From: Devosia ginsengisoli
GTDB lineage: Bacteria > Pseudomonadota > Alphaproteobacteria > Rhizobiales > Devosiaceae
Reading direction: 5' to 3'
Length of the DNA stretch: 64,000 bases
Assembly: GCF_024707105.1 (NCBI RefSeq)
Contig: NZ_JANQAJ010000011.1
Coordinates: forward strand, 569,488 to 633,487
Notes under the pieces: generated by a model
Told to the model about the DNA's origin: nothing
Database searches by the model: none
Seen by the model: the letters and a program-made list of their open reading frames with translations, nothing else
In this document: piece after piece, positions 1 through 64,000 of the stretch
How positions within the stretch are numbered: the first letter of the stretch is position 1
Layout: each line of letters begins with the position of its first letter
Position numbers and translations under genes: made by a program

Positions 1-2
1 TC

Positions 3-227
3 TCGCCCTATGCCTCGGAAAGCGCCGCGCAGGCCCGAGCCCTCGCCGCGCGGGGCATTCCGGTGGTGTCGCTCACCGATTCCGCCTTTTCCCCGCTCGC
101 CGAATGTTCGCGGGAATGGTTCGAGGTGGTGGAGGCCGACCATGCCGGATTCCGCTCGCTTTCGGCCAGCATGGCCTTTGCCATGGCGCTGACGGTGAGC
201 ATTGCCGAGAAGCGGCGGCGCGGATAA
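3..227 (+). CDS. RpiR/MurR-family transcriptional regulator, C-terminal end of SIS domain (truncated by window start)
   Basis: Open frame from window edge: SPYASESAAQARALAARGIPVVSLTDSAFSPLAECSREWFEVVEADHAGFRSLSASMAFAMALTVSIAEKRRRG*; SIS-type sequence next to iol genes. Confidence 0.7.
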   Translation, partial: SPYASESAAQARALAARGIPVVSLTDSAFSPLAECSREWFEVVEADHAGFRSLSASMAFAMALTVSIAEKRRRG

Positions 228-244
228 GCCACAGTCACGCCGAG

Positions 245-268
245 TTCCACAATTGGAATGAACATTCC
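245..268. promoter_or_regulatory. Putative IolR/RpiR operator upstream of iolC: TTCC-ACAATT-GGAA-TGAACA-TTCC
   Basis: Contains exact GGAA-N6-TTCC (255-268), overlapping a TTCC-N6-GGAA, between the RpiR regulator and iolC. Confidence 0.6.
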
Positions 269-337
269 ACATTGACGAATAGTCGGAACTTATGTTTCGT
301 GTTTCGGTGAAGCGGAACGGGCCATGAGGAGACCGGA

Positions 338-2275
338 GTGACGAATGCGCACCAGCGGCAGGAGACGCTGCCGCTCGACGTCATCACGATCGGGCGCGCC
401 TCTGTCGACCTCTATGGCCAACAGATCGGCACGCGCCTCGAAGATGTCGGGAGCTTCGCCAAATCCGTCGGCGGCTGCCCGACCAATATTGCAGTCGGTA
501 CGGCGCGGCTCGGCCTGAAATCGGCCCTCATCACCCGCGTCGGCAACGAGCAGATGGGCCGCTTCATCCGCGAACAGTTGGTCCGCGAAGGCGTAGAAAC
601 GCGTGGCATTGCCACCGATCCGGAGCGCCTCACAGCGCTCGTGCTGCTGTCGGTAGAGGCCGAAGGCGTTTCGCCGATGATCTTCTACCGCACCGACTGC
701 GCCGACATGGCGCTGGACGAGAGCGACATCGACGAGGACCTGATCCGCTCGGCCCGGGCCGTGGTGGTCACCGGCACGCATTTCAGCCGCGCCCACAGCG
801 AAGCTGCGCAGAAGAAGGCGATCCGCATCGCCAAGTCAAACGGCGCCCTGGTCGCCTTCGATATCGACTACCGCCCCAATCTGTGGGGGCTGGCCGGGCA
901 CGAAGCGGGCTTCTCGCGCTATGTTGCTTCAGAGGTGGTGTCGCAGAAATATCAGTCCGTACTGCCCGATTGCGATCTCATCGTCGGCACCGAGGAAGAA
1001 GTGCTCATCGCTTCCGGTGAGGCCGACCTGCTCTCCGCGCTCAGGACGATCCGCAGCCTGTCCTCCGGCACGATTGTTCTGAAGCGCGGGCCCATGGGCT
1101 GCATCGTCTATGACGGCCCGATCCCCGATGATCTCGAACAGGGCATTGTCGGCAAGGGCTTCCCCATCGAGGTCTACAACGTGCTGGGCGCGGGCGACGC
1201 TTTCATGAGCGGCTGGCTGCGGGGCTGGCTGCGCGGCGAGAAGCACGCCACCAGCGCGACCTGGGCCAATGCCTGCGGCGCCTTCGCCGTCAGCCGCCTG
1301 CTCTGCGCGCCGGAATATCCGAGCTGGCCGGAGCTCACCTATTTCCTGGAGCATGGCAGCAAGGAGCGCGCCCTGCGCAAGGATGCCGCGCTCAACCACA
1401 TTCACTGGGCGACCAATCGCCGGCGCGAGATTCCCAGCCTCATGGCCTTGGCCATCGACCATCGCAGCCAGCTCGAAGAGCTTGCCAATGGCGATGCGCA
1501 ACTGCTGGCGCGCATCCCTGATTTCAAGGTGCTGGCCGTCAAGGCGGCCGCAAGCGTCGCCGATGGCCGGCCCGGCTTCGGCATGCTGCTCGACGACAAG
1601 CATGGCCGCGACGCGCTGTTCGCGGCGGGGGCACAACCGGATTTCTGGATTGGCAAGCCGATCGAGCTGCCCGGCTCGCGGCCGCTGCAATTCGAATTCA
1701 GCCAGGATCTGGGCTCGCGGCTGGTGGACTGGCCGGTGGATCACTGCATCAAGGTACTGTGCTTCTACCACCCGGACGACCCGGTCGAATTGAAGCGCAT
1801 GCAGGTCGAGAAGCTGAGCACGGCCTATGAAGCCGCCCGCAAGGTGGGCCGCGAATTGCTGATCGAGATCATCGCCAGCAGGCATGGTGAATTGGATGAC
1901 GGCACGGTCGCGCGGGTGCTGGGCGACCTCTACGATGCCGGGGTCAAGCCGGACTGGTGGAAGCTCGAGCCGCAGGCCAGCCGCGCGGCCTGGGCGGCCA
2001 TCGACGCAGTGATCGAGGCACGTGATCCACTGTGTCGCGGCGTGGTGCTGCTGGGGCTGGAAGCGCCGCAGGAGGTGCTGGAAGCCGGCTTTGCCGCCGC
2101 CCGCACCGCGCGCAGCGTCAAGGGCTTTGCCGTGGGCCGCACCATATTTGCCGAGTCGGCAAAGGCGTGGCTGGCAGGTAGGATCAGCGACGAGCAGGCC
2201 ATAGCCGAAATGGCGCGCAAGTTCGGCGCGCTGGTCGAGATATGGGAACGGCTGGGCGAAAGCCGCGCCGCCTAG
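338..2275 (+). CDS. iolC: 5-dehydro-2-deoxygluconokinase (PfkB kinase + C-terminal DUF2090-type domain)
   Basis: 645 aa; PfkB motifs (GGCPTNIAVGTARLG, NVLGAGDAFMSGWLRG) fused to an aldolase-like C-terminal domain; iol synteny. Confidence 0.93.
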   Translation: MTNAHQRQETLPLDVITIGRASVDLYGQQIGTRLEDVGSFAKSVGGCPTNIAVGTARLGLKSALITRVGNEQMGRFIREQLVREGVETRGIATDPERLTALVLLSVEAEGVSPMIFYRTDCADMALDESDIDEDLIRSARAVVVTGTHFSRAHSEAAQKKAIRIAKSNGALVAFDIDYRPNLWGLAGHEAGFSRYVASEVVSQKYQSVLPDCDLIVGTEEEVLIASGEADLLSALRTIRSLSSGTIVLKRGPMGCIVYDGPIPDDLEQGIVGKGFPIEVYNVLGAGDAFMSGWLRGWLRGEKHATSATWANACGAFAVSRLLCAPEYPSWPELTYFLEHGSKERALRKDAALNHIHWATNRRREIPSLMALAIDHRSQLEELANGDAQLLARIPDFKVLAVKAAASVADGRPGFGMLLDDKHGRDALFAAGAQPDFWIGKPIELPGSRPLQFEFSQDLGSRLVDWPVDHCIKVLCFYHPDDPVELKRMQVEKLSTAYEAARKVGRELLIEIIASRHGELDDGTVARVLGDLYDAGVKPDWWKLEPQASRAAWAAIDAVIEARDPLCRGVVLLGLEAPQEVLEAGFAAARTARSVKGFAVGRTIFAESAKAWLAGRISDEQAIAEMARKFGALVEIWERLGESRAA

Positions 2276-2293
2276 AATCCGGGGAATAGGCCG

Positions 2294-4141
2294 ATGAGCC
2301 AGAAGACTGTTCGACTGACGATGGCGCAGGCCGTGGCGCGGTTCATGACCGCACAGAAGACCGTGATCGACGGCGAGACCGTGCCGATCTTCGGCGGCGT
2401 CTTCGCCATTTTCGGGCATGGCAATGTGGCCGGCGTCGGTGAAGCGCTCCATGCCGTCAAGGACGAATTGCCTACCTATCGCGGGCAGAACGAGCAAGGC
2501 ATGGCCCATGCCGCCATCGCCTATGCCAAGGCCAGCTTCCGCCGCCGTTTCATGGCCTGTACCAGTTCCATCGGGCCGGGAGCACTCAACATGGTGACAG
2601 CCGCCGCGCTGGCGCATGTGAACCGCCTGCCGGTGCTGCTGCTGCCGGGCGACGTCTTCGCCAATCGCCTGCCCGACCCGGTCTTGCAGCAAGTGGAAGA
2701 TTTCGGCGACGGCACCGTTTCGGCCAATGACTGTTTCCGGCCCGTGAGCCGCTATTTCGACCGCATCACCCGGCCGGAACAGATCATCCCGGCCCTGCAC
2801 CGCGCCATGGCGGTTCTCACCGACCCGGCCGAGTGCGGCCCGGTGACGCTGAGCCTGTGCCAGGATGTGCAGGCGGAGGCCTATGACTATCCCGAGAGCT
2901 TCTTTGCCGAAAAGGTCTGGACCGTCAGGCGGGTTATGCCCGATGCCGATGAATTCGCCACGGCCGCCGCCGCGCTGCTGCGGGCCAGCAAGCCGGTGAT
3001 CATTGCCGGTGGTGGTGTGCTCTATTCCGAAGCCAGCGACACATTGCGTAAATTCGCCGAAATCCACGGCGTGCCGGTGCTGGAGACGCAGGCCGGCAAG
3101 TCCAGCCTGCCGCACGATCATCCGCTGAATATGGGTTCGGTCGGCGTGACGGGTACGGCCGTCTCCAACCAGTTGGCCGAGGAGGCTGACCTGGTGCTGG
3201 CCGTAGGCACGCGGCTGCAGGATTTCACCACGGGCTCCTGGGCTTTGTTCAAGAATGACGATCTCAAGATCATCGGACTCAACGTGCAGGTCTTCGATGC
3301 CCACAAGCATCGCGCTTTGCCGCTGGTGGCCGATGCAAGGGCCGCGCTCGAAGCGCTCAACCAGGCGCTGACCGGCTGGCAGGCCGACGAGGCCTGGACC
3401 GACAGGGCCAAGGCCGGCAAGGACGACTGGCTGGTGGCGGCCGACCAGGCCACATCGAGCACCAATGCCGAGCTGCCTTCCGATGCGCAGGTGATCGGCG
3501 CGGTGCAGCGGGCCAGGCAGAATGCCACCCTGGTCTGCGCGGCCGGCGGGCTGCCGGGCGAGTTGCACAAGCTATGGAAGGCCAATGTGCCGGGGAGCTA
3601 TCACCTCGAATACGGCTTCTCGACCATGGGCTACGAAATTGCCGGCGGGCTTGGCGTCAAGCTGGCGCGGCCCAAGGACGATGTGGTCGTCATGGTGGGC
3701 GACGGCAGCTACATGATGCTGAATTCGGAAATCGCCAGCTCGATCATGCTCGGCGCCAAGCTGACCATCGTGCTGCTCGACAATGCCGGTTACGGCTGCA
3801 TCAACCGGCTGCAGATGGCCACCGGCGGGGCCAACTTCAACAATCTGTTGAAGGACACGCACCATGTCACTCTGCCGGGAATCGATTTTGCTGCCCATGC
3901 AGCGTCGATGGGCGCGGTGGCGCGCAAGGTGGCGTCCATCGCCGAACTGGAAACGGCACTGCAGGAAACCGAGAGCGTGGACCGGACCACAGTCATCGTC
4001 ATCGACACCGACCCGCTCATCACCACCGATGCCGGTGGACATTGGTGGGATGTGGCGGTGCCTGAAGTCAGCGACCGGCCGCAGGTGAATGCGGCGCGCG
4101 AGGCCTATGTGCAGGCGCTGAAAGCGCAACGGGCCGGCTAA
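2294..4141 (+). CDS. iolD: 3D-(3,5/4)-trihydroxycyclohexane-1,2-dione acylhydrolase (ThDP enzyme)
   Basis: 615 aa ThDP-family protein (VMVGDGSYMMLNSEIASS); iol synteny. Confidence 0.95.
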   Translation: MSQKTVRLTMAQAVARFMTAQKTVIDGETVPIFGGVFAIFGHGNVAGVGEALHAVKDELPTYRGQNEQGMAHAAIAYAKASFRRRFMACTSSIGPGALNMVTAAALAHVNRLPVLLLPGDVFANRLPDPVLQQVEDFGDGTVSANDCFRPVSRYFDRITRPEQIIPALHRAMAVLTDPAECGPVTLSLCQDVQAEAYDYPESFFAEKVWTVRRVMPDADEFATAAAALLRASKPVIIAGGGVLYSEASDTLRKFAEIHGVPVLETQAGKSSLPHDHPLNMGSVGVTGTAVSNQLAEEADLVLAVGTRLQDFTTGSWALFKNDDLKIIGLNVQVFDAHKHRALPLVADARAALEALNQALTGWQADEAWTDRAKAGKDDWLVAADQATSSTNAELPSDAQVIGAVQRARQNATLVCAAGGLPGELHKLWKANVPGSYHLEYGFSTMGYEIAGGLGVKLARPKDDVVVMVGDGSYMMLNSEIASSIMLGAKLTIVLLDNAGYGCINRLQMATGGANFNNLLKDTHHVTLPGIDFAAHAASMGAVARKVASIAELETALQETESVDRTTVIVIDTDPLITTDAGGHWWDVAVPEVSDRPQVNAAREAYVQALKAQRAG

Positions 4142-4152
4142 GGGGAACAGAG

Positions 4153-5070
4153 ATGAAAGCCAAACTCGGCATGTCGCCCATCGCGTGGTGGAACGACGAT
4201 CTGGTGGAACTGAGCGATGACGTGTCGCTGGAGGAATGCCTGCGCCAGTCGCGCTCGGCGGGCTTTACCGGCATGGAGAAGGGCCGGCGCTTTCCAGATG
4301 ATCCCGAGGTAATGCTGCCAATTCTGAAAGCGGCCGATGTGACGCTGTGCGGCGGCTGGTTCTCGGGCACGTTGGTCGATGAGGATATTTCGGCCAACCA
4401 GGACCGCATCGCGCCGATGATCGCGCTGTTCAAGGCGGTCAATGCGCCCTGCATCGTCTATGGCGAAGTGGGCCGCTCGATCCAGGGCGATCGCAGCAAG
4501 CCGTTGGCCACCAAGCCAAAGCTCCCCGATGACGAGATGAGGGCCTATGCGAAGAAGGTCACGGCATTCGGCGAATGGTGCGCTGAGCAGGGCATGCCCC
4601 TCGCCTATCATCACCACATGGCGGCGGTGGTGGAAACCGAGCCGGAGCTCGACGCCTTCATGCGCCATTCGGGCGAAGGCATTCCGCTGCTGCTGGATGC
4701 CGGGCACCTGGCCTTTGCCGGCGGTGACGTATTGCGCGCCATCGACAATCACCACAAACGCATCACCCATGTGCATGTGAAGGATATCAGGCGCGCCGTG
4801 GTCGATGGGCTGGATCGCAGCAGGCAGAGCTTCCTCGATGCGGTGGCCTTGGGCGCCTTCACCGTGCCGGGCGATGGTTCGCTGGATTTCGGCGCCATCG
4901 TGCAGAAATTCGCCGATTACGGCTATGAAGGCTGGTTCGTGGTCGAGGCCGAGCAGGATCCGGTCAGCAATCCGCCGCTCAGGATGGCGCAGGTGGGCCA
5001 CAAGGAACTCATGCGCGTGATGACCGCCGCGGGCTACACGGTCGAGACCGAGGGCTTTCCCAAGGGGTGA
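4153..5070 (+). CDS. iolE: myo-inosose-2 dehydratase
   Basis: 305 aa, xylose-isomerase-like TIM barrel; MSPIAWWNDDL...GFTGMEKGRRFP. Confidence 0.94.
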   Translation: MKAKLGMSPIAWWNDDLVELSDDVSLEECLRQSRSAGFTGMEKGRRFPDDPEVMLPILKAADVTLCGGWFSGTLVDEDISANQDRIAPMIALFKAVNAPCIVYGEVGRSIQGDRSKPLATKPKLPDDEMRAYAKKVTAFGEWCAEQGMPLAYHHHMAAVVETEPELDAFMRHSGEGIPLLLDAGHLAFAGGDVLRAIDNHHKRITHVHVKDIRRAVVDGLDRSRQSFLDAVALGAFTVPGDGSLDFGAIVQKFADYGYEGWFVVEAEQDPVSNPPLRMAQVGHKELMRVMTAAGYTVETEGFPKG

Positions 5071-5115
5071 GCTGTGCTAGAGCATGGCCGGTGAAGATTT
5101 GTCCGAGGGGACCTG

Positions 5116-5367
5116 ATGGCGCTCAAGCAAAGTGATCTGAACTGGTTCCGGCCGCTGTGGCGGCGCGTGGCTGTCGTGCTGTTCCTGGCGCTCTGGCTCG
5201 GCTGGGAGCTGCTGTGGAGCGGCGACATGTTCTGGGCGCTGCTGGTGGGCGCCGCGCTGGCCTATTCGCTTTACAATTTCTTCTATGCCTTTCCCAAGGA
5301 GGAGCCGACCAATGAGCAAATCCCACCTCCGAATCCGCCCGAAGGGGACGACGGGTCTCGTCCATGA
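5116..5367 (+). CDS. Small membrane protein (possibly DUF3329-like)
   Basis: 83 aa, FRPLWRRVAVVLFLALWLGWELLW plus second hydrophobic stretch; its 3' end overlaps the iolB start by 56 nt. Confidence 0.65.
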   Translation: MALKQSDLNWFRPLWRRVAVVLFLALWLGWELLWSGDMFWALLVGAALAYSLYNFFYAFPKEEPTNEQIPPPNPPEGDDGSRP

Positions 5368-6112
5368 TGTGACGCCTGATACGGCCGGGTGGAGCTATGT
5401 CGGCTTCGCCTTGCACAAGCTGGCCGCAGGCGAGGTGACCGGCGGCGAATCCGGCACGCAGGAGCTGTGCCTGGTGCTGGTGGGCGGCAAGGCGCGGATT
5501 TCCGTCAATGGCGTGGATCTGGGCGAGGTCGGCGAGCGCGTGAACCCGTTCGAGGGTGCGCCATGGGCCGTCTATGTGCCGCAGGGCGCCATCTGGGCGG
5601 CCGATGCGACGACCGCGCTGGAACTGGCCGTCTGTGCCGCACCGGGCGGCGGGGACTATCCCGCCAGGATCATCCCGCCCGGTACGCATCCCCGCATCAC
5701 GCGTGGCAAGGGCGCCAATGTGCGCCATGTCTATAACATCATGCCCGAGGATGACGGGGCGGCCCATTCGCTGCTGGTGGTGGAAGTCATCACCCCGCAG
5801 GGCAATACCTCGTCCTATCCGCCGCACAAACACGACCAGGACAACCTGCCCCATGAAAGCCAGTTGGAAGAGACCTATTTCCACCGGCTCAACCCGCCGC
5901 AGGGCTTTGCCTTCCAGCGCGTCTATACCGACGACCGGAGCCTCGACGAGGCGATTGCGGTGGAAGATGGCGATGTGACGCTGGTGCCGAAAGGGTATCA
6001 TCCCGTGGCGACCACGGCGGGGTATGATCTCTACTATCTCAACGTCATGGCCGGGCCGAAGCGGGTGTGGAAATTCCACAACGCGGCCGAGCATGAGTGG
6101 CTGTTGAAATAG
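5312..6112 (+). CDS. iolB: 5-deoxy-glucuronate isomerase
   Basis: MSKSHLRIRPKG...; cupin with YPPHKHDQDNLPHESQLEETYFHR; start placed at internal ATG 5312. Confidence 0.95.
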   Translation: MSKSHLRIRPKGTTGLVHDVTPDTAGWSYVGFALHKLAAGEVTGGESGTQELCLVLVGGKARISVNGVDLGEVGERVNPFEGAPWAVYVPQGAIWAADATTALELAVCAAPGGGDYPARIIPPGTHPRITRGKGANVRHVYNIMPEDDGAAHSLLVVEVITPQGNTSSYPPHKHDQDNLPHESQLEETYFHRLNPPQGFAFQRVYTDDRSLDEAIAVEDGDVTLVPKGYHPVATTAGYDLYYLNVMAGPKRVWKFHNAAEHEWLLK

Positions 6113-6583
6113 CTAATCCAGCATGTTTTCCGGCTCGCCACCGTCGGTAAGGAAGGCGAAGCTGTAGGCCGTTCCGGCTTCGTCCGTCGCTTCGCAGGTG
6201 AACTGGACAGGGCCTTCCGAGGAATTGCCGCTGAGGGTGCACTGGCCCGTGGCCGCGTGATCGACATTGTTGTTGCCGCTGCCATCCTTGCCGTCGATGA
6301 TGAGGTCGACCTGCTGGACCAGCCCCTCGACGTTCTCAGTGGCGGGACCGCTGAAGACCAGGAAGCGGCCGCTTGGACTATCCGTCCAGATGGCAAGTTC
6401 CATGCGGCGGTCGGTGTAGATCACCTGCATGATTTCGTCGGCGCAGATATCGGTCAGGCTCTCGGAGCCGGCGGCAAGCGCCTGGCATACGCCGCGCAGG
6501 GTGTGGACAGTATGGGGGTCGGTGCCCTGCGCGGCGGCAGGCGAGACAAGCAACAGACCGGGAAGCAGTGGCAAGAATTTCAT
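6113..6583 (-). CDS. Hypothetical secreted protein
   Basis: 156 aa with signal peptide MKFLPLLPGLLLVSPAAAQ. Confidence 0.65.
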   Translation of the reverse strand: MKFLPLLPGLLLVSPAAAQGTDPHTVHTLRGVCQALAAGSESLTDICADEIMQVIYTDRRMELAIWTDSPSGRFLVFSGPATENVEGLVQQVDLIIDGKDGSGNNNVDHAATGQCTLSGNSSEGPVQFTCEATDEAGTAYSFAFLTDGGEPENMLD

Positions 6584-6620
6584 TGGCTCATCGGCGTTCG
6601 GACCAATCCCAGCCTAAACG

Positions 6621-6651
6621 AAAAAGGGGCGCCGAAAGTGCGCCCTTTTTT
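6621..6651 (-). terminator. Rho-independent terminator of iolG (may act bidirectionally)
   Basis: AAAAAGGGGCGCCGAAAGTGCGCCCTTTTTT immediately 3' of iolG. Confidence 0.75.
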
Positions 6652-6660
6652 CTGTTGCCG

Positions 6661-7698
6661 TCAGCGGCCCTGGAAGACCGATTTGTCCGCCAGCGGCCCG
6701 GTGACTTCGCTCACCTTCACCGCCCTGCTTTCCTTGACCGATTTCAGCGCGGCCTCGGCCAGCGCCAGGGCGATCAGCCCATCGATGCCGCTGGGCGAAG
6801 CCAGAGATTTCGATTCAACGGCGTCGATGAAGGTACTGATTTCGTTGGCATAGGCCTCGGTATAGCGGGTCATGAAGAAGTCGTGCAGCGGTGGGCGGGT
6901 GTAGCCGGCGGCGTTGGCCACTTCGATGGAAACCGGACGCTGGTTCTCGGCGGAGACGGCGCCCTTGCTGCCATGGACCTCGATACGCTGGTCGTAGCCA
7001 TAGGTGGCGCGGCGCGAATTGGAGATGGTGGCATGCTTGCCCGAGGCCGTGGAGAGCATCACCGAAACGCTGTCATAGTCGCCGGCCGCGCCGATATCAG
7101 GATCGACCAGCACCGAAGCCTGGGCGGAAACGGTGTCGATCTCCTCGCCCAGCAGGAACCGGGCCATGTCGAAATCGTGGATGGTCATGTCGCGGAAAAT
7201 GCCGCCGGAGCGCTTGATATAGTCCACCGGCGGCGCGCCGGGATCGCGCGAGACGATGGTGACCATTTCCACGGCGCCGATCTCGCCCTTGTCGATCGTG
7301 TGCTTGACCGCCTGGAAATGCGGATCGAAGCGGCGATTGAAGCCGACCATCAGCGTGCCGCCTGCGGCATCGACCACCTTGAGGCAGGCTTTGACGCGCT
7401 CGACATCGAGATCGATCGGCTTTTCGCAGAAGATGGCCTTGCCGGCGCGAGAGAATTGCTCGATCAGCTCGGCATGGGTATCGGTCGGCGTGCAGATCAC
7501 CACCGCATCGATATCGGATGACTTCAGGATCTCATCCACGCTCCGCACGGCGCAGCCATATTGGGTCGCGAGGTCGCTGGCAGCCTTTTCGAAGGCGTCG
7601 GCCACCGCCACAAGCTGGGCCTTGGAATTGGACGAGATGGCCTTGGCATGCACCTTGCCGATGCGGCCAGCGCCGAGCAGGCCGAAGCGAGTGGTCAT
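6661..7698 (-). CDS. iolG: Inositol 2-dehydrogenase (Gfo/Idh/MocA family)
   Basis: 345 aa; GLLGAGRIGKVHAKAI Rossmann motif, FCEKPIDLD; beside the iol operon. Confidence 0.88.
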   Translation of the reverse strand: MTTRFGLLGAGRIGKVHAKAISSNSKAQLVAVADAFEKAASDLATQYGCAVRSVDEILKSSDIDAVVICTPTDTHAELIEQFSRAGKAIFCEKPIDLDVERVKACLKVVDAAGGTLMVGFNRRFDPHFQAVKHTIDKGEIGAVEMVTIVSRDPGAPPVDYIKRSGGIFRDMTIHDFDMARFLLGEEIDTVSAQASVLVDPDIGAAGDYDSVSVMLSTASGKHATISNSRRATYGYDQRIEVHGSKGAVSAENQRPVSIEVANAAGYTRPPLHDFFMTRYTEAYANEISTFIDAVESKSLASPSGIDGLIALALAEAALKSVKESRAVKVSEVTGPLADKSVFQGR

Positions 7699-7759
7699 TT
7701 TATGATCTCCGGAAGAGTAACGTGCCGATGCAACATATGCACCGTCACGGTGTCAATCT

Positions 7760-7773
7760 AGAACATCCGTTCC
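7760..7773. promoter_or_regulatory. Putative IolR/RpiR operator upstream of iolG (AGAA-CATCCG-TTCC)
   Basis: One mismatch to GGAA-N6-TTCC; shares GAACATCCGTTCCA with the site at 61587-61600. Confidence 0.5.
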
Positions 7774-7824
7774 ATGACTGTCATGCGATCGCTCCAGTGG
7801 AGCGACTTGTCCTGGGGGCCGCGT

Positions 7825-8280
7825 TCAGGCTTCCCTGGCGCGCTCGAGGATGCGCTTGCATTCCAGCAATTCGCGCAGCACGTCGGACAGCTTGTCACGT
7901 GCCTCCCGGTCGAGGCCGGGGCCGGCCAGCATGACGGCCTCTTCGATCTCGGCCTCGTCGCTGGCACTTTCGGCCTGTTCGATCATCGGCAGGATGTCTT
8001 CCAGCGGCCTGCCCTCGCCCACGGCGATGACATAGCGGGTGCCCTGATCCTTGAGGATGCGCTGTACGCCCTTGATGGTGAAGCCCTGATCGTAGAGCAA
8101 ATGGCGGATGCCGCGCAGCAGCATCACGTCCTCGGGGCGGTAATAGCGACGCCCCCCGCCGCGCTTCAGCGGCTTGATGGTGGAGAAACGGGTCTCCCAG
8201 AAGCGCAGGACATGCTGGGGCAGGTCCAGCTCATCGGCGGCTTCGGATATCGTCCGGAAGGCGTCTGGCGACTTGTCCAC
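7825..8280 (-). CDS. MerR-family transcriptional regulator
   Basis: [46 protein letters not shown]; conserved synteny with ihfA. Confidence 0.9.
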
Positions 8281-8304
8281 GGAGGCTGAGACTCGCTGGA
8301 TGGC

Positions 8305-8616
8305 TTATTTTCCAGCACGAACCATAGATTTGTTGATCTTGGACTTCAACACGTTGGATGGTTTGAACACAAGAACCTGCCGCGGAAGGATCGGAACCTC
8401 CTCGCCGGTCTTGGGATTGCGGCCGATCCGCTCGTTCTTGGAACGCACCTGGAAGGAGCCGAAGGATGACAGTTTGACGTTCGCCCCGGTGACCAGGGCA
8501 TCCCCGATAAGCTCGAGCACCCGTTCCACCAGTTCCGCCGACTCGGTCCGCGATAGTCCGACAGTTCCGTAGACTGCCTCAGCCAGATCGGCCCGCGTTA
8601 TCGTCCTCTGCGTCAT
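8305..8616 (-). CDS. ihfA: Integration host factor subunit alpha
   Basis: [31 protein letters not shown]...[10 protein letters not shown]. Confidence 0.95.
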
Positions 8617-8864
8617 TCGTACCCCCGTGTTGCCGAAAGGTGCAAAAACCCCCACGCCGGGACGAATGGGTTACGTCCCTGATCAAAATTGGCTCCGGCA
8701 CAAGCCCTGTTCGGGATTGAACCATACCGCGGGAATCCTTCCCTTCGCTCAGCGCTATCGCATCGTCACAAGACCCTCGTGCGATCGATTTCTGCGCTGG
8801 GTTCCTCCGCCCAAAGGACACTAACGCCTTGAAACGGCTAAGGTCAATCGGCTCACGGTGGCCG

Positions 8865-9842
8865 CTACCAGCGAATGAGAGAAGCGCCCCAGGTAAAGCC
8901 GCCGCCCATGGCCTCGAGCATGACGAGATCGCCCTGCTTGATGCGGCCATCGGCCACTGCGGCGCTCAGCGCCAGGGGTACGGATGCGGCGGAGGTGTTG
9001 GCATGCAGGTCCACGGTCATCACCACCTTCTCGGGCGGCAGGCCGAGTTTGGCCCCTGCCCCGTCGATGATGCGCTTGTTGGCCTGATGCGGCACGAACC
9101 AGTCGAGGTCATCAACCGTGTAGCCGGTCTTTTCGAGCGTGGCATAGACCACGTCGGTGATCTTGCCGACCGCGTGACGGAAGACTTCAGGCCCCTGCAT
9201 GTGGACATGGCCGGTCGTGCCGGTGGTGGACGGGCCGCCATCGACATAGAGCTTGTCCCAGTGGTGACCGTCGGAGCGCAGCGCCGAAGCCAGTATGCCG
9301 CGTTCGGGAGCGTCGTCCGCAAACTCGGCCTTTTCCACCACGGCCGCGCCGGCGCCGTCGCCGAACAGCACGCAGGTGGTGCGGTCTGTCCAGTCGAGCA
9401 GGCGCGAAAAGGTCTCCGCGCCGATGACCAGGGCGCGGTTGGCCAAGCCATTCTTGATATAGCTGTCGGCGGTGGCCATGGCATAGACGAAGCCCGAGCA
9501 GACCGCCTGGATATCGAAGGCCATGCCGTGATGCATGCCGAGCTTCATCTGCACCAGGGTCGCGGCAGCCGGGAAAGTATAATCCGGCGTGGTGGTGGCA
9601 ACGATGATGAGATCGATCTCATCCGGGGTAACGCCGGCCGCGGCCATAGCCTGCTTCGCCGCTTCCACCGCCAGATCGGAGGTGAACTGGCCATCGGCGG
9701 CGATGTGGCGCTGCTTGATGCCGACGCGTTGCTGAATCCATTCGTCGGAGGTTTCGACCATGGTGGAGAGTTCGGCGTTGGTGAGCACCTTTTCGGGAAG
9801 GTAGCTGCCGACACCGCGGATGATGGTACGCGTCTTGGTCAC
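8865..9842 (-). CDS. fabH: Beta-ketoacyl-ACP synthase III
   Basis: 325 aa; [24 protein letters not shown]. Confidence 0.96.
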
Positions 9843-10909
9843 GCCGAATTCGCCTCGGGTTCTGCTTCGGCGGCTTCGGAGGCCACCTTGATGGGAAAGC
9901 GCTGCATGGTGTCGCCGATCTTGTCGATCAGACGGCTGCGGGCCATTTCATAGGAGAGACTCAATGCACTTTTGTAACCGATCTCGTCGGTTCCACCGTG
10001 CGATTTGATGACGATGCCATTGAGGCCCATGAACACGCCGCCATTGACGGTGCGCGGATCCATCTTGCGCCGCAGGGCATTCAGAGCCGACGTGGCGAAT
10101 AGTGCGCCGATGCGGCTCATCAGGTTGGATTTGAGGGCACTGCGCAGGTAGGAGCCGACCTGGCGGGCCGTGCCCTCGGCGGTCTTGAGCGCGATATTGC
10201 CGACAAAGCCCTCGGTGACCACGACATCAACCGTGCCCTTGCCGATATCGTCGCCTTCCACGAACCCGTGATAGGTGAAGCCGGAACCGCTGGCCTCGGT
10301 GAGCACGCGGCCGGCTTCCTTGATATAGTCGAGGCCCTTGACCTCCTCGGTGCCCACATTGAGCAGGCCGACCGTCGGGGCGTCGTCATCGAACAGGCAG
10401 CGCGCCAGGGCTGAGCCGAGAATCGCGTAGTCGACCAGTTGCTTGGCGTCGGCGCCGATGGTGGCGCCCATATCGAGAACGATGATGTCGCTGCGCAAAG
10501 TCGGCCAGATGGCGGCGATGCCGGGGCGCGAAATGCCCTTCATCGGCCGCAGGCAAAAGGTGGCCATGGCCATCAGCGCGCCGGTATTGCCGCCGGAAAT
10601 GGCGACATCGGCTTCGCCATCCTTCACCGCCTGGATTGCCATCCACATAGACGAGGTGCCCTTGCCCTTGCGCAGGGCCTGGCTGGGCTTCTCGTCCATG
10701 GCGATGACAGTCTCGCAGTGCCGTACGGTGGAGGCGGGCCGCAGGTCGGGGAATTCATCGAGCAGCGGCGCGATCTGTTCTTGCCGGCCGTGAAAGATGA
10801 AACGGGTATTCTTACGCTCGCGGAGGGCCAGGAAGGCTCCGTGGATGACTGCGCGGGGGGCATTGTCGCCGCCCATGGCATCCACTGATATTGTTATAGT
10901 ATCGGTCAT
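9839..10909 (-). CDS. plsX: Phosphate acyltransferase
   Basis: [12 protein letters not shown]..., overlaps fabH by 4 nt. Confidence 0.96.
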
Positions 10910-10988
10910 TTCAGCCCGTTCTGCGCCTCACGAAGAGGCAGCCAAACATATCCCATCAGGGAGTCGGTGCAAGCCCTGCATCCCGGGG

Positions 10989-11536
10989 CTAACGGTCAAT
11001 ATCGGTGGACTTCTTGAGCTTTTCGAGTGCCGCGAAGGGCCCGGCAGGTGCGCCGGCGACATCGATGCCCAGTGAGTCGAGGCTTTCCCCCGGCAGGCGC
11101 GGGTAAGGATCGATCGCCAGGGCCAGCGTTTCGATCAGCAAGGCGCTGAGATCGACTTCGGGGCCATCGATATGATCAGGAAAATCCTCGTCGTCGAGAT
11201 CGACGAACACTTCCGAACCGGGCGTCGGCTTGGGGGTATGCGCCTCGGGCAGAAAGACGCGGTCGACGATTTCGTCGACATGCTGGCCGACGGGTTCGAA
11301 AGTGACCACCGAGGGCTGAACGATGTCGGCCACGAGCTGGCCCTGCGCCCGAATCCCCCGCGCAGGGGCACGATGGTCAGCGTGGCGCTGAAGGAATCGA
11401 TGGCTGAGAGCTTGAGCAGCTCGGCCAGCGCCGCGCGGGTGGGCTCGTCCAGGGAAACCGTAACGTCGCGGCCGCTGGCGGGCAGCCTGTCGATACGGAC
11501 GACGGCGTCGAATAGCGGCGTTTCGGTAGCGTTCAC
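10989..11536 (-). pseudogene. yceD: DUF177/YceD-family protein, interrupted by an apparent frameshift
   Basis: N-terminal half (VNATETPLFDAVVRIDRLP...LTIVPLRGG) and C-terminal half (IRAQGQLVADIVQPSVVTFEPV...) are in different frames, joining at C5 run 11355-11359. Confidence 0.75.
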
Positions 11537-12060
11537 GCGGCCGCCTCGAAGTTCAGGGCGCCCTGGGTGATGGCCGTGCTGGGCTGGGCGCCGAGCGCCT
11601 TGTCCTCGGCCAGCAGATAGTCGGCCAGCGCGGAAACATGGGGGCCGGTAGCGCCGTCGAAGATATTGCGCGACAGCACGGCCTGCAGCGCCTCGGCGTC
11701 GTTCCGGTCCATGGCCTCGCTCATGGCGGCCAGCAGGCCGAAGAAGATGTTGCCCATTTTCTGGATACGCTTGGGCACGCCGAGATCGCCGACGCCCATT
11801 TCGCGCAGGGAGCGGTCCATATCCTTGAAGAACAGGTCGAATACCGCCTGGCTGAATTCTTTCTGCTCGCCGGTTTCGGCGCGCAGGCGACGGAACAAAA
11901 GCGCCAGATGCAGGCTGATCATGTCGAAGCGCCCGGTGACCGTATCGGGCACTTGCCACTCCGCATAGAACCGGGGTTGCCGGGATTGCGCCACAATGGC
12001 GCTATAGACGGCGTAAACCGGCTCGGTTGCTGTATTCTTGCGAAACAGGGACAGGATCAT
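11533..12060 (-). CDS. Ubiquinol-cytochrome c chaperone family protein (CBP3-like)
   Basis: 175 aa; YSAIVAQSRQPRFYAEWQVPDTVTGRFDMISLHLALLFRRL. Confidence 0.85.
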   Translation of the reverse strand: MILSLFRKNTATEPVYAVYSAIVAQSRQPRFYAEWQVPDTVTGRFDMISLHLALLFRRLRAETGEQKEFSQAVFDLFFKDMDRSLREMGVGDLGVPKRIQKMGNIFFGLLAAMSEAMDRNDAEALQAVLSRNIFDGATGPHVSALADYLLAEDKALGAQPSTAITQGALNFEAAA

Positions 12061-12225
12061 GGGATTGCGCTCAGCATCTTGATCGGCCTAACAAGAGCAA
12101 ACGGCCTGACCGGGCCAATGCCAGCTTGCCAGAGGGACAGGTTGGCAGCTAAACATTCCGGCGACCGAAGGGTCGCCGCCTTGTTGCCGTGCCTATAGTC
12201 GAGAGCCATCGGGAAAGTCAAATTC

Positions 12226-12675
12226 ATGCCTCTGCGTACCGTTTCCGGTTCCATCGTACCGCTTGCCGCCGCCGCCCTGCTTGCCGTGACACTGGCAGCA
12301 TGCACGAGCAGCACGTCGCTGGTCACCAAGCGGACCCAGGGATATGAAATCTCGGAAAGCGCCATGGCGCAAATCCGTCCGGGCCAGAGCCAGCAACTGG
12401 TGACGCTGGTGCTCGGCTCGCCGCAATCGACCAATACGTTCGGCGATCAGTCTGCATTCTATTATGTCGAGACCAAGGTGCGGCAGACCGCCTTCGGCAT
12501 GACGATGGTCGACTCGCGCACCGTGCTGGTGGTCTATTTCGACAAGAACAACAAGGTCGTCGACAAGGCCGTCTATGGCCTGCAGGACGGCAAGACCATC
12601 GCCATCGAAAGCCGCCGTACGCCGTCCTTCGGCGAAGACCGCAGCTTCATCGACCAGATTCTGCAGTCGTTCTAG
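12226..12675 (+). CDS. bamE: Outer membrane protein assembly factor BamE (SmpA/OmlA) lipoprotein
   Basis: Lipobox-like LAACTSS; IRPGQSQQLVTLVLGSPQSTNTFGDQSAFYYVETK. Confidence 0.88.
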   Translation: MPLRTVSGSIVPLAAAALLAVTLAACTSSTSLVTKRTQGYEISESAMAQIRPGQSQQLVTLVLGSPQSTNTFGDQSAFYYVETKVRQTAFGMTMVDSRTVLVVYFDKNNKVVDKAVYGLQDGKTIAIESRRTPSFGEDRSFIDQILQSF

Positions 12676-12756
12676 GCGTAACGCCCTCATCGACAGCCTG
12701 CAAAGCCCGCATTAAGCTGGTCGCCGATCTGGCGGCCTCTGGTAGCGAGCTTTTGC

Positions 12757-13848
12757 ATGTTGCATGGAATGACGTCTGGAAAGGCGCTGCGCATTGCAGC
12801 GCTCATCGTATTTGCAAGCCTTCTGAGCGGGCCGGCACTGGCCAAGAGCAAGGCGCAGGACGCGGCTTTGCGCCAGGCCTGTATCGGCGCCTTCGGTGAC
12901 CAGGAACATTTCGACTGGACCCCGCGCACCGGGCTGGACAACGCCCTGGCCACCTGCCGCAGTGCGATAGCGCAATTTCCCGACGATGCGGAGGTCCAGC
13001 TCTATTATGCGGTGGCGCGGGACCAGTTTGCCGAACGCGGCGGCACGCAGGACGACAATCTCTACGCCACGGAAGTCTATCGCCGACTGGCCGATGAAGG
13101 CCTGCCCATGGCCCAGTATGCGCTGGGCACCATGTTCGATGAAAGCGCCGGGGTCAGCGCTGAGGAAGGCCAGAGCTACATGACGCGGGCACGCGACGGA
13201 GAGTTCGGCACCGCCGTCAGTTGCGAGGCGGTGCGGACTTTCGGGCTGGTGGATATCGACGGCAACGGGGCGTCCTACGATATCGCGGCGGCGGAAAGCA
13301 TGGCGCATGGCAATTACGTCTGCGCCGGCTACCTGGTCAACATGTACTGGTACGGCTATGCCACGCCGGACGACCTGCCCCTGTCGATTGCCGACTATGC
13401 CCGCTACGCTGCGGTGCATGGCGACCCGATGGCCATGGCCATTGTGGGCCTGTTCTATGCTTTCGGCACGGGATCGACCGATATAGACGCGAAATTACAG
13501 GGCCAATATACGGCGCGGCAGGATGCGGAAAAGGCCGGCGCCTGGCTGTTGCTGGCCTATTGGGGCACGAAAAGCTCGATGCGCCCGGAAATCCGCAGTG
13601 AGTTCTGGGACCATGGCTACCTGCTATGGCCGCCGATCGTCACCGCCCTGCAGACCACGCTGGGGACGCTCGACCTCCATGACGGTCCGGTGGATGGCAA
13701 TTTCGGGGATTCCACGCGCGCCGCGCTGGCCGCTTTCGAGGCATCGGATGTCGATGCGCTGTTCCAGATGGTGCGGGCGAAGGAAAAATATGCAGCCGAG
13801 CTCGGCGAACGCGAGCTGCTGCATATCGGTGCCCCGGCGCTCGACTAG
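12757..13848 (+). CDS. Secreted Sel1/TPR-like repeat protein with C-terminal peptidoglycan-binding-like segment
   Basis: 363 aa; signal peptide; Sel1-like DEGLPMAQYALGTMFDE and GDPMAMAIVGLFYAFG; C-terminal GPVDGNFGDSTRAALAAFE. Confidence 0.65.
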   Translation: MLHGMTSGKALRIAALIVFASLLSGPALAKSKAQDAALRQACIGAFGDQEHFDWTPRTGLDNALATCRSAIAQFPDDAEVQLYYAVARDQFAERGGTQDDNLYATEVYRRLADEGLPMAQYALGTMFDESAGVSAEEGQSYMTRARDGEFGTAVSCEAVRTFGLVDIDGNGASYDIAAAESMAHGNYVCAGYLVNMYWYGYATPDDLPLSIADYARYAAVHGDPMAMAIVGLFYAFGTGSTDIDAKLQGQYTARQDAEKAGAWLLLAYWGTKSSMRPEIRSEFWDHGYLLWPPIVTALQTTLGTLDLHDGPVDGNFGDSTRAALAAFEASDVDALFQMVRAKEKYAAELGERELLHIGAPALD

Positions 13849-15067
13849 GCAGCGGCCTGCCGCATGGCAGACCAGGCCAACAGCAGGATGGCCACCGTGG
13901 CCAACGGAATGGCTAGCAGATTGATGGATTCCCAGCCAATCGCCTGCAGCAGGAAGCCGGAGCCCAGCGAGGCCAGCGCGCTGGCGCCGAAGACCACCTG
14001 TTCGTTGATGGCCTGCACCCTGCCCGCTTCTTCGGGACGGTAGGCGCTGGTGAGCATGGTGGTGGAGCCGATAAAGCCGAAATTCCAGCCCAGCCCCAGC
14101 AGGACCAGCGTCAGCGTGAAATGACCGACGGTAATGCCGTTGAGCGCGATGGCGGCGCAGGCGATGATCAGTAACAAGCCGATGGCCGTCACCAGCGGCG
14201 CGCCGATGCGGCGGATGATCGAGCCGGTGACGAAGCTGGGCGCGAACATCGCCACCACGTGCCACTGAATAGCGCCAGCGGCCCGGCCGGAGAATGGCCG
14301 CAGAGATGGACCATGGCCAGGGGCGCGGCGACCATGATGAGCGTCATCAGCGCATAGGTGAGCGCCGCGCTGATCATCGGCAGCACGATCTCTGGTTGCC
14401 GCAGCAACAAGCGAGTAGGCCTGCCGGTATCGGCACTGCCGCCTGGCGCGATGGTGGGCGCCAGCCGTGTCGGCACCAGCACCAGGATGGAGGCCAGCGA
14501 CAATACGGCGATCACCAGGAAACTGGCGGCATATTCGGAGCCCGGGATCCAGGTGCGCGTAAGCGAACTCAATTGCGGGCCGAAAAAGCCGGCCGCGACG
14601 CCGCCGAACAGCACCCAGGAGATGGCCTGGCTCTTGAGATGGGGCGCCACGCTATCGGCAGCGGCGAAGCGAACCTGCTGGATGAAGGCACCCGACACGC
14701 CAACGAGGAACAGAGCCGCTGCGAAGAGGTAGAAGCTGCCGAGCATGACGGCCAGTGCCGCCATCAGCGATGCCGGGATGGCGATGGCGGCGCCCAGCAT
14801 CAGCCCGCGTGTCCGCCCCAGCCGGTAGATGATCATCGTTGCCGTGGAGGTCGACAGCGCCAGGCCGACGATCATCGCCGTCACGGGCAGCGTCACCATT
14901 GCCGGGTCGGGCGCAAAATTGACGGTGGCCAGCGCTGCAACCGCCATGACGATGGACGAATTGGAGCCGCCGAACGCCTGCACGGCGGCCAACAGGCCAA
15001 TATTGCGGAAAGACTGGCGGCGGGACGGCTCGGTGACCACGGACTGATTCCAGCGAGGAAGCTGCAA
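13845..15067 (-). pseudogene. MFS transporter with apparent frameshift
   Basis: ORF 14189-15067 gives the N-terminal ~8 TM, ORF 13845-14258 the C-terminus (QWHVVAMFAPSFVTGSIIRRIG); switch within 14271-14290. Confidence 0.75.
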
Positions 15068-15088
15068 ACTAGACTTCCCAGTCTAGTT
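15067..15088. promoter_or_regulatory. Perfect palindrome AACTAGACT-TCCC-AGTCTAGTT, TetR-type operator candidate
   Basis: 9-bp perfect arms and 4-bp spacer immediately upstream of the MFS gene. Confidence 0.6.
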
Positions 15089-15091
15089 CGG

Positions 15092-15595
15092 TCAATCGGG
15101 CTTGCCGCCCTCGTTCAGCTCCACGCCCGCTTCGCGGGCAATGGCGTCGAGCGCTGCGTTGACGAGGCCGCTGGCATCGTCCTCGTAGAAGGCCTTGGCC
15201 ACATCGACATATTCGCTGATGACGACACGGGGCGGGATATCCTTGCGGCGCAGCAGTTCGAAGGCGGCGGCGCGCAGGATGGCGCGCAGGGTGGCGTCGA
15301 CTCGCTCGACCGGCCAGCCTTCGGCCAGCGCGCGGTCAACGGCCGGATCGATAGCCAACTGGTGCTTGGCCACGCCGGTGACGATCTGGCGGAAGAAATC
15401 GGCATCGGCAGGCAGATACTGCTCGCCCTCGATTTCGCGGCCAAGATGGAAGGCGCCGAACTGGGCCAGCGTGTCCTCGAGCGTCGCCCGGCCCACATCC
15501 ATCTGGTAAAGCGCCTGCACGGCGGCCAGACGCGCGGCACCGCGCTGATTGGCGGGGCGGTCGGTTTGCGGATCGCGTTTGGGGGCGTCGGCCAT
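15092..15595 (-). CDS. nusB: Transcription antitermination factor NusB
   Basis: RGAARLAAVQALYQMDVG...; start placed at MADAPKRDPQT. Confidence 0.93.
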   Translation of the reverse strand: MADAPKRDPQTDRPANQRGAARLAAVQALYQMDVGRATLEDTLAQFGAFHLGREIEGEQYLPADADFFRQIVTGVAKHQLAIDPAVDRALAEGWPVERVDATLRAILRAAAFELLRRKDIPPRVVISEYVDVAKAFYEDDASGLVNAALDAIAREAGVELNEGGKPD

Positions 15596-15697
15596 TCGAA
15601 CTTTCAACTTTGCTGTGTGGCCGCTGGGCCGCGCTGCCCGGACGGGCGTCGCAACCCCATAATCTTCCACGGGAGGAACTTCAACAGGGGTGGCGGC

Positions 15698-16795
15698 TCA
15701 ATCTGTCCGCGCCGGCCGCTCATAGAGCGTCAAATGGTCATCGCCAAGCGCCTGCTCGCCGGCCTCGACCAGGCCCGCCGCGCCCAGGACATCGGCAATC
15801 GGCCCATCCAGGCTGGCAGGTATTCCATCGGCGCCGATGGCCTCGGAGCGCGTGACCAGAGCGAAACGATCCACCAGATCGGCTTCGAGCAGGGCCGCGG
15901 CGAGGCGCTGACCGGGCTCGACCAGCAGGTTCTGGATATGCCGCTCCGCCAGAACGGCCAGTGCCGCGGCCAGATCGGGGCGGCCATCCTTGCCCTCGAC
16001 CCGCATGGTCTCCACCGAGACCGGCGCATCGACCGAAGCTGATGTTTCGGCAATGATCGCAGTACGATAGCCGGAAAAGCCACCAATCAGATTCACCTTG
16101 CGATCGATGCCCGACACACCCGCCAGCACGACCCGCAGCGGCGTCCGCCCGGTCATTCCGGGCAGCGTCACCGTCAGGGCAGGATCGTCGGCGCGCGCCG
16201 TTGCCGCACCGACCAGTACGGCATCGGACCGGGAGCGCAGCATTTCGATCCATTGCCGGGTCGGACCCTCGACAGGCGCCCTGCCCTCACCTCGCCGGCC
16301 GATCATGCCATCGGCCGAGACGACAAGCGCTGCGGTAACGAAGGGGCGATTGGCGGTGTGGCGCAGAATATGGCCGGCATGCAGCGCCTGCGATGGCGCG
16401 TGGCGGGCGAGAATCGTCTCGATGCCGGCAGATTCGAGCTGGGCCACGCTGCCGCCGGCCGATTTGGGATCGGCCGCGCCGATGACGACCCGCATGATGC
16501 CGGCGCGAATGATGGCATCGACGCAGGGTGGCGTGCGGCCCCAGTGATGGCAGGGCTCAAGCGTGACATAGAGCGTGCAGCCGGCAGCTTCGAACCCGGC
16601 CTTGGCAATCGCCTCGGCCTCGGCATGCGGCCGGCCGCCTTTGGCGGTCACGGCGCGGGCGACCAAAGCCTGCATACGCGGATCGACCACCAGGGCGGCG
16701 ACAGCCGGATTATCCGCCGTCGTGCCGGCGAAGGGCGCGGCATAGCGGACGGCGGCATCGAGCCAGCGCCGATCTTCAGAAGAAAGCCCGCTCAC
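15698..16795 (-). CDS. ribD: Bifunctional diaminohydroxyphosphoribosylaminopyrimidine deaminase/reductase
   Basis: [32 protein letters not shown]. Confidence 0.93.
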
Positions 16796-17271
16796 TCGTC
16801 GTCACGCAGCGTGCTCTGCCCGCCTTCGGCCAAGGTGGCCAGGAAGTTGCGGAAGTCGTCTGCGGCGGAGAAATTCTTGTAGACCGAGGCAAAGCGGACG
16901 AAGGCAACGTCATCGAGGCCCTTGAGGCCCTCCATGACATATTCCCCGATCTGGTCGGAGGTGACTTCCACATCGCCCAGGCTTTCGAGCTGGCGGACAA
17001 TGCCTGAAATCATGCGCTCGGTGCGCTCGGCCTCCACCGACCGCTTGCGCAGGGCGGTGTAGACCGATTTGGCCAGTTTTTCGCGATCGAAGGGCACCTT
17101 GCGGCCGCTCTTCTTCACCACGGTCAAGTCGCGCAACTGCACGCGCTCGAAAGTGGTGAAGCGGCCGCCGCATCCATTGCAGACGCGGCGGCGGCGGATA
17201 GCACCGGAATCCTCGGTCGGGCGGCTGTCCTTGACCTGCGTATCGTCGTTGCCGCAATAGGGACAGCGCAT
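16792..17271 (-). CDS. nrdR: Transcriptional repressor NrdR
   Basis: [45 protein letters not shown]. Confidence 0.97.
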
Positions 17272-17280
17272 CGAAAAATC

Positions 17281-18585
17281 CTAGTTGGCGTAGATCGGGA
17301 AGCGCGCCGTAAGCGCCTTGACCTTGGCGCCCACAGCGGCCTCGACGGCGGCATTGCCCTCATCGGAATTGGCTTCGCGCAAGCCGTCGAGAACCTCGAC
17401 GATCAGGCTGCCGATTTCCTGGAACTCAGCGACGCCAAAGCCGCGCGTCGTGCCGGCGGGCGTGCCGAGGCGAATGCCCGAGGTCACGAAGGGCTTTTCC
17501 GGGTCGAAGGGAATGCCGTTCTTGTTGCAGGTGATGAAGGCGCGGCCAAGCCCCTGCTCCGCCCGCTTGCCGGTGGCATTCTTGGGGCGCAGGTCCACCA
17601 GCATCAGGTGGTTATCGGTGCCACCGGACACCACGTCGAGGCCGTGGCTCTTGAGCGCTTCGGCCAGCGCGCGGGCATTGTCCACCACCTGGCGGGCATA
17701 GGCCTTGAATTCGGGCTGCAAAGCTTCCTTGAAGGCCACGGCCTTGGCGGCGATGACATGCATCAGCGGCCCGCCCTGGAGTCCCGGGAAGACGGCCGAA
17801 TTGATCTTCTTGGCGATATCCTCGTCATTGCTGAGGATCATGCCGCCGCGCGGGCCACGCAGGCTCTTGTGGGTCGTCGTGGTGGTGACATGCGCATGCG
17901 GGATCGGTGAAGGATGCATGCCGCCGGCCACGAGCCCGGCGATATGGGCCATGTCCACCATGAGATAGGCGCCGATGGAATCGGCGATCTGGCGGAAGCG
18001 TTCCCAGTCCCAGATACGGGAATAGGCCGTGCCGCCGGCCAGGATCAGCTTGGGCTTGTGCTCATGGGCCAGGCGCTCAACCTCGTCCATGTCAAGCAGG
18101 TGATCGTCGCGCCGCACCCCATAGGAGACGACGTTGAACCACTTGCCGCTCATATTGACCGGCGAGCCATGCGTCAGATGCCCACCCGAATTGAGATCGA
18201 GCCCCATGAATGTATCGCCCGGCTGCAGTAGCGCCAGGAACACGGCCTGGTTCATCTGGCTGCCGGAATTGGGCTGCACATTGGCGAATTTGGCGCCGAA
18301 CAACTGCTTGGCGCGCTCGATGGCCAAGGTTTCGGCCACGTCGACGAACTGGCAGCCGCCGTAGTAGCGCTTGCCGGGGTAACCCTCGGCATATTTGTTC
18401 GTCATGATCGAGCCCTGGGCCTCGAGCACGGCGCGCGAGACGATGTTTTCCGAGGCGATCAGTTCGATCTCGTGCTGCTGGCGGCCCAGTTCGTTCTGGA
18501 TGGCTTCAGCGATCTCGGGATCGGTCTCGGCCAGCGTGTTGGAGAAGAAATTGGGAAAGAGCGAGGAAGACGTGGCGGCGCTCAT
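17281..18585 (-). CDS. glyA: Serine hydroxymethyltransferase
   Basis: [35 protein letters not shown]; start placed at MSAATSS. Confidence 0.97.
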
Positions 18586-18710
18586 GGAACAATGACCTCG
18601 CAAGAGACGAAATGGGTCGACATGGCCATGGCTTTATCATGTCGCGAAGTGCGATTCCAAGGCCGGGAAAGAAGGGATAGATACATAAGGGGCTCCCTGG
18701 TTGCGGATGG

Positions 18711-18787
18711 GTGCCCAGGCGAGCGGCTCTACAAGGTTCGCGTTCCCCGATGGTTCCCCATCTTTTCTCGCCAGTCGCGCGAACGGC
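18711..18787 (-). ncRNA. ZTP riboswitch (pfl motif) aptamer in the glyA 5' leader
   Basis: Minus strand: GTTCGCG-CGACTGGCGA-gaaaa-GATGG-gga-CCATC-GGGGAA-CGCGAAC-cttgtaga-GCCGCTCGCCTGGGCA; P1 GTTCGCG/CGCGAAC, P2 GATGG/CCATC, and pfl-like signatures ACUGGCGA, GGGGA and CGCCUGGGC. Confidence 0.85.
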
Positions 18788-18836
18788 CAAGTTATGGCGC
18801 AGAATACGCGGCAGGGGAAGTGACCAAACCCGCCAT

Positions 18837-19049
18837 TCAGGCAAATTTGCCGGAACTGGCCGGTAGTGGCGGCGCGGCCTCCCCCAGCTTCTTGCGCAGC
18901 TTGGCCAGGGCAATCTGCTGCATCTGGTATTTGTTGGCCGATACGGGCGTGATGACGATGACTTCGGTGCCTGATGCGGCGTCGATGGCGGCGACCCGCA
19001 TCTGCTGGCCGACCTGCACGAATTCGAAATAGACCTCACTGTCGGCCAT
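18837..19049 (-). CDS. Small conserved hypothetical protein (possibly DUF6898-like)
   Basis: 70 aa MADSEVYFEFVQVGQQMRVAAIDAASGTEVIVITPVSANKYQMQQIALAKLRKKLGE. Confidence 0.6.
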   Translation of the reverse strand: MADSEVYFEFVQVGQQMRVAAIDAASGTEVIVITPVSANKYQMQQIALAKLRKKLGEAAPPLPASSGKFA

Positions 19050-19104
19050 GGCGCATTTCCCCCGCCAATGACACTAGCAGGATTCCATAGCCGCCAAAAG
19101 CAAA

Positions 19105-19125
19105 CGCCCTCGGCGAGGGAGGGCG
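19105..19125 (-). terminator. Hairpin terminator downstream of the L,D-transpeptidase
   Basis: CGCCCTC...GAGGGCG stem followed on the minus strand by TTTGCTTTT. Confidence 0.55.
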
Positions 19126-19229
19126 CTGCAAAATAGCGGATCGCGGGATCTTCTTGCCATTCGGGCATAGCCCTCATGGCCTTGGTGCCTCAAATCGCGC
19201 CACTGGCGCGATTTGCCTCCGGGACGGCG

Positions 19230-20516
19230 TCAAGCCTGTTCGAAGGACACCTTGCCCTGCTCGTCGAACTTGTAGACGTCGTCGCGGAAGCTCACCGTGC
19301 CCTGCCGATTGGCCCAGGCGGTGATGTAGGTGGTGTGGATCGGCACGCGGGCCTTGCACTCCACATCGAGCCGCTGCAGCGAATCGAAGGTGTAATCGAC
19401 CTTGGCCTGGTCCCAGTCGCCATTGTCGCGCAGCAGCCAGTTGACCAGCGCGTTGACACCCTCGACACGCACGCAGCCCGACGAATGGAAACGGGCATTC
19501 TCGCCGAACAGCGCCTTGGTCGGCGTATCGTGCAGGTAGCAGTCGTAGGGATTGTAGAAGTTGATCTTGCAGTGGCCCATCGAGTTTTCGGCGCCGGGCT
19601 CCTGGCGATACATGTAGTTGATGGCGTTGCCGAGATTGTTCCAGTCGATGCTGGCGGGCGAGATTTCGTTGCCGCTGCCGTCATAGATATGGATGTTCTG
19701 CTTGGCCAGGTATTCGGGGTCTTCCAGCATGTACTTGGTCAGGTCGCGCTCGACCAGCGACTTGGGCACATGCCAATAGGGGTTGAAGTTGATCTGGCTG
19801 ATCTTGCTGGCCATGATCGGGGTGGCGCGGTCCACGCGGCCGACGACGGCCGTATGGCGCTGCTCGACCATGCCGTCATTGACGGCCTCGATGGTCGCGG
19901 CCGGAATGTTGACCACGACGTAACGCGGATTGAGGTTGGCGGCCATGCTCTGGACGCGCGTGAAATTCAGGTAAAGCTGCTGCAGGCGCGTGGTGGCCGG
20001 CACGTTCATCGCATACCAGGTCGCCTCGTCCACCTGGCCATTGAGCACCAGGCCGTGGCGCGCCTGGAAAGTGCGGACGCCGCGATCGGTGTCTTCGTCG
20101 AACAGGTCGTTGACATTGGGCACCAGCGGCATGTCGCCCGACGAAATCAGGCGACGCTTGAGCGCGATCACTGCAGGGCTGGACTTGCCGATCATCAGGC
20201 GGAAAGCTTCCTGGGGAATTTCCTCCCAGCCGCCATTGGCCACGAAAGGCTCGTATTGCGAGATGGCGAGCTGCAGATTGTGGACCGTGTCATAAGACAG
20301 GATCGGCTCGTTCGTGGCGATCAGCGCTTCAGCCGCCGCCGTATTGCCGTCCTTGTCAACATTGCGCAGCACATTGCCGCGATTCATCAGGTCAAAGATC
20401 GATTCCTGCCCGCGCGCCAGGGCAGGCATAGCCAGCGATGCCCCGGCCAGAGCCGTATACCGGAGCAGAGAACGTCGATTCAGCCGCATCAATTCACCCG
20501 AAATTTCCAGCCGCAA
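19230..20516 (-). CDS. L,D-transpeptidase (YkuD) with peptidoglycan-binding domain
   Basis: YkuD motif HSSGCVRVEGVNALVNWLL; PG-binding segment VRTFQARHGLVLNGQVDEATW; signal peptide. Confidence 0.92.
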   Translation of the reverse strand: MRLEISGELMRLNRRSLLRYTALAGASLAMPALARGQESIFDLMNRGNVLRNVDKDGNTAAAEALIATNEPILSYDTVHNLQLAISQYEPFVANGGWEEIPQEAFRLMIGKSSPAVIALKRRLISSGDMPLVPNVNDLFDEDTDRGVRTFQARHGLVLNGQVDEATWYAMNVPATTRLQQLYLNFTRVQSMAANLNPRYVVVNIPAATIEAVNDGMVEQRHTAVVGRVDRATPIMASKISQINFNPYWHVPKSLVERDLTKYMLEDPEYLAKQNIHIYDGSGNEISPASIDWNNLGNAINYMYRQEPGAENSMGHCKINFYNPYDCYLHDTPTKALFGENARFHSSGCVRVEGVNALVNWLLRDNGDWDQAKVDYTFDSLQRLDVECKARVPIHTTYITAWANRQGTVSFRDDVYKFDEQGKVSFEQA

Positions 20517-20664
20517 AGCAGGCCGATTTTTACCATCGCATCCGACAGGTCACAACGCGCTCAACCGCATGTGAACCCGGCAAGACTTCATGAACCACAA
20601 ATACGCAGGAAATGGTTGCAAACCACTAACCACGCAGTTCACGCGCGTTTGCGGCACAAATGTG

Positions 20665-20689
20665 AACGCCGGCCCAGAGGACCGGCGTT
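20665..20689 (-). terminator. Hairpin terminator downstream of the MarR/LdtR-like gene
   Basis: AACGCCGG cccagagga CCGGCGTT. Confidence 0.5.
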
Positions 20690-20732
20690 TGCATAACGGT
20701 GTGGCACGACTGCAACAGCGGCCGTAGCGGGC

Positions 20733-21242
20733 CTAGAGCTTGTAGAGGATCTGGTCGACCCAGAAGCGCTCGAGGCGGGCGAGGGCCTTGTTGAGGCCGT
20801 CGAATTCGTCGTCGCCCAGGCCACCGACCTTGTCGATGGATTTGAGGTGACGGTCATAGAGTTCGTCGATGACTTCGGCCACTTCCTCGCCCTTGGGGGT
20901 CAGCCGGATGCGGACCGAGCGGCGGTCGGAGCGGGAGCGCTCCTGGAAGATATAGCCGGTTTCGACCAGCTTCTTGAGATTGTACGAGACATTGCTGCCC
21001 AGATAGTAACCGCGGGAGCGCAACTCGCCGGCGGTCAGTTCGGCATCGCCGATATTGAACATCAGCAGGGCCTGGACCGGGTTGATATCGTCCCACCCCA
21101 TGCGGTCGAATTCATCCTTGATGAGATCGAGCAGGCGGCGGTGGAGACGTTCCACACGGGAAACCGCTTCCAGATAGAGCGGCTTCAGGCTCTGGGGACG
21201 TTCCGGGACGATGGCCTCGGCTGCGTTGGATTTGATTGCCAT
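20733..21242 (-). CDS. ldtR: MarR-family regulator, LdtR-like
   Basis: DINPVQALLMFNIGDAELTAGELRSRGYYLGSNVSYNLKKLVETGYIFQERSRSDRRSVRIRLT; adjacent to an L,D-transpeptidase. Confidence 0.8.
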   Translation of the reverse strand: MAIKSNAAEAIVPERPQSLKPLYLEAVSRVERLHRRLLDLIKDEFDRMGWDDINPVQALLMFNIGDAELTAGELRSRGYYLGSNVSYNLKKLVETGYIFQERSRSDRRSVRIRLTPKGEEVAEVIDELYDRHLKSIDKVGGLGDDEFDGLNKALARLERFWVDQILYKL

Positions 21243-21267
21243 TTGTGCCTCACTGTTTTGCAGTCTG

Positions 21268-21281
21268 TGCGATTTTTCGCA
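21268..21281. promoter_or_regulatory. Palindrome TGCGA-TTTT-TCGCA, candidate autoregulatory operator of the LdtR-like gene
   Basis: Perfect inverted repeat about 25 bp upstream of the start codon. Confidence 0.4.
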
Positions 21282-21454
21282 TCTCATGAGGCCAAACTAC
21301 GGCGTGCGGACTAAGATCACCCTAAGCGACGTGATTAAGCACATCTTACTGGAAAACAATGAGAATTTGGCTTTATGCTTCGTTACACCAGTGCATAAAT
21401 TTGTAACCTTACGAGGGTGTGAAGGGCGGCGGGGCCGCCCTCCTGCCAATCGTG

Positions 21455-21859
21455 TCACGCCAGTGCGCGGGCGCCTGCCAGCTTGAGCGCCAGCACGCCG
21501 GCCACCGCAATCCCCTGCCCTGCAAGCAGCACCAGGCCGATGGGGCTGAGAGTGGCCGCATGTAGCACGAGCAGCGCAATGGTCCCCGCCACCCAGACAA
21601 CATCTCCAACAATGTTGCCGCGAATGACGCCCTTTGCGGGGTGTCCGGTGCGCGCTATCCAGGCATTGAACGCAGCCCATGGCAAAAGCAACAGGCCGAT
21701 GGTCCAGAGGAAGCCCGATGGCAGGGTCCAGCCGGCCAATTGCGTCAGCGGCTCGGCGAGGACAAGCAGCGCGACGCCCATGGCGGCCGATACGATGGCA
21801 TCCACGCCGTAGACAAGATGCGGATCGAGGCGCGGCAGGGTCTGGGTCATTGTCGTCAT
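21455..21859 (-). CDS. Small integral membrane protein
   Basis: About 134 aa, several hydrophobic helices. Confidence 0.6.
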   Translation of the reverse strand: MTTMTQTLPRLDPHLVYGVDAIVSAAMGVALLVLAEPLTQLAGWTLPSGFLWTIGLLLLPWAAFNAWIARTGHPAKGVIRGNIVGDVVWVAGTIALLVLHAATLSPIGLVLLAGQGIAVAGVLALKLAGARALA

Positions 21860-21984
21860 GGCGGCACTCCGTTCGGTTTGTCGATGGCCCGACGGTGCCG
21901 CGCCCGAGGTCATGGTTTCAATTACGTGCAAGGTAATGGAATAGCGGCTGCACCCAGTTCATGCTGGCTGGTCAATGGAGGGCG

Positions 21985-22725
21985 ATGATGTTCAGCACGA
22001 TGTTGCGGGAGTGGCGCGGCCTGCGCGGGATGAGCCAGCTCGAGCTGGCGCTGAGTGCGGACGTCTCGGCGCGGCACATCTCCTTCATCGAGTCCGAACG
22101 ATCCAAGCCCAGCGTGGATATGGTGCTCAGGCTGGCCGAGGCACTGACCCTGCCGCTGCGCGAGCGCAATGCCATGCTGGTCGCCGCGGGCTTCGCGCCG
22201 CAATTCGGCGACAGCGACTGGAACAGCGAGGCGATGGCGGAGGTGCGCCAGGCAGCGGGCCTGCTGCTGGGGGCGCATGAGCCCTACCCCGCCATCGTGC
22301 TCGACATGGCCTTCAACATACTCGACGCCAATCCGCCGGCTTTGGGCATGATCGGCGCGAGTCGGGAGCTGCTGGATCGGGTCAACCTGGTCGACCTGGT
22401 CTACACGCCGGGGCCGGTGCGTGAATCGATCATCAACTGGACGGACGTGGCCGAATATCTGCTGCATCGCATGCGCGAGGGGGTGCGGCGCCACGGGCCG
22501 CAATCGGCCATAGCTGCAGTTCTGCGCCGGGCAATGGCGCAGCCGGGGGCGGAGCAATTGTCCGCCGTGCGCAGCCATTGGCGCGGCTCGGTGCTGCTGC
22601 CGCTGGAATTCCGGATGAATGGCGAAATGACGCGCTGGTTCACCACGGTCACCAGTTTCGGTGCGCCGCAGGATGCGATGGCCGAGGAAATCACTATCGA
22701 GCAGTTTCACCCCAATCCGGGCTAG
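21985..22725 (+). CDS. XRE-family regulator with MmyB-like ligand-binding domain
   Basis: LREWRGLRGMSQLELALSADVSARHISFIESERSKPS. Confidence 0.88.
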   Translation: MMFSTMLREWRGLRGMSQLELALSADVSARHISFIESERSKPSVDMVLRLAEALTLPLRERNAMLVAAGFAPQFGDSDWNSEAMAEVRQAAGLLLGAHEPYPAIVLDMAFNILDANPPALGMIGASRELLDRVNLVDLVYTPGPVRESIINWTDVAEYLLHRMREGVRRHGPQSAIAAVLRRAMAQPGAEQLSAVRSHWRGSVLLPLEFRMNGEMTRWFTTVTSFGAPQDAMAEEITIEQFHPNPG

Positions 22726-23111
22726 TCAGCAGCGCGAGCCCGATTGAGGCGAATGGACAGCACGAAGATGACAGTTATCGACACCAGCAGCACCAGCCGG
22801 ACGGCAAAGCCGAAGGCGGTCATGCGGACATCGGGATTGCCAAGCAGGTAAAGCGCGAGTTCAAGCACGGTCGCGCCGACCAGCAACACCGCGCCCCAGC
22901 TCGCTTTGATCCACAGGCCGACGGCGGCAAACAGCCGGGCCAGCGCGAAAATGGCGAGATAGACGAAGCCGGTCATGCCCATCGTGGCGATGGGGCTGAC
23001 GGCGCCGAGATTGACGCCGAGCAGGCGCGCGGCGTCGTTGAGGCCCAGCAGCAGGCTGATAATGGCGACGATGCGGATATAGATGGCAATGGGTGGGGCG
23101 CTGAAATCCAT
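22722..23111 (-). CDS. Conserved membrane protein (possibly DUF6163-like)
   Basis: 129 aa, four hydrophobic segments. Confidence 0.6.
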   Translation of the reverse strand: MDFSAPPIAIYIRIVAIISLLLGLNDAARLLGVNLGAVSPIATMGMTGFVYLAIFALARLFAAVGLWIKASWGAVLLVGATVLELALYLLGNPDVRMTAFGFAVRLVLLVSITVIFVLSIRLNRARAAD

Positions 23112-23208
23112 GCCGGTTTTCTATCCCCATGCAACAGATGCGACAAGCCGGAGCTTGGATGGCACGGATGGCGCTGCTAAACGGAACGCACAGACAAGGA
23201 GCCGTTCC

Positions 23209-24222
23209 ATGGCCGACACCTGGCAGAAGCACGATATGGCATTTCTCGGCGGCCAGCGGCTGCGCCGCACGCGCCGCACGGCCTGGAGTCGCGCCATGGT
23301 GCGCGAAACCGTGCTCACACAAGCCGACCTGATCTGGCCGCTTTTCGTCATCGAGGGGGAGAACGAGAAGACACAGATCCGCACCATGCCGGGTGTCGAA
23401 CGGCTGAGCGTCGATCTCTGCGTCGAGGCAGCCAAAGCCGCACGGGATGCGGGCATTCCGGCGCTGGCGCTGTTTCCCAATACGCCGGACCATCTGCGCA
23501 GCGAGAATGGCGCCGAGGCCTATAACCCTGACAACCTGATGTGCCGGGCGCTATCAGCTATCAAGAGCGCCGTGCCCGAAGTGGGCCTGATCGCCGATGT
23601 GGCGCTGGACGAATATTCCAGCGACGGCCAGGACGGGCTGGTGCGCGACGGGGAAATCCTCAACGACGAGACGGTCGAGGTGATGATCCGCTCGGCTTTG
23701 GTGCAGAGCAAGGCTGGCGCCGACATCATCGCCCCCTCTGACATGATGGATGGCCGCGTCGGCGCCATTCGCGCGGCGCTTGACGATGAGGGGCATGAGC
23801 AGGTCCAGATCATGGCCTATGCCGCTAAATATGCCTCCTGTTTTTACGGCCCCTTCCGCGAGGCGGTGGGCTCGGGCAGCCGGCTCAAGGGTGAGAAGCG
23901 CACCTATCAGATGGATTACGCCAACTCCGACGAAGCCATGCGCGAGATCGAGCAGGATATTGTCGAGGGCGCCGACAGCATCATGGTCAAGCCCGGCCTG
24001 CCCTATCTGGACATCGTCCGCCGCGCCCGGGACAGCTTCAACATCCCCATCTACGCCTATCAGGTGAGTGGCGAATACGCGATGATCGAGATGGCCGCCG
24101 CCGCGGGCGCCATCGACCGCAAGGGGGCAATCCTCGAAAGCCTGCACGCTTTCAAGCGCGCCGGAGCCAATGGCGTGCTCACCTATTTCGCGCTGGAAGT
24201 GGCGCGGGAACTGGGTCGCTAG
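23209..24222 (+). CDS. hemB: Delta-aminolevulinic acid dehydratase (porphobilinogen synthase)
   Basis: QRLRRTRRTAWSRAMVRETVLTQADLIWPLFV; DIIAPSDMMDGRVGAIR. Confidence 0.97.
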   Translation: MADTWQKHDMAFLGGQRLRRTRRTAWSRAMVRETVLTQADLIWPLFVIEGENEKTQIRTMPGVERLSVDLCVEAAKAARDAGIPALALFPNTPDHLRSENGAEAYNPDNLMCRALSAIKSAVPEVGLIADVALDEYSSDGQDGLVRDGEILNDETVEVMIRSALVQSKAGADIIAPSDMMDGRVGAIRAALDDEGHEQVQIMAYAAKYASCFYGPFREAVGSGSRLKGEKRTYQMDYANSDEAMREIEQDIVEGADSIMVKPGLPYLDIVRRARDSFNIPIYAYQVSGEYAMIEMAAAAGAIDRKGAILESLHAFKRAGANGVLTYFALEVARELGR

Positions 24223-24229
24223 GTCTGGG

Positions 24230-24361
24230 TGCACGCCCTCGTGGTTCGAGGCTCGCGAAGGGCTCGCACCTCACCATGAGGGCTACTGGGGGACTTGGCG
24301 TATCAACAGCCCTCATGGTGAGGTGCGCTTCTTCAGCGCCTCGAACCACGAGGGCGTGGCA
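24230..24361. repeat. REP/BIME-like large inverted repeat, copy A
   Basis: Outer arms CACGCCCTCGTGGTTCGAGG / CCTCGAACCACGAGGGCGTG; inner arms CACCTCACCATGAGGGCT / AGCCCTCATGGTGAGGTG. Confidence 0.85.
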
Positions 24362-24415
24362 CGATTTTACATCCTTCCCCTTGCACCCTGCCCCATTGGT
24401 GACAATCTTCTGTTC

Positions 24416-24928
24416 ATGAGCCAGAACCAGACCGCCCTGCCCGATCCCGCCACGGCCCCCGAACTGTTCGAGGGTGTGTTGACCCGCCGCGTGCTGGCCT
24501 TCTTCATCGACCTCTTCGTCATGGGGCTGATGATCCTGGCTTTTGCCTTTGTCGGACTGATCGCCGGATTCCTGACCTTCGGCCTGGCCTGGCTGGCGCT
24601 GATCTTCGTCGTTCCAGCCACCATCGTGCTCTATTACGGCGCGACGCTCGGCTCGCCACGGCGCGCGACCATGGGCATGCAGATGATGGATATCGTGCTG
24701 ACGCCGACGCGCGGCCAGCCGCTCGATGGCTGGATGGCGATCATCCACGCCGCCGTATTCTGGCTGACCACCTGGATTTCCTGGCCGCTGTCACTGCTCT
24801 TCGCCCTGTTCACGCCGCGCCGGCAGATGATCCACGACCTGATCACCGGCACGCTGATGGTGCGCCGCTCGCCGATGGTGCGCCATTGGCGGCAGGCTCG
24901 CTCGGCGCAAGCCAGCAGCGCATATTGA
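24416..24928 (+). CDS. RDD-family membrane protein
   Basis: TRRVLAFFIDLFVMGLMI; SPRRATMGMQMMDI; RRQMIHDLITGTLMVRR. Confidence 0.88.
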   Translation: MSQNQTALPDPATAPELFEGVLTRRVLAFFIDLFVMGLMILAFAFVGLIAGFLTFGLAWLALIFVVPATIVLYYGATLGSPRRATMGMQMMDIVLTPTRGQPLDGWMAIIHAAVFWLTTWISWPLSLLFALFTPRRQMIHDLITGTLMVRRSPMVRHWRQARSAQASSAY

Positions 24929-24987
24929 GTCATTGCCGGGTCTGAGGCGCGGGAGTACATTCTCCTGATTGCACTCAAGGGTCCTGG

Positions 24988-25716
24988 ATGACCGACCAGA
25001 CGCCGGAAACCACGCAGCTGTTTTTGACCGCGGCCATGCCGTGTCCCTACCTGCCGGGCAAGCAGGAGAGGAAGCTGTTTACCCATCTGACCGGCCGGCG
25101 CGCCGCGAACCTGCATCACCTGTTGAGCGAGAACGGTTTCCGCCGCAGCCAGAACCTGATTTACCGGCCCGCCTGCGAAGGCTGCAATGCCTGCCAGTCG
25201 GTGCGGATCGTCGCCAATGACTTCGTGGCGTCGAGTCGCTTCCGTCGCGTGCTGCGCCACAATGACGACCTTTCGGTCGAAGTGCGGCCCATTACGGCGA
25301 CGAGCGAGCAATACGAACTGTTCAAGCGCTATCTGGAATCGCGCCATGCCGGGGGCGGCATGAACCAGATGAGCTTCGTGGATTACGAATATATGGTCGA
25401 GGACACGCCGGTGCAGTCCGTGCTGGTGGAGTATCGCCTGCGCAACCATCCCGACCAGACCCTGGTGGCGGTGGCGCTGACCGATGTGATGCCCGACGGG
25501 CTCTCCATGGTCTATTCCTTCTTCGACCCCGACCTCGCCTCGCGGAGCCTGGGGACCTACCTCATCCTCGACCATATCGCGCAGGTCCGCTCGGCGGGGC
25601 TGCGCTATGTCTATCTCGGTTACTGGGTCAAGGATTCGCCGAAGATGGCCTACAAGGCCCTGTACAAGCCTCTGGAAGTCCAGCGCGGCACGCTGGGCTG
25701 GTGTTCGCTCGACTAA
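24988..25716 (+). CDS. Arginyl/leucyl-tRNA-protein transferase (Ate/Bpt family)
   Basis: AMPCPYLPGKQERKLFTHL, RPACEGCNACQSVRI, LGYWVKDSPKMAYK. Confidence 0.92.
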   Translation: MTDQTPETTQLFLTAAMPCPYLPGKQERKLFTHLTGRRAANLHHLLSENGFRRSQNLIYRPACEGCNACQSVRIVANDFVASSRFRRVLRHNDDLSVEVRPITATSEQYELFKRYLESRHAGGGMNQMSFVDYEYMVEDTPVQSVLVEYRLRNHPDQTLVAVALTDVMPDGLSMVYSFFDPDLASRSLGTYLILDHIAQVRSAGLRYVYLGYWVKDSPKMAYKALYKPLEVQRGTLGWCSLD

Positions 25717-25866
25717 GACTATCAGGTTACTTCGAAGCTGAATTGTTTCTGACGCAGTCCGTCAGTTATCGTTCAGCCGTTTACTGGCAGTGATCAGCGT
25801 GGGCGGCTGTGGACCGATGGGAAACGGGGCGCCCTTTCTTCCATCCTTAGTCCATGGAGAACCTCG

Positions 25867-26891
25867 TTGAAGATCAGAAGCATCTACCTCGCGTCCCTCC
25901 TGCTGGCCGCCCTGCCGGCTACGGCCTTTGCACAGGCCAGCATACCGGCAAATGTCGATTTTACCGCCGCGGCAACCATGCCGTCGCTCAAGGACCCGTC
26001 CCGCAAGGACGTCTTCGCCGTCACCATCGGCGATGCCCAGGTCAGGACCCAGCTCGAGCTGACCTGCTCGGCCGGCTATACCCAGTTCCTCGTCATGCGT
26101 TCGGACAAGGCCTGTGCCGTGGCCGGCAGCGGTTCCATCGTCAATCCGGCCAACCAGCAATTGCTGCCACGCACCCAGTATTCGGGCGGCTACACGGTCA
26201 ATGCCGATGGCTATACCGATGGCTCCGGCATGGCGGTCAACTACCTGGCCCTCGGCAAGGTCGCGCCGTCGGCCGGCGCCTTTGCCGGCTCGATGAACCT
26301 CAAGCCGGAAGTCACCTCCACCGGCGCCTCGGCGCTCAAGGTTCGATCATGGCCAATCTCGGCCAGAGTTCCGGCGGCTCTGTCATCGATGACCGCGTCG
26401 ATACGGTCGACCTGACGCGGCTCTTCATCCCCTCGGCCGGCCTGCCGTCCGATACGGGCTGCACCTGGTCGGGCAATATGGTGTTCGCCTACCAGACCGA
26501 AAGCTGGTTCCTCGACCTCAAGGCGACCTGCGCCGAAAAGGAATACGTCCTCAAGGGCAACATGCCCTGGACCGACTCGCCCGGCGTCGATGCCCAGACC
26601 CAGTATGACCTGACGCTCACCCTGCCCTCGACCGGCGCCACCAGCGACGATGCGCTGTTCGCCACTGCCGACGCCAATAGCGACCTGTTCGCGGCGGCCG
26701 ATGGCATTACCGCCCAGATCATCATGAAGGAATCCAAGCACGTCACCATCGACATCGACGGCGTGCTTACGGAAACCCCGTCGCAGGTCGATGCGTCGGG
26801 CCAGTTCGTCGGCACCAATGTGCCGGTGGAAGTGGTGCGCTCGCTGGCGACGCTGTTCGGCCTGCTGTCGTCGAACCTGTTCGGCGCGTAA
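25867..26891 (+). pseudogene. Hypothetical secreted protein with apparent frameshift
   Basis: MKIRSIYLASLLLAALPATAFAQ... continues in another frame from GSIMANLGQSSGG; junction near 26340. Confidence 0.65.
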
Positions 26892-26912
26892 GCCACCCGC
26901 AAGCAAGAGACA

Positions 26913-26938
26913 GGGCGGCCTTCGGGTCGCCCTTTTTC
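26913..26938 (+). terminator. Rho-independent terminator
   Basis: AGGGCGGCCTTCGGGTCGCCCTTTTT. Confidence 0.8.
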
Positions 26939-27008
26939 GTTGCCCCGGCCTTGCTTGCGCCATATGTCTCGGCGACATCGCCCCTCATGCCCACCTGCCG
27001 GACCTGCC

Positions 27009-27998
27009 ATGTCTTTGTTGTTTAAGCTGATCCGGCTTGGTCTGGTACTGGGCGCGCTTGGGGTGGCCACGCTCGCCATCCTCGCGCTGTTCGGCTTTGC
27101 CGTGCCCGAACTCGACCTGCTGAACCATGCGCAGATCTTCCTGCTGCCGGGGACAGTGATCGGCCTGGTGATCGTGGCATTGGCGCTGCGGGGACGCACC
27201 CGCAGCGTGGCCGTCATCTATGCCCTTGTCGGCCTTGCCGCATCCGCAAATGTGATGCTGCCCGAATTCATCGGTTCGCAGCAGGCCCGGCCGGTGGCGC
27301 CGGCGAGCGGCACCGTCACCATGATGACGCACAATCTTTTCGGCATGAATTATGAGATGGACAAGGTCGTCGCGGCTATCCGGGCCGAGGACCCCGATAT
27401 CATCGTGCTGCAGGAATATTTCGGCGAGCAGGCGACGGACCTGCACCCGCTCCTGCTGGCGGATTACCCGTTCTTCGTGCGTTGCCGGGGCGGCAAGCGG
27501 GCCAATCTGGGGCTCTATTCCCGCATCCCCTTCACGCAGGTCGATGACGGCGCCTGCCCCAACAATGCCTATGGTACGACCCGAACCGCGCATATCCTCG
27601 CCAACTTCCAGACCGATGGCGGCAAGAGTTTCTCGGTCATCACCACCCATATGGACTGGCCGATCCCCGTCGTGCGCCAGCATGAGCAGCTCGACGCGCT
27701 GTCAGAGGTCGTGGACAAGATCGAGGGACCGATGATCCTGGCGGGGGATTTCAACTCGACCTCGTGGTCCTATTCGCTGCGCGACTTCGTGGCGCGCAAC
27801 CACTTCACCCGCGAAACCATGAACCTCGTAACCTATCCGCTGAGCTGGTACTATCTGCGGGCCTGGCGGGAGACCATCCCGTTCCTGCCGCTGGACCATG
27901 TGATGACACGCGGTGGCGTCGTGGTGCATGACCTGCATGCCGGGCAGAAAACCGCGAGCGATCACCTGCCGGTGGTATTCACCTTCTCGGTGGAGTGA
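27009..27998 (+). CDS. Endonuclease/exonuclease/phosphatase-family membrane-anchored protein
   Basis: N-terminal TM helices; MTHNLFGMN, ILAGDFNSTSWS, SDHLPVVFTF. Confidence 0.88.
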   Translation: MSLLFKLIRLGLVLGALGVATLAILALFGFAVPELDLLNHAQIFLLPGTVIGLVIVALALRGRTRSVAVIYALVGLAASANVMLPEFIGSQQARPVAPASGTVTMMTHNLFGMNYEMDKVVAAIRAEDPDIIVLQEYFGEQATDLHPLLLADYPFFVRCRGGKRANLGLYSRIPFTQVDDGACPNNAYGTTRTAHILANFQTDGGKSFSVITTHMDWPIPVVRQHEQLDALSEVVDKIEGPMILAGDFNSTSWSYSLRDFVARNHFTRETMNLVTYPLSWYYLRAWRETIPFLPLDHVMTRGGVVVHDLHAGQKTASDHLPVVFTFSVE

Positions 27999-28002
27999 TC
28001 GG

Positions 28003-28126
28003 CTCACGCCCTCGTGGTTCGAGGCGCTGAAGAAGCGCACCTCCATGAGGGCTACTGGAGCATTGAGCCAAGAGTGGCCCTCATGGTGAGGCGGGAGCGT
28101 AGCGACCCTCGAACCACGAGGGAGTG
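28003..28126. repeat. REP/BIME-like inverted repeat, copy B
   Basis: TCACGCCCTCGTGGTTCGAGG...CCATGAGGGCTACTGG...CCCTCATGGTGAGGCGGGAGC...CCTCGAACCACGAGGG between convergent gene ends. Confidence 0.85.
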
Positions 28127-28129
28127 TCG

Positions 28130-28444
28130 CTAAGCCCCCACCTTCAGATCGAATACGATCAGCCCGTCCCGACCGCCCTCCAGCGCCGCCACCAGCCGGC
28201 TGCCGGCTGCCTTGTGGGCGGGATGCGGCAGGTAGCGGTCACGGGCGGCTTCATCGGCGAAATCCATGATGAAGCCATCGTTGAACCCCTGGCTGCGGCC
28301 TTCGGGCGAAATATTGGGGCCGAAATCGGCAGACAACAGCCCCTCGATCTGCCCCACCAATGCACCCAGCCCTGCATAGATTGCGGCGCGCTCATCGGCG
28401 CCGACATCGCTGCGAAACTTGACGAAGACGCAGTGGCGGATCAT
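28130..28444 (-). CDS. Stress-responsive A/B barrel (Dabb) domain protein
   Basis: [29 protein letters not shown]...YLPHPAHKA; overlaps parC stop. Confidence 0.85.
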
Positions 28445-30712
28445 CCGACGAACCTGTTGTTCCGCGGGAAGCCGTTGGGCGGCTGGCGGCCGGCAGCGGC
28501 GCGGTCGCCAAGCCAGTCGGTCAGTTCCTCGGTGGGCTTGGTATAGGTGCGGCCGGACGAATCCATCCAGGTCAGGCCATCGGCAGCCCAGAAGGTCTTG
28601 AGGTCGGAAATGCCGCCATCCTTGTAGCGCTGCAGGCGCACGCCCTTGCCGCGGCTCATCTCGGCCAGTTGGGTCAGCGGGAAAACCAGCAGCTTGCGAT
28701 TCTGCCCGATGACGGCAACCCGATCGCCGGCCACGGGCACCAGCAAGGCCGCCTCGTCGGGCGCGCCAACATTGAGGATCTGCTTGCCCTTGCGGGTATT
28801 GGCGATCATCTCGTCCTCGCCGACGATGAAGCCATAGCCGGCCGACGAGGCGACGATGCGCTTCTGGCCGGGGCGATAGACGAAGAGGTCGACAATGTCC
28901 TGCCCCTCCTCGATATCGACCATGATGCGCACCGGCTCGCCCTGCCCGCGTCCGCCGGGCAGCTTGTCGCCGGCCAGCGTATAGACCTTGCCGCCGGTGG
29001 TGAGCATCAGCAGCTTGTCGGTCGTCTCGCATTTGATCGACAGCTTGAGCCGGTCGCCGGCCTTGAAGCCGCGCTCGTCGTTGACGTCGGTGGCATGGCC
29101 GCGCGGCGCGCGAATCCAGCCCTTTTCGGAGAGGATGACGGTGATCGGCTCGCGCTCGATAAAGGCCTCGGTGACTTCGGCCAGGTCGGTCGTGGGCGTA
29201 TCGCCCAGAATGGTGCGGCGAGCGCCCAGCGCATGCGGCGTGCCATCGGCATTCACCAGCGGATAGGCCTTCTTCAGCGCCTCGATTTCCTTGCTGATAT
29301 TGCCCCATTGCCGCTTGTCGGAGGCCAGCAGGGCTTCGAGATGCCCCTTTTCCTCGGTCAGGTCGGCATGTTCCTTGCGCAGCTCGATTTCCTCGAGCTT
29401 GCGCAGGGAGCGCAGACGCATGTTGAGGATGGCTTCGGCCTGCACATCGGTCAACTCGAACGTGCTCATCAGGCTCGCCTTGGCATCGTCCTCCTCGCGG
29501 ATGATGCGGATCACCTCGTCGAGGTTGAGATAGGCGATGATATAGCCGGCCAGCACTTCGAGCCGGTGGGCGATCTGTTCCAGCCGATGCGTGGAACGGC
29601 GAACCAGCACTTCCTTGCGGTGCTCCAGCCAGGCCTTGAGCACCTGCGGCAGGCCCATGACCTTGGGCACGGCGCCCCTGTCGAGCACGTTGAGATTGAG
29701 CGGGAAGCGGGTTTCGAGATCAGTGGTCTTGAACAGTTGCTCCATCAGGATCACCGCATCGACGGTGCGGGCACGCGGTTCGAGCACGAGGCGGATATCG
29801 TCCGAAGACTCGTCGCGCACGTCCTTGAGCAAGGGCAGCTTCTTGGCCAGCAGCAATTCGGCGATCTTTTCGACCAGCCGCGACTTCTGCACCCCATAGG
29901 GGATTTGAGTGACGACGATGAGATAGACGCCGCGGCCGGTCTCTTCCACTTCCCACTTGGCGCGCAGGCGGAACGAGCCGCGGCCAGTCTCGTAGGACTG
30001 GGCGATGGAAGACGGGGATCTCGACCAGAATGCCCCCGGTCGGGAAGTCCGGCCCCTTCACGAATTGAGTCAGGTCGTGGGCGGAAGCCTCTGGATTGAC
30101 ATTGATAAGATGGAGCGCCGCATCGCAAAGCTCGGTCACGTTATGGGGCGGAATCGACGTCGCCATGCCCACGGCAATGCCGGTCGAACCATTGGCGAGC
30201 AGGTTCGGGAAATTGGACGGTAGCACGACCGGCTCTTCGTCTTCGCCGTCATAGGTCGGCTTGAAGTCGATGGCATTCTCGGTGATGCCTTCGAGCAGGC
30301 GCATGGCCACGTCAGTCATGCGGCTTTCGGTGTAACGCATGGCCGCGGCGCTATCGCCGTCGATATTGCCGAAATTGCCCTGCCCGTCGACCAGCGGATA
30401 GCGCTGGGCAAAATCCTGCGCCAGACGCACCAAGGCGTCATAGATCGACTGGTCGCCATGCGGGTGGAACTTACCGATCACGTCGCCGACGATACGGGCG
30501 GATTTCTTGTAGCCCTCGTTCGGCGCGAGCTTGAGCAGGCGCATGGCGTGGATGATGCGGCGATGCACGGGCTTGAGCCCGTCACGCGCATCGGGCAGCG
30601 CCCGCTGGGTGATGGTGGAGAGGGCGTAGGAAAGGTACCGCTCCTCAAGCGCCTGCTTGAGATCGACGACACGCTGGTCGTCGGCAGGCGGAAGGGTATC
30701 GGCGTCGGACAT
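28441..30712 (-). pseudogene. parC: DNA topoisomerase IV subunit A, frameshifted in this assembly (probable sequence error)
   Basis: N-terminal ORF 29720-30712 ([28 protein letters not shown]) and C-terminal ORF 28441-29949 in different frames; junction at G4 run 30014-30017. Confidence 0.88.
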
Positions 30713-30844
30713 GGGCAGAAATTCCGGGGGAACGAATCAGGAAAGCAGTATAACGGTCGGGACCGGATTTGTGTGCAAACACGCGGTTTTGCACGGGTTA
30801 TGACGCTCCTCCACTGCGTTACCCATTGTAGGGACGGCCGACAT

Positions 30845-30866
30845 TTTGATCCTTCGATCCATCAAA
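30845..30866. promoter_or_regulatory. Candidate MarR operator TTTGAT-N10-ATCAAA
   Basis: Inverted repeat in the 5' region of the marR-like gene. Confidence 0.4.
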
Positions 30867-30902
30867 GTATATTGCATGGCTTAAGAGCAGAATTCCCACC
30901 AG

Positions 30903-31361
30903 GTGACCATCGGCATGAAGACGTCCCCCTCCGCCCCAAATGACGCTGCCCGCCAGGCATGGCGCCTGATGTTCGACATTCTGATGCAGACCAATGCCGG
31001 CCGTCAGGAAAGCCTCGGCCGGCGCAACCTGACGCCCAACGACTCACGGGCCCTCTACACGCTGAATCGCAAGGAGGGAAAGGCCATCGGGGCGCTGGCG
31101 CGGCTCTGGGGCTGCGACCCGTCGACGGCAACCTGGGTAGTGGATCGGCTGGAAAAAGCCGGACTTGCCGAACGCCGGCCGTCGCCAAGCGACCGGCGCG
31201 TCAAGCTGGTGGCGCTGACCGCGCAGGGTGAGACCACCATGCGCGACCTGCTCGCCGAATTCCACGAACCACCGGAAATGCTGAACAATCTCACGGCCCA
31301 GGAACTGGAAACCTTCCAGGCGCTGCTGGCAAAAATGGCCAGGGCTCCCGTCGATAATTAA
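30903..31361 (+). CDS. MarR-family transcriptional regulator
   Basis: Winged-helix DPSTATWVVDRLEKAGLAERRPSPSDRRVKLVALTAQGE. Confidence 0.9.
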   Translation: MTIGMKTSPSAPNDAARQAWRLMFDILMQTNAGRQESLGRRNLTPNDSRALYTLNRKEGKAIGALARLWGCDPSTATWVVDRLEKAGLAERRPSPSDRRVKLVALTAQGETTMRDLLAEFHEPPEMLNNLTAQELETFQALLAKMARAPVDN

Positions 31362-31433
31362 TTTGATTACTCCAATATATTGACCCATCTAACTGATCGA
31401 CGTAGGATCGGCAGCGATCGAACGGAGGTTTTG

Positions 31434-31847
31434 ATGGACACTCTCATGATCGTCGTGATCGCGATTCACGCCAGTTCCGGCGTGTTCTGGGCCGGCTCCA
31501 CCGCGACCCTGGCCAATCTCGGCCTGAATGCCGGCACCTCGGCCGAGCGGCTTTTTCCATTTCAGATGGGTTCGGCGGGGCTGACGGTCCTGACCGGTCT
31601 GGCGCTCTGGGCCTATTGGCGCGGTGGCGCCCTGGGCACATCGGAATTGATCCTGCTGTTCGGAATTCTCGCCGCCTTCGTGGCCGGCGCCGTGCAGGGC
31701 AGCATTGTCGGGCCGGCGCGCCGCGCGCTTTCCGGCGCCAGGGATGCGGAAAGCGCTCTGCACCAGCGGATCGCCGGCGCTCATCGCGTAGCGGCCGGAC
31801 TGCTGACGATCACGGTCATAACCATGGTCGTGTCACGCTTCTTCTGA
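31434..31847 (+). CDS. Four-helix integral membrane protein
   Basis: 138 aa; MDTLMIVVIAIHASSGVFWAGS. Confidence 0.65.
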   Translation: MDTLMIVVIAIHASSGVFWAGSTATLANLGLNAGTSAERLFPFQMGSAGLTVLTGLALWAYWRGGALGTSELILLFGILAAFVAGAVQGSIVGPARRALSGARDAESALHQRIAGAHRVAAGLLTITVITMVVSRFF

Positions 31848-31954
31848 CGATCGGGGTCCCGCGGAGCGTTGCGAGACAAGGCCTAAAAACTCTTCATCGA
31901 CAGAGCATCATCGCCTATGGTTGCGCATATTGTTGTCCAAGCCATTGCCGAATC

Positions 31955-33549
31955 TTGTCTAAATTCTCCCACTCCGCCGCCATTGCCGGCGCCCTGCTCG
32001 CTTTCGCTGCCATGCCGACCTGCGGGCAGGAATTGTGGTATCCCAATGTCATCCTCAAGGGCGGCCTGACCGACGGCGAGGCTGAGGGCAAGGTCGGCAT
32101 TGTCCTGCCGCTGGCACAGAATCAGGACACGCTATTCCTCGGACAGGTCGAAGCTGGTCGCTCGGGCGATGGACAATTCGCCGGGGAATCGGACTGGGCA
32201 TCCGCCACATGCTCGACTCAGAGTGGAATTTGGGCGTCTATTCGATGCTCGACGTGGCGGAGAGCGCCAATGGCGCTCAATTCACCCGCCTGACGCTGGG
32301 CGCCGAGGCCCTGGGGGAAGACTTCGACATCAGGGCCAATGCCTATCTGGGCCTGGGCGCCGCCGCAGTTGAACTGCCCCATCTCCTGACGGCGTCGATC
32401 AGCGGTTCGCACATTGTCCTTACCCCGACGATCGAGGAAATGCTGCAGGGGTTCGATGCGGAACTGGGCTGGCGCGTGCCGGTCTTCGACAGCGACTCGG
32501 GCAGCCAGATCAGGGCTTATGCCGGCGGGTATCACCTCGCCTCGCCCAGCCAGGCGCGCAATGGCGGCCATCTGCGCCTTGAACTCACGACGACGGAAAT
32601 TGCCAGTCTGGGTGGAGCGCAATTGGGCCTTGGCGGCGGCCTCGGGCAGGACAATGTCATGGGCACGAGCGCGTTTGCCAGCGTCAGCCTGCGCGTGCCG
32701 CTGGGAGGCGCGGGCCAGTCCGCCGGCGGCGGAAACAGCCAGTACCAGCGCATGACGACACCCTTCTCCCGGGCGGAGGACATTGCGGTAACCCAGGTCT
32801 CCGGCCCGTCGGAAATAGCCCAAACGGCCAGCGGGCAAGCCGTGACCGTATTGAGCGACACCGCATTTGGCGGCGGAGACCTGCAGAACCAGTTGATCGC
32901 TGCGGGCACGAACAGCACCGTCGTCTTTGTGGGCGACTTCACCACCTCGGCGCCGCTGCAATTGCAGCAGGGCCAGACGGTGCAGGGCGCAGGAGCCATG
33001 GAGGTCCGGACCGCGTCCGGAAAACGGCTCTCGGTGTCGCTGCCCGGCGCCAGCGTTACCGGCAACTTCGCCGGGAATCTGGGTCGCTTTGAAATGGCCG
33101 ATGACAGCACGCTCAAGGGCATGACGGTCGGTGGCACCGGCACCGCCTTCGGCTCAAACCCCATTGGCATCTACGCGAATAATGTGTCCAATGCCGCCAT
33201 CATCGACAATATCGTCAGCATGACATCGACCGAGGGCACGGCATTTGGTATCCGCGTTCAAGGAAGTACCAATGTACTCGTCGATGGCAATGTGGTGACA
33301 GCCACTCATCCGACGGCCAACGCGGTCGGCATACAGCTGGTCGGCGGTTCCGCGCGCATTTCCAACAATGTCGCCACGGCCAATGGCGGGTCCAATAGCT
33401 ATGCCTACTTCCTGGTCGATGACGCCGGCATCGCCCCCATGGTCCTGGCGGGCTCCACCGGCAACGCCAATCTCGGCGGCACCTGCATAGTGAATACCGG
33501 AACCGTTCATGGCGTCATCGAAATGGTCGATGGCACCTCTTGCCCCTAG
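31955..33549 (+). pseudogene. Inverse-autotransporter-like barrel protein with beta-helix-type C-terminal domain, apparent frameshift
   Basis: ELWYPNVILKGGLTDGEAEGKVGIVLPLAQNQDTLFLGQVEAG then, in another frame, GIGLGIRHMLDSEWNLGVYSMLDVAES...; C-terminal beta-helix-like repeats (GIYANNVSNAAIIDNIV, GIRVQGSTNVLVDGNVV, GIQLVGGSARISNNVA); junction at G4 32183-32186; TTG start inferred. Confidence 0.6.
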
Positions 33550-33557
33550 GGAGCGCC

Positions 33558-34262
33558 CTAAACCCGCGTCAAAATCTCGATCAGCGGTTCCCGCGTCGGG
33601 GGCGGAGCGATCTGCCGGGCGGACCAGAGGTGCATGGCGAGGAAATGGCTCGTGAGGCGGAGGGCATTGCCTATGTCGTCTGGCGACGCATTGCCGCGGG
33701 CTGAGAGAAAGCTCGGCAGCGGCAGCAGGCGGTCCAGATAGGGCTGCGCCGCCGCACGGGACACCGCCCTGCCCGATTTGGGCGAGACATGCGTCAGATC
33801 GTCGGTCGTGCCAGTGACGGCACAATTGGCAAGGTCCAGGCCGAAACCGAGATCCTCCAGCAAGGCCAGTTCGAACCGGGCCAGGTCGGCGCCGTCGGGC
33901 GGGCTCTCGATCAGGCGCAGGGCCATGCCGAGCAGGCGATCATGCGGATCGCGCTCGGGCAGCAGGCGCAGATGCTCGCAGACGAGCTGGCTGAGATAGA
34001 GGCGGGTGCGGTCGGCGATGAGATCGGCGGCGCGGGCCTGCATCAGTTCGACGGTGAAGGTGCCGAGATGGTCTTCGAGGCGCGCGCGCCAGGTGAGCTG
34101 GACGGTATTGCCGGGCTGGAGGACAGCAGCGAGCCTGGTCGAGCGCCCGCCCCTGACGAGGCCGAGATGGCGGCCACGGCCGGCCACCATGGCTTCGGCA
34201 ATGACGCTGCTCTCGCCATGGCGGCGCACGCCGATCAGCAGGGCTTCACCGGTCCATTCCAT
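33558..34262 (-). CDS. recO: DNA repair protein RecO
   Basis: MEWTGEALLIGVRRHGESSVIAEAMVAGRGRHLGLVRGG; next to era. Confidence 0.94.
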   Translation of the reverse strand: MEWTGEALLIGVRRHGESSVIAEAMVAGRGRHLGLVRGGRSTRLAAVLQPGNTVQLTWRARLEDHLGTFTVELMQARAADLIADRTRLYLSQLVCEHLRLLPERDPHDRLLGMALRLIESPPDGADLARFELALLEDLGFGLDLANCAVTGTTDDLTHVSPKSGRAVSRAAAQPYLDRLLPLPSFLSARGNASPDDIGNALRLTSHFLAMHLWSARQIAPPPTREPLIEILTRV

Positions 34263-34290
34263 CTATGGGGTTTGGCGCATGCGTAGCGCG

Positions 34291-35214
34291 CTAATTCTTT
34301 CCATGCGGGTATTCCAACCCCATCTCGCGATAGCGCTCGGGGTCGTCACCCCACTTCTCGCGGACCTTCACGAACAGGAACAGGTGGATCGGCACCTCAT
34401 ACATGGCCATCAGTTCCTTGCGCGATTCCGCGCCGATGGCCTTGATGGTCTGCCCGCCGGCACCGAGCACGATCTTCTTGTGGCTCTCGCGCGACAGATA
34501 GATCACCTGGTCGATCTTGTAGGAGCCGTCCTTCTGGATCTTGAAGCTCTCGGTCTCGACCGTGGAATTGTAGGGAATTTCGTCATGCACGCGCAGGAAC
34601 AGCTTTTCGCGCGTGATCTCGGCCGCGGTGATCGCCATCGTCAGGTCGGTCAGGTGGTCTTCGGGAAAATGCCACGGCCCGGGCGGGATATGCTTGACGC
34701 ACCAATCCATGAAATCCTGCACGCCATAGCCCTTGAGCGCCGAAATCATGAAGGTGGCCTCAAAGCGCAGCTTGGCATTGATGGCTTCGGAGAGCTTGAG
34801 CAGTTCCTCATTCTTGACCGTGTCGATCTTGTTGAGGATCAGGATACGCGGGTGATTGACGTTCTCGAGACCCTCGATCAGCTTTTCAAGCTCGGGCGTC
34901 AGGCCCCGGTCGACATCGACGATCAGGGCGACGATATCGGCATCCCCTGCCCCGCCCCAGGCGCTATCGACCATGGCGCGGTCGAGCCGGCGCTTGGGTG
35001 CGAAAATGCCCGGTGTGTCGATGAAGACCAGTTGCGCCTTGTCGAGCGTGACGACACCCCGCACCTGGCTGCGGGTGGTCTGCGCCTTGTGGGTGACGAT
35101 GGAAACTTTCGTGCCCACCAGCGAGTTCAGCAAAGTCGATTTGCCGGCATTGGGCGCACCCACCAAGGCGATGAAGCCGCAGGAGGTGTCGGAGAGTTCT
35201 TCGGGCGTATTCAT
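34291..35214 (-). CDS. era: GTPase Era
   Basis: GFIALVGAPNAGKSTLLNSLVGTKVSIVTHKAQTTR; KH domain. Confidence 0.97.
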   Translation of the reverse strand: MNTPEELSDTSCGFIALVGAPNAGKSTLLNSLVGTKVSIVTHKAQTTRSQVRGVVTLDKAQLVFIDTPGIFAPKRRLDRAMVDSAWGGAGDADIVALIVDVDRGLTPELEKLIEGLENVNHPRILILNKIDTVKNEELLKLSEAINAKLRFEATFMISALKGYGVQDFMDWCVKHIPPGPWHFPEDHLTDLTMAITAAEITREKLFLRVHDEIPYNSTVETESFKIQKDGSYKIDQVIYLSRESHKKIVLGAGGQTIKAIGAESRKELMAMYEVPIHLFLFVKVREKWGDDPERYREMGLEYPHGKN

Positions 35215-35921
35215 CTTGATGCTTCCTTCCACACCTTGTGGGCGATGAGGAACAGTTCGGCGGCCTTGTGTTCGGCGATCTTCTTGGAAGGGCCGGTAGC
35301 GCTCAAACTATCATAGTCGCCAAGGGTGATTGATATGGTGAATTCGGGGGCGTGGTCGGGGCCGCGCCGGTCGGTCTGGGTATAGGTGGGCGGCTCGAGC
35401 CCGCGGGCCTGCGCCCATTCCTGCAATGTGGTCTTGGCATCGGCCTTGTTGGCCGAGCCGTCGGCCAGGAATTCCTCGAACATGCGCTCGACGAATTCAT
35501 AGGCCTTGCCCATGCCGCCGTCGCAATAGATGGCGCCGATGACGGCCTCGGTGACGTCGCCCAGAATGGCTTCCTTCTCCGCGCCCCCGGTGCGGGCTTC
35601 GCTCTCGCCAAGATGGAGTTCCGAGCCAAGGTCCAGCGTGCGGGCGATGACGGCGCAGGTTTCCTTGCGCACCAGCGAGTTGAGCGTACGGCTCAATTCG
35701 CCCTCATTGGCCTTGGGATAGCGGCGATAGAGCATGTCGGCCACGACGAGGCCGAGCACGCGGTCGCCGAGGAATTCGAGGCGCTGGTAGGAGCGCTCGA
35801 TGCGTTTGGCCGGCGAGACGGCGCTGGAATGGGTGAGCGCGCGGTTCAGCAGGTCCGGATCGGCAAAGCGGTAGCCGAGCCGGAACTGCAGCTTGTCATG
35901 ATTGCGCGCACCGCGGCTCAT
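35211..35921 (-). CDS. rnc: Ribonuclease III
   Basis: YQRLEFLGDRVLGLVVADMLY; dsRBD. Confidence 0.97.
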   Translation of the reverse strand: MSRGARNHDKLQFRLGYRFADPDLLNRALTHSSAVSPAKRIERSYQRLEFLGDRVLGLVVADMLYRRYPKANEGELSRTLNSLVRKETCAVIARTLDLGSELHLGESEARTGGAEKEAILGDVTEAVIGAIYCDGGMGKAYEFVERMFEEFLADGSANKADAKTTLQEWAQARGLEPPTYTQTDRRGPDHAPEFTISITLGDYDSLSATGPSKKIAEHKAAELFLIAHKVWKEASR

Positions 35922-36721
35922 AGAGGCTGGTGATCGACGCCCTGGAACATGCGGTCCCAGCGGACATTGGCCGGCCACTGCCAGAGCTGCCAGGGCGGAA
36001 TATTGTCCTTGATGGAGAAGAACCGCGCCTCGGCCTTGGCGATGAGGTTCACCGCCGGCACATAGCCAACCTGGCTCAGCACGCGGCTATCGGCCGAACG
36101 GTCGCGATTGTCGCCCATCATGAAATAATGGCCAGCGGGCACGACATATTCCGACGTATTGTCGAGCGGCGCATTATCCGAGATTTCCTGGATGATGTGG
36201 GTCGTGCCCTCGGGGAAAGTCTCGCGATAGAGGATGACCTCGCGGGTATCGCCATTGCTGTCGGTATCCTGCGCCGTGCCGATCTGCTCGCGCTCGACCA
36301 TGGTGCCGTTGATATAGAGGCGCCCTTCCCTGACCTGGATCGTATCGCCCGGCAGGCCGACCACGCGCTTGATATATTCGATATTCTGCGGCACCGGCCG
36401 GAATACGGCGATATCGCCGCGATTGGGCTCGCGGCCGAAGATGCGGTTGTTGATCGGCAGCTCGAAATCGAGCAGCGCGAAATCGCCGTAGCGGCCGAGC
36501 GAGAAGGAATGCTTGCCATAGCCCCAGACGAATTTGTTGGCGACGAAATAGTCGCCGATCATCAGCGTCTGCTGCATGGAGGCCGTGGGAATGGAGAAGG
36601 GCTGGTAGAGGAACGAGCGCAGCACGATGGCGATCAGCAAGGCCTCGACCACGACGACGATGGTTTCCCACCACTCGTTGGCCGCTGATTTCTTGATGGA
36701 CTTGTCGGCGGGCTGGCTCAT
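35918..36721 (-). CDS. lepB: Signal peptidase I
   Basis: SIPTASMQQTLMIGDYFVANKFVWGYG; VVGLPGDTIQ; FMMGDNRDRSADSR. Confidence 0.96.
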   Translation of the reverse strand: MSQPADKSIKKSAANEWWETIVVVVEALLIAIVLRSFLYQPFSIPTASMQQTLMIGDYFVANKFVWGYGKHSFSLGRYGDFALLDFELPINNRIFGREPNRGDIAVFRPVPQNIEYIKRVVGLPGDTIQVREGRLYINGTMVEREQIGTAQDTDSNGDTREVILYRETFPEGTTHIIQEISDNAPLDNTSEYVVPAGHYFMMGDNRDRSADSRVLSQVGYVPAVNLIAKAEARFFSIKDNIPPWQLWQWPANVRWDRMFQGVDHQPL

Positions 36722-36751
36722 GGAATTCCCCGGAAAGACGGTGTCGAAGCG

Positions 36752-37180
36752 TTAGGCGTTTGAACTCGCCGGGTCAACTTCATTGGCCGGCAGCGCTTCG
36801 ATGATGACGAAGGCCTGGGCGAGCCCGGCATCGTCGGTGATGGTCAGGTGGATGTGGGGCACGTGCCCCGGGGGCACAAGACGGGCCAGCGCTTTTGCCG
36901 CGCCATTGGTCAACTGCATGGTCGGCTTGCCCGAAGGCAGGTTCACCACGCCCATGTCGCGCCAGTAGACGCCCCAGGAAATGCCGGTACCCAAAGCCTT
37001 GGAACAGGCCTCCTTGGCGGCGAAGCGCTTGGCATAGGAGGCGGCGCGCTGCGCGCGGCGATCGGATTTGCGGCGCTCGATCTCGGTGAAGCAGCGATTG
37101 GTGAACCGCTCGCCGTAGCGCTCCAGGGTGCTGGCCACGCGGTCGATCTGGATGAGGTCGGAGCCGAGGCCGATGATCAT
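36752..37180 (-). CDS. acpS: Holo-ACP synthase
   Basis: [35 protein letters not shown]...[15 protein letters not shown]. Confidence 0.95.
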
Positions 37181-37198
37181 GGGGAGGCTCCGTTTTTG

Positions 37199-37325
37199 AG
37201 GGGATACCCCTCCTAGCCTCCCCCTGACAGGGGGAGGAACTGCACAGAGTTTGGGGCATAATCTTGCCAAACCCACCGGCCGTACTCCTCCCCTATCAGG
37301 GGGAGGCTGGGTGGGGGTATCCGCA
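37199..37325. repeat. Inverted repeat, second family (CCTCCCCCTGACAGGGGGAGG type)
   Basis: GGGGATACCCCTCCTAGCCTCCCCCTGACAGGGGGAGG ... CTCCTCCCCTATCAGGGGGAGGCTGGGTGGGGGTATCC. Confidence 0.75.
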
Positions 37326-37332
37326 GAAAAAC

Positions 37333-37923
37333 TCACTTCACCCCCTGAATGCCGCGGCTGCCCGGCTTCACGGCCGGGATGGCGGCCAGTTCGGGTGGCA
37401 ACTGGTCGGCGGGATAGGCCGGCACCTTGTATTCGATCAGGCTCACCAGCGGCACGCCGACATCGGCTTCGCCGCCCGAGCGGTCGATGAGGCAGGCGGC
37501 GGCCACGACATTGGCGCCGATACCGCACAAGGCCTCGACGCATTCGCGAATGGAAAGGCCGGTCGAGACGATATCTTCGACCACCACAACCTGGTCGTCG
37601 GCCGATATCTCGAAGCCGCGGCGCAGTTCGAACTTGCCATCGACGCGCTCGGTATAGAGCGCCGGAACGCCAAGCTGGCGGGCGGTTTCATAGCCGGGGA
37701 TGATGCCGCCGATGGCGGGCGAGACGACCTTGGTGACGCCGGGCACTTCGGCGCGGATGCGGTCGGCCAGCGCCTTGCACAGCTTTTCGGTCTGCGCAGC
37801 ATACTGGAACACCCTGGCCTTCTGCAGGAAGACCGGCGAACGCAGGCCGGATGACAGGATGAAGTGGCCTTCGAGCATGGCGCCGCATTCGCGGAAAATG
37901 GTCAGCACTTCATCTTTCGTCAT
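37333..37923 (-). CDS. pyrE: Orotate phosphoribosyltransferase
   Basis: [25 protein letters not shown] motif. Confidence 0.94.
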
Positions 37924-40195
37924 CAACAAATCTCCGGTCGACATTGCCGTCCCATTCCAGGGTCGAAATCATGCCCGCTTCGCGGATGCCGGCGCGCTGG
38001 ACGGCGGAAAGCCCCGGGCTGCGCTTGAGCGTTGCCAGAACATCGGTGAGTTGCGCAAGGTCGCGCACCTCGATTTCGAAGATCATCTGGTGAAAGTCGG
38101 GCGAAATCATCCGCATCACCAGATTGTTGATATTGGCGTCGCAGGCGGCGATGGCCGAGGAAATCTGCGCCAGCGAGCCCGGCTTGTTGACGCTCTCCAT
38201 GGTGATGACCGTCGCATAGAGCTTGTCTTCACCCGTCAGGTTCCAGCGCACGTCCACCCAGGCCACGTCGCTGTCATGCTTGTCGATCAGCGCTTCGGAA
38301 TGGATCGGATAGACCAGCATGGGACTGTCGGGCTGGAGAATGCCGACCAGCCGGTCGCCCGGCACGACGCCCTCCCCCGAAACCGTCACCGGCATATGGA
38401 AATCGAGCTGGGCCAGGGCGGCCTTGGCGCGCGGGCCGGAGCGCTGGCCGCCGGGGACGCGGAAGCGGAACAGATCGGTAGCGCGCAAAGCGAACCAGCC
38501 ATCGGCGGTGTCGGCCACCGGCAGGTCGAGCTTGCGGCGGCGCTTGCGCAGGCCCTTGAGCTTGGCCAGTTCGGCGGCCAGCGGCTCGGAGCCGATCTTG
38601 CCCTCGCCCACCGCGATCAGCAGGTCGCGCCGGCTGGGCGTGCTCAGGGCCTCGGCCAGAGCTTTGGCCTCGCTATCGTCCAGCATGACGCCTTCGCGCT
38701 CCAGCATCATGTTGAGCACATGTTCGCCCAGGGCAAAGGCACGCTGGGTGGCGGCATGGCGCACGGCCCGGCGAATGGCGGCCCGCGCCTTGCCGGTGGC
38801 GGCAATACCCAGCCAGTTCATCGGCGGGGAGTGGTTCTGGTCGCGGATGATCTCGACTTCGTCGCCGCTCCGCAACTGCGTCACCAGCGGCAGGATGGAG
38901 CCGTTGATCTTGGCGCCGACACAGGTATCGCCGATATCGGTATGGAGCGCATAGGCGAAGTCGATGGGCGTGGCGCCACGCGGCAGCGCGATCAGCCGCC
39001 CGCGCGGCGTGAAGCAGAACACCTGGTCCTGGAACAGTTCCAGCTTGGTATATTCGAGGAAATCCTCGGTGGTGGAATTGCCGGTCGTCAGGTGCCCGAT
39101 GGTCTGGCGCAGCGAGCCATAGGCCTGCGATTCCTGCTCGATACGGCCGAGATTGGCCGAAGCGCCATCCTTGTAGAGCGCATGGGCGGCAATGCCGAAT
39201 TCCGCAATGCGGTCCATGTCCTCGGTGCGGATCTGCAGCTCCACGCGCTGGCGGCCGGGGCCGACAATTGTGGTGTGGATCGACTGGTAGTCATTGTGCT
39301 TGGGGACCGAGATATAGTCCTTGAAACGCAAAGGCACGACTTTCCACTGGGTGTGGACCACGCCCACCGTGCGATAGCATTCCTCCACCGAGCCGACGAT
39401 GACGCGGAAGCCGATCATGTCGGAAAGCTGTTCCAGCGCGATCGACTTGCGCTCGATCTTGTTGAAGATCGAGAAGGGCGATTTCACCCGCGCCTTGACG
39501 CGCGCCGTGATGCCCTCGACGGCCAGCCGCTCGCTCAGTTCGGTCGAAATCGTGGCGATCGTCTCGCGATATTCCGCCTGCATCTCGTCGAGCCGGGCGA
39601 CGATGGCCTGGTAATGCTCGGGCTGGAGTATCCGGAAGGAAATATCCTCCAGCTCATTGCGCATGTCCTGCATACCCATGCGGCCGGCGAGCGGGGCATA
39701 GATATCCATGGTTTCCTGGGCGATGCGCTGCTGCTTTTCCGGCGGCATGAATTGCAGCGTGCGCATATTGTGCAGGCGGTCGGCGAGCTTGACCAGCAGC
39801 ACCCGCACATCCTGGCTGATGGCCAGCAGCAGCTTGCGCAGGTTCTCGGCCTGCGCCTCTTCGCGCGAGACCAGGTTGAGGCGGTCGATCTTGGTCAGCC
39901 CATCGACGATGGCGGCGATTTCGGCGCCGAACATCTGGTCGATCTCGGCGCGGGTCGCGTCGGTATCCTCGATCGTGTCATGCAGCAGGCCGACGGCGAT
40001 GGAAGCATCGTCGAGCTTGAGCTCGGTCAGAATGGCGGCGACTTCGAGCGGATGATTGAAATAGGGGTCGCCCGAGGCACGCTTCTGCGAGCCATGCTTC
40101 TGCATGGCGTAGACATAGGCCTTGTTCAACAACTGCTCGTCGACATCAGGGTTATAGGCCTGAACGCGTTCGACAAGCTCGTACTGACGCATCAT
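37910..40195 (-). CDS. rsh: RelA/SpoT-type (p)ppGpp synthetase/hydrolase
   Basis: 761 aa; HD domain [12 protein letters not shown], synthetase [21 protein letters not shown] and ACT domains. Confidence 0.95.
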
Positions 40196-40304
40196 GGGAG
40201 GTGTCGCCGCTCGCTCGAAGGAAAGAGCTTAGCGTTTTGAAAGAAAATGGGAAAGGTGCGCAGGGAGTATCTGAGTCAGGCGAGAATGGAAAGTCTTCGC
40301 CGCC

Positions 40305-40339
40305 AAAAACAAAACACCCCCGGCTTACGCCGAGGGTGC
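40305..40339 (-). terminator. Rho-independent terminator of rpoZ
   Basis: Minus strand GCACCCTCGGCGTAAGCCGGGGGTGTTTTGTTTTT. Confidence 0.75.
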
Positions 40340-40363
40340 TGAATTTCAAGCAACGAACCGAAA

Positions 40364-40744
40364 TCAGTCGTCGCGGCGCTCCGGCGGGGCCAGGCTTTCG
40401 ATACCGCGCAGCAGTTCTTCTTCGCTGATCGTGTCGAAATTGATCGAATCGTCGTCGCCGGCGCTTTCGATCAGCGGAGCAGCATGGCTCTCGGGCTCGT
40501 CGACTTCGACATATTTCTGCAGCGAATGGATCAGGTCCTCGCGCAGGTCTTCCGGCGAGATAGCGCCGTCGCCGATTTCGCGCAGGGCCACCACGGGATT
40601 CTTGTCGTTATCGCGAGCGACAGTGATCTGCGCTCCGGACGAAATCATGCGCGCGCGATGGGCCGCCATGAGAACGAGATCGAAGCGGTTGTCGATCTTT
40701 TCGATGCAGTCTTCAACGGTGACGCGTGCCACAGACGTCTCCAA
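40364..40744 (-). CDS. rpoZ: RNA polymerase omega subunit
   Basis: [53 protein letters not shown]. Confidence 0.95.
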
Positions 40745-40982
40745 AACTTATGGAATGAACGCCTCCCATACACCAGTGGTCCCATGGGCACAAGGTTGCC
40801 CTGCACCGCTGGGCGCGCATTAGCCATGTCTTGAGGGCGGGAGGGGCGATGTCTTGCCGGACGCCGGAAAACATGCGAATACCGAAATTAAGTTAATGCT
40901 CTCTGCGGAATTTAAATAAACCTTTTGGCTGCTCTTGCGGCGCAATGATTTGGGCGGCAAGGCCGCTGACGGGAGACTTGAG

Positions 40983-41546
40983 ATGCCCATCGACCCGCGG
41001 GAAAAGATCGTTCTATTCATCGATGGCGCCAATCTCTACGCCACGTCCAAGGCGATAGGCGTCGACATCGATTACCGGCGCCTGCTGGCCGATTTCAACG
41101 CCCGCGCCTATCTGCTGCGCGCCAATTATTACACGGCGCTGATCGAGGACCAGGAATATTCCTCCATCCGCCCCCTGATCGACTGGCTGGACTATAACGG
41201 CTTCACCGTGGTCACCAAGCCGGCCAAGGAATTCACCGATGCCACCGGGCGGCGCAAGGTGAAGGGCAATATGGATATCGAGCTGACCGTCGACGCGCTC
41301 GAACTCGCCCCGTTCTACGATCACATGGTTTTGTTCTCGGGCGACGGCGATTTTACCGCCCTGGTCGCGGCCCTGCAGCGCAAGGGCAAGCGCGTGACCG
41401 TGGTTTCGACGCTGACCACCGCGACCCCGATGATCTCGGACGACCTGCGCCGGCAGGCGGACTTCTTCATCGACGTGGCCGAACTGGCCAAGACCGTGGG
41501 CAGACCGCCGAGCACGCGGCCGGTAGCAGCGCCTGTCGAGGAATAA
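40983..41546 (+). CDS. LabA-like NYN-domain protein
   Basis: IVLFIDGANLYATSKAIGVDIDYRRLL...KGNMDIELTVDAL...LFSGDGDFTALVAALQRKGKRVTVVS. Confidence 0.9.
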   Translation: MPIDPREKIVLFIDGANLYATSKAIGVDIDYRRLLADFNARAYLLRANYYTALIEDQEYSSIRPLIDWLDYNGFTVVTKPAKEFTDATGRRKVKGNMDIELTVDALELAPFYDHMVLFSGDGDFTALVAALQRKGKRVTVVSTLTTATPMISDDLRRQADFFIDVAELAKTVGRPPSTRPVAAPVEE

Positions 41547-41550
41547 CAGG

Positions 41551-41686
41551 GGGCACGCCCTCGTGGTTCGAGGGTCGCTGCGCTCCCGCCTCACCATGAG
41601 GGCTACCGGGAATTCGATGCATCAACAGCCCTCATGGTGAGGTGCGCTTCTTCAGCGCTTCGAACCACGAGGGCGTGGCACAGAGC
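41551..41686. repeat. REP/BIME-like inverted repeat, copy C
   Basis: GCACGCCCTCGTGGTTCGAGGGTCGC...CTCACCATGAGGGCT...AGCCCTCATGGTGAGGTGCGCTTCTTCAGCGCTTCGAACCACGAGGGCGTGGCAC between convergent gene ends. Confidence 0.88.
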
Positions 41687-41688
41687 CC

Positions 41689-42186
41689 CTACCCTCGCCC
41701 GCCTTCCTTCATGATGCGGGACTTGTCGCGGTTCCAGTCGCGGTTGCGCTCGGTTTCGCGCTTGTCGTAGTTCTTCTTGCCCTTGCCCAGGCCAATCAGG
41801 ACCTTGGCGCGGCCCTGGTCGTTGAAGAACAGTTTCAGCGGCACGATGGTGTTGCCGGCGCGGGAGACTTCCTGGTCGAGCTTGGCCAGTTGCTTCTTGG
41901 ACACCAGCAGTTTGCGCGGGCGGCGCTCCTCGTGATTGAAGCGGTTGGCCTGCAGATATTCGGGGATATGGGCGTTGATCAGCCACAGCTCGCCCTTTTC
42001 CGGCGACGCATAGGCTTCGGTGATCTGGGCCTTGCCCAGGCGCAATGACTTGACCTCGGTCCCTGACAGCACCAGGCCCGCTTCCAGCGTTTCTCCGATC
42101 GCATAATCATAGCGCGCACGACGGTTTTCAGCCACGAGACCGTGGCTGATGATGCCGTTTTTGTTCTTGTCGTTCTTCTGGGCCAT
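41689..42186 (-). CDS. smpB: SsrA-binding protein
   Basis: [37 protein letters not shown]. Confidence 0.97.
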
Positions 42187-42191
42187 ACGCT

Positions 42192-43067
42192 TTAGATAAG
42201 CCCCGCATGGCGCATTGCAAAGTCCACGGCCTCCTCGGTCGCCTTGGCGACGGGCACGAGCGGCAGGCGCAGCTCGTTGGCGCAGCGATTGAGGCGGCTG
42301 GCGGCATATTTCACGGCCGTCGGATTGGGCTCCATGAACAGGTTCTTGTGCAGGTGCACCAGCTTGTCCTGGATGGCCAGCGCGCCCTTGAAATCGCCCG
42401 AAAGCGACAGCTCCTGCATCTGCGAGCACAGGCGCGGCGCGATGTTGGAGGTCACCGAAATGCAGCCATGGCCGCCATGCGCGTTGAAGGCGAGCGCGGT
42501 GATGTCCTCGCCCGACAGCAGGATGAAATCCTTGCCCAGCTTGTCGCGCTGCAGGCTGGCCCGGCCCAGATCAGCCGTCGCATCCTTGACGCCGATAATG
42601 TTGCTATGCGCCTCGTGCAGCCGCGCAATGGTGTCGATGGTGAGATCGACCACGGTGCGGCCGGGGACGCTATAGAGGATGACCGGGATGCCGATCGCCT
42701 TGGCCACGGCCGAGAAGTGCTGGAACATGCCCTCCTGGTTGGGCTTGTTGTAATAGGGCACGATGGACAGCACCGCGTCGGCGCCAGCCTTTTCGGCGAA
42801 TTTTGCCAGTTCCACCGCTTCGGCCGTCGAGTTGGATCCGGCCCCGGCGATAACAGGCACGCGCTTGTTGGCGACCTCGACGGCGATTTCGACGACGCGG
42901 CGATGCTCTTCGTGGCTGACGGTGGGGCTTTCGCCGGTGGTGCCCACCGGGACCAGGCCATGCGTGCCTTCGGCAATCTGCCAGTCGATAAAGCTCGCGA
43001 GGGCTTTCTCATCCACATTCCCATCGAGCATGGGAGTGATGAGCGCCGTTATCGATCCTCGCAGCAT
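42192..43067 (-). CDS. dapA: 4-hydroxy-tetrahydrodipicolinate synthase
   Basis: [23 protein letters not shown]...[14 protein letters not shown]. Confidence 0.96.
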
Positions 43068-43320
43068 TGTCGAGATGTCCTTGGTCTGGGTGCCACAGTT
43101 CAGCCGTGGCGGGATGGCATAGACCGCATGGGTGCGGCCGGTTTTGAGTTGGCGCACCATACGTACACTTGGCTGCCACGACAATATTTTCGTTGGCGGC
43201 AGCCGGCAGGGATCGTCGCAGCGGCAACCTGATATTTACCCCGATGGGGTAAGGATGGGTTAACCGCGAGGATGGGGGCTCCTTGCTGGCCATGTAACTT
43301 GCGTACCAGCAGGACACCAG

Positions 43321-45346
43321 ATGATGCGGCAGTTTCGCGCCGGCCTCATCGCGGCGGTTTTGGGCCTCCTGAACTTTGCCCCCATCTCGCATGCGACGGC
43401 CAATGACACGATCGACCCGATAACCACCGGCACGGTGCAGGCCAATGCCAGCGCGCCCGCGGCCGATGCCAGGGGCTCGGCCGCCTTCCGCGCTGCGCTC
43501 GATGTCTTGCTGGGTGGCGATCCGGTGGCCGCCTATGCCAAGGCGCGCGCCCTGCCCGATGCCATGGAACGCCGCACCATTCAATGGGCCGCCATCTATT
43601 TCAATGCCGGCAAGATCGACTATCAATCCGTCCAGCGCTTTGCCGGCGACGCGCCGGATTTCGCCGCCGCCAGCATCTATCGCACCCGCATCGAGCAATC
43701 GCTGGTCAAGGCCGAACCCGGCCCCGCCGCCGTGATCGCCGCGCTGGGCGGCACCATGCCCAATACGATCGATGGGCAGATCATGCTGGCAAAAGCCTAT
43801 CTGGCGCAGGGCGAGACCAGCCGCGCCACCAGCATCGCCAAAAGCATCTGGATCGACAATTTCCTGACCGAAGAGCAGGAGAGTGACGTCCTCGACACGC
43901 TCGGCAGCCTGCTCGACCGCGACGCCCATTGGACGCGGGCCATGCATCTGATGATGCATGACCGGGCGCGCGGCAGCGAGCGGCTGCTGCCCTACCTGTC
44001 GGAGGCCCAGAAATCGCTGGTGGTGGCGCGGGCGGCGGTGTCGCGCAACGATGCCGATGCCAAGGCGCGGCTCGACAGTGTCGATCCCTCCATGCTGTCC
44101 AACCCGGTCTTCATCTTCTCGCGGGCGCAGCGCGCGGGGCAGTTCGAGCTGTGGGAGAGCGCAGTCGACTGGCTGGCCAAGGCGCCCGATGTCGTGCCCG
44201 ATGCCGCCGAATGGTGGTATGAGCGCCGCACGCTGCTACGCAAGCTGCTCGATGTCGGCCAGCCCGGCCTCGCCTATCGCGCTGCCGCCGATTACGACAA
44301 GGGCCCCGAAGGCCGGCTGGTGGAAGCCCATTTCCATGCCGGCTGGATCGCTCTCTCCTTCCTCGATGACGCGGCGTCCGCCAAGACGCATTTCACCGCC
44401 ATGGCTGGCCTGTCCACCCTGCCCGACAGCGTGACGCAGGCCAATTACTGGCTGGCCCGTGCCAATCTCAAGCTCGGCGATACAGCGGCCGCGCAGGCTG
44501 CATTCGAAGCCGCGGCCCGCTTCGGCAATGTCTATTACGGGCAATTGGCGCGGACCGAACTGGGTCAGACCGGGGTCGATCTCCGCCCCCTGCCCGATTG
44601 GCGGCAGAGCGAAACGCTGTTCGACGCCAACCCGATCGTGCGGGCAGTACGGCTGCTGGCGGCCAATGGACAGGCCAATATGGCGGTGCCGCTGCTGCGC
44701 AATTTCGGCAATGGCCTGACCAGTGGCCCCGAAATGCTGCTGGCCGCGCGGCTGGCGCAGGAAATCGGCGCGCATCATGTGGCTATCGCCATTGCCAACA
44801 CGGCCGATCAGCGCGGCACACCGCTCGACCTGTTCAGCTTCCCCAAGGATGGCTTGCCCTCCAATGCGCAACTGGCGGCCGACCGGGCCGCCGTCTATGC
44901 CATTGCCCGGCGAGGAATCGATGTTCCAGCTCGATGCCGTCTCGTCGGCTGGCGCACGCGGACTGATGCAACTGATGCCGGGCACGGCGCAGGATGTCGC
45001 CCGCAAGGTGGGCGTGGACTATTCGGCCAGCCGGCTGGTGAGCGACGGGGCCTATAACGCCCTGCTCGGTTCGACCTATCTCGCCGCGCAACTGGACCGC
45101 TATGACGGCTCACTGGTGCTGGCCGCGGCCGCCTACAATGCCGGACCGGGCAATGCCAATAAATGGATCAAGGCCTATGGCGACCCGCGGGTCGACAATG
45201 TCGATCCGGTGATCTGGGTCGAGCTGATCCCGTTCCAGGAAACCCGGACCTATGTGAAGCGCGTGCTCGGCAATTACCTGGTCTATCGCCAACGCCTCGG
45301 CGACAGCCCGGTCACGCTGCAACAGGCGCTGCGGACAATCCGGTAG
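43321..45346 (+). pseudogene. Soluble lytic murein transglycosylase with apparent frameshift at the catalytic region
   Basis: ORF 43321-45057 N-terminal superhelix; ORF 44723-45346 encodes ESMFQLDAVSSAGARGLMQLMPGTA...YNAGPGN; junction 44908-44915. Confidence 0.85.
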
Positions 45347-45374
45347 CGGCTTTTTGGCAGGTCCTATCGGAGAC

Positions 45375-45468
45375 CTCATGGCGAGCTTGTCGAACCACGA
45401 GGTCGAGCGAGTGGAGGCCCTGTGCCACGCCCCCGTGGTTCGACGGGCTCACCATGAGGGCTACTGCT
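45375..45468. repeat. REP-like repeat, copy D (variant arms)
   Basis: ACCTCATGGCGAGCTTGTCGAACCACGAGGT ... CACGCCCCCGTGGTTCGACGGGCTCACCATGAGGGCTACT. Confidence 0.75.
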
Positions 45469-45528
45469 GCGCTGTTCGCAACGACAATCCCCCTTGAGGC
45501 AACACCCTCCCTGCCCCTAAATGGCGCC

Positions 45529-46461
45529 ATGGCTCGCACCGTCCCCGCCGATCACCCCGCTTTCGTCCCCCTGCCCGTGACCCATGTGCCACTGGCGGCA
45601 GGCGTGCGCGCCGCCGTGCATGTGGCCGGACAGTTGTCGAGCCGGCGGCTGCCCGTAGTCTGCCTGCCCGGCTATCAGCGCAATATGAGCGACTTCACCG
45701 AATTCGCCGCCTATTTCCGCCGCGTCGGCGGCGGCGACTGGCCGGTCGTGCTGCTCGACCTGCCGGGACGCGGCCGCGCCGATGACCGGAAAAAGCCTGG
45801 TGACTATGGCTCATTGGTCGATGCCGATGACGTGGCCTCGGTGATGACGGCCCTGGGAATCGGCCGGGCCATCGTGCTGGGGCAAGGGCATGGCGGCCAG
45901 GTGGCCATGGCACTGGCGGCCAATCGGCCCCTGCTGGTCGCCGGAACGGTGCTGCTCGATTCCGGCCCGGTGACCGATTCACGCGGCATCGTTCGGCTGC
46001 GCAACAATCTGGCGCATGTCGAGGCCCTGCGCGGCGCCAAGCTGGTAAAAGCCGGCTTCCACCGGATTCTCAGCGGCGACTATCCCGGCCTGCCCGATGA
46101 CCGGCTCGACGCCCTGATGGGCCGCAGCCACTTCATCGACAAGCGCGGCCGCGCCCGCCCGCTCTATGACACCAGGCTGATCGAGGCCTTGGCCAGCATC
46201 AATTTCGATGACGTGCTGATGGCGCAATGGCCCCTGTTCGACGCGCTGACCTGCGCCCCGCTCATGCTGCTGCGCACGCAACTGACCGATCAGTTGCGGC
46301 GCGAAACCTTCGACGAAATGGTCCGCCGCCGCCCCGATGCCGTCGCGCTGACCATTGTCGGCCAGGGCTCGCCTGCTCTGTTCGACCAGAGCGAGGAAAT
46401 CGAAGCCGTGGCCGAATTCGTCCTGCAGACCAATACGCAATTGCTGGGAAAAGCGGCTTAG
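45529..46461 (+). CDS. Alpha/beta hydrolase
   Basis: VVCLPGYQRNMSDF; LDLPGRGRADD; VLGQGHGGQVAMALAANRP. Confidence 0.85.
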   Translation: MARTVPADHPAFVPLPVTHVPLAAGVRAAVHVAGQLSSRRLPVVCLPGYQRNMSDFTEFAAYFRRVGGGDWPVVLLDLPGRGRADDRKKPGDYGSLVDADDVASVMTALGIGRAIVLGQGHGGQVAMALAANRPLLVAGTVLLDSGPVTDSRGIVRLRNNLAHVEALRGAKLVKAGFHRILSGDYPGLPDDRLDALMGRSHFIDKRGRARPLYDTRLIEALASINFDDVLMAQWPLFDALTCAPLMLLRTQLTDQLRRETFDEMVRRRPDAVALTIVGQGSPALFDQSEEIEAVAEFVLQTNTQLLGKAA

Positions 46462-46474
46462 GTCACTGGCAGTA

Positions 46475-46512
46475 GTCCTCATGGTGAGCTTGTCGAACCA
46501 CGAGGTTTCAGA
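46475..46512. repeat. REP-like half element, copy E
   Basis: GTCCTCATGGTGAGCTTGTCGAACCACGAGGTTTC between convergent genes. Confidence 0.7.
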
Positions 46513-46522
46513 AAAGCCAGCC

Positions 46523-47068
46523 TCAAGCGCCCACGCTGACCTTGCCCAGTTCCACCGCCTGCTCCACCCAGCGCTCACGGCGGACACGACCCTTGAAAGC
46601 CAGTTGCGCCTCGACCCATTCCATATCGGCCTTGCTCCAGCCGGCGATCTGGTCGATGTGAAAAATACCCATGGCATGAAGCGATGCTTCAATTTTCGGC
46701 CCGATTCCCTTGATCTGCTTCAGATTGTCCGCGCCGCCGCTGCGCGGTGCGGATAGCGTAACCGGCTTGCGATCGGGCGACTTGACCTTCCGCCGCGGCT
46801 GCCTGGCAGGCTTTTCCGGCGCTACAATAGTCGTGGCAGCGACCACCGGCGCAACATCAGCCGGCAGATCCTCGACGCTGGCAGCGAGACGGGCCGCCGT
46901 GCTGCGCGGTCGAGACGGCACGGCCGGAGCAACAGCAACCGCCGCGACCTGCCGCGTGCCGCGACCGGCATGGAGAATACGGCGGGCGCCATAGCCGATG
47001 GCGCAGCCCAGCAGATAGGCCGCCAGTATCAGCGAGGCGGTTTCGGCAATGTGGGCCAAATTGGTCAT
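46523..47068 (-). CDS. TM-anchored protein with C-terminal helix-hairpin-helix domain
   Basis: N-terminal TM; Ala/Pro/Lys-rich linker; DNLKQIKGIGPKIEASLHAMGIFHIDQIAGWSKADMEWVEAQL. Confidence 0.8.
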   Translation of the reverse strand: MTNLAHIAETASLILAAYLLGCAIGYGARRILHAGRGTRQVAAVAVAPAVPSRPRSTAARLAASVEDLPADVAPVVAATTIVAPEKPARQPRRKVKSPDRKPVTLSAPRSGGADNLKQIKGIGPKIEASLHAMGIFHIDQIAGWSKADMEWVEAQLAFKGRVRRERWVEQAVELGKVSVGA

Positions 47069-47075
47069 GGCGCAC

Positions 47076-47195
47076 TCACGGCTTTGGCGACGAGAAGCTG
47101 CGCCAGCCGACGACGAGGCCGATCAGCCCCGCCCCTGCCAGATAAGGCCAATAGACTTCAAGCAGATAGAGCAGCGAAGTCCAGTTCATCGCCAT
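47076..47195 (-). CDS. Unannotated 39-aa single-TM protein
   Basis: MAMNWTSLLYLLEVYWPYLAGAGLIGLVVGWRSFSSPKP; lies tightly between the OmpA/BON gene and the HhH gene on the same strand; below the ORF-track size cutoff. Confidence 0.6.
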   Translation of the reverse strand: MAMNWTSLLYLLEVYWPYLAGAGLIGLVVGWRSFSSPKP

Positions 47196-47206
47196 ATCCT
47201 GCCGCT

Positions 47207-50200
47207 TCAATAATGCTCCGGCTGCACGCTCACCACGATACGCCGGTTGAGCCGCTTGCCTTGGGCCGTATCATTGTCGGCAATGGGCGCGGTTTCGCCA
47301 TAGCCGACGGCATAAAGCCGGGCCGGCGTGACGCCGCGCGACACCAGCGCCTCGACGACCGCCTCGGCACGCGCCACCGACAGGGCCATGTTCAGGCCCT
47401 CGTCGCCATCGGCATCGGTATGGCCCTCGATATGCACCACCGCATCGGGACAGGCCGCCAGATCCAGCGCCAACTCGTCCAGCGCGGCGTCGGATTCGGC
47501 GGCAATCAGCGCCGCGCCCGACTGGAACAGGATGGAATTGCGCGCTGAAAATTCGGCAATCGGCGCCGCGCAGGCGGTTATATCGACCGGAACAGGCGCC
47601 ACGGGTTCAGGCGGCGGTGCCGGTTCGGGTTCAGGCGGTGGAGGCGGCAGATCGATGGCCGTCGTCCAGTCGGCCGCGCCCGGATCGGCGGCAATGGCTG
47701 CTAATACTGCCGTGCGTGCTCCGTCGTCAGCGGCAATGCCCCGCAGCGACCAGGCCCCATTGGTGAAGTCGAGCTGGCCTTCAAGCAGATAGAGCAATGC
47801 CCGCAGGCCGGTTTCGGCGCTGGGCAGGAAGGTTTCGGGCGCGCCATCGGCAATGCTGATCGCCGCGATATCGCCGCTGCTGATCGACGCGAAATAGCGC
47901 AGGGCCGGATCGGACGGCAACTGACCGCTCAGCACCACCTCGCCATCGGCCGAACGCCGCCCCGAAAAGGCATAATTCGGATCGACAACGGCCGGTGGCT
48001 CAACCGGCGCCACGGTCTCGACGCCCGGTTGGGCTGCGGCCTCGGCTTCGGTAGCCGGCTCAACTACGGGCTCGGGCTCCGCGGCGGCCTGGGGCTCCGC
48101 AACAGCCTCGGGCTCGGTAGCAGGCACCACCTCGGCAACCTGTTCACGCTCGGGCGGGCTGGCCAGCGCCAGCGTCCAGCCATTCGCCGGCGTCGTCGCC
48201 GTGGCGATGGCACTGTCGATCGCCCCCGCTGCCTCGGCATCTGCGAGCGTGCCGCTGACCGTCCAGGCGGCGCCGTCATAGCTCACACGGCCTTCAGACA
48301 GGCCGGCCAGCGCGCCGAGTGCGGCGAGCAGGTCATCGGCAAATCCTTCGGGTGCCGTGGGGTCGATGCTTGTCTCGTCGGTGACATTGCCCCCTGCCCG
48401 CACCACGAGGAAGCGCTGCAGCGACGCCACCGGAACCAGGCCTTGCAGCGTCACCGCCCTGTCGGCGGCCTTGCTGGCCGACCAGATATAAGGCGTGGTC
48501 ACAACCGGTTCGGGCGTCGGCGCAGCGATATCGATCGACCAGCCGGTGCTATCGGTCGCGGCGGCCAGCGCCGCCAGAACCGTGTCGCGTTGCGCCTCGG
48601 ATTCGGCACGGCCAGCAAGCGACCACGCCGCCCCGTCGAAGCTGACCTCGCCCTCGGCAAGACCCAGCACCGCATCGAGCCCCGCCGTCGCGGCAGCCAC
48701 GAAATCACTCGGCGCGCCGAGACCCAGTTCGGTGGAATCGACCACGGCATTGCCGGCATGAACGGCCAGATAACTCTTGAAGCTCGGCGTTGGAACATGC
48801 CCGATCAGCGTGACGCCATCGGCCGTCCGCGTGGCGGACCACTGATAGGGGGCAATTTCGGGGATGGAAGGTGGCGGCACGGCGATGGCCATGGACCAGC
48901 CGGCACCGGCCAGTTGCCGCGTGGCGAAGTCGGCCTCGATGGCGCCCTTGTCGATGGCCGAGTTGGCGGTTCCCGTCACGGTCCAGCCCATTCCGTCATA
49001 GGCCACGTTGCCGTCGCGCAACCACTGCAGCAGGTCGATAGCCGTGCCAGCCGAGGCGAGAAAGCCATTGGGCTCGCCCGAGGCATAAGTCATTGTTGTC
49101 GTTGCGCCTTCTCCGGCTTCGGTCAGCAAAGCGGCCTCGTCGGCGGCTGATGGCACCAGGCCCGAGAGCGCAATGGCGCCATCAGCATCCTTGGTCACGG
49201 ACCAGGACCAGGTAGCGGCGCGGGGCGCCGAGATTTCGGCGCGTGCCAGCACCAGGCCCTGCGGCGCTTCGGCTGCCATCATGGCCAGCAACGCGTCGTA
49301 GTCCGCGCCGGAGCGGGCCGTGCCGACGATGGTCAGCACATTGTCGCGCAGAGCGATGCGGCCTTCACTCATCTTCTCGAGCGCATCGAGGCCGAAATCG
49401 GCACCCGACCGGTAGCGCTCGGGCGCACCGCGGCCCAGCTTGAGATAGCTGGTATCGGCCCCTTCGCGCAGGCTGAAGGCTTCGCGCGTGGCCTCGTCGG
49501 GCGCATAGCCGTCGAAGACCACGGCGCCGCCTGCCTGGCGGGTGGCACTCATCCAGTAGTCGGCGATCCGGGGCGGTTCGAGCACCACGATCGTGCCTGA
49601 TGGTTCCAGCGTCTCGACAATACCCTGGGCGATTTCCAGCGTGGCGGGTGCGCCGGACAGCGTGCTCTGGCCATCGATGATGCTGGCGGCGCCATATTCG
49701 AGACGCGCCAGTTGTTCGAGCAGAGTCTGGGAAAGCTCAGCAAAACCAGCGGGTTCGCCTGAACCGAGCGCCAGACCGGTCGCGACCTGCGCGCCGGAAA
49801 CCTCGGCCGTGCGGTAGCGCTCAACCAGGGCATCGTCGGGCACGTAGCCGGAAACGTCGACGCGCTTGCCATCGAAAGCCGCATTCCACGCATAGGGCGA
49901 AACCAGCGCCGGGGCGATGGTGATGTCGCCCAGTTCCAGCCCCGCCGGCGCTCCTGCGCGCAGGACGATCAACAGGTCGCGGAAGGCGCGCTCGGATTTG
50001 GCTCTTCCGTTGAGGCTGACGGTCAGGTCGGACACCACCGCTTCGCCCTGGTCGAAATATTGCAGCCGGTCGATGGCGAATTCCGCCCCGGCCACCCAGA
50101 GCCGGCCATCCGGCACGCCGGACCGCAGCTCCAGAGCCCCCTGCTCTGTCCCGGCCAGCGCCAACAGACGCTGCCTCGTGGTCTCGTTCGGCACGGCGCC

Positions 50201-50545
50201 GGACAACGCGATCGCGCCCTGCTCCAGCCCGGCATGCAAGACATAGGGCCGGGCCATCGGCGCAAGTGTCACATCGGTCCTGACCGAGCGGATACCGGCC
50301 AGTCCGGCAAGCCGCGTCACGGCGGAATTCAACTGAGCCTGATCGGTGGTCGTACCGGTCAAAGTCAGGTCGCGGGCGTCGAGCGACAGTTCGGCCCAAT
50401 CGTAGCCGCCGGTACGCATGGCAGTGGTGCTACGAGCCGCCAGATCATCAGCGATATAGGTCGATGTCATCGCCAGACACAAAGTCGTGCCGCCCAGGAC
50501 AGTGGCGAGTCCTGGCACGACCCACTTGATGAGGTCCCTGATCAT
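47207..50545 (-). CDS. OmpA-family protein with a long array of degenerate BON-like repeats
   Basis: N-terminal TM (MIRDLIKWVVPGLATVLGGTTLCLAM); at least seven repeats of type PYxWSAxxxxDGxVxLxGxVP; Pro/Glu/Ala-rich linkers; C-terminal OmpA VVHIEGHTDADGDEGLNMALSVARAEAVVEALVSRGV. Confidence 0.88.
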   Translation of the reverse strand: MIRDLIKWVVPGLATVLGGTTLCLAMTSTYIADDLAARSTTAMRTGGYDWAELSLDARDLTLTGTTTDQAQLNSAVTRLAGLAGIRSVRTDVTLAPMARPYVLHAGLEQGAIALSGAVPNETTRQRLLALAGTEQGALELRSGVPDGRLWVAGAEFAIDRLQYFDQGEAVVSDLTVSLNGRAKSERAFRDLLIVLRAGAPAGLELGDITIAPALVSPYAWNAAFDGKRVDVSGYVPDDALVERYRTAEVSGAQVATGLALGSGEPAGFAELSQTLLEQLARLEYGAASIIDGQSTLSGAPATLEIAQGIVETLEPSGTIVVLEPPRIADYWMSATRQAGGAVVFDGYAPDEATREAFSLREGADTSYLKLGRGAPERYRSGADFGLDALEKMSEGRIALRDNVLTIVGTARSGADYDALLAMMAAEAPQGLVLARAEISAPRAATWSWSVTKDADGAIALSGLVPSAADEAALLTEAGEGATTTMTYASGEPNGFLASAGTAIDLLQWLRDGNVAYDGMGWTVTGTANSAIDKGAIEADFATRQLAGAGWSMAIAVPPPSIPEIAPYQWSATRTADGVTLIGHVPTPSFKSYLAVHAGNAVVDSTELGLGAPSDFVAAATAGLDAVLGLAEGEVSFDGAAWSLAGRAESEAQRDTVLAALAAATDSTGWSIDIAAPTPEPVVTTPYIWSASKAADRAVTLQGLVPVASLQRFLVVRAGGNVTDETSIDPTAPEGFADDLLAALGALAGLSEGRVSYDGAAWTVSGTLADAEAAGAIDSAIATATTPANGWTLALASPPEREQVAEVVPATEPEAVAEPQAAAEPEPVVEPATEAEAAAQPGVETVAPVEPPAVVDPNYAFSGRRSADGEVVLSGQLPSDPALRYFASISSGDIAAISIADGAPETFLPSAETGLRALLYLLEGQLDFTNGAWSLRGIAADDGARTAVLAAIAADPGAADWTTAIDLPPPPPEPEPAPPPEPVAPVPVDITACAAPIAEFSARNSILFQSGAALIAAESDAALDELALDLAACPDAVVHIEGHTDADGDEGLNMALSVARAEAVVEALVSRGVTPARLYAVGYGETAPIADNDTAQGKRLNRRIVVSVQPEHY

Positions 50546-50751
50546 TCCCGTTCCAGTGAATGTCCGCAATTTTCGCGAGGCTAGTGCATTTCGCCGTGCG
50601 AGGGAACGAAAATGGAGCCGGTAAGTGGTTGTTTCCGTGGGATTAAATCATGCGGCCGACAGGAAAATGTCCCTGCGATAGATCGAAGACGAGAATCAGC
50701 TCGATCTCACCTCCTCATGGAGCCGCCCACGCGAGCGCATCCCCAAAAGCA

Positions 50752-50779
50752 GAAAGGCCCGGCATGAGCCGGGCCTTTC
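50752..50779 (-). terminator. Porin gene terminator
   Basis: Perfect 12-bp stem GAAAGGCCCGGC-ATGA-GCCGGGCCTTTC just 3' of the porin. Confidence 0.7.
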
Positions 50780-50802
50780 CGTAGCAGGTCGTAATCCGAG
50801 GA

Positions 50803-52179
50803 TTACTGGAAGGCCTTGGAGGCCTTGAAGGTGACCTTGTAGGCGCCGTTCTGCTGAACCTTGGCACCGATCGACGACGAGAAGCCGCCGCCGGGGTTCC
50901 AGCCGAGTTCTGCACTGCCGTAGAAGTCGGAGTAGGCAGCCGCAACCGGAGCCGGAGCAACGTCAGCAGCGTGGCCATACACACCGATTTCGGTGGTCAG
51001 CTTGACGGTTTCGGTCAGCGAAGCGATCAACTGAGCAGCAACCTGGTAGCCGTCGCCAACACCGGCCGTACCGTCGTTGAAGTAACGACCACCGATGTTG
51101 ATTTCGATACCGTCAGCAACGGTGGCACCGATGGAGCCGCCGAAGCCGAAGTCGGTGTCGAGAGCAGCGCCACCAACGGCGGTGCCACCAGCAGCTTCAG
51201 CCGACAGAGCAACCTTGAACATGTCGAACTTGGCTTCGCCCGAAACCAGGCCGTTCCAGTACGACCAGTTGCCGGCCGGGTTGTAGCCGCCGCCAGCAGC
51301 CAGGGCTGCACGGAGCTTGAAGGCGTCGAACGTGCTGGTCACGCCAGCATGCACGGCATAGGTATCGCCAACGGTCTGAACGCCGTCGAGCAGGCCACCA
51401 ACGGAACCGCTGATGTGAGCAGTGATGCCTTCGCCGGCATACTGCAGCACGCCGATCAGGCTGCCAGCTTCGTTGTCGGTACGGTCGAGAGCTTCAAGAC
51501 CGATCTTGCCGACCAGGCCTTCGCCGAAGCTGGATTCGAGCTGGATGACGTGACCACCCTTGCGAACCGGGCCTTCCCAGACGCCAACGTCGGCATCCTT
51601 GGACATGAACAGGCCGGTGAAGTTGAACGGCTCGTCGTCGCCTTCGTTGAAGATCGAACCCTTCTTACCAGCGCTGAGGATGGTGGTGTCGCCGACCTGG
51701 ACATAAGCGTCCTGGGCGCGGAGAACATGCGCATCGCCGTTCACGACGCCGATGGCGTCACGAGCGCGCTGGTAGTCACGCTGGCGCAGGTTGATCACGA
51801 CCGAAGCCGGACCAAAGTCGCTCGATGCGGTGCCGACGAACTTCAGCAGGGTCTCAACCTTGGAGTCCCAATCCTGGTTGGACACGCCAACGAGGTTGCT
51901 GGGGGTGTCGACAGAGACAACACCGTCGGTGTTCGGAGCGCCAGCAAACGGGGTGTTGGCGATGATGTGGCCGCCACCGTTGTAGTTGCCCCATTCGAAC
52001 GTGTAGTTCACGGCGCCCGAGATCTGCAGGCAGTTGGTGTCGGACGAGATGGTCAGGCCCGACAGGCCCAGTTCGTCGCAGACGTCGAGCGAGGTGAGAA
52101 CGCCCAGATCGGCAGCGAAGCCGGCGGTCGAGAGACCGGCAGCAGCAACAGAACCGAGGATAAGGCTCTTGAGTTTCAT
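50803..52179 (-). CDS. Outer membrane porin (alphaproteobacterial type)
   Basis: MKLKSLILGSVAAAGLSTAGFAADLG signal peptide; C-terminal aromatic residue (KAFQ-like ending), repeated beta-strand pattern. Confidence 0.82.
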   Translation of the reverse strand: MKLKSLILGSVAAAGLSTAGFAADLGVLTSLDVCDELGLSGLTISSDTNCLQISGAVNYTFEWGNYNGGGHIIANTPFAGAPNTDGVVSVDTPSNLVGVSNQDWDSKVETLLKFVGTASSDFGPASVVINLRQRDYQRARDAIGVVNGDAHVLRAQDAYVQVGDTTILSAGKKGSIFNEGDDEPFNFTGLFMSKDADVGVWEGPVRKGGHVIQLESSFGEGLVGKIGLEALDRTDNEAGSLIGVLQYAGEGITAHISGSVGGLLDGVQTVGDTYAVHAGVTSTFDAFKLRAALAAGGGYNPAGNWSYWNGLVSGEAKFDMFKVALSAEAAGGTAVGGAALDTDFGFGGSIGATVADGIEINIGGRYFNDGTAGVGDGYQVAAQLIASLTETVKLTTEIGVYGHAADVAPAPVAAAYSDFYGSAELGWNPGGGFSSSIGAKVQQNGAYKVTFKASKAFQ

Positions 52180-52626
52180 TAGTTGACCTCCAAAGTCAGT
52201 CATTCTTAGTGCCGGTTGCCCAGCGGTTTGTCGAAACGCGACCACACTATTCGTGGTGCAGTGTGTTGCCGTCGCGCTGCGACCGACAAACGATCCCATG
52301 CATGGATTCGCAGGGCCCACTCTACGCATGACGAAAAATGACGCAATCGCGCAAAAGCCGTTTTGCCGCCGCGCAACATGGTTGGGAACCGGATGTTGCA
52401 GATTCAGCACACAGACGGAAACCGACTGTTAACCCGGCTGAAGGAAGCGTTAAAATCCGCCCGTTTTGCGGGCATGTTACAGCGCGCAAGCGCGCCGACG
52501 ACGCTATATTCGCCGCGCCGGCCTGCAATGCGCCTGCCATAGACGCAGCGAGGATGCGGCGGAATCATGCCGGAAATTCGAAAAGCCGGAGGCGGCGATT
52601 CCGCCTCGCCACAATTGGGAGCGAAC

Positions 52627-53370
52627 ATGCAAAGCCAGAAGAAGGTTGCCGTCATCACCGGGGGAAGCTCGGGCATCGGCAAGGCCGCGGCGCTCGGCCT
52701 GGCCGCGGCGGGATACGATGTCGCCATTTGCGGGCGGCGGGCCGATGCGCTGCAAACCGTGGCCGTCGAGACCAAGGGCTACTGGGCCGAATGCGACGTG
52801 ACCGATCCGACGGCGGTGGCGCATTTCTTCGCCGGGGTCAAAGAGCGCTATGGCCGGATCGACCTCGTCTTCAACAATGCGGGCCGCTTTGCACCGGCTG
52901 TTTCGTTCGGCGATCTCGATGTCGTCACCTGGCGGGAAATGGTCGATACCAATCTCAACGGCGCCTTCTATGTGGCGCGCGAAGCGTTCCGCGCCATGCG
53001 CGACCAGGCGCCACAGGGCGGGCGCATCATCAACAATGGTTCGATCTCGGCCTATGTGCCCCGGCCGGGCGCCGCCTCCTATACAGCGACCAAGCACGCC
53101 ATTACCGGGCTGACCAAGGCAATCTCGCTGGATGGCCGCGCCTTCGATATCGCCTGCGGGCAGATCGATATCGGCAATGCGGCCACCGACATGACCAGCC
53201 ACATGAATGCCGGCTCGCTGCAGGCCAATGGCACGATCATGCCGGAGCCAACCTTCGATGTGCGGCACGTCGTCGACGCACTGCTCTATATGGCCGGGCT
53301 GCCGCTATCGGCCAATGTGCAGTTCATGACGGTGATGGCAACGACCATGCCTTATATCGGCCGGGGCTAG
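52627..53370 (+). CDS. SDR-family oxidoreductase
   Basis: [46 protein letters not shown]. Confidence 0.93.
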
Positions 53371-54531
53371 TCAGGCGCGAAATACTTCCGCGCCGGCGAT
53401 CCAGGTGGCACGTACCTGCCGGGCATCCGACAGATGCACGAAACTGGCCACGGCGCCCGGCCGCAAATGGCCGAACTCGCCTTCGATGCCCATGGCCTCG
53501 GCCGGGTAGAGCGAGGCCATGCGCACAGCCTCCTCGAAGGGCAGGCCGATGCGGCTATGCATGAATTCCACGGCGTCGATCATGTCGAGATCGGCGCCGG
53601 CCAGCGTGCCGTCGGCCAGGCGCAGGGCGCCGTCGGCGCGGGTGATGGTGCGGCCGTTGAGTGTCAGCGTCTTGATGTCGGTGCCGGTCTGCGACATGGC
53701 ATCGGTGACGAGGAAGATGCGGCCCGGGCCGGATTTGGCGCGCAAGGCGATCCGGATCGCGTCGGGATGAACATGGATGCCGTCGGCAATGAGGCCGGCC
53801 GAAACGCCGTCGCCGGTCAGCACGGCGCCGACCACGCCGGGCTCGCGGTTACCCAACTGGCTCATGGCATTGAACAGATGCGTCGCCATGCTGGCGCCGG
53901 CGGCAAAGGCAGCGCCGGCCGTGGCCGCGTCGGCATCGGAATGGCCGATGCTGACGATGATCCCGGCATCGGCCAACGCCGCGACCTGGTCCGGTGTCAC
54001 GGTTTCGGCCGCCACCGTGCAGAGCAGGTTGGGCAGATCGGCGCGCGCCGCGATCAGGCGTGCCAGGTCCTCGTTATCCATCGGCCGGATCAGTGCGGGA
54101 TCGTGCGTACCCTTGCGGGCGAGCGACAGATGCGGCCCCTCCAGATGCAGGCCGATAAAGCCGGGCACACCCTGCTCCGCCGCCGCCTTGCCGGCGGCCA
54201 TGGCGGCGATATTGACCTTCACGGTATCGGTGATCAGCGTTGGCAGCAGCGCCGTCGTGCCGAATTGTGCATGGGCGGCGCAGATGGTGCGGATGGCGTC
54301 CACTGACGGATCGTTGTTGAACAGCACCCCGCCGCCGCCATTGACCTGCAGGTCGATGAAGCCGGGCACCAGCATGCCGCCCTCGAGCCGAACCCGCTCG
54401 GCATTGGCCGGAATCGCATCCGCGCCGGCAATGCCCGAGACATGGCCGAATTCCACCAGCAGCGCGGCGTCATCGTGCCAATGCTGCCCGTCGAAAATAC
54501 GAGCGCCCGTGATGGCGAGCAGGTCGCTCAT
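53371..54531 (-). CDS. nagA: N-acetylglucosamine-6-phosphate deacetylase
   Basis: VPGFIDLQVNGGGGVLFNND; GLHLEGPHLSLARKGTHDP; SIGHSDADAATAGAAF. Confidence 0.94.
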   Translation of the reverse strand: MSDLLAITGARIFDGQHWHDDAALLVEFGHVSGIAGADAIPANAERVRLEGGMLVPGFIDLQVNGGGGVLFNNDPSVDAIRTICAAHAQFGTTALLPTLITDTVKVNIAAMAAGKAAAEQGVPGFIGLHLEGPHLSLARKGTHDPALIRPMDNEDLARLIAARADLPNLLCTVAAETVTPDQVAALADAGIIVSIGHSDADAATAGAAFAAGASMATHLFNAMSQLGNREPGVVGAVLTGDGVSAGLIADGIHVHPDAIRIALRAKSGPGRIFLVTDAMSQTGTDIKTLTLNGRTITRADGALRLADGTLAGADLDMIDAVEFMHSRIGLPFEEAVRMASLYPAEAMGIEGEFGHLRPGAVASFVHLSDARQVRATWIAGAEVFRA

Positions 54532-55556
54532 ACCGTTTCCGTCACTTTCTTGAGGGCCGGCGGCACATCGGGGTTCAGCCCGCGATGGCGCGACAGCGTT
54601 TCGACAAAGCCATAGAAGGAGACGATGAGCGCCAGTGGGTCGGTGATCGGGTGGCCGGTGGCCGCGAAGGGCAATGCCTTTGCCGCGCCGGGCCGGTCGC
54701 CGGTGAGAAAGGCCAGTGCTCCCTGCCCGGCCAGCTTGTGCGCCATGTCAGCCACCGAGGCCTCGGCAGCGTCGCGCGCGGCCAGGCCCAGCACCGGATA
54801 GCCCGGCGTGACGATGGCGACCGGCCCGTGCATCACTTCGGCGGCGCTATAGGATTCGGCCTGGATATTGCAGGTTTCCTTGAATTTCAGTGCCGCTTCA
54901 TTGGCGATGGCAAAGCCCGGTCCACGGCCGAGCACATAGAGGGCATTATGGCCATCGAGCGCGCCCACCAGTTCGGACCAGTCGCATTCCACCGCCCTGC
55001 GCATGGATTCCGGCAGCGCATTGACGGCGGTATTGAGCGCCTCGTCGCCACTCCAGCGGGCGATGAGCGACAAGCCGGCCACGACGGAGGTCACGAAGGT
55101 CTTGGTGGCCGCGACCGACTTTTCCGGCCCGGCATGCAGGTCGATGGTGAAGTCGGATGCCTCGGCCAAAGGCGAGCCTGATGTATTGGTAATGGCAATG
55201 GTCGTCGCGCCCGAGCGGCGGGCCGACTGCGTCATGCCGACAATGTCCGGTGACTTGCCCGACTGCGAAATGGCGATGGTGGCGGCGCGGCCGAGCTTGA
55301 GATCCTTGCCATAGATCGAGGCGATGGACGGGCCGATCGAAGCCACCGGCAGGCCCAGGGTCAGCTCGATGGCATATTTGAGATAGGCGCAGGCATGATC
55401 GGACGAGCCGCGGGCAACCGTCGCCACCAGAGCCGGATCGCGCTCGCGCAAAGCCGCGGCAGCCGCATCGAGCCCCTTGCCAGACTGGTCGAGGAAATTG
55501 GCGACTACGCCGGGAATGGCCTCCACTTCCTGCCGCATATAGGTCTCGTTGCTCAC
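54528..55556 (-). CDS. SIS-domain sugar isomerase/deaminase (GlmS C-terminal-like; NagB-II candidate)
   Basis: MRQEVEAIPGVVANFLDQS; ARGSSDHACAYLKYAIE; ISQSGKSPDIVGMTQSARRSGA. Confidence 0.85.
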   Translation of the reverse strand: MSNETYMRQEVEAIPGVVANFLDQSGKGLDAAAAALRERDPALVATVARGSSDHACAYLKYAIELTLGLPVASIGPSIASIYGKDLKLGRAATIAISQSGKSPDIVGMTQSARRSGATTIAITNTSGSPLAEASDFTIDLHAGPEKSVAATKTFVTSVVAGLSLIARWSGDEALNTAVNALPESMRRAVECDWSELVGALDGHNALYVLGRGPGFAIANEAALKFKETCNIQAESYSAAEVMHGPVAIVTPGYPVLGLAARDAAEASVADMAHKLAGQGALAFLTGDRPGAAKALPFAATGHPITDPLALIVSFYGFVETLSRHRGLNPDVPPALKKVTETV

Positions 55557-56341
55557 GTCTTGCTGCCTCCGGGGGCTGGAGAATCGCCGATCCGCAGTTC
55601 GGCGACGAAGTCATAGGTGTCGCCCCGATAGATGGAGCGGGTGAATTCGATCACTCGCCCGGAGGCGAGGTAGGAGGTGCGCTCGATATTGAGCCCGGCC
55701 GAGCCGCCCGGCACCTGGAGCAGGTGCGCATCCTCATCGGCCAGGTTGGCGGCGCGGATGCGCTGGATGGCGCGGATGGGCCGGTTGCCGGATTTATCGA
55801 GATGCTTGTAGAGGCTGTCGCCGATGCTGGCCGGATCGGGCAGGATGCGTGAGGAGAGGCTCGCCCGCTCGATGGCCAGCGGCGTATCGCCGGTGAGGCG
55901 CAGGCGCGAAATGCGCGCCACCTGCTCGCCCGACGAAAGCCCCAGGATCACGGTTTCTTCCGGTGACGGCAGATAGAGCCCGCGATCGAGCCATTCGGCC
56001 CGTACCGCCATGCCGCGCCGCGCCATGTCCTCGGTGAAGGAGGTCAACTGCGACAGCGATTGCTCGACGCGCTGGGTCTGCGGCGCCACGAACGTCCCCG
56101 AACCATGGCGCTGCACCAGCACGCCATCCTTGACCAGTTGCAGCACGGCCTTGCGCACGGTCACGCGCGACACATCGACCTTGGTGGCGAGATCGCGTTC
56201 CGAGGGCAGCGCATCACCGGGATTGATGGCGCCGCTATGGATGGCATCCTCGATCCAGCGCTTGAGTTGCAGGTAGAGCGGGCCACCGGAGGGCAGCACG
56301 ACAGGGCCTTCGGCAAAGAAACTGTTCGACACGTCGGTCAC
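55553..56341 (-). CDS. GntR-family (HutC/UTRA) transcriptional regulator
   Basis: PLYLQLKRWIEDAIHSGAINPGDALPSERDLATKVDVSRVTVRKAVLQL. Confidence 0.92.
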   Translation of the reverse strand: MTDVSNSFFAEGPVVLPSGGPLYLQLKRWIEDAIHSGAINPGDALPSERDLATKVDVSRVTVRKAVLQLVKDGVLVQRHGSGTFVAPQTQRVEQSLSQLTSFTEDMARRGMAVRAEWLDRGLYLPSPEETVILGLSSGEQVARISRLRLTGDTPLAIERASLSSRILPDPASIGDSLYKHLDKSGNRPIRAIQRIRAANLADEDAHLLQVPGGSAGLNIERTSYLASGRVIEFTRSIYRGDTYDFVAELRIGDSPAPGGSKT

Positions 56342-56432
56342 TATTCCCCCCTCGCCTTGTGGCGCCCGTCATCGCGTTGCATATCACTAAAAATCCGTCG
56401 TTTGACCAGAAGCCCATCCTCCCGGCAATATG

Positions 56433-56449
56433 ATACCAATAAAATACCA
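56433..56449. promoter_or_regulatory. Candidate GntR operator half-sites ATACCA-N5-ATACCA
   Basis: Tandem ATACCA at 11-bp spacing in the gntR/murQ divergent region; inverted half-site TGGTAT at 56566-56571 near murQ. Confidence 0.45.
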
Positions 56450-56605
56450 TTTACCAAGCCCCAAATCGCGTTTCTGCACAATCGAGGCATGACGCTGGTG
56501 CAATTGGGGTTTTGGCAGCCAATCCACTAGCCGGACCACCCGATTCCGGTCGTCATGTAGACAAGTGGTATTTTTTTGGCATTATTGCGGCAAGTGGAGA
56601 CCGGT

Positions 56606-57502
56606 ATGAGCGCAACCCGAACCGAGATGACCCATGCCCGCGCCAGGGGCTTCGATACCCTGCCCCCGCAGGACGCGCTGGCGATTCTCGCGGCGGCGCA
56701 GGCCGAGGCCGCCGCCGCGGTGCAGCAGGCGGTGCCCGATATTGCCGCAGCGGCGCGGCTCGCCGCCGATTGCCTGCAGCGCGGCGGAAGGTTGGTCTAT
56801 GTGGCGGCCGGCAGTTCCGGGCTGATGGCACTGGCCGATGCGCTCGAACTGCCCGGCACCTATGGCCTGGCCCGCGACCGTATCAAGGTCCTGCTGGCCG
56901 GCGGCATTGCCGGCCTGACCGACATGGTGGGCGGCCCCGAAGATGATGCCGATGCGGCCCGTGCCGAGGTTGCGGCAGCCGATGTCGGCCCGGACGATTG
57001 CCTGATCGCCCTCACCGCCAGCGGCTATACGCCTTACCCCATGGCCGCCGTGGAGGCAGCCCGGGCAGCAGGCGCCAAAACCATCGGCATCAGCAACAAT
57101 AGTGGCGCGCCGCTATTCGATCGTGTCGACGTGGCCATCTGCCTGCCGACACCGCCCGAAGTCATTGCCGGCTCGACCCGCATGGGCGCGGGCACTGCAC
57201 AGAAGATCGCGCTCAACATGCTGTCCACCATGATGGCCATCCATCTCGGCCATGTGCATGACGGCTATATGGTCAATCTCATTGCCGACAATATGAAACT
57301 GCGCGGCCGGGCGAGGCGCATCGTCATGGCCGTAAGCCAAGTGTCGGAAGACCAGGCCGCCGACACGCTGGAACAGGCCGGCGGCGCGGTGAAGACCGCG
57401 ATATTGCTGGCGGCCGGAGCCGATGGCGTCGATGGCGCGGAACGCTTACTGACGGCGAATGCAGGCCGGCTGCGGCCAGCGCTGAAGGCGCTGGGGCGGT
57501 AA
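56606..57502 (+). CDS. murQ: N-acetylmuramic acid 6-phosphate etherase
   Basis: MSATRTEMTHARARGFDTLPPQDAL; GSSGLMALADALELPGTYG; PEVIAGSTRMGAGTAQKIALNMLST. Confidence 0.93.
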   Translation: MSATRTEMTHARARGFDTLPPQDALAILAAAQAEAAAAVQQAVPDIAAAARLAADCLQRGGRLVYVAAGSSGLMALADALELPGTYGLARDRIKVLLAGGIAGLTDMVGGPEDDADAARAEVAAADVGPDDCLIALTASGYTPYPMAAVEAARAAGAKTIGISNNSGAPLFDRVDVAICLPTPPEVIAGSTRMGAGTAQKIALNMLSTMMAIHLGHVHDGYMVNLIADNMKLRGRARRIVMAVSQVSEDQAADTLEQAGGAVKTAILLAAGADGVDGAERLLTANAGRLRPALKALGR

Positions 57503-57530
57503 TACTCCTCCCTTGCCCCACTCACAGATC

Positions 57531-57613
57531 GTCACCCTCGGGCTTGACCCGAGGGCTCTGCACTTGCAAAGCGTTCGGCAAGTGTAACGCCCTCGGGTCG
57601 AGCTCGAGGGTAA
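57531..57613. repeat. REP-like inverted repeat, third family (CCCTCGGGCTTGACCCGAGGG)
   Basis: GTCACCCTCGGGCTTGACCCGAGGGCTCTGC ... AACGCCCTCGGGTCGAGCTCGAGGGTAAC between convergent murQ and GH2 gene. Confidence 0.75.
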
Positions 57614-57635
57614 CGGCCGGTGGGCGTGGGCCGTC

Positions 57636-60058
57636 TTACTTCACCAACTGATTGGCACACCGAAACACCGGGCTCGCCCCCAGCGTCCCGGCATCCAGTT
57701 CCACCGCACAACTCACCCTGAACACCCTGCTCCCCCCCGGCAGCAGCGTCACCAGCATCTCGTCCACGCTGGCATCGGGGTGGATACGATCCGCAAACAG
57801 GCACAAGTCCTTCAGCAGGCTCCGCGCCGTCACCGTTACGAGCCAGTCCCCGCCATCGCGCACCACGGCGATATCGGCCCGCGCCTCGGGCAGGTCGAGC
57901 GCCACATCCTCGTTGAACCAGTAATGCGCCACGCTGTCATGCATGGTCGCCACCAGCATTTCCATGCGCGGATTATCAGGCGTCGCCACATCGGCCGGAA
58001 CGGCCAGCGCGGCGATATCCAGCCGGTCGGCGCAGAGCCGCCAATGCGTCCACTCCGCCAGCACCGTGCCGTCGAAGCGCACGCGCTTCACCGTCACCGG
58101 CCCGCGCCAGAACAAAGTCCGCTCGTTGACGGCGAAAACATGCAATTCATCGCCACGCTTCTGCATAGTCAGCAGATGCGGATGATAGGCGGCGCGCAGC
58201 GCATACCACAGCGGCTTGCGCCTGCCATAGCCGTCCACCGCGGCCCATGACGTCACCGGCCAGCAATCGTTCAACTGCCAGACGATGGCGCCCATATTGG
58301 TGCCGCGATGGCTGCGCCAATGCTCGATGCCGAAGCGGATGGCACGGGCCTGGTTGAGCTGGGTGGCATAGTGCCAGTCGTCCATATTCTCAGGCACCGG
58401 AAGGTGCCCGGTGAGGCCCCGCAACAGCTTGTCATTGCCGATGGTAGCCTTCTGGTGATGCCATACGCCCGGCGAGGTCGGCGTCATCGGCTCATCGTGG
58501 ACCGACTGGCTCAGCGTCGCCCAGGTGGGCGGCGCCTGCCAGCCGAATTCGGAGCAGAAGCGCGGCACACTATCGGCATAATGCTCGTAGCCGATGTCGT
58601 TCCACACGTCCCAGATATGCGAACAGCCATGCGCCGGGTCGTTGGGATGAATGTCCATCGACCCGGAATAGGGGCTACCCGCCCAATAGGGCCGGGTCGG
58701 ATCGAGTTCCGCCACCAGGCGCGGCAGCAGGTCGAGATAATAGCCAAGGCCCCAGCTCCGGCCTTCCAGCACGCCCTGCCAGCCCCAGTCGAACCAGCCC
58801 CAGATATTCTCGTTATTACCGTTCCACAGCACCAGCGAGGGATGGGGCATGAGGCGGACGATATTGTCGCGCGCCCGGCCTCGATCTCATCGGGCAGGTC
58901 ACCCTCTTCCGGATAGGCGGCGCAGGCGAACAAAAAGTCCTGCCACACCAGCATGCCCGCCGCGTCGCAGGCTTCGTAGAACGCGTCGGTCTCGTAGATG
59001 CCACCACCCCAGACGCGCAGCATGTTGATATTGGCTTGCTTGGCCTGGGCGATGCGGGCGGCATAGCGCTCGGGGGTCACCCGCGGCAGGAAGCAATCGT
59101 CGGGGATCCAGTTGGCGCCGCAGATATAGACGGGCACGTCATTGATGACGAAGGTGAAGGCGGTGCCTTTGTCGTCTTTCGACGTATCGAGCCGCAGCGA
59201 ACGGAAGCCGATTTTCCTGCGCCAGGAATCGGTTACGGCGCCGGCTTCATCCAGCACTTCGACGACAAGTTCGTAGAGCGGCTGGCTGCCCAGTCCATGC
59301 GGCCACCAGAGTGCCGGATTCGGCACGGTCAGATCGAGCACGTCGCCCACCGGTAGCTCGACGGTTACCCCAGCCACGCTAGCCCGCAGCGTTAGCCCCT
59401 CGCCCCCGTCCACATCCACATACGCCCGCACGCGACCATCCGCGCCTTCCAGCGTCACCTCGGGGCGCACGCTGGCAATGCGGGCCTTGCTCCAGCTTTC
59501 CAGCCGGATCGGCTTCCAGATGCCTGCCGTGACCAGTGTCGGGCCCCAGTCCCAGCCGAAATTGCACGCCATCTTGCGCATCAGATTGGCCGGACCGGGA
59601 TAGTTATTGGGTCGCGGCTCAAATTGGGCCGCCAGCGCCTCGCCGCGCGTCCAGGCAGACTCGAACAGGATCGTCAGCGTATTGGCGCCCGCCCGCAGCA
59701 GGCCGCTTATATCGAACCGGTATTCCCGGTTCATATTGGCCGTTTCCCCGACAATGGCGCCGTTGAGCACGATCTGCGCAAAGGTATCGAGCCCGGGACA
59801 GACCAGCTCGACATGCTCGGCGCCTTCGTCCTGCCACTCGAATTCCAGTTCATAGCGCCAGTCGCAGCGCCCCACCCAATCGACCCTTATCTCGTTGAGG
59901 TCGAGATAGGGGTCGGCGATTAACCGCGCCGCCAGCAGGTCGGTATGGACAGCGCCGGGCACGGTCGCCGGAATGGCGTCCGGCAGCGCCGGCGCGCCAT
60001 GCGGCCGGGCGCAGGTCAGGGTCCAGCCCTGGTCGAGGGTCCGTCGGGGAAGGGGCAT
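57636..60058 (-). pseudogene. Beta-mannosidase (GH2) with apparent frameshift
   Basis: ORF 58511-60058 (MPLPRRTLDQGWTLTCARP...VWGGGIYETDAFYEACDAAGMLVWQDFLFACAAYPEE) continues in ORF 57636-58850 (MPHPSLVLWNGNNENIWGWFDWGWQG); junction near 58874-58878. Confidence 0.85.
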
Positions 60059-60081
60059 TGCGGGCTTTCGCTATCGATGGG

Positions 60082-60402
60082 TCAGGCGATGTCGTCTTCG
60101 CCGGTCGTGCCGCCCTCGCCTTCCCAGGTCTGGATGCGCTTGACGGTCTGGCGCGGGAATTTCAGGCGCACGCCCGCACCCACCCCGCCCTGCTCGGGCA
60201 GGAAGACCACACCGGCCTCTTCCAGCGCCGCCCGGATGGCGCGCTGGCAATTGGCTTCGGGCTGCAGCGTTTCAGCCTCGAAGCGCTCGATTTCGCTGGC
60301 CGGCACATTGGTCGCCTCGGCCAGGCCTGAAATCGACCAGCCGACCAAGGCCCGGCCGGCGCGGCTTTGCGGCGCGGTGATGGGTGGCACTGGCTCGGTC
60401 AT
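60082..60402 (-). CDS. Small XRE/HTH-like protein
   Basis: RAGRALVGWSISGLAEATNVPASEIERFEAETLQPEANCQRAIRAALEEAGVVFL. Confidence 0.75.
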   Translation of the reverse strand: MTEPVPPITAPQSRAGRALVGWSISGLAEATNVPASEIERFEAETLQPEANCQRAIRAALEEAGVVFLPEQGGVGAGVRLKFPRQTVKRIQTWEGEGGTTGEDDIA

Positions 60403-60564
60403 GGCATGTCTCCTCGGGCTGGTTACAGCAAACATCCTCCGGGCGCGCCTGCCAAGCGGGGACATCGCCGCAGCACAAAAAAGATGAAAATCGACGCGGG
60501 CGTGTCGAAAGCCGGCCAGGTCGCTCGTCGCCCTGATGAAACTGCCCATCACGGAGGACTACAA

Positions 60565-61047
60565 ATGACCAACGCGCTTCCCACCCAGGATACCGACCGC
60601 GACCTCGTGCTGACCCGCCTGCTCAATGCCCCGCGCGACAAGGTATTTCAGTGCTGGACCCAGCCCGATCTCATCAAGCAGTGGTTTGCCCCCAAGCCCT
60701 GGACCACGCCCAAGGTCGAGATGGACCTGCGCCCCGGCGGCGGCAATGTTTTCACCATGGCCGACGAGAACGGCACCGAATATCCCAATGCCGGCCAGTA
60801 TCTGGAAATCGTGCCCAACGAGAAGCTGGTCTTCACCGATGCCTTTACCGGTGACTGGGCGCCCTCGGCCAAGCCCTTCTTCACCGCCATCCTGACCTTC
60901 GAGGATGCCGGCGAGGGCAAGACGCGTTACACCGCCGTCGCCCGCCACTGGACCGCCGAAGATGCCGCCGCCCACAAGCAGATGGGCTTTCACGAAGGCT
61001 GGGGCATGTGCGCCGCCCAGCTCGAAGAACTGGCCAGCCGCATCTGA
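60565..61047 (+). CDS. SRPBCC/AHSA1-domain protein
   Basis: LVLTRLLNAPRDKVFQCWTQPDLIKQWFAPKPWTTPKVEMDLRPGG. Confidence 0.92.
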   Translation: MTNALPTQDTDRDLVLTRLLNAPRDKVFQCWTQPDLIKQWFAPKPWTTPKVEMDLRPGGGNVFTMADENGTEYPNAGQYLEIVPNEKLVFTDAFTGDWAPSAKPFFTAILTFEDAGEGKTRYTAVARHWTAEDAAAHKQMGFHEGWGMCAAQLEELASRI

Positions 61048-61099
61048 GGGGCCAATCGGCGACTCATTCCGTCGCCCGCCCACTGATTCTTCCTCCAGC

Positions 61100-61123
61100 C
61101 GCCCCCGGACACCATCCGGGGGC
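61100..61123 (+). terminator. Hairpin terminator downstream of the SRPBCC gene
   Basis: GCCCCCGGA-CACCA-TCCGGGGGC. Confidence 0.45.
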
Positions 61124-61150
61124 GCTATCGTATCTGCGTACTGTCATAAT

Positions 61151-61174
61151 AGAACACCAATTCCATTACTGGAA
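61151..61174. promoter_or_regulatory. RpiR-type site array AGAA-CACCAA-TTCC-ATTACT-GGAA
   Basis: Same 10-bp-spaced AGAA/GGAA/TTCC arrangement as at 245-268. Confidence 0.4.
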
Positions 61175-61585
61175 CGACTTGTGCGCTTCATTCGAAACTG
61201 CCCCGCCGCCGCCCGAAACCATCCGACCGGGTCTCCCCGACACAAATTCTTCCGCGCCCATGCTTGCGTCGCGCTACGCCGAAACGCCGTGGCATGACGC
61301 CGCCGCAATATCGTGGCTCGTGCGGAGGCGGTGCCCTTCTTCCAAATTATATTCATTGAATTCAATACTATACGCCATGCAACCTGACGCACCACGCCGC
61401 GTCAGAATGCGGGTTTTGCGCGACTGTTACACGACTGTCGCAGAGCTGTGATTTCTACGCCCGGATCGTTGCGTCGTAGATCGGCGGGTTTCCGCTTGCA
61501 TAATTTTCCGACCGGTAGTTAGCTTCCGGCCAGGAGAGGTCGACGCAAGATCGATGAAACCTAAAGGCGGAACTGACCGCCTCGT

Positions 61586-61599
61586 GGAACATCCGTTCC
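61586..61599. promoter_or_regulatory. Putative IolR/RpiR operator GGAA-CATCCG-TTCC upstream of ABC transporter
   Basis: Exact GGAA-N6-TTCC, 27 bp upstream of the solute-binding protein ATG; shares GAACATCCGTTCCA with the iolG upstream site. Confidence 0.55.
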
Positions 61600-61625
61600 A
61601 AATGAACGGACTTTGGGAGATTACA

Positions 61626-62774
61626 ATGAAACGGCGTGATTTCATGCTTGCTGCCGGTACTGCTGCCGGCGCCCTGATGCTGCCCCGCATGTCCTTCGGT
61701 GCCGAAGGCGTCATCGACTGGTACACCAGCTCGGACAGCAACATTCTCGATTTCTGGACCAATACGGTGAAGCCGGCCTTCGAGGCGGCCAATCCGGGCC
61801 TGTCGATTAACCTGGTCGATGCTGGCGACGGCGCCGGCATCATCGCCATTGGCGAACGCGCCATTGCCGCCAAGCAGACCAATACCGACCCGCAGGCGGA
61901 CTTCTTCGAATCCGGTAATGCCCAGTTGCCGCTGGATGCCATCGATGCCGGCATCTACGTGAACATGAAGGAAGCCGGGCTCTCCAACTATTCCAAGGTC
62001 AACCCGCTGGCTTTCGACAGCGACTACAGCCTGCCCTATCGCGGCAGCCAGGTGCTGCTGGCTTATGACAGCACCAAGCTCGCCCCCGCCGACGCTCCCA
62101 AGACCTGGGACGATCTCGTCGCCTGGATCAAGGCCAATCCCGGCCAGTTCGTTTATAACCGTCCCGACAAGGGCGGTTCGGGCGGCAATTTCGTGCGCCG
62201 CGCCATCCACCAGGCCAACGGGCTCGATCCCGACAAGTTCACCGTGGACAACTATACCCAGGAATTCGGCGACGAAGCGCTGGGCAAGGCCTGGGAACTG
62301 CTGGCCGATATCGCGCCGTCGCTCTATGACAATGGTGCCTATTCGTCGGGCAATACCCAGTCCATCCAGTTGCTGGCTCAGGGCGTGGTGACCATGACCC
62401 CGGTCTGGTCGGACCAGATTCTCCAGGCCATCGATCAGGGCGTGCTGCCCGACACGACCGGCCTCGTCCAGCTCCAGGACCTGGCGCTGGTGGGCGGGTT
62501 TACCCGCAGCATCGTGCTGGAGAATGGCGCCAACCGCGATGCCGCCCTCAAGCTGGCGGACTTCATTCTGTCCGAAGACATCCAGAGCGCCGTTCTCACC
62601 GAACTCGGCGGCTTCCCCGGCGTATCGTGGGACTATATCGCGCCCGAACTGCGCGAGCGCTTTGCCGATATCGTGCCACAGACGATTCCGACTTTCCCGT
62701 CGGGCGCCTGGGAAGCCGCCATCAACGATGGCTGGTACCGCAACGTGGCTCCCAACGTCGATCGCAACTCGTGA
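61626..62774 (+). CDS. ABC transporter extracellular solute-binding protein (family 1 type)
   Basis: MKRRDFMLAAGTAAGALMLPRMSFGAEGVIDWYTSSDSNILDFW; Tat-like signal. Confidence 0.88.
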   Translation: MKRRDFMLAAGTAAGALMLPRMSFGAEGVIDWYTSSDSNILDFWTNTVKPAFEAANPGLSINLVDAGDGAGIIAIGERAIAAKQTNTDPQADFFESGNAQLPLDAIDAGIYVNMKEAGLSNYSKVNPLAFDSDYSLPYRGSQVLLAYDSTKLAPADAPKTWDDLVAWIKANPGQFVYNRPDKGGSGGNFVRRAIHQANGLDPDKFTVDNYTQEFGDEALGKAWELLADIAPSLYDNGAYSSGNTQSIQLLAQGVVTMTPVWSDQILQAIDQGVLPDTTGLVQLQDLALVGGFTRSIVLENGANRDAALKLADFILSEDIQSAVLTELGGFPGVSWDYIAPELRERFADIVPQTIPTFPSGAWEAAINDGWYRNVAPNVDRNS

Positions 62775-63659
62775 CCGAACTGGCTGAGGGAGCGGCACGC
62801 CCGCTCATCGAAACCACGGGTGAAAGCAGGAGGCCAACCGGCCTCCTGCTTGTCGCCATCCCTGTATTGCTGATGGCATGGCTGATCATCTGGCCCATCT
62901 TCAGCGCCATCGGCCGGACTATCTGGCGACCCGATGCCGAAGGCGTGCCGGGCTTTACGCTGTCGAGCTACGTCTTCTTCTTTTTCCGACCAGTACAGCA
63001 TCAACAATCTGCTGGTGACGCTGTGGACCACGGGCATGTGCGCCCTGCTGCTCCTGGTCATCTGCCTGCCTATCGCGCTGTATCTGCGCTTCTCGTCCGG
63101 GCGGATGCCGGCCTATGTGCAGGCGCTGGCCATTTTTCCCATGTTCGTGCCCTCGATCATCCTGGCCTATGCGTTCATCCGCGTGCTGGGACCGAATGGC
63201 ATGGTCGATATCCTGCTCAATGCGGTGGGCCTGCCCAAAATCCGCACGCCCTATCTGACGCCCTGGGGGCCGGTGATCGGGCTGGTCTGGGACAATATCC
63301 CGCTGACCGTGCTGATCCTGCTGTCCGGCATGGGCAATGTCGCCAATCACGCCATCGAGGCGGCCCGCGATGTCGGTGCCAACCGGTTCCAGGTGTTCTG
63401 GCATATCGTGCTGCCGCGCATTTCCAATTCGATGCTGGTGGCCATTTCCTTTGCCGTGCTGGGCATTTTCTCGTCCTTCACCCTGCCCTACCTGCTGGGC
63501 CCGGCCGCGCCGGAAATGATGGGGCCGTTCATGAACCGCACCTTCCGCGAGGTGCAGGACCCGCTCAACGCCATCACGCAGGCGGTCATCACCTTCTGCT
63601 TCTGCATCGCCTTCGGGCTGTTCTATGTGCGCTCGGTCGCACGCAACCAGGGGAAGTAG
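62771..63659 (+). pseudogene. ABC transporter permease with apparent frameshift
   Basis: GTG start overlapping the SBP stop (VTELAEGAARPLIETTGES...), switches to ORF 62934-63659 (FSDQYSINNLLVTLWTTG...) at T5 run 62981-62985. Confidence 0.78.
62824..62851 (+). promoter_or_regulatory. Perfect 12-bp hairpin AAGCAGGAGGCC-AACC-GGCCTCCTGCTT between SBP and permease reading frames
   Basis: Read directly from sequence; lies 50 bp 3' of the SBP stop, inside the permease N-terminal coding region. Confidence 0.75.
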
Positions 63660-63660
63660 G

Positions 63661-64000
63661 ATGGCACAACTCGCTCCTGCCGCCAACGCCGCCCCCGGCC
63701 TGCGCCGAACCGCGTGCCCATCGACTGGACCGGCATAGCCTTTACCGCCCTGCTCTCGGCCGCCATCATCCTGCCCATGTTGGTGGTTGCTACCTGGGCT
63801 TTCACCGAGGTCTGGCGCTATCCCAACGTGGTGCCGCAGCAATTCGGCCTTCGTTTCTGGAACCAGACGCTGACAAGGCCCGATGTGTGGGCGGCGCTGA
63901 CGCTGAGCCTGCAGCTCTCCACTGTGGTCACCCTGCTTTCGGCCGCCATCTGCCTGCCGGCGGCCTATGCCTTCGCCCGGCTCAGCTTCCCCGGTCGCAA
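63661..64000 (+). pseudogene. Second ABC transporter permease (truncated by window end; apparent frameshift near 63707)
   Basis: MAQLAPAANAAPGLRR then, in another frame, NRVPIDWTGIAFTALLSAAIILPMLVVATWAFTEVWRYPNVVPQQFGLRFWNQTLTRPDVWAALTLSLQLS. Confidence 0.7.

Follow-up and report, generated by a model that had tools for sequence, protein, structure and literature searches.

We analyzed a 64-kb window of the genome of Devosia ginsengisoli, the window being the whole stretch of 64,000 nt. The gene glyA, encoding serine hydroxymethyltransferase (SHMT; NCBIfam NF000586, 654.8 bits), lies at 17281–18585 on the minus strand and is followed by nrdR, ribD, and nusB. Its own Shine–Dalgarno sequence, GCGAGGT (18595–18601, minus strand; GAGG at 18599–18596), is conserved in the leader alignment. 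The glyA leader contains a ZMP/ZTP aptamer, a short upstream open reading frame (uORF), and two candidate promoters, one directly before the aptamer and one inside the uORF. Located 5′ of the aptamer, at 18837–19049 of the same strand, is an ORF of 70 amino acids, the C-terminal part of which recurs before glyA in relatives (for example, L128 and L131).

A cmscan search of a 901-base stretch placed the ZMP/ZTP aptamer (pfl motif, RF01750) at 18706–18788 of the minus strand, with a score of 64.5 bits (cut-off, 39), an alignment spanning the whole model (positions 1–86), and an E-value of 5.2e-10 for the stretch searched. All core letters of RF01750 were matched in the alignment: CUGGCG (J1/2), GGGGA, GCCG...CGCCUGGGC, and the CGCC/GGCG pseudoknot. 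The sequence-only reading had recognized a ZTP riboswitch here from GTTCGCG/CGCGAAC (the P1 stem), CGACTGGCGA, GATGG/CCATC, GGGGA, and GCCGCTCGCCTGGGCA; each of these elements was found on the minus strand, and the covariance-model score is decisive for the assignment. Judged by its sequence, the glyA-leader RNA is a textbook ZMP/ZTP aptamer, of a class known to sense purine or folate stress, with ZMP/ZTP as the predicted ligand. It was the sole Rfam match in the window and the sole ZTP match in the genome. Annotation pipelines that use Rfam would label such an aptamer, and taken alone it is an ordinary new representative of an established class. The pairing of the pfl motif with glyA, on which that reading also relied, is a combination already published (PMC2864571).

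ZTP matches were present in 62 of the 75 genomes of the genus Devosia, in 82 of the 136 genomes of Devosiaceae (5 of 16 genera), and in 21 of 385 genomes spread over the class Alphaproteobacteria. By-eye identification places the aptamers of relatives before other purine or one-carbon genes as well, namely purH, folD, and a second gene for SHMT. Several Devosia genomes have no riboswitch (G003, G006, G017, G035, G098, and others), and in some of them glyA occupies a different neighborhood. A literature search found no paper on Devosia riboswitches; the papers containing both words appear, by their titles, to deal with other subjects.

In the minimum free energy (MFE) fold of the leader, GCTCGCCTGG (18724–18715, minus strand), which forms the loop and 3′ strand of aptamer P3 together with the CGCC pseudoknot segment, is base-paired with CCAGGGAGC (18700–18692), which contains the Shine–Dalgarno sequence of the uORF, GGGAG (18697–18693). 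The former segment is a candidate anti-Shine–Dalgarno sequence; in the latter, GGGAGCCC is conserved in the Devosiaceae ZTP leaders. A pairing of the 3′ aptamer segment with downstream sequence had been proposed beforehand at 18693–18701; the fold agrees with this, the downstream segment lying one base off, at 18692–18700. The free and bound states are mutually exclusive, so the ligand should expose GGGAG, and an ON switch is expected. ON logic is also implied for the class by the terminators that overlap many pfl RNAs (PMC2864571). The fold energy of the whole leader was not unusual (z = 0.07), the signal of the anti-Shine–Dalgarno duplex against shuffled sequences was weak (mean z of −0.8 over 69 loci), and the predicted exposure of the site rose from 0.24 to 0.31 in the bound state under a crude model without pseudoknot energies. 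Covariation is not visible for this pairing because the aptamer segment is invariant. Independent support for a ribosome-binding-site switch comes from the GGAGCC site, which is also found directly before the starts of purH and the second SHMT gene in Devosiaceae relatives. No intrinsic terminator was found on the glyA strand, and such a terminator was rejected as the expression platform, in agreement with the sequence-only remark that a clear poly-U tract is missing. The translational platform suggested in the same reading fits both the fold and the absence of a terminator; the site that would be sequestered, however, serves a uORF coupled to glyA, not glyA itself.

This uORF, identified in the ORF list at 18582–18686 of the minus strand, has 34 codons, and its stop overlaps the glyA start codon as ATGA (18585–18582). 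The comparison set consisted of 69 measurable Devosiaceae glyA leaders. In these leaders, the uORF start codon lies 24–31 nt past the aptamer core, comes after GGGAGCCC or a sequence very like it, and opens a frame of approximately 32–42 codons; the conserved ribosome-binding site of the uORF stands approximately 110 nt before the glyA start. The TGA of the uORF falls inside the ATGA of glyA in 65 leaders, while the overlap is broken in the other four—by an indel in L002, L013, and L072 and by fusion in L092—so it is not strictly essential. In L092 (G116), which belongs to the sister genus, uORF and glyA form one continuous frame, yielding GlyA with an N-terminal extension of approximately 33 residues. 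Such a fusion is expected if ribosomes initiating at the uORF start make GlyA, and nature thereby offers a test of whether translation begins at the start codon under putative riboswitch control.

The overlap might also mean little: the riboswitch could control glyA directly, the uORF being incidental. Other alphaproteobacterial ZTP switches adjoin their target gene, L159 has a glyA-like gene 33 nt past the aptamer, and glyA nearly always starts with ATGA, so that any open ORF in the appropriate frame ends there. For this last reason, frame preservation is the proper test. The interval between the uORF and glyA starts varies from 95 to 125 nt and equals 2 mod 3 in 65 of the 69 leaders. According to parsimony counts on the glyA tree, which are approximate and rest on this one gene tree, 14 of 19 length changes within the interval were multiples of three, compared with 2 of 26 in the spacer between the aptamer and the uORF start (Fisher p = 6e-6); the frame-changing ones in the uORF sit on single tips or on one two-tip branch. 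The uORF frame was open in 65 of 65 intervals, a figure fixed by construction, as the intervals were chosen as reaching the overlap; the contrast lies with the other two frames, open in 21 and 8. The multiple-of-three indels, the openness of this frame relative to the other two, and the distance of the conserved ribosome-binding site from glyA make direct control an unlikely reading. Elsewhere in the class, the readable leaders of a small sample have the ZTP aptamer right at its target—folD, purH, SHMT, PfpI-like genes, and one exporter-like gene, as assigned by eye—without such a relay ORF; several loci were not parseable. On this small sample of the class, the relay arrangement appears to be confined to glyA of Devosiaceae.

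Within Devosia, the uORF peptide follows the pattern PWNR...RDK...CEV, and its conserved look could suggest a regulatory leader peptide, at which ribosome stalling would act as a second sensor after the riboswitch. However, PWNR, RDK, and CEV are the translated −35 box, −10 box, and glyA Shine–Dalgarno sequence, respectively. The pN/pS ratio of the uORF was 0.82 overall versus 0.23–0.34 at the start of glyA; outside the motifs, the two main stretches gave values of 0.88 and 1.1, and codons 13–15 a value of 0.74. The sister genus reads the same nucleotides in other frames (LGIA..MIK, SLES..ACYT), thereby encoding unrelated peptides while keeping the stop overlap; across the two genera, the CTTGGAATCGC motif occurs in all three uORF frames, and the ATGA overlap is constant. 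The low peptide constraint and the shift of frame between genera indicate that the peptide is not the conserved thing. A conserved small protein is ruled out by the same pN/pS values and frame change, and a stalling leader peptide is, in our estimation, highly improbable. The best model is a uORF that would be selected for its open frame and the position of its stop, its sequence itself being irrelevant. The unrelated matches to the uORF motif from a genome-wide DNA pattern scan, for example in Verrucomicrobiales, Acidimicrobiia, and Kuenenia, are probably due to chance, the pattern being loose.

The boxes translated within the uORF belong to a candidate promoter, P2, recognized by motif conservation at 18633–18661 of the minus strand: CTTGGA (18661–18656), N17, and GATAAA (18638–18633). 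CTTGGA was found in 64 of the 69 Devosiaceae leaders, and the CTTGGA-N17-GNTANN spacing in 64; the form is CTTGGA-N17-GATAAA in the window and CTTGGA-N17-GCTACA in the sister genus. The distance from the beginning of the motif to the glyA start is 70–78 nt in nearly all leaders, and no occurrence is expected by chance in the window. Relatives without the riboswitch carry CTTGGA with GCTA(C/G)A or GATAAG at the equivalent place before glyA; the pattern was seen in about half of the displayed leaders of this kind, with near variants in several others. The consensus of alphaproteobacterial housekeeping promoters is CTTGAC-N17-CTATAT, which we take P2 to resemble. P2 is most simply explained as a candidate sigma70-type promoter, the putative old promoter of glyA. 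A second candidate, promoter P1 (18791–18820, minus strand), consists of CTTCCC (18820–18815), N18, and CATAAC (18796–18791) and was recognized by the conserved CTTtccct...ATAA; in 67 Devosiaceae leaders, the motif CTTtcc-N18-cATAA occupies a near-fixed position immediately 5′ of the aptamer. Transcription from promoter P1 would begin at approximately 18784, which is base 1 of the aptamer's P1 stem. Neither candidate was listed by the promoter scan, the consensus of which is that of E. coli.

The best explanation of these features, and one we regard as probable, combines ligand-gated initiation at the uORF and termination–reinitiation at the ATGA overlap with an internal basal promoter. Without the ligand, GCTCGCCTGG would pair with CCAGGGAGC and mask the ribosome-binding site of the uORF; with ZMP/ZTP bound, P3 and the pseudoknot would take up GCTCGCCTGG, and the site would be freed. 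Ribosomes would then translate the uORF, terminate at the overlap, and start again on glyA. Shorter, riboswitch-free transcripts supporting basal glyA expression would come from the candidate promoter within the uORF, which probably is the ancestral promoter of glyA. The relay ORF with its embedded, probably ancestral promoter is well supported by sequence comparison as a conserved architecture, and the mechanism is put forward as a proposal. Folding gave no consistent sign that the ribosome-binding site of glyA is more masked in long than in short transcripts (14 versus 15 loci in the two directions), and structural masking specific to the long transcript was rejected on these counts; why glyA would depend on the relay is therefore the main gap of the model.

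The uORF may alternatively act as a ribosome cover, either instead of or besides relaying ribosomes: Rho would terminate transcription in the untranslated uORF, and ligand-induced uORF translation would shield the RNA. Toward its 5′ end, the uORF is rich in C and poor in G (C/G of 3.2, with C exceeding G in 62 of 64 loci), but the first codons of glyA are likewise C-rich (C/G of 2.55), and hence the bias is not specific. The lack of an intrinsic terminator on the glyA strand is also compatible with Rho, and the metE B12 switch of Mycobacterium tuberculosis is reported as probably involving this factor (PMC11260477). Cover alone, on the other hand, would not need the exact stop/start overlap kept in 65 of the 69 leaders. 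We consider a contribution of Rho possible, although less probable than the proposed relay. A third role would be that of a ribosome standby site, from which glyA would be translated without translation of the uORF. The precedent is the SAM-II riboswitch of metA in Sinorhizobium meliloti, also an alphaproteobacterium, where the riboswitch Shine–Dalgarno sequence is needed for translation starting 74 nt downstream (PMC9373788). Standby binding would maintain neither an open frame nor a start codon nor the stop overlap, and we regard it as improbable.

In aptamer sequence and structure, as well as in having glyA as a target, the locus resembles known ZMP/ZTP riboswitches (RF01750; PMC2864571, PMC7266159), and their ON logic is expected here as well. 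The usual ZTP platforms are a terminator or the target gene directly, whereas in Devosia a 34-codon uORF stands between, with a candidate promoter inside it. In metA of S. meliloti, translation does not use the first AUG (AUG1), AUG2 farther downstream is in frame, and the stretch between them contains a terminator (PMC9373788), unlike the out-of-frame uORF of Devosia, which ends on the glyA start. The B12 riboswitch of ppe2/uPPE2 in M. tuberculosis is translational, with an AUGA uORF overlap, and it was shown to work mainly by termination–reinitiation (PMC11260477). The likeness to this system is that of a uORF, in Devosia with proposed gating by the riboswitch, that ends in an overlap with the following start codon (18585–18582 in the window). 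The ppe2 element differs in its ligand, B12, and its class, and is an OFF switch, and the consulted sections of its description mention no internal promoter (PMC11260477); the Devosiaceae leaders, unlike ppe2, offer family-wide conservation and evidence of frame preservation. The novelty of the locus lies in the relay ORF with an embedded promoter, a variant of the known riboswitch–uORF arrangement.

The evolutionary reading toward which we lean, by a small degree, is that the ZTP riboswitch of Devosiaceae was placed before an existing glyA promoter and may reach the gene via a sequence-free relay ORF translated across that promoter. If this is true, the same leader yields two mRNAs, a long one gated by the metabolite and a short one without such gating, and the ORF is selected only for its openness and end position. 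A real relay would also offer a route for adding a riboswitch before a gene while keeping the old promoter, and would constitute a family-wide case of an ORF that is translated and retained for its frame, its peptide having little function or none. The locus further advises caution, since the target ribosome-binding sites of riboswitches and adjacent small "conserved peptides" are open to misreading; in this leader, what looks like a peptide motif is a candidate promoter.

Several other loci of the survey deserve mention. Genes of the DJ-1/PfpI-like type, assigned by eye, follow ZTP riboswitches in Devosiaceae and elsewhere (L029, L073, L112, L146, L149, L155, L161). In a distant alphaproteobacterium (L151, G199), the riboswitch adjoins a LysE/RhtB-type exporter-like gene (MDALFLFILTSLALTGSPGPNTLSLAAL...), also judged by eye, which is an unexpected target. 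In L122 (G072), a palindromic element (TCTGGCGG...CCGCCAGA) located approximately 200–300 bases before glyA seemingly stands in place of the 5′ part of the aptamer. P3, the ribosome-binding site, and the uORF are retained in this leader, and the Rfam score is down to 39.1 bits; this locus possibly represents a natural loss of ligand sensing.
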